From: a virus
DNA length: 21,769 nt
Direction: 5' to 3' (one strand)
IMG/VR virus record: IMGVR_UViG_3300022200_001811
Location: 1-21,769 of that record
Shown: piece after piece, positions 1 to 21,769 of the stretch
Position numbering within the stretch: the first letter of the stretch is position 1
How the letters are laid out: every line of letters starts with the position of its first letter
Made by a program: the position numbers and the translations under genes
Notes under the pieces: generated by a model
Told to the model about the DNA's origin: nothing
What the model saw: only the letters and a program-made list of their open reading frames with translations
Databases searched by the model: none

Positions 1-217
1 CCAGATCATCGCGCACAGCATCGCCAGATTTCGCAGCGTTATCATTTTGCACCTCGTTAGCCGTTTGCAGATCATCCGCAGCTTTCGCCGCCGCCTTGGT
101 TTTGACACCCCGCGCACCGTCTGACCGCCCTTTGAGCCATGCAACCGCAAGCGCGACCATGCCCACAATCGCAGCCCAAACGGGCGCGGGGATAGCGTTG
201 AGAATGAGCGCAATCAT
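1..217 (-). CDS. Spanin-like (Rz-type) membrane protein, partial
   Basis: The open frame runs from ATG at 217 off the left edge with no stop, giving 72 visible residues. The N-terminus (about residues 3-26) is a single hydrophobic segment, followed by a lysine/alanine-rich stretch and then a hydrophilic helix-forming region with many Asp, Asn and Gln. One N-terminal membrane anchor plus a charged helical periplasmic part is the layout of inner-membrane spanins and related small proteins that end alphaproteobacterial phage lysis cassettes. It overlaps the preceding gene by an ATGA junction, so it is translationally coupled to it. No outer-membrane spanin lipoprotein can be seen because the window ends. 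The role is inferred from topology and position; no recognisable catalytic motif is present. Confidence 0.6.
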   Translation of the reverse strand, partial: MIALILNAIPAPVWAAIVGMVALAVAWLKGRSDGARGVKTKAAAKAADDLQTANEVQNDNAAKSGDAVRDDL

Positions 218-453
218 GCCTGCGCCGCCTCAATCGCGCGGTCGAACTTGTCGCCCAGCCCGATCAGCCCAGACCCCAAAAACATAAGCCCAGCCGGTGA
301 CGTATCATTGCCGCCCGTTAGCAGGCCGATCAGCCGCGCCAACTCGCCGATTTGATAGCTGTCTTTGTAGACCATCGCGCAAATGCCGATGATAATGGCC
401 GCGATGCCAGACCACCAAGTCAGGGACTTGGGCCGGAAATACCGTATTTTCAT
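214..453 (-). CDS. Small membrane protein of the lysis cassette, holin candidate
   Basis: A 79-residue protein. Residues 13-29 form a clear transmembrane helix after a basic N-terminus (KIRYFRPKS). A second hydrophobic stretch (about 54-67, containing SPAGLMFLGSGLIGLGDK) could be another membrane pass, and the C-terminus is charged. Small proteins with this SPAGL...GLG-DK pattern are familiar next to endolysins in Rhodobacterales phages and are often labelled hypothetical or holin-like. A GAGG Shine-Dalgarno lies about 6 nt before the ATG. It is the first gene after a 110-bp gap that contains a weak promoter-like TATAAC, and it overlaps the spanin-like gene by 4 nt. Function as a holin or antiholin is inferred from size, topology and neighbours. 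Confidence 0.7.
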   Translation of the reverse strand: MKIRYFRPKSLTWWSGIAAIIIGICAMVYKDSYQIGELARLIGLLTGGNDTSPAGLMFLGSGLIGLGDKFDRAIEAAQA

Positions 454-563
454 GATTGCCTCGTTTGTGTTGGTGTGATACGCTTGGGATTGTTATAAGT
501 TTTAGCCCGCTAAACCATGACGATGGAGGCTACTATGAACTCGGCGTTAAATGCGCCAACCGC
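454..563 (-). promoter_or_regulatory. Intergenic gap with weak promoter-like TATAAC and a small palindrome
   Basis: This 110-bp gap separates the 129-residue phage protein gene from the last two lysis genes. On the minus strand it holds TATAAC (complement of 492-497), about 38 bp before the downstream ATG. This resembles the core of the repeated element elsewhere in the window but lacks the RTAAC that follows it there. Next to it is the perfect 14-bp palindrome tttagcccgctaaa (501-514), which could be an operator half-site pair or a small hairpin. No U-tract terminator is visible. It may be a degenerate fifth copy of the late promoter or have no role. Confidence 0.3.
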
Positions 564-953
564 CTAACCTGATTTGCCGGAATTGATCACTGGCACAACC
601 CGCCACGCCTCTCGACGATGCGCCTCTTGGCGGGTTTCTTGTTTATACTGATGCACGGCATCATACGTTGCCGCGAATATGTCGGGCTTGCACGGGTAAA
701 ATTCGCCATGAACCCCTTTAATGATCCAATCGCCCAACGTCGCCACATGCTTTGCTCTGCCGTCTGGGCCGTCCTCAAGCGTGGTAACGTTCATGCCTTT
801 GGCTGCCACGATGTCGCAGTATTCGTCCCACTTTTCCAAATCCATGCCGCGCCCTATTTCTTGAGGCCCATGCATAAACTCGTAGGCCTGCTTGATTGTG
901 GCGGCGGTCAACTGCACGGCTTGAATAACAACCGGTTTTTTACGGTATTTCAT
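564..953 (-). CDS. Conserved phage protein of unknown function
   Basis: A 129-residue soluble protein starting MKYRKKPVVIQAVQ and containing the block GDWIIKGVHGEFYPCKPDIF (residues 74-93). This start and this block are recognisable as a widely distributed small phage protein, found in phages of many hosts and generally annotated only as hypothetical. The stretch between them is variable. The last 25 residues are rich in Arg, Glu and Gln. There is no membrane segment or signal peptide. It overlaps the endolysin stop by ATGA, so it is co-expressed with lysis genes, although the family is not confined to lysis cassettes. Recognition is from memory of the family, not from a search. Confidence 0.8.
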   Translation of the reverse strand: MKYRKKPVVIQAVQLTAATIKQAYEFMHGPQEIGRGMDLEKWDEYCDIVAAKGMNVTTLEDGPDGRAKHVATLGDWIIKGVHGEFYPCKPDIFAATYDAVHQYKQETRQEAHRREAWRVVPVINSGKSG

Positions 954-1513
954 GCTTTAGCCTTTCCAAAGATTGCCAAGATTGCCGCGATGATACCCGC
1001 CAGCCATGACGGCGCAGGCGTTACCGGCACATAGTCAACAGGGGGCGGCAAGTGATCAGGCGTCAAGAACAACTCACGCTCGGCGGCTCTTCGACGTTGC
1101 AGGCCTTTAAGCACCTTGCCGCCCGCTTTGTCCCACATGAGCATTGCATCGGCAGCGCCGTGCTTGTCGCCAAGGTTAAACCGCCGCAGGGCCGTAGACC
1201 CGCCAAACGCGCTTGGCCCGATATTGTAGGCCAGCGATACGAATGCGCCAAACTCGTTGCCGTTGATTGGGCGCGTGATCTTAGGGGCAATCTGTGCCGC
1301 GAATTTATCGACCGCGCGTTGCAGGTACATTTCCGCCTCTGCCTCAGTGATGGTCATGCCCGCATCAGGTTCAATGCCAACGCCAGCGCGGGCCGTTGTG
1401 CCGTAGCCAATCGTCCAAAGCGCGGGCTTTGCCAGTTTGTCTAGATATGCCTTTGCGCGGAACCCCTCAAACTCCTTGATCAGCCTTAGCGATGAATGAT
1501 TGATTGTTGTCAT
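950..1513 (-). CDS. Endolysin, GH24 muramidase (T4/P22 lysozyme type) with C-terminal hydrophobic tail
   Basis: Cleaves the MurNAc-GlcNAc bond of peptidoglycan at the end of infection. The catalytic arrangement of glycoside hydrolase family 24 is visible: Glu16 in FEGFR, Asp25 in AYLDK and Thr34 in WTIGYGTT. Further family blocks are AFVSLAYNIG (90-99) and the RRRAAERELF region (140-149). Length (187 aa) is slightly above that of a bare phage lysozyme because of a proline-rich linker (156-168) and a C-terminal hydrophobic segment (about 169-183) ending in lysines. There is no N-terminal signal or signal-anchor helix. It overlaps both neighbours by ATGA. The C-terminal helix suggests tail-anchoring to the inner membrane, which is an inference; soluble holin-dependent release is the alternative. 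Confidence 0.93.
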   Translation of the reverse strand: MTTINHSSLRLIKEFEGFRAKAYLDKLAKPALWTIGYGTTARAGVGIEPDAGMTITEAEAEMYLQRAVDKFAAQIAPKITRPINGNEFGAFVSLAYNIGPSAFGGSTALRRFNLGDKHGAADAMLMWDKAGGKVLKGLQRRRAAERELFLTPDHLPPPVDYVPVTPAPSWLAGIIAAILAIFGKAKA

Positions 1514-1947
1514 TTGATCACTTCCATTTCAACCGGCCCAAGCGAAAAGCTAACTTTCTCAGCGCCGGGACATTGATAAAACCCTTGGATGTATAGCCAT
1601 AACTTACCGACAGGCGCGACCGCAGGGATATTGGTTTGCACGCTGTAAAACTCCGGCTTTCCAGTCGCGGGTAATGTTGTCACACCTAGCGGCTCGTGCA
1701 GGCTAAACCCATCTTGGCCAGACCACACGCGGGCATTCTCGCCGGGGCAATCACTGCGCTTTGTGATGGTCCAATCAATCCACGCAGGACGGCCCGCTAA
1801 GACTTTGCCGGGCGATATGCCAACGGCTTCAATTGGTGGCGGGGTTTTGCTTTCCAGAACAAAAGTCGCGGTTTGAATGCTCGTCAGCGCCGTTTGAACT
1901 AAAAACGCCCCCAGCACCAGCCCGCCCGTAATGTCAGAAACAGCCAT
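1510..1947 (-). CDS. Membrane-anchored or secreted protein with two CPG cysteines, unknown function
   Basis: A 145-residue protein. I choose ATG at 1947 rather than an in-frame TTG one codon upstream, because the ATG overlaps the preceding stop as TGATG. Residues 8-31 are hydrophobic and look like a signal anchor or signal peptide. The remainder looks beta-rich and extracytoplasmic, with its only two cysteines, Cys67 and Cys126, each sitting in a CPG motif, so a disulfide is plausible. The fold may be immunoglobulin-like, judged from alternating polar/hydrophobic strands. I do not recognise the family. Its place between the XhlA-like gene and the endolysin suggests a periplasmic role in lysis, but a superinfection or envelope function is possible. 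Confidence 0.7.
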   Translation of the reverse strand: MAVSDITGGLVLGAFLVQTALTSIQTATFVLESKTPPPIEAVGISPGKVLAGRPAWIDWTITKRSDCPGENARVWSGQDGFSLHEPLGVTTLPATGKPEFYSVQTNIPAVAPVGKLWLYIQGFYQCPGAEKVSFSLGPVEMEVIK

Positions 1948-2177
1948 CAACTAAACCCCACTAGCTTAAACACTTGCGACAGAACCGCCGAAACGACAAG
2001 CAACGCGCCCCACTTCATAACGCTTTCCGTCTTTTCGGATCGCTTGTCAAAGTCGCGCTCAAGTTTATCAATTTTGCGCTCAAGCGATGCGAAAGACTGC
2101 AAAACCTTGGCTTCAACAGACGCCACGGATTGGGCCAAAAGTGCAATTTTGACTTTATGGTCATCATCATCGCTCAA
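1947..2177 (-). CDS. XhlA-like holin/haemolysin-type small membrane protein
   Basis: A 76-residue protein with an acidic N-terminus (SDDDDHK), a heptad-like coiled-coil region (about 8-50, with Leu/Ile spacing and many Lys/Glu/Asp), and one transmembrane helix at the C-terminus (about 53-73). This order (coil, then a single C-terminal helix) matches the XhlA type of phage holin accessory protein. The frame begins at TTG; no ATG lies near the N-terminus, and a GGGGTG sequence sits a few bases upstream, so TTG appears to be the real start. It overlaps the upstream membrane protein by 11 nt and touches the next gene. Assignment rests on topology and context rather than strong sequence identity. 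Confidence 0.7.
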   Translation of the reverse strand: MSDDDDHKVKIALLAQSVASVEAKVLQSFASLERKIDKLERDFDKRSEKTESVMKWGALLVVSAVLSQVFKLVGFS

Positions 2178-2577
2178 GCCTCACCCCACCAACTCCGGCA
2201 ATCATTGACAGGGTGGTAAACGGCAAAACCACCCAGAATGTGCCAGCGCTAACTATGATGCCTTGGCCCGCCATGCTAGATGCCGCCGCGAGCAATGAAA
2301 AGAATGGGATGGATATGCACCCGCCCGCAATGAGAAACCAAGCGCCGCACCTTGCACCGACCACCGCACCAACCAGCGACACAGCCGCGCCGCCAAACTG
2401 CGCCAGAACCCAATATAATGCAGGGATTGCATAGACCGCAGGCCCGTACAGCTCAGGCGTGATTGGCGACCCGCCAAAGCCCACAACGACGCCAACATGC
2501 ACCGACATCATCATAAGCGCGGCATGGCCTAGCGCAAAGACAGCCCAGTATTTTACGACCCACGTTGATGCGTTCAT
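2167..2577 (-). CDS. Polytopic membrane protein, unknown function
   Basis: A 136-residue, very hydrophobic protein with about four predicted membrane helices (roughly 8-33, 46-74, 78-100 and 104-131) and short, mostly uncharged loops. It ends in a basic/acidic tail (VRLER). No catalytic motif or known family is recognised. ATGA overlap with the upstream 123-residue membrane protein and an 11-nt overlap with the XhlA-like gene place it firmly in the lysis operon. Four helices is more than most canonical holins (one to three), so it may be a holin variant, an antiholin-like partner, or a membrane protein acting on superinfection. Function is open. Confidence 0.7.
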   Translation of the reverse strand: MNASTWVVKYWAVFALGHAALMMMSVHVGVVVGFGGSPITPELYGPAVYAIPALYWVLAQFGGAAVSLVGAVVGARCGAWFLIAGGCISIPFFSLLAAASSMAGQGIIVSAGTFWVVLPFTTLSMIAGVGGVRLER

Positions 2578-2945
2578 TTGTTGCGCTTCCTAACCCCAAC
2601 AGCCGCGACAATGGCAAACGATGCCAGCGCCATTGCCACGAGTATAGCGCGATGATGCCAAACCGCCAAGCCTATGAAAGCCCCCGCCGCCACCGCAAAC
2701 GTATCAACGCCCGCATCAGCCCACCCAGCCGCATAGCCCTGCACTGCGCCCTCCCAGATCAAGCCATAGCCAAGCACCGCCGCAATCCATGCCGCAGTCC
2801 CCACGCCGCCCGCACCATCGGCCAGCCGGTCACCCGCCGCCGATAGCGCCGCCACAATCACCAGACCAACCCCAGCATGCGCCATCAGCACGACAAGCCA
2901 GACATAGGCGTCTGCGTGGTCTGTTGGGGTCGTTAGGTCAATCAT
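2574..2945 (-). CDS. Polytopic membrane protein, unknown function
   Basis: A 123-residue protein with about four hydrophobic helices (about 14-37, 50-72, 80-97 and 99-117), an acidic, His-containing N-terminus and a strongly basic C-terminus (RKRNK), consistent with a cytoplasmic C-terminal end. Polar residues inside helices (H23, E65, Q69, D81) are unusual for a simple holin. The fragment D-x8-GAFIG loosely resembles the VanZ-like membrane family, but this is too weak for a call. It is the first gene after the tailspike, has an AAGGA Shine-Dalgarno, and is coupled by ATGA to another four-helix protein. The two may work as a pair. Confidence 0.68.
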   Translation of the reverse strand: MIDLTTPTDHADAYVWLVVLMAHAGVGLVIVAALSAAGDRLADGAGGVGTAAWIAAVLGYGLIWEGAVQGYAAGWADAGVDTFAVAAGAFIGLAVWHHRAILVAMALASFAIVAAVGVRKRNK

Positions 2946-2965
2946 TTATGCGTCCTTTGTGGTAG

Positions 2966-2999
2966 CGCGGGGGATATGGGCTGCAACCATGCCCCCGCG
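2966..2999 (-). other. Intergenic GC-rich hairpin between tailspike and lysis genes
   Basis: The arms cgcggggg (2966-2973) and cccccgcg (2992-2999) are perfectly complementary (8 bp). The loop contains a second possible 4-bp stem (ATGG with CCAT). On the minus strand it lies just after the tailspike stop and before the ribosome site of the first lysis gene. No run of U follows on either strand, so it is not a standard intrinsic terminator. It could be an mRNA-stabilising end, a processing site or an attenuator separating tailspike and lysis expression. Confidence 0.45.
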
Positions 3000-3012
3000 T
3001 GTCTGTTGGGAT

Positions 3013-5487
3013 TTATTTCAGAGTTAGCTGCACTTCCAGCCAGTCGGGGCCAGTGTTGCTTGTTGTGGTGTGGCCGGTTCCAGCCGTGCGGCGGTAATAT
3101 GAAGTCGTGGTTTTTGTACCCGTTGCCCCATCCGTAGGAACGCGCCGTTTTACCTCATCACCGATAGACCATGTTCCAACGGTAGGCACCGCGCCGTTCG
3201 TCATAATTTTAGCAGATACTGGGGTCAAAGTTACCTCGCCAACAAGGCCAGTATTGGTAGTGTCAATTCCACCGGACGCTCTGGATTTCCAGATAAACCC
3301 GTTAATTGCATGGCCAACGTCGATCAATTCTTCGAGGCTGCGCACAGGTATATCCGCATACTGATTATACGCACCTGTAGCCGTGCCGCGATAAATCCGC
3401 AGCATGATATTGCCGCTATAATCTCGGGAACCCCAATCCCAACCCACTGTTAGCACCGATCCGCCGTTAGTTGCTGCTATAGATATTTCCCCGTTATTGC
3501 TGGCCCTTCCTGCCATGCGCACGGGGTCTAACAGGCAGATTGCATTGTAATAATATGTAGCTGTAGCCCCACCAAACACTACATCGGAAAATGTTCTTTG
3601 CGTGGATGTGGCCAGACCCGATATTGATGCGGTCTGTTGTGGTATGGCAATCGGCGCATAAGCTACCCGCTGGTCAGTGACTTCGACCTGATGGCGTGAT
3701 AGCACATGCGAGTATCGATTGAATGTGTCAATTCCGGCACCCGCACTATTTGAGAGAGTGATGCCCATGACCTGACCACGATCAATATTGCTGGCGGCAG
3801 TATAGCGGCGGACATTGTTTCGCAGGGTCAAAGAAACACCGGCATGAGTTACAATATCAAAAACCTCGGCTGTAGGCCAACCGCCTCTGCGGTTAATGTT
3901 GCGAGAGAAGGTGTTATTTTCTACAGCAAAGCTCCCCACTTGCCCAAATACGACTTGAGTTGATGAAAACTTGACTGGGCTTCCATTTTCTTCAAGCTCT
4001 GTTGAGAAAAACGAATTGTAAAGCGTTCCACCTTGCGGATCGATTATCTCAATGTCACCACCTTCTAAGTGCAGCGACGATACGTCATAAACGCCCCCGG
4101 TGAGAACATGTTGGCCGTTCACCAAATTCGCTACGGTACCGCCGCGAACTGGCCCTAGGTTTACGCCCTTGGTCATTCCCGTTTGATTTCCAGTATATCC
4201 AGAGGCGATACCATCAATGATATAACCATCACCAAGCCCCGGCAAATCCACTAGAAAATCTGTGGCGTTGGGACGGCTTGACGCAAAAATGCCTTTAACC
4301 TTCACCCCGTCAGTATAAACGCCTACCGGCTTTGCGCACAGTGTGGCTACACCATTGCAAAGGATATTCTCAAAGGTATAAGTGCCAGCGAATAGGAACC
4401 CCTTTTTACCGTAAGGGCTACCAACTGCTGAAAAGGTGAAGTTAGACGCGCTGCACTTGTGGTGTGGGTATTGCAAAACCCATGTGGTGGGGGAAGCTGG
4501 CAACACATTCATATAAAATACAAAATCGCCAACGTATGCCGCAGCGCTTGCCGCAGGGTCTGGCCTGAATATCGTTCCCTGGTTCGCTATCTGGGCCGCT
4601 GTGGTGCCCAGCACAGCAACGTCACCTTCACACTCAAAACTCACCCCAATCGGGATGAACGTGGATCGCTCAACTTGGTAAATTCCATTCGGCCAAAACA
4701 TCGTACCTCCGCCAAGCGCTGCTATTTTTGCGGCAGCATTCTCAATCAGGTCCGCACAGTTTGTCCCATCGTTAGGAATGTCAAACTGCTTTACGTTCCA
4801 AAACCGTGCAGACCCTTTTAGCGCTGACCACTTGTTGCCGAAAGCATCGCTAAAATCCTCCCCCGTCGATACGCGATCATATGAAAATCCAACTTTGACA
4901 TAAACCACTGCGCCAACGTCATATGTGATAGTATTAGCCTTTAATGCCGCCACATCGTCAAACCGAGCATACTCTGCCGCCGATAGCGCAGACGCCGCAG
5001 CCGCCGCAGCCGCCGCCGTTGCCGCAATAGGGTCAGCCCCAGCCGCCGCAGCCGCCTCTGCAATGACCTGAGCCGCAAGCGTGGCCGCTACAGCATCCGC
5101 AATCGTGGCATAGACCGTAGACCCAACCGCGATGCTACCGCTAGACTGTGAAAGCAAATCGGCAAGATCGAACGGCCCGCCAGTGCTTGGCGGTGCAATG
5201 CGGCCTAGATCAAATCTGGCAGTTTTAGACGCGCCTCCGCTGGTGTATGATCCGATCACGGTCACAGCGTAATGCGTGTTGCGCGTGCCTAGATCAACGG
5301 GCCAAAGGTTTGCCGTGCCAACCCCGCTACCGTCCAGCGTCACAGATACCGTATGCGCCGGGATTGCGTCATTTGACGCCGTGTCATAATCTGGACCGGA
5401 TAGCGCAAAATCAAGGCGCGATGCCACAAATTCAGTGTTATCAGCAAGGCCAATATCGCAGGCAATGGCTACAGTTGTGATGGTCAT
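3013..5487 (-). CDS. Tailspike / tail fibre with pectate-lyase-like beta-helix domain
   Basis: An 824-residue modular receptor-binding protein. Residues 1-125 form a beta-rich N-terminal part, probably the tail attachment adaptor. Residues about 128-172 are an alanine-rich helical linker. Residues about 229-270 contain the block typical of pectate-lyase-superfamily tailspikes (FDIPNDGTNCADLIENA, then ALGGGTMFWPNGIYQV), which opens a right-handed beta-helix running to about residue 610. Residues about 630-750 look like a fibronectin-III/Ig-like domain, and the last 75 residues (GTWSIGDEVKRR onward) resemble a small C-terminal module seen in tail fibres. Binding, and possibly cleavage, of a host surface polysaccharide is the likely role; no catalytic residues can be assigned. 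The middle of the gene looks more AT-rich than its neighbours, consistent with exchange. A promoter-like element lies 22 bp upstream. Confidence 0.88.
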   Translation of the reverse strand: MTITTVAIACDIGLADNTEFVASRLDFALSGPDYDTASNDAIPAHTVSVTLDGSGVGTANLWPVDLGTRNTHYAVTVIGSYTSGGASKTARFDLGRIAPPSTGGPFDLADLLSQSSGSIAVGSTVYATIADAVAATLAAQVIAEAAAAAGADPIAATAAAAAAAASALSAAEYARFDDVAALKANTITYDVGAVVYVKVGFSYDRVSTGEDFSDAFGNKWSALKGSARFWNVKQFDIPNDGTNCADLIENAAAKIAALGGGTMFWPNGIYQVERSTFIPIGVSFECEGDVAVLGTTAAQIANQGTIFRPDPAASAAAYVGDFVFYMNVLPASPTTWVLQYPHHKCSASNFTFSAVGSPYGKKGFLFAGTYTFENILCNGVATLCAKPVGVYTDGVKVKGIFASSRPNATDFLVDLPGLGDGYIIDGIASGYTGNQTGMTKGVNLGPVRGGTVANLVNGQHVLTGGVYDVSSLHLEGGDIEIIDPQGGTLYNSFFSTELEENGSPVKFSSTQVVFGQVGSFAVENNTFSRNINRRGGWPTAEVFDIVTHAGVSLTLRNNVRRYTAASNIDRGQVMGITLSNSAGAGIDTFNRYSHVLSRHQVEVTDQRVAYAPIAIPQQTASISGLATSTQRTFSDVVFGGATATYYYNAICLLDPVRMAGRASNNGEISIAATNGGSVLTVGWDWGSRDYSGNIMLRIYRGTATGAYNQYADIPVRSLEELIDVGHAINGFIWKSRASGGIDTTNTGLVGEVTLTPVSAKIMTNGAVPTVGTWSIGDEVKRRVPTDGATGTKTTTSYYRRTAGTGHTTTSNTGPDWLEVQLTLK

Positions 5488-5508
5488 GCTTGGCCCCTAT
5501 GGTTTTGT

Positions 5509-5526
5509 GTTATGTTATAGTATAAC
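5509..5526 (-). promoter_or_regulatory. Repeated promoter-like element upstream of tailspike
   Basis: The minus strand reads GTTATACTATAACATAAC. It shares TATAAC plus RTAAC in the same register with three other gaps in this window, and is 15 of 18 identical on the opposite strand to the copies at 12138 and 17710. It ends 22 bp before the tailspike ATG. The TATAAC would serve as a -10 box. TTGCCG lies 15 bp upstream of it, a poor -35 at short spacing. The element is also a partial dyad, so an operator is possible. Confidence 0.55.
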
Positions 5527-5542
5527 GCTTTTTTCGGCAATG

Positions 5543-5863
5543 TCATAGTGTCGCCGCCAATCTGAACATTCGATCAATCGCGCGTGCGTCATATCCAAGC
5601 ACCCAGCCGATCACGTCCATATCAGGATGATTGCGTTCCCACGTCTGCGCATGTGAGATGATTTCGCGCACGGCCCACGGGGTTTCAGTATCCGCCGCCA
5701 TAGCGTCCAACGCCGCGCATGTGACTGGCCCCAGCGCAAGCCGTGCCTGCAATCGCGTGACGGCCATTTGCGCACGTTCTGCGGCAAGCATGGCGGCTGC
5801 GGTAGCTGGTACAGTAAGCCCGCCAATCGTTGCCATTCCAGTACGCAAGTTTATATTTGTCAT
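5543..5863 (-). CDS. Small tail-region protein, unknown function
   Basis: A 106-residue soluble protein. I start it at ATG 5863 because this overlaps the upstream stop as ATGA; an in-frame codon at 5887 would add eight residues inside the previous gene. The N-terminus looks beta-rich (INLRTGMATIGGLTV). From residue 25 it appears mainly helical, with a conserved-looking block TPWAVREIISHAQTWERNHPDMD. There is no membrane segment or cysteine-rich motif. It lies between the small virion-type protein and the tailspike and is the last gene before a promoter-like element, so it closes the tail cassette. It could be a spike chaperone, a linker between hub and spike, or a non-structural protein. Confidence 0.7.
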   Translation of the reverse strand: MTNINLRTGMATIGGLTVPATAAAMLAAERAQMAVTRLQARLALGPVTCAALDAMAADTETPWAVREIISHAQTWERNHPDMDVIGWVLGYDARAIDRMFRLAATL

Positions 5864-6393
5864 TCTAGACCGCCAAAGCAGTGCCAAGTTGAAACGTATT
5901 GAGTGACCCCAGTGGTGCTAGTTCTAGTCTGAAATGCGTTGCAATTGGCCGGAACCGTGTGAGTACCGTTTGTGGTTGTCGGGCCGGATGTCGCGTCAAA
6001 CGCATATGCCGAATAAACACCCGTTTGCAGGTTAATGTTTATCGCCCCGATAGCATCAACCGCCCCGATAATGGTTTGGTACGCCCCATAGGTTGCCCCG
6101 TTGTCGTTAGAATATTGAATTTCAATATACGGGCCTGTTCCGATGACTGCAAAGTCAGCCCTAATTGCGCCATATCGATCAAGCCCAGAAAATGCGCCGC
6201 CCGTAAATGAAGCCAAAACTAATTGCCCCATATAAACGCCGCCCAATGCTCGCCCTTGCACGCGGGGTGCGCCCGTCCCGCCTTCATAGACTGCCTCTGG
6301 GTTATCACGCAAGCCTCGCCCCTGTTGCAATGTGACCGGCTTTTGAAAAGCGATTGCCGCGTCTGATACTGCGGCGGCGTTATATGTCGGCAT
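5860..6393 (-). CDS. Beta-rich tail protein, unknown function
   Basis: A 177-residue protein with a strong GAGGTG ribosome site before its ATG. The sequence is mostly predicted beta strand, with many Gly, Thr and Tyr residues. Its middle (YIEIQYSNDNGATYGAYQTI, about 103-122) reads like a carbohydrate-binding-type or virion jelly-roll domain. There are two cysteines near the C-terminus (in PANCNAFQ and TWHCFGG). It sits directly after the hub gene and before the tailspike, the usual position of tail-tip adaptor or auxiliary receptor-binding proteins. I do not recognise a named family, and the structural role is inferred from position and composition. Confidence 0.7.
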   Translation of the reverse strand: MPTYNAAAVSDAAIAFQKPVTLQQGRGLRDNPEAVYEGGTGAPRVQGRALGGVYMGQLVLASFTGGAFSGLDRYGAIRADFAVIGTGPYIEIQYSNDNGATYGAYQTIIGAVDAIGAININLQTGVYSAYAFDATSGPTTTNGTHTVPANCNAFQTRTSTTGVTQYVSTWHCFGGLE

Positions 6394-6401
6394 GTTTCAC
6401 C

Positions 6402-8153
6402 TCAAAACCAAACGTAATCTGTCACGGGGTCCGGATTATCCGCATCCCCCCAAAATGCACCAGCCGCACGCTGCGCATCGGTTGCGCTTGCATAGTCGGC
6501 GGGTGCCGTTGCCGAATCTAGCCAAAACGCAAATTGACCGTCAATGCGGTACGTCTCAGCCCTGAATTTCACGCGGTCCTCTGTATATTCCGCGTAATTG
6601 ACCTGCATCGGCTCGGCTATTGTCGCGCCGTCAACATCCTGCAATGCGTAGGTTTCAACGCGCACCCGCGCCCCAAGCGATACCGCCGCGCGATCCTTTA
6701 CGTCAAGCGTGCCTGATATGACCTTTGGCGTATCCTTGTACCGCGCAAGCAAGCGCTCAGTGATGATCGACGCCGCCCCGTCATTGCCTTCACGGCCAAA
6801 CCAGCGCGTGTATATTTCAAACGTGGCATCAACGTTGTAATCGTTTACCGACAGCGTGGCGACCGAAAGCCGGTTGAAATTGCTAGAGGCGGTCGTGTCG
6901 CTCGTCCAACTGCGCACCGCGTGATAAAGCCATATATCACTGATGCGCAAATCCTCTGCGTTATCAATATCGACAGTCCCCTCGATCAATCCACTTTCGT
7001 CGTTGATTGGGTAGTAAGTCTGCCCAGGCAACAAAGGCGCGTTGATGCGAAACTTGATTTCCTGATCAGTAGGCAACCACCAGAACATGCACCCAAGCGC
7101 GGACAATTCACCGATAAGCGTTTTTTTCTTGACGGGCTTGGAAATGATAACCCGACCGATATTCAAACCCGCATACCATGTATTGTTTTCGTCTATCCAA
7201 TCAGCCGTTGGAATAAACGCATCAAATGCAGTCGTGCCATATTTCAGGATGATTTCGGCAGCCTCTGGAATGGATTGAGGCAATAGCACCCCACATTCCT
7301 GCACTAGATCGCCCGCGCTATGAGTTGCCGCCGTGCTGCCCTCTTGGCCGCGAACGATGGTCATTGCATCGCCCGCGCGTGTGTAAGACACAATTTCATT
7401 GCCAATGCGCACTAGTCCCGCCGCCGCGTAATTGTCGCCCGCGTCTGCCAGTGAAAACGTAAATTCGGTTTCAGTCGCGGTTATATCATCGCCAAGCTTG
7501 CCCGTTGACACGGCGGGATAATAATCCTCGGCCAGATCGAACACGTCCTTTAGCGTGACAGTCACCACCCCGCCCGCGTTGGGGCCGGACAATTCAGCCA
7601 TAACGTAGTTCTCGGTTTCCATATCGCCGATGTCATCACCAACATAGCCGCGAATGATGCGCCCCGGCGTGCCGTCATAATACGGGAAACGGGCAAATGT
7701 ACGCGCCAAGAAATGCCCGCGCTCAATCGGCGAGTAGCCAATGCCAGACGCCAGCGCCGCGCCTGTCACGCGCTCAGATTGGTATTTGTCCAGCCATGTA
7801 TCGTTATTTGTGAAGTCCTGCAGAACTGCCTTCACGCGCGTAGTTACGCCAAGCGGCGAGGCGTCAGGATCAACGCCCGATAGGTTCAATTCGCCCGACC
7901 GCGTGCCGACCGATGTAAGCGCGGGGAATACGCCGGGGATGTCGGGGTTTCCGTCTTGGTTATAACCAAAGGTCAGCGTTTTTGTTCCGGCCTCATAGTT
8001 TGTGCGGTCTTGGCAGGTCTTTAGGCTGTTAAAACACTTGGCCGCCCCAGTCGTGCCAAGCACAGCCGCGCAAGGGGCCGTCCCATATGTGCGCGTGCAA
8101 TATGGAAGGTCAATTTGCAGCAGCGTTACTGGCTTGCGGCCTAGATCACCCAT
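6402..8153 (-). CDS. Tail hub / baseplate protein with N-terminal four-cysteine (lambda gpL-like) motif
   Basis: A 583-residue protein using ATG 8153, which overlaps the previous stop by 8 nt and has GAGGG upstream; an in-frame GTG at 8171 lacks a ribosome site. Residues 19-47 hold cysteines spaced C-x8-C-x11-C-x6-C. The outer C-x8-C and C-x6-C spacings match my recollection of the iron-sulfur motif in the C-terminal part of lambda tail-tip protein gpL. The rest is beta-rich, with hub-like segments such as VSYTRAGDAMTIVRGQEG (about residues 254-271). It follows the distal tail gene, in the position of siphophage hub proteins that join the tail tube to fibres and contact the membrane. Hub identity is inferred from length, order and the cysteine motif. 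Confidence 0.75.
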   Translation of the reverse strand: MGDLGRKPVTLLQIDLPYCTRTYGTAPCAAVLGTTGAAKCFNSLKTCQDRTNYEAGTKTLTFGYNQDGNPDIPGVFPALTSVGTRSGELNLSGVDPDASPLGVTTRVKAVLQDFTNNDTWLDKYQSERVTGAALASGIGYSPIERGHFLARTFARFPYYDGTPGRIIRGYVGDDIGDMETENYVMAELSGPNAGGVVTVTLKDVFDLAEDYYPAVSTGKLGDDITATETEFTFSLADAGDNYAAAGLVRIGNEIVSYTRAGDAMTIVRGQEGSTAATHSAGDLVQECGVLLPQSIPEAAEIILKYGTTAFDAFIPTADWIDENNTWYAGLNIGRVIISKPVKKKTLIGELSALGCMFWWLPTDQEIKFRINAPLLPGQTYYPINDESGLIEGTVDIDNAEDLRISDIWLYHAVRSWTSDTTASSNFNRLSVATLSVNDYNVDATFEIYTRWFGREGNDGAASIITERLLARYKDTPKVISGTLDVKDRAAVSLGARVRVETYALQDVDGATIAEPMQVNYAEYTEDRVKFRAETYRIDGQFAFWLDSATAPADYASATDAQRAAGAFWGDADNPDPVTDYVWF

Positions 8154-8988
8154 TACCGTAAACCCTCGCACTGAAGCTGATGCCCATTAGATCACGCGGC
8201 CCCGCGTTGCTTGGTCGAATAACCGCATCCGATCTCGCGCAATAATACACGTCTTGCGCGTATTTGTCAGGACGCCATGCAAATAGAAACGCCTTGCCCT
8301 CGCCAAATCTGGCTTGGAAGTCCAGCCAATCGCTCGACCGGATAAACTCAGCGGGGATGTACGTCAGTTCAGCCGACAGTGTTGCCCCGCTTGTGATAAC
8401 GGACGACCCTAGTAACTCGCCGCCGATGCTCACATTTGATTGCAACGCCACTTCGGTAGGCGTCAACACGGGCGAAAACCCTTGATACATGCGCTGCGGT
8501 AAAACCAACTCACTGCCAAGAAACGCTACGCCGATATTAACCTGATCAGATGCAGCCAAGCCCGTGATGTAAAACTGCCAGTAGCGCCGCGCCGTTCCAC
8601 CCATGGCCATACGCCACGCCAGAGGCTTGTTATCAGCCGCTACAACAGCACCCGCGCCCCCGTCCGCATATGTCACCCCGTCCGCAGAGTTGCGCACCTG
8701 TACGGTAGCCCCAAGCGTGCCAAGGTTATGCGATACCAGCGCCGCAAAGCCGACCACCGCCGCCGCGCCCAGATCAAACGACAGAATAACCTCGTTTGCG
8801 CTCTCAATCGCGCGGTATTTGTCATAAGTGGATCCCGTGACAGCGTTAGCAAAAGCCCCGCCGTCAATGGGCGTTGTTCCCGACAGCGTGGCCGATGCGC
8901 CGATATTATCCCACACGACAAACGGGTTATTTAGATACCCATCAGCCGCAAGCTCGATCCCCCGCAATGGCGCTGTAACTATCCCCAT
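8146..8988 (-). CDS. Distal tail-like protein with galactose-binding-like insertion
   Basis: A 280-residue protein immediately after the tape measure (TAATG overlap), where siphophages encode the distal tail protein that caps the tube and starts the tail tip. Residues about 55-158 (EVILSFDLGAAAVVGFAALV, later ARRYWQFYITGL and INIGVAFLG-type strands) resemble the discoidin or F5/8-type galactose-binding-like beta-sandwich found in phage baseplate proteins. The C-terminal part (SDWLDFQARFGEGKAFLFAW) resembles the closing strands of tube-domain proteins. Together this suggests a distal tail protein with an inserted sugar-binding-type domain. Domain assignment is by pattern only; no family search was possible. 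Confidence 0.7.
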   Translation of the reverse strand: MGIVTAPLRGIELAADGYLNNPFVVWDNIGASATLSGTTPIDGGAFANAVTGSTYDKYRAIESANEVILSFDLGAAAVVGFAALVSHNLGTLGATVQVRNSADGVTYADGGAGAVVAADNKPLAWRMAMGGTARRYWQFYITGLAASDQVNIGVAFLGSELVLPQRMYQGFSPVLTPTEVALQSNVSIGGELLGSSVITSGATLSAELTYIPAEFIRSSDWLDFQARFGEGKAFLFAWRPDKYAQDVYYCARSDAVIRPSNAGPRDLMGISFSARVYGNG

Positions 8989-11159
8989 TATGCGCTCCTA
9001 ACGTTAAGATTGCCGCCATCGCCCAGCCAATCATTTAGCCCCTTGGCAATCGTGCTAATCGTGTCAGCCGTTGGCGCAAAGCCGCCCTGAAAGCTAATAT
9101 TGGCAGTGCGGTATTCATTCACCGTTGAAGTGGTTGACGTAGACCCTGTTGGCGCTGACGCCGTGCTTCCGCCGCCCGATGAATTTACGCTTTTTATGGA
9201 CGCGATAAGGCCCGCCGTTTTGATTAATGACGCCCCAGTGAATGCCGCCGCTACAGCAGGGCCACCGATTTTCATACCCTTAGCCCAAGCGTCAGTAGCT
9301 GCCTCATATCCGCTAACAAGCGCATTCGCTAGAGATGCGGCTTGCCCAATCTTGAATAGTTTTTTGTTGCCGGAATTTGCTAGCGTTGCAATATCCGAAA
9401 ACATGCCCTTATACCCATCAAGGCGATTTTTGACAGACGCGTCATTGATGCCCGCCAACTTCTCGGCGTGCTGTTTCTCAAGTTCTTCAATCGCAGCGTT
9501 ATACTCAGAGCGTGTAAGAAGTTCAGCCTCAAGCGCATAGGCAAGGGTTTCTCGCCCCATCGCATACCATTCAGCCACCACTTCCGCCTCGGTCGCAAAT
9601 CCCTCTTGCAGCGCCTCAAGCCGCGCGGCCATATCCGCAGCGATGCCAGCGCCACCGGCAACTCCAGGCGTTGTGGTTGTCACTACAGGCGCGTCACCAT
9701 CACCGGCTGGCGCATCACCAGGCGCGGGCGGCAACAGTGAACCATTGCCTAGACCTTCACCGCCAAACGTCATTCCAGTGCGTCCACTGATTGCATCGCT
9801 AAGGCGTGTAAATGCTGCCGCCGCTTCATCAACTCCGCCGCTTGCAAGGGCTTTCGCCTCGTCGTTAAGCGCCTTTGTTGTTGCCACAGCTTCATTCGCC
9901 GCCGCTGTATATTCATAAACCGCAGACCCGGCAACAATTGCAAATCCGCCGATAGCTTCAGCCGCATCACCCATGCCTGGAATGTTGGCAAGCCCTTGGC
10001 TAACATTGCGCAAAAATCCAACCCATACTTTTTGGATGCCCTCGATCATGGTGTAAAAGCCGGTCGCGATTGTTGACCATACTGCGCCCATTGCAGGCAC
10101 AAGCGCGCTTGCACTTGTTCCAATCCCGCTGAATACAGCCTTGGCAACGCCACCCATCAGAGTTAGAGCATTGCCGAATCCGCCGACATTCTCGACCAAA
10201 TCCATAAACTTGGTTATCAAATACCCTGCGCCAATAACAAGCGCCCCGATGCCGGTCAGAAGAATTGCCCCGCGCAACGCCACCATAGCACCCGTTAGAA
10301 AGCCTGTGCTTGTGACCATTGCATAAATCGCTGGGATCGCTTTTGCAGTCATCGCGACAGCCAACACGCCGATTGAATTGACCATCACGTCAAGATTATC
10401 GCTAATAAATCCGATCACGTCGCGAAACTTGCTGCCCTCGCCTACTAATTCTAGAAAGCCATTTGACAGCGCGATAATGGCAGGCGCAACGTTAGCCGCC
10501 ATGATGTTGCCAAGACCGCCAATCGCCATGCCAATGCGCCCAAACGCGTCATTAGCCGCCTCTATTTGATCGCTGTCAAACTGCGAAACAGCAATCCCAA
10601 ATTCCTCTTGGAACTTCGCAGCCTCAGCCGCCTTTGCAGAATAATCCGAAAGCATGTTGATCGCGTCTTTTCCTGAACGACCAAAAACTTCCATTGCCGC
10701 CGCCGTTTTTCTGGCGGGGTCTTTTATTGCATCAAGGCTTTTAGCAATCTTGGCAAATTGTTCATCTGGCGAAAGCCCTTTAAGGTCGCCAATGGAAAGC
10801 CCCAGCCCTTTGAACGCTTCAGTCTGTAGTTTTGTGCCCTTTTGCAATTCTATAATATTGCGTTGCATCAATCCAAGCATTGAAGACAGCTTGCCGCTTT
10901 CAATCCCTGCCTCACCGGCAACCATGCTCATCTTTTGAAATGCGGACGTAGTAAGGCCAAGGCTTCGCGCTTGCTTTGCTAACGCATCAACATTGGCAAG
11001 GCTTGACTTGGTTAGCCCGATCAGTGCCGCGCCCGCAGCAGCAATAGCAACAGCGCCAACCTTGGCAAATCGTGCAAGGTTGGCTTGGCCTTTTGACAGT
11101 GCACTATCAAGCCCGCTTGTGTCGCCGTTAATGTTTACCTTGATTTCTTGCGTGGTCAT
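8988..11159 (-). CDS. Tail tape measure protein
   Basis: A 723-residue protein and the longest tail gene upstream of the tip. It starts with a beta-type TMP N-terminus (EIKVNINGDTSGLDSAL), followed by long Ala-rich helices, two hydrophobic blocks (about residues 255-320) likely to insert in the host membrane, a Pro/Gly/Thr-rich spacer (about 470-505), further coiled helices, and a Gly/Ser/Thr-rich segment near the end. It sets tail length; at the usual rule of about 0.15 nm per residue this implies a tail near 105-110 nm. It starts immediately after the stop of the -1 frame chaperone extension (TAA then ATG), consistent with the fixed chaperone-tape measure order of long-tailed phages. Confidence 0.92.
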   Translation of the reverse strand: MTTQEIKVNINGDTSGLDSALSKGQANLARFAKVGAVAIAAAGAALIGLTKSSLANVDALAKQARSLGLTTSAFQKMSMVAGEAGIESGKLSSMLGLMQRNIIELQKGTKLQTEAFKGLGLSIGDLKGLSPDEQFAKIAKSLDAIKDPARKTAAAMEVFGRSGKDAINMLSDYSAKAAEAAKFQEEFGIAVSQFDSDQIEAANDAFGRIGMAIGGLGNIMAANVAPAIIALSNGFLELVGEGSKFRDVIGFISDNLDVMVNSIGVLAVAMTAKAIPAIYAMVTSTGFLTGAMVALRGAILLTGIGALVIGAGYLITKFMDLVENVGGFGNALTLMGGVAKAVFSGIGTSASALVPAMGAVWSTIATGFYTMIEGIQKVWVGFLRNVSQGLANIPGMGDAAEAIGGFAIVAGSAVYEYTAAANEAVATTKALNDEAKALASGGVDEAAAAFTRLSDAISGRTGMTFGGEGLGNGSLLPPAPGDAPAGDGDAPVVTTTTPGVAGGAGIAADMAARLEALQEGFATEAEVVAEWYAMGRETLAYALEAELLTRSEYNAAIEELEKQHAEKLAGINDASVKNRLDGYKGMFSDIATLANSGNKKLFKIGQAASLANALVSGYEAATDAWAKGMKIGGPAVAAAFTGASLIKTAGLIASIKSVNSSGGGSTASAPTGSTSTTSTVNEYRTANISFQGGFAPTADTISTIAKGLNDWLGDGGNLNVRSA

Positions 11160-11396
11160 TTACCAGCCCTCTGCCAGATAATCCAGTGTCGCGCGGGTAA
11201 GGCCGCCCGCATAATCATTGGCCTTGTCGCGCGGGCTTCTGTGGTGCCATTCGCAAAACCATTCAGGCAATGTCATCTCCCAAAAGTCAGACGGTGACAG
11301 CCCCCACTCGCGCCCTATCAAATAGAGGCTGTCCCAATCTATCGCTTCGACTTCGCTGTCTTCGACGGCGGGGATTTGACGGCGGGGGCCACGGGC
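11160..11396 (-). CDS. Tail assembly chaperone extension made by -1 frameshift (GT-like)
   Basis: Reading -1 from the slippery site, 78 codons are open up to TAA at 11160-11162, which abuts the tape measure ATG. The core IDWDSLYLIGREWGLSPSDF followed by WEMTLPEW matches the small tail-assembly-chaperone family found after gp10 in Rhodobacter gene transfer agents and related phages. No convincing start codon or ribosome site precedes the core in this frame, so it should be translated as a fusion with the upstream gene: 104 residues of frame 0 plus 78 residues here, 182 in total. In lambda the equivalent G and GT proteins, at a fixed ratio, bind the tape measure during tail assembly. The presence of the frame and motif is seen; frameshifting itself is inferred. 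Confidence 0.82.
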   Translation of the reverse strand, partial: ARGPRRQIPAVEDSEVEAIDWDSLYLIGREWGLSPSDFWEMTLPEWFCEWHHRSPRDKANDYAGGLTRATLDYLAEGW

Positions 11397-11707
11397 TTTT
11401 TTTCGTTTGGCTCAACTGGTGTAATGGCCGTAGCAACAGCCGTGGCAATCGCATCAATTTGGCCTTGGCTTGCCGACATGATGTAACCAAAGACATCGTC
11501 TTCAGTAACAACAGCGCCGCCAGCCTTCAGAAACTCAGCAGCCACAAAAGCCAATGATGGTGCACTGATAGGCCCAACTGCAAGCCCGTGCATCAAAACC
11601 GCGACATTAACGCCCTGCCCCTCAATTCGCCGCAACAACTTGTTGGATGGGGTGAACACATAATCCACCCCGCCCCATTCAATTGTGACCTCACGAAAAA
11701 CGCCCAT
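11339..11707 (-). CDS. Tail assembly chaperone (G-like, frame-0 product)
   Basis: A 122-residue protein between the major tail protein (stop and ATG abut) and the tape measure. The N-terminal region (VTIEWGGVDYVFTPSNKLLRRIE) resembles the gene-transfer-agent gp10 / tail chaperone family. The middle is helical, and the last 20 residues are a Lys/Pro/Ser-rich tail (KSPPSKTAKSKR) that is dispensable if the ribosome shifts. The slippery heptamer A AAA AAG falls at codons 102-104 in the correct phase. This shorter product would be the abundant form, and the frameshifted fusion the rarer one. Role: binding and solubilising the tape measure and recruiting tube subunits, as known for lambda gpG. Confidence 0.82.
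   Translation of the reverse strand: MGVFREVTIEWGGVDYVFTPSNKLLRRIEGQGVNVAVLMHGLAVGPISAPSLAFVAAEFLKAGGAVVTEDDVFGYIMSASQGQIDAIATAVATAITPVEPNEKKPVAPAVKSPPSKTAKSKR
11396..11402 (-). other. Programmed -1 ribosomal frameshift site (A AAA AAG)
   Basis: The minus strand reads GAA AAA AAG in frame 0, so A AAA AAG has the X XXY YYZ phase required for tandem -1 slippage of the two lysine tRNAs. It is among the most efficient heptamers known in bacteria. Slippage enters an open frame that encodes a tail chaperone motif and ends at the tape measure start. A small GGC/GCC stem just downstream may or may not help; no strong Shine-Dalgarno stimulator is apparent upstream. Confidence 0.82.
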
Positions 11708-12112
11708 TTATGCCGCCGCCGTGTAAACGATTGCACCAGACGATGAAAGCGATGCGCTGAAAGTGTTTTCACCGTCATGCGCCCCACCTGTCTCAAACGA
11801 ACCAAGGAACCAATCGCCGGTAAATGTGCCAACGCTTTCAACTTCGACTTCGTAGTCGGAAAGCAATCCAGACCCCGCGCCCATTGCAACGGCCATGAGG
11901 GTTCCATCTTTCAATACACCCTCAACAGCTAGTGCCACATTGCGCACCGATATATCCGCAAGCAATGTAGTCCAGCCCGCGTCATCCTTATCAGTGACGT
12001 CAATAGGCTCGTTGTTGATTGTGAGGGTATCACTACGCGAACCCAAGATTGCCACGGCGGCAACCCCAGTTCCGCTTGAAATGCGCACTCTGCGCCCTGA
12101 TCCTGCTGCCAT
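11708..12112 (-). CDS. Major tail (tube) protein
   Basis: A 134-residue protein with an AGGAGG ribosome site, and the first gene after a promoter-like repeat. The pattern is that of TP901-1-type tube proteins: an N-terminal RRVRISSGTG strand, INNEPIDVTDKDDAGWTTLL (about 32-51), then GVLKDGTL, a second domain half, and a C-terminal FSASLSSSGAIVYT strand. Many copies polymerise into the tail tube around the tape measure. Gene order (terminator, tube, chaperone, tape measure) supports the call. A dedicated promoter-like element and the best ribosome site in the region fit a highly expressed virion protein. Confidence 0.9.
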   Translation of the reverse strand: MAAGSGRRVRISSGTGVAAVAILGSRSDTLTINNEPIDVTDKDDAGWTTLLADISVRNVALAVEGVLKDGTLMAVAMGAGSGLLSDYEVEVESVGTFTGDWFLGSFETGGAHDGENTFSASLSSSGAIVYTAAA

Positions 12113-12137
12113 GTTCTTAGCCTCCTAAGCTATATCC

Positions 12138-12155
12138 GTTACGTTATAACATAAC
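12138..12155 (-). promoter_or_regulatory. Repeated promoter-like element upstream of major tail protein
   Basis: The minus strand reads GTTATGTTATAACGTAAC, identical over all 18 bp to the copy upstream of the prohead protease. It is a near-perfect dyad (16 of 18). TATAAC at positions 8-13 can act as a -10 box, with transcription starting about 24 nt before the ATG at 12112. No TTGACA-like -35 is found at 16-18 bp, so an activator, a phage-specific polymerase factor or an operator role should be considered. Confidence 0.6.
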
Positions 12156-12168
12156 ACTCTTTGACGCG

Positions 12169-12588
12169 CTAGGCTATTGCCAAAACGCGGAACGACATAC
12201 GGCAACGGCGAGTGATGCCGTCGGGGTCGCGCTCGTATACCATGCCTTCGCATTGCGTGGTTATATGGCCCGTCACTGCAAGCGCTTGGCGGTGTAGGCG
12301 GTCATAGACGGCCTGCCCCAAAACCTTGATGCCTGTGCCGTTGTTCCGTGCCCATACGTCCACCTGAACAAGGCTATCCTGCCCTGTTGCGGTCTTATCA
12401 TCGAATGCCGTTGACGCGGGAAAAGAGAACGTGACAAACGGAAAGCCCAACGGGTCGCCGCTATCTGTCAATTGCGGCACCCACTCGTTGAACACCGCAG
12501 TGACGCCGTATGCTGTGGATAGCGTGGCCGTGATGCTTGCATGATTAAGCCGCGCATAGATAGCCGTTTGCAATTCAATCGGATTCAT
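12169..12588 (-). CDS. Tail terminator / tail completion protein (DUF3168 type)
   Basis: A 139-residue protein that caps the growing tail tube and joins it to the head. Family features are visible: the N-terminal ELQTAIYARLNHAS segment, the central FNEWVPQLTDSGDPLGFPFV block, and the strand DSLVQVDVWARNNGTGIKVL followed by VYDRLH, typical of DUF3168 proteins of HK97-like phages. It overlaps the upstream gp10-like gene by ATGA and is the last gene before a promoter-like repeat, closing the head-to-tail joining cassette. Length is normal for the family. Confidence 0.88.
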   Translation of the reverse strand: MNPIELQTAIYARLNHASITATLSTAYGVTAVFNEWVPQLTDSGDPLGFPFVTFSFPASTAFDDKTATGQDSLVQVDVWARNNGTGIKVLGQAVYDRLHRQALAVTGHITTQCEGMVYERDPDGITRRCRMSFRVLAIA

Positions 12589-13115
12589 TTGGCCAGCCTT
12601 TCCAATGTTTTTAACACGCGGTCATTTAGCTTTTTCTGCCCCTTTTCGGTTTCAGGTTGCCACACCGGACGCGGGGCAATCTTTGTCGTCCCGTATTCCA
12701 AATAATAGGCATATGCCAACCGGCTGCCGATGGTTGCAGACATTTTGCTGTTTTGCTTGAAGTACAAAGACGAAATAAGCCCGCCCGTGTCATGCGCTGG
12801 CGCGTCACCCGCTGCGGATGCCGTATGAGTTGGGCTAAGGTTTGCTTTGCCGTCAGTACGAAAAACAGCAACAATCTTATTCGGCCCGGTTGCACTGAAC
12901 GACCCAGCATATACGCGCATCAATCCATCATCGCCCGCAATGCGGTGGTATGTGACGCCCTTGCCCTTTTTCCTGATTTCTTTTTTGACAGCCCTATCAA
13001 CTTCCAGCGCAGTAGCCGTAATGTCCTTGCCCAACGCCTTCTCAGCTTCGGCCCCGTATTTTTTCAACGCGGCCTTTACCTGATCTAGCCCCTCGATTTC
13101 AATAGTGGCCGTCAT
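12585..13115 (-). CDS. HK97 gp10-like tail completion protein
   Basis: A 176-residue protein of the HK97 gp10 family, acting at the head-tail interface. The N-terminus (IEIEGLDQVKAALKKYG) and the C-terminal block YYLEYGTTKIAPRPVW (about 139-154) are the hallmark of the family. In between is a basic region (VKKEIRKKGKG). It sits between head closure and tail terminator genes, the canonical order, with ATGA overlaps on both sides. Size is slightly above the family's usual 120-160 residues. Confidence 0.88.
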   Translation of the reverse strand: MTATIEIEGLDQVKAALKKYGAEAEKALGKDITATALEVDRAVKKEIRKKGKGVTYHRIAGDDGLMRVYAGSFSATGPNKIVAVFRTDGKANLSPTHTASAAGDAPAHDTGGLISSLYFKQNSKMSATIGSRLAYAYYLEYGTTKIAPRPVWQPETEKGQKKLNDRVLKTLERLAK

Positions 13116-13459
13116 ACCGCCACCCCGCCTTGCACGTCAATCTCAAGCCATTTGTTGGCAAAATCCACGTTTTTGATATAGCGGATATTGTGACGCAAGC
13201 CGCGTATCAGCACGCTATCAGCCTCGGCAATGGTTTCGGTATAGCGCACGACGATTAGCAGCTTGACCTCGGCCCCTAGCCGCTGTGCCTGCGATGCCTC
13301 ATAGCCAGACAATGGCCGCACCATACCGCGCTCAGGCGCTCCGGCTATGGTTGCCCATGCGCCCGCGATTACGTTGCCGTCTACGTTAGACGCTGCGCCC
13401 ATGCGTTGAAACGTAACAGGCTCCTTGAGCATCCCCGCGCTGTATTTGCAACATGACAT
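13112..13459 (-). CDS. Head closure / head-tail joining protein
   Basis: A 115-residue protein of the phage head-tail joining family (SPP1 gp16 / HK97 gp7 type) that seals the connector after packaging. Recognisable pattern: LKEPVTFQRMG near the start, GAWATIAGAPERGMVRPLSG in the middle, then KLLIVVRYTETIAEADSVLI with RYIKNVDFANKWLEIDV at the C-terminus. Two cysteines lie at the very N-terminus (SCCKY). It is separated from the upstream gene by a single base and overlaps the gp10-like gene by ATGA. Context and pattern agree well. Confidence 0.87.
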   Translation of the reverse strand: MSCCKYSAGMLKEPVTFQRMGAASNVDGNVIAGAWATIAGAPERGMVRPLSGYEASQAQRLGAEVKLLIVVRYTETIAEADSVLIRGLRHNIRYIKNVDFANKWLEIDVQGGVAV

Positions 13460-13460
13460 A

Positions 13461-14000
13461 TCATCGGGCCTTATGCGTGCGGGTAATTACATAGCGGATG
13501 CCGTAAACGCTAAGAGAACCATTCGCCCTAATTTTGACTGTTGCGCCGTTGGTCTGCCATGTGCCAAGCGTATAGGCTGCAACCGTATAGTTTAACGGTC
13601 GCTCAATGCCGGTCCCTTTTGGAAAACTGATAATCCTGCGATATAAAGGGCCAATTGTCCCGCCAATATCAAACCAAACTTCTACAAATGTAGTTGCGAC
13701 ATCCGTTGGTAGTAGCGTGCAGTCAATCGTTGCCAATATGGCGTCACCATTGCGGCCAGTGATGACAGAACCGTCATAGAATGTTGTTACATCGGTAGGC
13801 TTTTGCGTCTCAATCGCGGTCCCCTTATTGTTCGGCAACGCAGTATCAGTATTAGCCAAAACCAAAAACGGCGACCCGCTTGTATATGCGGTGTCAACAT
13901 AATCACCCCATCCGGTGTCAATGGTCTGCAATGAAGTTTGGGCCCTGGCTATTGCCGCATCAATGGCCGGTCCGGTATATGCTGAATTGTAATTGACCAT
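13461..14000 (-). CDS. Virion beta-rich protein, possible head fibre or decoration, unknown family
   Basis: A 179-residue protein. The N-terminal motif NYNSAYTGPAIDAAIARAQ resembles the short trimerising segment (YTG-x2-ID) found at the base of phage head fibres and some tail fibres. The remainder looks like a jelly-roll of the C1q/TNF type: an early DTAYTSGSPFLVL strand, an FYDGS segment, a WFDIGG segment, and a final strand with IRANGSLSVYGIRYVI. It lies between the connector and the head closure gene, where HK97-like phages normally have nothing, and overlaps its upstream neighbour as TAATG. A neck or capsid fibre is a plausible role, but I cannot name the family. Confidence 0.7.
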   Translation of the reverse strand: MVNYNSAYTGPAIDAAIARAQTSLQTIDTGWGDYVDTAYTSGSPFLVLANTDTALPNNKGTAIETQKPTDVTTFYDGSVITGRNGDAILATIDCTLLPTDVATTFVEVWFDIGGTIGPLYRRIISFPKGTGIERPLNYTVAAYTLGTWQTNGATVKIRANGSLSVYGIRYVITRTHKAR

Positions 14001-14356
14001 TATGCCGCCTCTATCACGTTAAAAGTTAGCCCGTTTGATGCAACAAGCCCATCGCTGCCCGATGGTACGAACAGAACAAATACATCAACATCACGCGTTA
14101 CGACAATAAACCCGTTACCAGATTGCGACCTAATCCAAACGCGCTGACCTGCCGTAAGCCCATACTGCGTAAAATCCAAAGGCGCTTGGAATGTCTGGAC
14201 GCGGTGCGCAGGTGCGTCAATGTCAGGTTGTGTTGCGGTATTGCCAAAGTGGACAATGAACGAACCAGACGCGCCACCGTCGGCCAAAATAATAGGAGAG
14301 CCTTGAGTGATTTCCACCCATTCGCTATCCGTTATTTCAACCCGCTGCGTGATCAT
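14000..14356 (-). CDS. Small beta-rich virion-type protein, unknown function
   Basis: A 118-residue protein predicted to be almost all beta strand: ITDSEWVEITQGSPIIL, SGSFIVHFGN, AHRVQTFQAPLDFTQ, RVWIRSQSGNGFIVV. It has no cysteines or membrane segments. Short beta-sandwich proteins with this kind of sequence recur in phage structural operons, often beside fibre proteins. It overlaps the gp6-like connector by ATGA and the jelly-roll-like protein by one base, so the two may be a functional pair at the neck or head surface. No family is recognised. Confidence 0.68.
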   Translation of the reverse strand: MITQRVEITDSEWVEITQGSPIILADGGASGSFIVHFGNTATQPDIDAPAHRVQTFQAPLDFTQYGLTAGQRVWIRSQSGNGFIVVTRDVDVFVLFVPSGSDGLVASNGLTFNVIEAA

Positions 14357-15021
14357 ATCCGCGCCACCACATACGCCGATAGCAGCGATTTAACGCCCGC
14401 CATAGCATCATCAATCTGGCAATCGTCGCCCTTGTGCGTGTATAGATATGCCGCGACCTGTTTAACCGCACGCGCCATAGTTGGCGGAACCGCAGCCGCA
14501 TTGGCATAGCCTGCCTCATAGACAATCTCGATAGCGTTGGTATTGCGCAATGCAATCGGCCAAGTCTCGCCAGACCGCAGCGATAACCGGCCCGGCTTTT
14601 GATATGTGTCAACGTCAAATACCGCCGCAACATCAACAACCGTTGCGCTGCCTGCGTCATCATAGACCGTCACGCTTTCAACCGCAGCCAATGGATAGCG
14701 CGGCAGATACACCGATGCTGGTGCGCCGGTCAGGTCAGAGATAGCCCCTTGACGCACTCCATCCCACCACGGCTCACGCTGTGAAGGCCATGCGTCCAGC
14801 ACCATCCGCCACGTTTGCGATATGAACGCCAGCCCTGTTTTTTCCTCGATCAGGTTTCGCGCCTCGGCAATCAATGCGTTTGCATCAGCATCAGGCAATG
14901 ATGTCTCAGTCTCGACCAAATACGACCGCAGCGCCCCAGCCGTTACAGGCTCAGACGCGGGGCCAACTTCAACAGCATGGCCGCGATATTGGGTAAATGT
15001 GACGCGGGGTCGTAGGCTCAT
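14353..15021 (-). CDS. Head-tail connector, gp6-like (phiE125 gp8 family)
   Basis: A 222-residue adaptor protein that docks on the portal. Visible family features: helical N-terminal part with SLPDADANALIAEARNLIEE (about 36-55), then KTGLAFISQTWRMVLDAWP, a central strand region VYLPRYPLAAVESVTVYDDA typical of the phiE125 gp8 branch, and the C-terminal helical part beginning AVPPTMARAVKQVAAYLY. HK97 gp6 itself is only about half this length; the longer form with the central beta insertion is normal for the phiE125 branch. ATGA overlaps at both ends. Confidence 0.88.
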   Translation of the reverse strand: MSLRPRVTFTQYRGHAVEVGPASEPVTAGALRSYLVETETSLPDADANALIAEARNLIEEKTGLAFISQTWRMVLDAWPSQREPWWDGVRQGAISDLTGAPASVYLPRYPLAAVESVTVYDDAGSATVVDVAAVFDVDTYQKPGRLSLRSGETWPIALRNTNAIEIVYEAGYANAAAVPPTMARAVKQVAAYLYTHKGDDCQIDDAMAGVKSLLSAYVVARI

Positions 15022-15206
15022 TTGCGCTTGCCCCGTTTGGTTTCCATTGCGGGCAGGATTTTGGTTCCCGCTACGGGGTTAAAACCTACACCATCGGCCA
15101 AAGCCATTTCAGCCGCCTTGCCTTCCAACACGTCACCCGCGCTGTAGTGGCGCGTTGTGTGGCCTTCTGGTGCGCATAACCAATCTTGATGCAATACGAT
15201 CTGCAT
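15018..15206 (-). CDS. Small head-region protein, unknown function
   Basis: A 62-residue protein with the pattern VLHQDWLCAPEGHTTRHYSAGDVLEG then AAEMALADGVGFNPV, and a basic tail (KRGKRK). Very similar small proteins are common directly downstream of capsid genes in HK97-like phages, where they remain uncharacterised. A purine-rich AGGGGG lies before the ATG, and it overlaps the connector gene by ATGA. There are no membrane or catalytic features. It may be a minor capsid or assembly protein. Confidence 0.75.
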   Translation of the reverse strand: MQIVLHQDWLCAPEGHTTRHYSAGDVLEGKAAEMALADGVGFNPVAGTKILPAMETKRGKRK

Positions 15207-15227
15207 GATGCCCCCTATGCTTATGAA

Positions 15228-15249
15228 AGGGGCCAGTTGCCCAGCCCCT
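15228..15249 (-). other. Intergenic hairpin between decoration candidate and next gene
   Basis: Arms aggggc (15228-15233) and gcccct (15244-15249) are complementary (6 bp) around a 10-nt loop, in the 51-bp gap after the 144-residue capsid-associated gene. On the minus strand it is followed only by UUUC, too weak for a classical terminator. Together with the hairpin at 15720-15741 it brackets one gene. Confidence 0.35.
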
Positions 15250-15257
15250 CGTTAAAC

Positions 15258-15692
15258 TTAGGTGGTGGCGATAGTCGCGCCTACGCGGGTAACTGGTGCC
15301 CGTGCAGGCTTGCCCATGTTGGCCTTGACGTGGACGATAGCATCCGTGCCTGTGGTGCCCGTGAACACGCCGCGCACATAGCGCTTACTGCCGAGATAGC
15401 CGATTGAACCTGCAATCACGTTGTCCGCCGCGTCATCGATCACGGTAACAGTGCCGGAAAATTCACCGGCAGGAACCGCAACAAAGTCAGTACCGACCAG
15501 CGTATCGGAATGTTGCAGCACCATGGCAAAACCAGCCGCCGTGCCCGCGTCCGTTACGACACCAGTTTCAACGTCAAAAGCCGCCGAACCAAAGCCGCGC
15601 ACATCAAACGCAGCCGATGCATTGGCAGTTGTACCGGATAGCGTTTGATCAGCACCGCGAACCAACTGGATATTAGAAAGACCGTCACGCAT
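15258..15692 (-). CDS. Capsid-associated protein, decoration candidate
   Basis: A 144-residue protein directly downstream of the capsid gene. I start it at ATG 15692 because AGGAG lies 8 nt upstream; the longer frame from 15707 would place that ribosome site inside the gene. The sequence is beta-rich and small-residue-rich: AAFDVRGFGSAAFDVETGVV, FAMVLQHSDTLVGTDFVAVP, KRYVRGVFTGTTGTDAIVHV. There are no cysteines or membrane segments. Proteins of this type and position in HK97-like phages are usually virion proteins, often decorating the capsid. It is flanked by two hairpins that may uncouple its expression level from its neighbours. The role is inferred from position. Confidence 0.72.
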   Translation of the reverse strand: MRDGLSNIQLVRGADQTLSGTTANASAAFDVRGFGSAAFDVETGVVTDAGTAAGFAMVLQHSDTLVGTDFVAVPAGEFSGTVTVIDDAADNVIAGSIGYLGSKRYVRGVFTGTTGTDAIVHVKANMGKPARAPVTRVGATIATT

Positions 15693-15719
15693 AGCTTTAC
15701 TCCTCATGCGTTAGAATGA

Positions 15720-15741
15720 CTGGGGGCAGGATCACCCCCAG
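15720..15741 (-). other. Intergenic hairpin downstream of major capsid gene
   Basis: Perfect 7-bp stem: ctggggg (15720-15726) with cccccag (15735-15741), 8-nt loop, starting 8 bp past the capsid stop. No U-tract follows on the minus strand. It is likely an RNA structure that stabilises or processes the capsid message, or a partial attenuator. On the plus strand a short T run lies a few bases away, but no plus-strand gene is present to terminate. Confidence 0.45.
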
Positions 15742-15749
15742 CCTAGTTT

Positions 15750-17036
15750 TTAACTGTTAAAACGGATCAGCTTCAAAGCTTCAAAGTTAATGATATCTCC
15801 GCCCACGCGTTTTGTGCTATAAAAGCCAACGTAAGGCTTCGCGGTGTAGGGGTCACGCAGCACGCGGATGCCAACCCGATCAACGATCTGGTAAGCCGCC
15901 CGCATATCGCCAACAGCAATCGACAGCGACGATGCGGCGGGGTCTGGCATATCCTCAAACGAGGCGACAGGATAGCCCAACAGCGATGCAGGCTGACCGG
16001 CAGCAATGCCAGGCGACCAGAGGTAAGCGCCGTCGCTGTCCTTGACCTTGCGAACCAATTTAGTCGTTACGCGGTTCATAAACCAAGTCGCGTTGGCACG
16101 GTACGGGGCTTTCAGACCATACAGCGCGTCAATCAGCACGTCACCACCGTTTGGCGCTGCAGCAAAGCCGCCAGAAACGCCAGTTGGCACTTGCTCGATA
16201 GTGCCGGGCAATGTTGTGCCTGCCGTGTAGGTCAAGAAACCGCGCGGCTTATCGACGCCGCTGCCTGTCACGAATGCCGCCGATTCATCGCGGGCAAACT
16301 TCTCGGCAACTTTGTTCGCAAGCCATGCCTCCATATCAATTGCAGCATCGTCCAGCAGCTTTTGCGTGGCCTTTGGGAATGCAAACAATTCATGTGTAGG
16401 AATGCGCCAAGCCTTCAAGGTAGGCGTGCCAGTCTCAGCGCGGGCTTGAGTTTCACCAACCCAGCCGGAAGCAGCCTCGTCCAGATCAAATAAGCCTTCT
16501 AGCGCGTCCGTGCTGATAGTCTGCACCGATGCATAGGCCCGCATTGGCGAGGTTTCAAAAACCTTCGACACCGTGCGGCCCGACATGTCAGGATAAACCA
16601 CATAGCCGCCGTCTGGGTCAGACCCAACCGAAAGCGCCTTGATTTCATCCGCGCCCATGACCTGATCGCCCTTGCGCATGTAGGACAGGAACTGGTTTTT
16701 GTAACCATCAAGCTCTTTCGCGCCGAAGTTGGACGCACGCGAACCGGATTTGCGGGCGATCATATCGGCCCATGCCAATGCCTTTTGGTCCAGATCGACT
16801 TCATTGCCCTTTTCATCGGTGACAATGCGCGATTGACGCTTGGTTGCCAGAACGGCGGCGTCTGCCTTCTTTTGCGCGGCGTCAAGATCGGCTTCGATCT
16901 TGGCCAACTTGGCCTCGGTCACGGGATCAGCCGCGCCCTTGGTTTCGATTTCCTTAAGGCGTGCATCATTTGCGGCCTTAAACTCGGTGAATGCGGTGTT
17001 GATGGTTTCAACCGCTTGCTTGATTTCGTCAGACAT
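15750..17036 (-). CDS. Major capsid protein, HK97 family
   Basis: A 428-residue capsid precursor. Residues 1 to about 75 are a charged coiled coil, the delta or scaffold domain removed by the prohead protease. A linker follows, then the mature shell domain beginning near residues 100-135. Hallmark sequences are ALSVGSDPDGGYVVYPDMSG (134-153), WVGETQARAETGTPTLKAW, AVAEKFARDESAAF-type helix with VTGSGVDKPRGFLTY, and the P-domain segments ATWFMNRVTTKLVRKVKDSD and PVASFEDMPD. The ribosome site AAGGAGG precedes the ATG, which overlaps the protease gene by 8 nt. Length with the delta domain is normal for the family. Confidence 0.95.
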   Translation of the reverse strand: MSDEIKQAVETINTAFTEFKAANDARLKEIETKGAADPVTEAKLAKIEADLDAAQKKADAAVLATKRQSRIVTDEKGNEVDLDQKALAWADMIARKSGSRASNFGAKELDGYKNQFLSYMRKGDQVMGADEIKALSVGSDPDGGYVVYPDMSGRTVSKVFETSPMRAYASVQTISTDALEGLFDLDEAASGWVGETQARAETGTPTLKAWRIPTHELFAFPKATQKLLDDAAIDMEAWLANKVAEKFARDESAAFVTGSGVDKPRGFLTYTAGTTLPGTIEQVPTGVSGGFAAAPNGGDVLIDALYGLKAPYRANATWFMNRVTTKLVRKVKDSDGAYLWSPGIAAGQPASLLGYPVASFEDMPDPAASSLSIAVGDMRAAYQIVDRVGIRVLRDPYTAKPYVGFYSTKRVGGDIINFEALKLIRFNS

Positions 17037-17688
17037 GGAATGCCTCCTTCAATTTGTTCAGTGATTGCAATAGGGCTTTGGCCCGTTCATCGCCTTCATC
17101 AGCACCCACGTCGCGTGTCACCTTTAGGCCTTTGAAGCCATCGGCAAGCAATGCCTTGGCCTCCTTCTGCGAAAGTCCGCATACGTCGCGTAGCGCGGCT
17201 TCCAATTTCCGAATGTCAAACGCGCCGTCATCTGACTTCACGCCTGTAACCTTTGCAGCTTCATTCATCGGGAACGTCACAAGGCTGATTTCGTACAATT
17301 CAACCTCAAGCAACTTCCGAATGCGCCCGCCGCCTTCCTGCACCGCTTCAACCGTGCGATAGCCGATTGAAATACCATCAATGGCACCGGCCCGAAGCAT
17401 TACCATAGCCTCCTCGGCCAGCTTAATGCCCTTCAGCAAACGCCCCTTGAAAAACAAGCCGCGCTCGTCCTCACTCAAGACGTCCAGCACGCCGATCACC
17501 TTGCTTGTATCATGTTGCCAAAGCAACTTGACCTTGCGCCCTGACCCTAGCGACTTGGTAAAAGCCCCACGTTCGACCACGTCAAGCCCTTGGTCAACAA
17601 TGCCAAAAACCGACGCATAGCCCTCGAACTCGCCATCCGCGTCCGGTTCTTTTTTCAACTCGAAAGCGGCCTGCTTGTGTTCGATCAT
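17029..17688 (-). CDS. Prohead protease, HK97 family (S78)
   Basis: Cleaves the delta domain from the capsid protein during maturation. I place the start at ATG 17688 (219 aa): GGGG precedes it, and the promoter-like element at 17710-17727 would make the ATG at 17703 nearly leaderless. Catalytic residues of the herpesvirus-protease-like fold are visible, numbered from this start: His59 in LLWQHD, Ser107 in DGISIGY and Glu133 in LYEISLVTFP. EGYASVFGIVDQGLDVVERG near the N-terminus is typical. The C-terminal 60 residues form a charged extension (SQKEAKALLADGFKGLK). Placed directly before the capsid gene, as in HK97. Confidence 0.93.
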   Translation of the reverse strand: MIEHKQAAFELKKEPDADGEFEGYASVFGIVDQGLDVVERGAFTKSLGSGRKVKLLWQHDTSKVIGVLDVLSEDERGLFFKGRLLKGIKLAEEAMVMLRAGAIDGISIGYRTVEAVQEGGGRIRKLLEVELYEISLVTFPMNEAAKVTGVKSDDGAFDIRKLEAALRDVCGLSQKEAKALLADGFKGLKVTRDVGADEGDERAKALLQSLNKLKEAFHV

Positions 17689-17709
17689 GCTTTTGCCCCG
17701 CATAGGTTT

Positions 17710-17727
17710 GTTACGTTATAACATAAC
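17710..17727 (-). promoter_or_regulatory. Repeated promoter-like element upstream of prohead protease/capsid
   Basis: The minus strand reads GTTATGTTATAACGTAAC, 18 of 18 identical to the copy upstream of the major tail protein. It is a near-perfect dyad with TATAAC in -10 position, 22 bp before the chosen protease start. It lies in the 64-bp gap after the 54-residue ORF and would drive the protease-capsid-connector cassette. No convincing -35 box at standard spacing. Confidence 0.6.
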
Positions 17728-17767
17728 ATAGAGACAATGGCTATACCATCTTGCATCTGCTACTCCC

Positions 17768-17932
17768 TCACAACCCAAGTGACCTAGCCACAATCATTGC
17801 CTCGAATAATTGCCCGATCAATTCACGCTCCGCACCGCCAGCGGAATCGCGCAACTTTGAAATTTCATCCTCTGCATTTTTTAGCAACGGTCTTGTGCGT
17901 GCAATATCTTGGGCTTTATCAAGTAATTCCAT
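17768..17932 (-). CDS. 54-residue ORF directly behind the MuF-metalloprotease gene, possible immunity partner
   Basis: ATG 17932 follows the MuF stop with no gap, and AAGG lies upstream; the frame ends at TGA 17768-17770. The product is small, charged and predicted all-helical (MELLDKAQDIARTRPLLK, then EDEISKLRDS, then ERELIGQLFEAMIVARSLGL), with no signal or membrane segment. No family is recognised. Immunity genes of polymorphic toxins are typically small, immediately downstream and translationally coupled, which fits. A structural or assembly role, or a chaperone for the MuF protein, is equally possible. It is the last gene before a promoter-like element, so it belongs to the portal-MuF cassette. 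Confidence 0.68.
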   Translation of the reverse strand: MELLDKAQDIARTRPLLKNAEDEISKLRDSAGGAERELIGQLFEAMIVARSLGL

Positions 17933-19453
17933 TTATTTCGCCTTTTTGTCCATGCGTTCGAATAGCCGCAACAACGGCGGATATATGCGGAAAAATTGGG
18001 ATTTATTGCCTTGCATGTATAGCGCAAAGCTTTCCGCGACCAATTCTTCCGTTGATGTTTGTGCGTATCGGCTTATGAGCAGCCCCCACTGAGGCGCAAA
18101 TGTGCCATTCGGGAAAATTCCGCTAATCTCCGGCATCACCTTGGAGTGCAGTCGGTGTCCAAGTTCGTGAAACGCTATGTCTTTCGGTGTATTTGGAATG
18201 GCCCACTTGTATTCCGATGGGTCCATTTTTGCAAATATGCTTACAAAATCATCGCCAAAATGCACGCCACGTTCAGCCAATACCTTTGTCGCGGCTTTGT
18301 AATGCGTCCCCTTTGTTGCATGTGAAACCTCAATTCCTGCATCAAGCATATCGTAATTAAACGCCTTTGCTGCGCCAAGGTAATAGTCACGCTTCATATC
18401 AAACGCGGCAGCAGCCGAACTGTTCCAACTATATCGCGGCCCCGCCTTTTTATGGTTTCCGACAAATGCAGCAGGCCCAAGCGCAAATCTCTCCTGTACT
18501 TCCAGCATTGCCGAATGTGTCTCGTTAACCATCTGAACCTTTGCGCCGGGCGGCAAATCGACCCTATCGGCTACGGTACCCGTCATTCTTGCGGTGGCCT
18601 CTTTTATGTTTTTTGACGGCTTAAACTCCTGATATGTAAATTGCGCACCATGAACCGCCTGCGCCTCTATTGGCGATGTTGCCGCCTGAATGCTATCCCT
18701 AACAACCCAGCCCAACGCGCATCGACAGTTTACGACATTCGCCGCGCTGCCAGCAGGATCGCCGGGATACATCATAGCCTCACCGCCTACGTCAAACGCC
18801 TCGTCTTTGCCGACTATCTGCCCATTGGCTAAGGCGTGATCCTCGCGCGTGCGTTCATCCTCGGCGCTGATCCATTCCTTGTCTAACAATAGGCCAGTTT
18901 CATCCGCCGCCGCAAACGCCCCGTAATTCGCCGCGCCGTGCGTTTCGGTTCGTGCAATCAATGCTGATCTGAATGTAGACATAGACGGCACGGCCTCGCG
19001 CACCAGCTTTGCAACACCGAATTGCCCCAGCCCATCCTGATACCCACGGTCAACCGCATTGACGATCTGTTGCCGTGTGGTTTCCGCTACGTTCGTAATG
19101 CGGCGGCGCAATAATTCGCCCGCGATGTAGCCAAGAGCGATACGCGCCATTGTCTCGGCAAATCCCTTGGTTTCGAAAACCTGCCCCGACGATTTGCCTT
19201 GCTGCACAACACGCCCGCCAAATACGGTCATGGTTGCAATCGCCATGGCCTGATACATTGCGGTTAGGCGGTCCACATGGTCGCGTGCTGGTGGAACCTC
19301 GCCCGTATGCTCATAGACCAGCACCATATCAAGCATGGCCCGCGATAACTCCGCCTTGATGCGATTGCGAAACCCAACCTCAAGACGGTCCAACAATATC
19401 ACCTGACGCCGTTGCTCCCTGCGCGGGCTTTGATCAATCAGCCTGCGAACCAT
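17933..19453 (-). CDS. MuF-type head morphogenesis protein fused to a C-terminal HELGH metalloprotease-like domain
   Basis: A 506-residue protein. Residues 1 to about 250 are a minor head protein of the SPP1 gp7 / Mu gpF family: helical N-terminus, IARTETHGAANYGAF (167-181), then KEWISAEDERTREDHALANG (192-211) ending in NCRCALGW (242-249). Residues about 270-506 are extra. This part contains HELGH (429-433) and, about 40 residues later, STEELVAESFALY (467-479), the arrangement of glutamate zincins (HExxH plus a downstream Glu, here Glu474 or Glu470). Phage MuF proteins with C-terminal effector domains are a known class of polymorphic toxins thought to be carried in the virion. The C-terminal half looks more AT-rich than the head genes around it. 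It overlaps the portal by TAATG. The fusion is clear; toxin function is inference. Confidence 0.85.
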   Translation of the reverse strand: MVRRLIDQSPRREQRRQVILLDRLEVGFRNRIKAELSRAMLDMVLVYEHTGEVPPARDHVDRLTAMYQAMAIATMTVFGGRVVQQGKSSGQVFETKGFAETMARIALGYIAGELLRRRITNVAETTRQQIVNAVDRGYQDGLGQFGVAKLVREAVPSMSTFRSALIARTETHGAANYGAFAAADETGLLLDKEWISAEDERTREDHALANGQIVGKDEAFDVGGEAMMYPGDPAGSAANVVNCRCALGWVVRDSIQAATSPIEAQAVHGAQFTYQEFKPSKNIKEATARMTGTVADRVDLPPGAKVQMVNETHSAMLEVQERFALGPAAFVGNHKKAGPRYSWNSSAAAAFDMKRDYYLGAAKAFNYDMLDAGIEVSHATKGTHYKAATKVLAERGVHFGDDFVSIFAKMDPSEYKWAIPNTPKDIAFHELGHRLHSKVMPEISGIFPNGTFAPQWGLLISRYAQTSTEELVAESFALYMQGNKSQFFRIYPPLLRLFERMDKKAK

Positions 19454-20730
19454 TAACGGCCCGTCCCATATATCCAGCTCTTAACATCATCCGGCGTTAA
19501 TTCAGGCGGCACAACAACAGGCGGCGGCGCTGGTAGCGGCTCAGTTGCCATATCAAGGCTGATCTGCGACGAATTGACCAACAGCGCATCGCCCCCATCA
19601 ATCGGCTTATAGCCCTTCAATTCGCGGCGCTCGTTGATTGTTAAATCAGTTGCCTTGTCAGCCATATCCCAAAGCGTCTGCCGCTTTTCAACAATTGCTG
19701 GGATCTGATCCATATCGGGCTTGATTTGCAATTCGCCGCCGGTCAGCCATTCCGACCAATCCGATGCAATCCAATCCAATAGCGGGGATACGGTATCTTC
19801 CCAAAACGCAAGCCGCGCCTCGGCGTAGTTGGAATAGGTGTTATCGCCGGGGATGCCTAGCAATTGAGGCGGCACGCCAAAGCCTAGAGCAATGTCCCGA
19901 GCGGCGGCGTTCTTAGCCTCAATGATGCCCATATCTGTCGGGCTTAGGCCCATGGGCTTCCAATCAAGGCCACCCTCTAGCATCATCGGCCTGCCCGCGT
20001 TGCGTGACCCTGAATATTGCTCATCAATCTGTGCTTTTAGGCGGTTAAACGCCTCATCCGATAGCGTTTCGCCGTTGCCCATGACCATAGCACCGGACGG
20101 CCTGGCACTGTTTTGCAGCAACGCTTGCATCCACTTCATGGTTTCGTTGTGCTGATCGACTGAATAGGCGGTGGCCTCAACCGGGGAAAGCCCATACCAA
20201 TCGTCTAAAGGATTAAACATGCGGATGTGCCGCAAATCGCAATCCTGTGTTGCCTCATCCGCGTCGAATGTGACCTTTCGCCCGCCTACCTCGTATGTGT
20301 ACCCGCGCGGGAACCCATTAGCGCCGGGGATAACCTTCATGCGGTCTGGCCTTAGCTGGTACAATTCGCGAACAGAATTGCCAACCTTCACGCGCTCCTC
20401 GTAGCCATTGCCCGACAGCATCAAATAGCCAACCTTGGCTTGGATATACTGCGCACCGGATTGCCCCGGATTAGGCCGCGCTATCAACCGCAAAATTTCG
20501 TGGTCAACTATTTCCGTCTCGCCGCGCCACAGCGTCCAGCGGGCAGAGGCCACGGCGTCCGCAATGCGATTGACGGCCTGATATGCCACCACGTTGCGCC
20601 TATACGCCTCGTCTGCAAATGCCTTATAATCGCGGCCAGACCAAACCGCCTGCCCCGGCGTCATAATCAAAGCCGCGCCCGTTGCACTGGCCTTTTGTTC
20701 AGATCGTCCAAATACGCGCGGGAATTTCAT
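19453..20730 (-). CDS. Portal protein, HK97 family
   Basis: A 425-residue protein forming the dodecameric ring through which DNA enters and leaves the head. Family signatures: RNVVAYQAVNRIADAVASA (45-63), the GYLMLSGNGYEERV segment, YQLRPDRMKVI, the FNPLDDWYGLSP block, and the strongly diagnostic FGVPPQLLGIPGDNTYSNY followed by EARLAFWEDTVSPLLD. The C-terminus has a Pro-rich stretch (PLPAPPPVVVPPE). Length is typical. It starts after a 86-bp gap carrying a promoter-like element and overlaps the MuF gene. Confidence 0.95.
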   Translation of the reverse strand: MKFPRVFGRSEQKASATGAALIMTPGQAVWSGRDYKAFADEAYRRNVVAYQAVNRIADAVASARWTLWRGETEIVDHEILRLIARPNPGQSGAQYIQAKVGYLMLSGNGYEERVKVGNSVRELYQLRPDRMKVIPGANGFPRGYTYEVGGRKVTFDADEATQDCDLRHIRMFNPLDDWYGLSPVEATAYSVDQHNETMKWMQALLQNSARPSGAMVMGNGETLSDEAFNRLKAQIDEQYSGSRNAGRPMMLEGGLDWKPMGLSPTDMGIIEAKNAAARDIALGFGVPPQLLGIPGDNTYSNYAEARLAFWEDTVSPLLDWIASDWSEWLTGGELQIKPDMDQIPAIVEKRQTLWDMADKATDLTINERRELKGYKPIDGGDALLVNSSQISLDMATEPLPAPPPVVVPPELTPDDVKSWIYGTGR

Positions 20731-20758
20731 GCAATGGCCCTTGTATCGTTTACGCTAT

Positions 20759-20776
20759 GTTACATTATAACATTCG
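20759..20776 (-). promoter_or_regulatory. Repeated promoter-like element upstream of portal
   Basis: The minus strand reads CGAATGTTATAATGTAAC. It keeps ATGTTATAAYRTAAC in register with the other copies and has the best -10 match of the four (TATAAT), about 29 bp before the portal ATG. Its outer arm diverges, so the 18-bp dyad seen in other copies is not conserved here, which favours a promoter over a pure operator. It sits in the gap between terminase and portal. Confidence 0.55.
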
Positions 20777-20816
20777 AAAAGGCTATAGGGAGACTATTGC
20801 GCGGTTAGCCAAATCA

Positions 20817-21769
20817 TCAAAGGGCGCGAATACGGGGTGCAGAACGATTTCCAAGCATAAGCTCGGTCAATGCCCACACTAGCGCGTCAGCCCTATCAGG
20901 CGAGCCGTCTCCGATGTAGCCCGATGCGGTAAAGTTGCACATCTGATCCTCTAGGTCTGGAAAGTTGCCAACGTGATGGACTTTGCCCTGCTCATATAGC
21001 GCACTGATAGGCTCGGCCCGAACATGCTTGCCACGGCTTGCTGATACCTCCTTGTAGGCTGCTTTGCTATCTGCCGTGGCAACAGTAAACCGCACCATAT
21101 CGCCGCCATAGTTGCGCTCCCCTAGAATCCTGTCAGCGTTGTGGCGGTGGTATACCTCAACGGCCCGCCGTCCCCATCCCTCAGGCGACATTTGGCAGGT
21201 AGCATCTTCCAGAATATACCCGTGACCATCCACCCCAAGACCAACCGCAACAATACCAATATCATCGCCGCCACCATCCCCGCGCGTGCCAGATGGGTCA
21301 ACAGATACAACCACCCGCACCATTTCCGGCAACTCGGCAACGCGAAGGCTATCAATACCCGGCATTAGCTTGCCGTCTTGCGCCTTGCGGTCCTCCTGTG
21401 ACCATAGCGCCCCGCTTACCTCACTGGCCCACTCTCCGGCCTCAAACCGCAGGCGCTTGGCCGATGACATGCTTGCGAGTACATCAAAATATTCCGCAGG
21501 TAGGTTGTTTGCATTGTCAGACGGGTTAACCCGCATCTCCGCATAATCGTCGGGCTTGGCCAATGCCTCCTTTGTTCCGGGCTTCATCTTGGCGCGAAAC
21601 ATTTGATATGACCAATGCAGTTTAGACGGCGGGTTGCAGTCAAAATAAGCCTTGAGCGATAAATGGGTTTTGCCAGTTGCCGCTTGTATCTCTGGCGCAA
21701 GTTCACATTTCTGTGCAAGTCGGCTCATAGCTGTTTCAACAGATCCCCAAGGTATCTGGCTGCTCTCGT
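20817..21769 (-). CDS. Terminase large subunit, partial (C-terminal part)
   Basis: The frame is open to the right edge: 316 residues are visible, 13 of them upstream of the internal ATG at 21728, so that ATG is not the true start. The edge sequence (ESSQIPWGSVETAMSRLA) fits the stretch just after the Walker B acidic pair, so the Walker A part lies beyond the window. Numbered from the ATG at 21728, AYFDCNPPSKLHW (28-39 region) is the ATPase coupling motif. The RNase H-like nuclease follows, with Asp144 in VSVDPSGT and Asp278/Asp281 in SPDRADALVWAL. It packages DNA into the head through the portal. The C-terminus ends in a basic tail (RSAPRIRAL). Confidence 0.93.
   Translation of the reverse strand, partial: ESSQIPWGSVETAMSRLAQKCELAPEIQAATGKTHLSLKAYFDCNPPSKLHWSYQMFRAKMKPGTKEALAKPDDYAEMRVNPSDNANNLPAEYFDVLASMSSAKRLRFEAGEWASEVSGALWSQEDRKAQDGKLMPGIDSLRVAELPEMVRVVVSVDPSGTRGDGGGDDIGIVAVGLGVDGHGYILEDATCQMSPEGWGRRAVEVYHRHNADRILGERNYGGDMVRFTVATADSKAAYKEVSASRGKHVRAEPISALYEQGKVHHVGNFPDLEDQMCNFTASGYIGDGSPDRADALVWALTELMLGNRSAPRIRAL

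Follow-up and report, generated by a model that had tools for sequence, protein, structure and literature searches.

Evidence for a -1 programmed frameshift in a G/GT-type tail chaperone gene of a long-tailed phage, and for probable counterparts in gene transfer agents outside Rhodobacterales

Introduction

A conserved -1 frameshift in the tail genes of long-tailed phages was described by Xu et al. 2004 (cited in PMC3556154 and PMC5009743). The precedent is the gpG/gpGT pair of phage lambda, for which a ratio model has been set out (PMC5009743). Other arrangements of this type have been reported. In phiCbK-like Caulobacter phages, gp93/gp94 involve a frameshift at AAAAAAC (PMC3556154), and a programmed frameshift is usual in the tail chaperone genes of the R. 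capsulatus phages described in PMC8601537, being absent in RcZahn. In the gene transfer agent (GTA) RcGTA, the products of g10 and g10.5 (= g10.1) are named tail chaperones 1 and 2 in a paper whose text does not contain the word frameshift (PMC11409702).

Here we analyze a chaperone locus in a 21,769-nucleotide stretch of viral DNA (IMG/VR record IMGVR_UViG_3300022200_001811, positions 1 to 21,769; referred to as the window). The original prediction for this locus proposed that a -1 frameshift fuses a gp10-like protein to a small GTA-type chaperone. Comparison of relatives and patterns of selection strongly support the frameshift reading, and the locus very probably encodes a tail-assembly chaperone pair of the G/GT type in a long-tailed phage.

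Anatomy of the chaperone locus

All features of the locus lie on the minus strand, as listed below.

8988..11159, minus strand: tape measure protein of 723 aa, matching phrog_9483 (tail length tape measure protein) at E=7e-74
11160..11162, minus strand: TAA terminating the fusion, with the ATG of the tape measure gene adjoining at 11159
11163..11396, minus strand: -1 extension (T analogue), 78 codons, with the TAC_6-like domain IDWDSLYL...LSPSDFWEMT
11339-11341, minus strand: stop TAG of the zero-frame gp10-like gene
11339..11707, minus strand: zero-frame gp10-like gene (G analogue, short tail-assembly chaperone), 122 aa
11396..11402, minus strand: slippery heptamer A AAA AAG, codons 102-104
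11708..12112, minus strand: major tail tube protein (PF06199, E=2e-19; phrog_1407 major tail protein)

Matches to Pfam and PHROGs give the gene order tail tube, chaperone, extension, tape measure, with the tail tube gene directly 5' of the chaperone and, further upstream, genes for the tail terminator, neck, head-closure, capsid, protease, and portal. Elsewhere in the window, a minus-strand open reading frame at 950-1513 was judged by eye to resemble a phage lysozyme.

Read from the minus strand, zero-frame codons 102-104 are GAA AAA AAG, which places A AAA AAG (11402-11396) in the X XXY YYZ phase that had been proposed. The -1 frame is open for 78 codons as predicted, contains the DW...LSPSDFW motif, and ends at the tape-measure ATG with TAA at 11162-11160; a -1 slip would give a fusion of 182 aa. 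In the window, 20.7 kb of minus-strand genes contain four canonical in-phase heptamers besides this one, and at each of those the -1 frame closes after 11-18 codons. The -1 frame (11411-11163) holds no ATG, GTG, or TTG ahead of the conserved DW, in agreement with the claim that it lacks a convincing start of its own. Its first standard start is a TTG at 11321, inside the domain and 3' of DW; before that, only the non-standard codons ATC at 11375 and ATA at 11342 come into question.

The locus resembles lambda gpG/gpGT in its position ahead of the tape measure gene, in a -1 shift late in the first chaperone, and in a short extension with no separate start. The lambda heptamer is GGGAAAG, whereas the window has A AAA AAG, and the protein families are PF11836 and PF09550 instead of lambda G and T. 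The pre-tape-measure chaperone frameshift is shared with the phiCbK-like phages, which infect an alphaproteobacterium. With RcGTA g10/g10.1, the window shares the family pair by profile (PF11836 with a g10.1/TAC_6-like domain) and the order before the tape measure.

Protein families and predicted structures

The identification of the two parts as a gp10-like protein and a small GTA-type chaperone agrees with profile matches, which are weak and under the curated cut-offs for both. The 122-aa gp10-like protein matches PF11836 (Phage_TAC_11, GTA-gp10) with an E-value of 0.0045 and a score of 17.5 against a cut-off of 27.8 bits, and the extension matches PF09550 (Phage_TAC_6, small chaperone TAC) with an E-value of 2.3e-4 and a score of 21.9, just under the cut-off of 23.4 bits. 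One viral relative, L057, exceeds the curated cut-off for PF11836.

AlphaFold2 models were built from 19-20 aligned sequences, with rows from named phages left out. The gp10 model (pLDDT 82) has a confident body of two strands and five helices and is disordered from about residue 101 onward, so the slip site falls within a flexible linker or tail. The extension is modeled with a helical core at a pLDDT of 93-95. A Foldseek comparison of the gp10 model with the PDB gave no significant match.

The window lacks the short tape measure expected of a GTA: its tape measure has 723 aa compared with an expected ~200 aa, and PHROGs assigns its large tail proteins to phage families. It reads as a phage fragment rather than a GTA cluster.

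Conservation among phage relatives

Viral relatives were collected in scans with the gp10 query (13 loci), the extension query (20 loci), and an alignment (80 loci), which gave overlapping sets. Two named phages were added, Oceanospirillum phage vB_OliS_GJ44 (L034) and Alteromonas phage XX1924 (L035). From 101 sequences with gp10, 99 had both parts, including the window and the two named phages.

In this set, which holds near-duplicates and repeat loci of one contig, the extension is in the -1 frame in all 99 sequences, and a heptamer lies in phase within or at the overlap in 98 of the 99. After clustering at 70% identity, 14 of 15 clusters have an in-phase canonical heptamer, compared with a mean of 2.8 and a maximum of 8 in 2000 synonymous-codon shuffles; a codon shuffle null gave a mean of 0.8 and a maximum of 5. 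At 50% identity it is present in 10 of 11 clusters, against a shuffle mean of 1.9. This conservation makes a chance origin of the heptamer untenable. The exception is L057 (contig IMGVR_UViG_3300028388_000929, 2990-3400), which keeps the -1 open reading frame and has neither a canonical heptamer nor a clear start; near the junction it reads CGG GAA AAG TTT.

A frame change at a homopolymer in a metagenomic contig could arise from a sequencing or assembly error, or mark a decayed gene. The probability of this is minimal, and the recurrence of the arrangement rules it out: the layout is shared by many contigs assembled independently from different samples, as well as by the genomes of named phages, and the overlap combines a zero-frame stop with a conserved -1 protein. 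In the GenBank records of both named phages the locus is annotated as two separate genes, the extension being listed as a hypothetical protein with a late start, even though the 3' end of the upstream gene carries A AAA AAG in phase. The expectation that gene callers would mis-start the extension is thus realized in both.

The heptamer varies among the viral relatives (A AAA AAG, AAAAAAT, AAAAAAC, and AAAAAAA) with its phase kept, and one clade (the L042, L048, and L053 groups) has C CCA AAG. These variants are relevant to another route to the fusion. The window heptamer lies within GAAAAAAAG, an A7 run at which slippage of RNA polymerase (transcriptional realignment) could give mRNAs one base longer or shorter that encode the fusion. 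An A7 run is short for efficient transcriptional realignment, and the phase of the heptamer relative to the codons is maintained in every clade. Furthermore, C CCA AAG contains no long homopolymer, which argues for tandem tRNA slippage over slippage of RNA polymerase. Transcriptional realignment is, on these grounds, highly unlikely.

Selection and RNA signals

Purifying selection acts on the extension. In a comparison of nine near relatives, the part past the zero-frame stop has a mean dN of 0.044 and dS of 0.54, and the gp10 body has a mean dN of 0.042 and dS of 0.85. Within the overlap, zero-frame dS is down to 0.19, and dN is 0.108 in the -1 frame compared with 0.181 in the zero frame, so that the -1 frame is the more constrained. 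Synonymous variation at conserved residues is found at 61 of 80 in codons 1-99 compared with 1 of 9 in codons 101-112. Selection, like the anatomy of the locus, its conservation, and its lack of an alternative start, is shown by the sequence data.

These data bear on the proposal that the extension is a separate gene, translated from an internal start (TTG at 11321 or ATA at 11342) or by ribosomes that reinitiate at the stop codon of the zero frame at 11339. Rhodobacterales GTA loci do solve the problem in this way, mostly with ATGA overlaps. Here, however, the -1 frame has no ATG, GTG, or TTG ahead of DW, synonymous sites are frozen around the heptamer, and the heptamer itself is conserved among the phage relatives, making a separate start extremely unlikely.

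No consistent Shine-Dalgarno-like stimulator was found upstream of the heptamer among the relatives, and none was found for the window. Downstream RNA folding on L003, which is identical to the window here, was not clearly more stable than that of shuffled sequences, with z-scores of -1.7 at 40 nt and -0.7 at 55 nt. Among the viral relatives z-scores range from about +0.9 to -4.9, varying with the relative and the length, and some relatives have stable downstream stems. A stem CGCCC...GGGCG seen in several relatives is not claimed as a stimulator; it overlaps a conserved Arg-Arg-Pro in the -1 frame and its z-scores are mixed.

A model for the phage locus

For the window locus we infer that slippage occurs, and likewise its rate and function. 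Under -1 programmed frameshifting, most ribosomes would stay in the zero frame and produce the 122-aa gp10-like chaperone. A minority would slip back one base, with two tRNA-Lys paired with the AAA AAG of A AAA AAG, and continue for 78 codons to yield the 182-aa fusion, whose C-terminal part would be the small TAC_6 domain. If the lambda gpG/gpGT model carries over, coating of the tape measure protein would fall to the short form and recruitment of the tail-tube protein to the fusion. The phage case is routine and well supported, and the current annotation is wrong.

GTA loci with start codons

The original prediction also suggested that related GTA clusters may be frameshifted and called for a search of homologous GTA and phage loci for a conserved heptamer. 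The suggestion fails for the 12 Rhodobacterales loci examined and probably holds, judging from sequence comparison, for several other alphaproteobacterial groups. A scan of genome contigs with the gp10 alignment gave no match, and Rhodobacterales genomes were instead reached with a 16S probe. The resulting set has 12 loci, for example from Roseobacter sp. MED193, Pseudooceanicola spongiae, and Leisingera aquimarina; R. capsulatus is not among them.

Unlike the window, these loci have two genes of which the second is self-started. No canonical slippery heptamer of the A/T kind was found in any of the 12 loci, and g10.1 has its own start in all 12, with ATG over the g10 stop as ATGA in 8. In L228 and L231 g10.1 shares the frame of g10, and in L230 and L234 it is in the +1 frame, so a -1 slip could not serve these four. 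The alternative arrangement, a second open reading frame with its own start and no heptamer, is therefore that of Rhodobacterales-type GTAs and not of the phage relatives. In the order of G025, about twenty further loci have an overlapping GTG or ATG start.

GTA-type loci with heptamers outside Rhodobacterales

The g10 genes of the orders of G020 and G142, and of part of the order of G025, have C CCT TTY in phase, with a few CCCTTTG. The C CCT TTY site coincides with a -1 frame P-F-x-W at which the g10.1 domain begins. These loci have no start codon upstream of P-F-x-W, and the g10 stop falls about 19-46 nt 3' of the heptamer. Several of them, L315-L318 for instance, do have an ATG overlapping the g10 stop, but it is 3' of the conserved FxW. 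The GTA-type frameshift set comprises L241, L242, L254, L255, L279-L286, L294-L313, L315-L318, L343, and L364.

These clusters share with the window the family pair, the -1 extension, and the lack of a start before the conserved FxW. They differ in having mostly C CCT TTY and sometimes G GGA AAG as the heptamer, in lying in a host genome, in a GTA g15-type protein in most regions read, and in tape measures mostly of about 175-245 aa where recognized. For the assignment to GTAs, 25 larger regions were read out and compared by protein with L324. About 20 of the 25 have several of the GTA tail genes g11-g15 and head genes in GTA order, a group that includes the start-type loci L330 and L331 and the unclassified L332. 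Only a partial GTA gene set was found for L371, L372, L374, and L375, and matches were weak for L370. In L321 and L324, Pfam identifies portal, capsid, and GTA_TIM (PF13547) at E-values of about 1e-147 and 1e-156. Gene content thus indicates that most, although not all, heptamer loci read are GTA-type, and the rarer heptamer loci L352, L359, and L360 may be prophages.

A total of 103 distinct loci, including an even class-wide sample added to the set, were scored for the two arrangements. A heptamer without a start was found in 42, a start without a heptamer in 54, both in 1, and neither in 6 (Fisher p 3e-21, a value that overstates the exclusion because the loci are related and the 'start' and 'heptamer' windows were set after seeing the data). 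The first-listed heptamers are CCCTTTC (25), CCCTTTT (6), CCCTTTG (4), GGGAAAG (3), GGGAAAC (2), GGGTTTG (1; locus L300, which also has CCCTTTC), and AAAAAAG (1). The PF11836 loci L239, L240, L253, L356, L361, and L363 have no in-phase heptamer and no start before the conserved motif; L240 reads CCC TTC CCG TGG, one base from a slippery form.

The Phe codon of PFxW is TTT at 35 of 36 sites, compared with 38% of other Phe codons. Start-type loci favor TTT there too (20 of 28), which leaves a fair contrast of only p = 0.008, and the conserved TTT was dropped as proof of GTA frameshifting. The g10 tree (99 rows, 133 columns) is poorly resolved, with about 10 changes between slip and start on the best tree, of which 2 are forced by supported branches; an independent-pairs test on this tree had too few pairs.

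Together, it is likely that the chaperone pair is expressed by -1 frameshifting at C CCU UUY or G GGA AAG in GTAs of several alphaproteobacterial groups, and by overlapping starts in Rhodobacterales and at least one other group. No prior report of a GTA chaperone frameshift was found in the open PMC papers, which were the literature searched. If true, a domesticated virus-like particle keeps, or swaps, a phage ratio-setting device. This wider result outweighs the phage case, as short-tailed, host-encoded GTAs seem to be frameshifted or start-stop overlapped by lineage. The split between lineages offers a natural comparison of the roles of chaperone ratio, physical fusion, and the mere presence of both proteins in tail assembly. 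Annotations of frameshift-type GTAs are likely to omit g10.1 or give it a wrong start.

Two local features of these loci were also recorded. In L315-L318 and L241 (order of G142), the DNA just 3' of C CCT TTC folds far more stably than shuffled sequence, at z-scores of about -3 to -7, and this fold is a candidate stimulatory structure. Many start-type GTA loci in the order of G025 (L258-L278) keep CTTTCCCTGG at FxW in spite of using a start codon, which may be what is left of an ancestral C CCT TTC site.

What the first reader, a model, noticed from the sequence alone, without database searches (positions are those of the whole stretch)
17933..18625. MuF head protein carries a C-terminal HELGH zincin-like domain: candidate virion-delivered effector
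The sequence shows a complete MuF domain ending in NCRC, then about 235 extra residues with HELGH and a downstream STEELVAESFALY, which together form a gluzincin-type metal site. MuF proteins fused to toxin domains are an established class of polymorphic toxins in temperate phages; a metalloprotease of this type would be an effector injected with DNA or released to act on competitors or the host. The alternative is a maturation protease acting on virion proteins. The C-terminal part looks AT-richer than its neighbours, consistent with module exchange.
Basis: partly seen in the sequence, partly recalled or inferred. Interest (0 to 1): 0.8.

Follow-up and report, generated by a model that had tools for sequence, protein, structure and literature searches.

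The report
Phage head protein carrying protease cassette
A structural protein in this virus's head carries an add-on protease that was inserted together with a tiny partner gene, which looks like a weapon delivered into bacteria plus its safety catch; this is a new example of a known type of phage toxin.

Summary
The 506-aa MuF gene (17933-19453, minus strand) has a complete MuF domain, then a ~254-residue extension with HELGHRLH and EELVAESF. The extension models as a zincin closest to anthrax lethal factor and PPEP proteases; the metal-site residues are invariant in 29 of 29 aligned sequences. The metal Glu is more likely E470 than E474.

The extension is a cassette, not part of the MuF fold. 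Of 49 phage loci where MuF was detected next to the prohead protease, 44 have a short MuF (20 of 23 clusters at 95% identity). In relatives the site is empty or holds other cargo. The insert is about 960 bp and AT-rich. The domain also sits on distantly related MuF proteins and, once, alone beside DarA- and InPase-type genes.

Clear homologues follow the domain in L141 and L142; a small ORF lies there, or is fused, in all 28 loci of a larger subfamily, and co-varies with the domain.

Best reading: a MuF polymorphic-toxin-type protease effector with a cognate inhibitor. Delivery, activity and inhibition are untested. Lysogeny genes were not found in larger carrier contigs, but rarely in related non-carriers either. 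The phage has its own S78 prohead protease, against a maturation role.

The parts
17933..19453 (-). muf gene, 506 aa: MuF minor head protein with C-terminal zincin-like domain
18695..19453 (-). MuF part (residues 1-253), shared with relatives that stop here
   Evidence: Pfam Phage_Mu_F 2.6e-12; PHROG 2468 head morphogenesis 2.2e-45; relatives end here
17936..18694 (-). C-terminal extension (residues 254-506) with the zincin-like domain (modelled from residue 269)
   Evidence: AF2 pLDDT 84, pTM 0.85; VIA Z 10.8 lethal factor, 9.1 PPEP-1
18146..18169 (-). HELGHRLH (residues 429-436): predicted zinc ligands H429 and H433, general base E430, and invariant H436
   Evidence: invariant in 29 of 29 sequences and in 9 of 9 of a wider set
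18044..18067 (-). Y463 to E470: predicted active-site Tyr and third zinc ligand (E474 lies four residues on)
   Evidence: invariant; PPEP-1 E143/Y178 and PPEP-3 E153/Y189 appear in PDB titles; ligand assignment by recalled spacing
17768..17932 (-). 54-aa ORF starting at the ATG that follows the muf TAA: candidate cognate inhibitor/immunity partner
   Evidence: homologues directly downstream of the domain in L141 and L142; PHROG 18304 E 5.4e-5; same position occupied or fused in the larger subfamily
17733..18692 (.). inserted cassette (domain plus partner) between blocks of homology with relatives
   Evidence: blastn breakpoints; empty or alternative alleles
17709..17728 (.). near-palindrome TGTTATGTTATAACGTAACA just beyond the right border
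   Evidence: present, with at most the first base changed, in 12 of 15 relatives checked, absent in L008, L009 and L024; role unknown
17029..17703 (-). S78 prohead protease, right flank of the cassette
   Evidence: Pfam Peptidase_S78 8.3e-33
19453..20730 (-). portal protein, left flank
   Evidence: Pfam Phage_portal 1.6e-78

Best explanation
The gene encodes a MuF minor head protein whose C-terminus is an effector: a zinc metalloprotease of a lethal-factor/PPEP-like fold. MuF places one or a few copies in the phage head; on infection the protease enters the cell with the DNA and cuts a cellular protein, most likely to disarm defence or help take over the cell. The 54-aa product of the next gene binds the protease domain and keeps it silent in the cell where virions are made, as an immunity protein does. 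Shown here: a fold prediction with a conserved metal site, module insertion and swapping, and linkage and co-variation with a small partner. Inferred: protease activity, virion packaging, injection, target, and inhibition by the partner.
For: Fold and site. Accessory cassette: of 19 non-identical MuF loci, 18 have the MuF end and stop within about ten residues of the NCRC (one after an intein), one is cut by its contig end. 44 of 49 loci with MuF detected next to the prohead protease are short; as clusters at 95% identity 20 of 23. Borders and empty alleles. Swapping: window vs L141 MuF 24%, domain 54%, partner 58%; L141 vs L104 MuF 91%, domain 30%, partner 22%. Partner: clear homology window-L141 (E 1e-20) and window-L142 (E 7e-9); in the L104-type subfamily 26 of 28 loci have a 50-64-aa ORF overlapping the stop and 2 have it fused, a third fused case is L112; identity of domain and partner correlate, partial r 0.81 given MuF, 0 of 2000 permutations as high. 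Precedent: MuF toxins Apk2 and Bxa have small neighbours that block the toxin (passages of PMC11699363 and PMC12226406); [quoted passage not shown] The Moritella homologue stands alone between DarA-type and InPase genes.
Against: No experiment. The ATLF Pfam cut-off is not met (13.7 and 15.5 against 27.4 bits); Foldseek finds no PDB match at E<0.001, and the tool warns that middling Z values can reflect a common arrangement. Three carriers have the small protein fused in cis, odd for a classical immunity protein. Homology between the window's partner and the L104-type partners is not shown: their profiles do not recover each other (pairwise E 0.16 at best). A 4-sequence partner profile also gave one hit away from any domain at E 0.09 (L064). 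A distant relative (L149) carries an alarmone-synthetase-like region before its zincin, which also suits a processing role. In 31 of 80 prohead-protease loci no MuF was detected, so their MuF ends are unknown.
Confidence: 0.6

Rival explanations
1. Processing protease: the zincin cuts MuF or another virion protein (autoproteolysis before or after packaging), as proposed for zincin domains of polyvalent proteins such as P1 DdrB.
For: Section 8 of PMC5512222 puts this first for polyvalent zincins. L149 carries a further effector-like region that a protease could release.
Against: In the window protein no further domain to release was detected. The phage has its own S78 prohead protease. Relatives with the same head genes lack the cassette. 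A dedicated co-varying partner is not needed for a processing role.
Confidence: 0.2
2. The protease is an effector, but the 54-aa partner is a co-folding or activating subunit, or a packaging chaperone, rather than an inhibitor.
For: Small protein fused in cis in L112, L256 and L257. AF2 models of domain plus partner agree better among themselves (mean pLDDT 77.0-87.1) than domain alone (65.7-84.0).
Against: Non-enzymatic small neighbours of MuF toxins that were tested act as inhibitors, though one neighbour of Bxa did not neutralise it (passages of PMC11699363, PMC12226406). The two AF2 runs used different alignments, pTM fell from 0.85 to 0.79, and no interface scores were available.
Confidence: 0.25
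3. Interbacterial-competition toxin of temperate phages: lysogens release virions that poison non-immune neighbours while the lysogen is protected by the partner.
For: Model of PMC5576092 for MuF toxins (passages). The Moritella carrier is a plasmid with two integrase matches.
Against: In 10 carrier contigs of 25-50 kb and phage HTVC026P no match to tyrosine integrase, serine recombinase, rve or AAA_31 (ParA-type) families; 6 of the 10 contigs have a DNA polymerase A match. This is weak: the contigs may be incomplete, and only 1 of 14 records of the prohead-protease kin had an integrase either.
Confidence: 0.18
4. Inactive or purely structural extension of the head protein.
For: No activity data.
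Against: Metal-site residues invariant; absent in most relatives.
Confidence: 0.04

Closest known systems
MuF polymorphic toxins (Apk2, Bxa; Jamet et al. 2017, PMC5576092)
   Same: MuF N-terminus in the head module, swappable C-terminal enzyme, small gene directly downstream
   Different: Enzyme is a zincin without a matching curated family; the small partner is its own family, fused in cis in three related carriers; temperate lifestyle not shown
M34-type zincins: anthrax lethal factor C-terminal domain and PPEP/Zmp1 proteases
   Same: Predicted fold and HExxH...Y...E layout; VIA Z 10.8 (170 aligned, 3.6 A) and 9.1 (159 aligned, 3.5 A)
   Different: 8-17% identity in the listed rows, below the Pfam ATLF cut-off; an extra invariant His (HExGHxxH); on a phage head protein
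Zincin (MPTase) domains of phage polyvalent proteins (Iyer et al. 2017, PMC5512222)
   Same: Zincin on virion-associated proteins; the Moritella homologue sits beside DarA and InPase genes
   Different: Simple MuF-zincin architecture with a dedicated partner gene; whether it falls in one of their 12 clades was not tested

Membership tests
MuF polymorphic toxins | N-terminal MuF domain in the head/packaging module | tested here: met
MuF polymorphic toxins | C-terminal domain exchangeable between MuF proteins | tested here: met
MuF polymorphic toxins | small candidate immunity gene directly downstream | tested here: met
   only position, homology and co-variation were tested
MuF polymorphic toxins | toxicity of the domain and neutralisation by the neighbour | not testable with these tools
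   needs expression tests
[quoted passage not shown]
   no integrase, recombinase, rve or AAA_31 in 10 carrier contigs of 25-50 kb and HTVC026P, but contigs may be fragments and 13 of 14 kin records also lacked an integrase; HTH_3 over cut-off in 2 of 11
Pfam ATLF (PF07737) | score above the curated cut-off | tested here: not met
   13.7 and 15.5 bits against 27.4
M34-like zincin fold | HExxH helix, Tyr and Glu on the second helix in a lethal-factor/PPEP-like fold | tested here: met
   predicted model only, residue roles by recalled spacing
Prohead maturation proteases | conserved in the phages of the lineage | tested here: not met
   extension absent in 44 of 49 loci with MuF detected beside the S78 protease
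Polyvalent-protein MPTase clades | placement in one of the 12 published clades | not tested
   published alignment not available here

The most novel reading that the evidence does not exclude
A family of virion-borne metalloproteases, each with its own small dedicated silencer that is sometimes built into the same polypeptide, used by phages without lysogeny genes to act in the first minutes of infection, probably against host defence, rather than by lysogens to kill competitors.
Probability: 0.25. Interest if true: 0.7.

Novelty: new member of a known kind. Interest (0 to 1): 0.52.

Why it matters
MuF-linked metallopeptidases were predicted in 2017, but in the passages read here only MuF toxins of other enzyme types (Apk2, Bxa) had been tested. 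Related phages with an empty site give the borders of a two-gene cassette, so the effector and its likely inhibitor can be tested as a unit. If carriers prove lytic, the published link of MuF toxins with temperate phages would need revision; the cultured Pelagibacter phage HTVC026P, with a more distant copy of the domain, offers a place to look for such a protein in virions.

Tried and rejected
Searches that led nowhere: tblastn of the window's domain against phage records, no match; genome contigs with one protein and with an alignment, none confirmed; domain alone against PDB sequences by phmmer, no meaningful hit; L142 and L144 domains in phage records, none; the 54-aa ORF against phage records gave only hits at E 0.7 or worse, and one of them (Araxxi gp20) lies among unrelated genes; L142's partner, none; L142's domain in viral contigs found only itself. 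PHROG 18304 was found in 1 of 7 other carrier records.

Considered and rejected: conserved structural part of MuF (absent in most relatives); E474 as metal ligand (spacing favours E470, not proven); a first alignment of domain plus partner in which two partner rows were misaligned, replaced by one without them. The Foldseek PDB result is weak and was not used alone. Rows left out of counts: L258, a distant relative, is in neither the 28 nor the 29, though a small ORF follows it too; of the 115 stretches only the 80 listed ones were read for motifs. Where several ORFs overlapped the stop (for example L236, L243, L249, L251, L253, L255) I chose the one fitting the family by eye. Literature searches for MuF with metallopeptidase, MuF with virulent phage, minor capsid protein with metalloprotease domain, and HTVC026P showed no test of a MuF metalloprotease in their listings (open-licence papers only).

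Full report
What is there. The window is a 21,769-base virus record with lysozyme, capsid, S78 prohead protease, MuF, portal and terminase genes on the minus strand. The MuF gene (17933-19453) encodes 506 aa. Pfam finds Phage_Mu_F at 128-247 (E 2.6e-12) and only a sub-threshold ATLF match at 406-484. PHROGs and NCBIfam find head families over the N-terminal half; the last 255 residues searched alone match nothing in either.

The extension is an inserted cassette. A scan with the MuF part gave 21 IMG/VR loci, two of them copies of this lineage. Of the 19 others, 18 contain the MuF C-terminus and stop within about ten residues of the NCRC motif, one of them after an intein; one (L014) is cut by its contig end. 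DNA homology to the window breaks at about 18692 and resumes at about 17733. At that site relatives have almost nothing (L006, L010-L013, L018, L019, L021) or other DNA: a 272-aa protein (L008, L009, L024), capsid-like fragments (L015), a 160-aa protein (L016, L017), or about 290 bases without an ORF of 50 aa (L020) (families). A second scan with the prohead protease gave 283 stretches, of which the best 80 loci were kept. A MuF profile found MuF upstream in 49: 44 short, 4 extended (two copies of the window lineage, L210 and L228), one with an intein (L181). In the other 31 no MuF was detected, in some because the contig starts too close, so nothing is known of their MuF ends. The 49 fall into 23 clusters at 95% identity, 20 of them short. 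L210 carries the same domain family; L228 carries a different HEYGH-containing extension without a Pfam match.

The domain. Relatives were found by a motif pattern (115 stretches, 80 listed and read), by profile scans and in one plasmid. With nine sequences, AlphaFold2 gave mean pLDDT 84.0 and pTM 0.85 (five-model means 65.7-84.0). The VIA second look ranks anthrax lethal factor (Z 10.8, 170 aligned, 3.6 A) and PPEP-1 (Z 9.1, 159 aligned, 3.5 A) highest; the tool puts typical best Z of models without a clear match at 7 to 8, and higher for helical ones, so this is good but not overwhelming. Foldseek alone had no PDB match at E<0.001. Among predicted viral structures it matches phage entries, some labelled 'minor capsid protein' or 'lethal factor'. 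A profile of the domain reaches lethal-factor chains at E 0.0013-0.012. H429, E430, H433, H436, Y463, E470 and E474 are invariant in 29 of 29 sequences and at the same positions in 9 of 9 of a wider set; since HExGH- and EExxAE-type patterns helped to find or trim the sequences, this overstates the evidence somewhat. This is a zincin that resembles M34 enzymes; membership in Pfam ATLF is not met.

Domain swapping. L141 (39.8-kb contig) has a domain 54-56% identical to the window's on a MuF only 24% identical over the aligned part. L104 has a MuF 91-92% identical to L141's but a domain only 30% identical. L141's MuF is below the Pfam cut-off but matches PHROG head morphogenesis at 1.5e-72. In Moritella plasmid pMR24a the domain stands alone (288 aa), directly after a DarA_N/DarA_C gene and two genes before an InPase gene; it and the InPase protein share an N-terminal stretch by eye, which might be a packaging signal (inference).

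The partner gene. Directly after the MuF stop codon lies a 54-aa ORF (17768-17932), within the same insert. Homologues follow the domain in L141 (61%, E 1e-20) and L142 (35%, E 7e-9); the Moritella neighbour matches L142's at E 3e-4. PHROG 18304 (function unknown) matches the window's and L141's (E 5.4e-5 and 1.2e-8). In the L104-type subfamily (28 loci, 22 clusters at 95%), 26 loci have a 50-64-aa ORF starting 26 to 4 bases before the end of the stop, and two (L256, L257; the latter the same contig as L210) have such a sequence fused to the protein's end. L112, from the unlisted part, is a third fused case. L104's partner against L210's tail gives 40% over 40 residues, E 2e-7 for that single comparison, but a two-sequence profile gives only E 0.16 at database scale. 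A profile from 25 separate partners, searched against 36,581 ORFs of 260 loci, gave at E<0.25 only hits next to or inside domain genes; the fused forms L112 and L210/L257, not in the profile, scored E 0.009-0.016, L256 none below 1 (four rows first flagged as not adjacent were re-scored as adjacent). An earlier 4-sequence profile had one hit elsewhere at E 0.09 (L064). The loci were collected for the domain, so the sample is not random. Profiles from one group recover others (L104 group to L244, E 6e-9; L244/L252 to the L104 group, E 4e-10 to 1.5e-5), but the window group and the L104 group do not recover each other, so their common origin is not shown. Over 23 non-redundant members, domain and partner identities correlate at 0.91, and 0.81 with MuF held constant (0 of 2000 permutations as high); partner and MuF with the domain held constant correlate at 0.37. 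Codon positions of the partner in window and L141 are 58, 79 and 34% identical, as expected of a protein under selection. In L146-L148 a different, cysteine-containing small ORF takes the place. The isolate Pelagibacter phage HTVC026P has gp30, after the portal gene, with the domain (sub-threshold ATLF; no Pfam MuF match), overlapped by 60-aa gp31; gp31 was not recovered by the partner profile.

How it probably works. MuF proteins are head components thought to be delivered with DNA (passages of PMC5576092 and PMC5512222). Two MuF toxins with other enzymes, Apk2 and Bxa, are toxic in bacteria and are blocked by small proteins encoded next to them; a further neighbour of Bxa did not neutralise it (passages of PMC11699363 and PMC12226406). 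The simplest reading is a protease effector with a cognate inhibitor. A processing role (section 8 of PMC5512222) remains possible but explains neither the swapping nor the co-varying partner. A folding or activating partner is the main open alternative, because of the cis fusions and because the model of domain plus partner (pLDDT 87.1, five-model means 77.0-87.1, pTM 0.79) was more consistent than that of the domain alone; the alignments differed, pTM was lower, and no interface score was available.

Lifestyle. PMC5576092 reports MuF toxins as restricted to temperate phages, although its test on phage genomes was not significant (p 0.055; passages). Ten carrier contigs of 25-50 kb and HTVC026P gave no match to Phage_integrase (where 1 of 17 records, the Moritella plasmid, matched), Resolvase, rve or AAA_31 (0 of 11 each). 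Six of the ten contigs have a DNA polymerase A match; HTH_3 matched in 3 of 11, 2 over the cut-off. As a control, of 14 records of the prohead-protease kin (one of them a carrier) only 1 had an integrase, so the absence is not special to carriers. DNA polymerase A was absent from the window's two sister contigs and ten kin records (0 of 12). The lifestyle of the window's phage stays open.

Known versus new. Zincin-MuF fusions with downstream small ORFs are known in outline (20% of 191 putative MuF toxins have a metallopeptidase domain; [quoted passage not shown]). New here, as far as these searches show, are this subfamily, its partner with occasional cis fusion, and a cassette whose borders are given by related empty sites.

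Noticed in passing
L023:1785-3410 and L181:1340-3046: Inteins sit inside the NC|RC motif of MuF in two relatives (intein N- and C-terminal models over cut-off in L023; L181 weaker).
   Followed up: partly
L219:3519-4007 and L164:3163-3882: HNH endonuclease-type genes occupy the same MuF/prohead-protease gap in relatives (L219 HNH_3 E 3.1e-17; L164 only by eye, no Pfam match), so the site may be a target of homing elements.
   Followed up: partly
L015:3818-4947: Two partial capsid-like ORFs (Phage_capsid 5e-39 and 5e-11) sit in the same gap.
   Followed up: no
L228:3-1160 and 1157-1357: A different HEYGH-containing MuF extension with an overlapping 66-aa ORF at the same position; no Pfam match.
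   Followed up: no
L149:2271-5474: Head-morphogenesis-type protein with an alarmone-synthetase-like region (SaSAS, E 1.9e-16) before a distant zincin domain.
   Followed up: partly
L258:2180-4400: Distant HEYGH domain followed by a small ORF that resembles the window's partner (profile E 0.096-0.22); may bridge the partner groups.
   Followed up: partly
L140:9746-11600: Moritella plasmid zincin and the neighbouring InPase protein share an N-terminal stretch by eye, perhaps a packaging leader.
   Followed up: no
window 599-635 (+): Borderline Rfam abiF RNA match (37.5 against 37 bits) on the strand opposite a phage ORF; probably chance.
   Followed up: no
window 17709-17728: Near-palindrome between MuF and prohead protease, kept in 12 of 15 relatives checked, lost in those with the 272-aa cargo; possible regulatory site.
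   Followed up: partly
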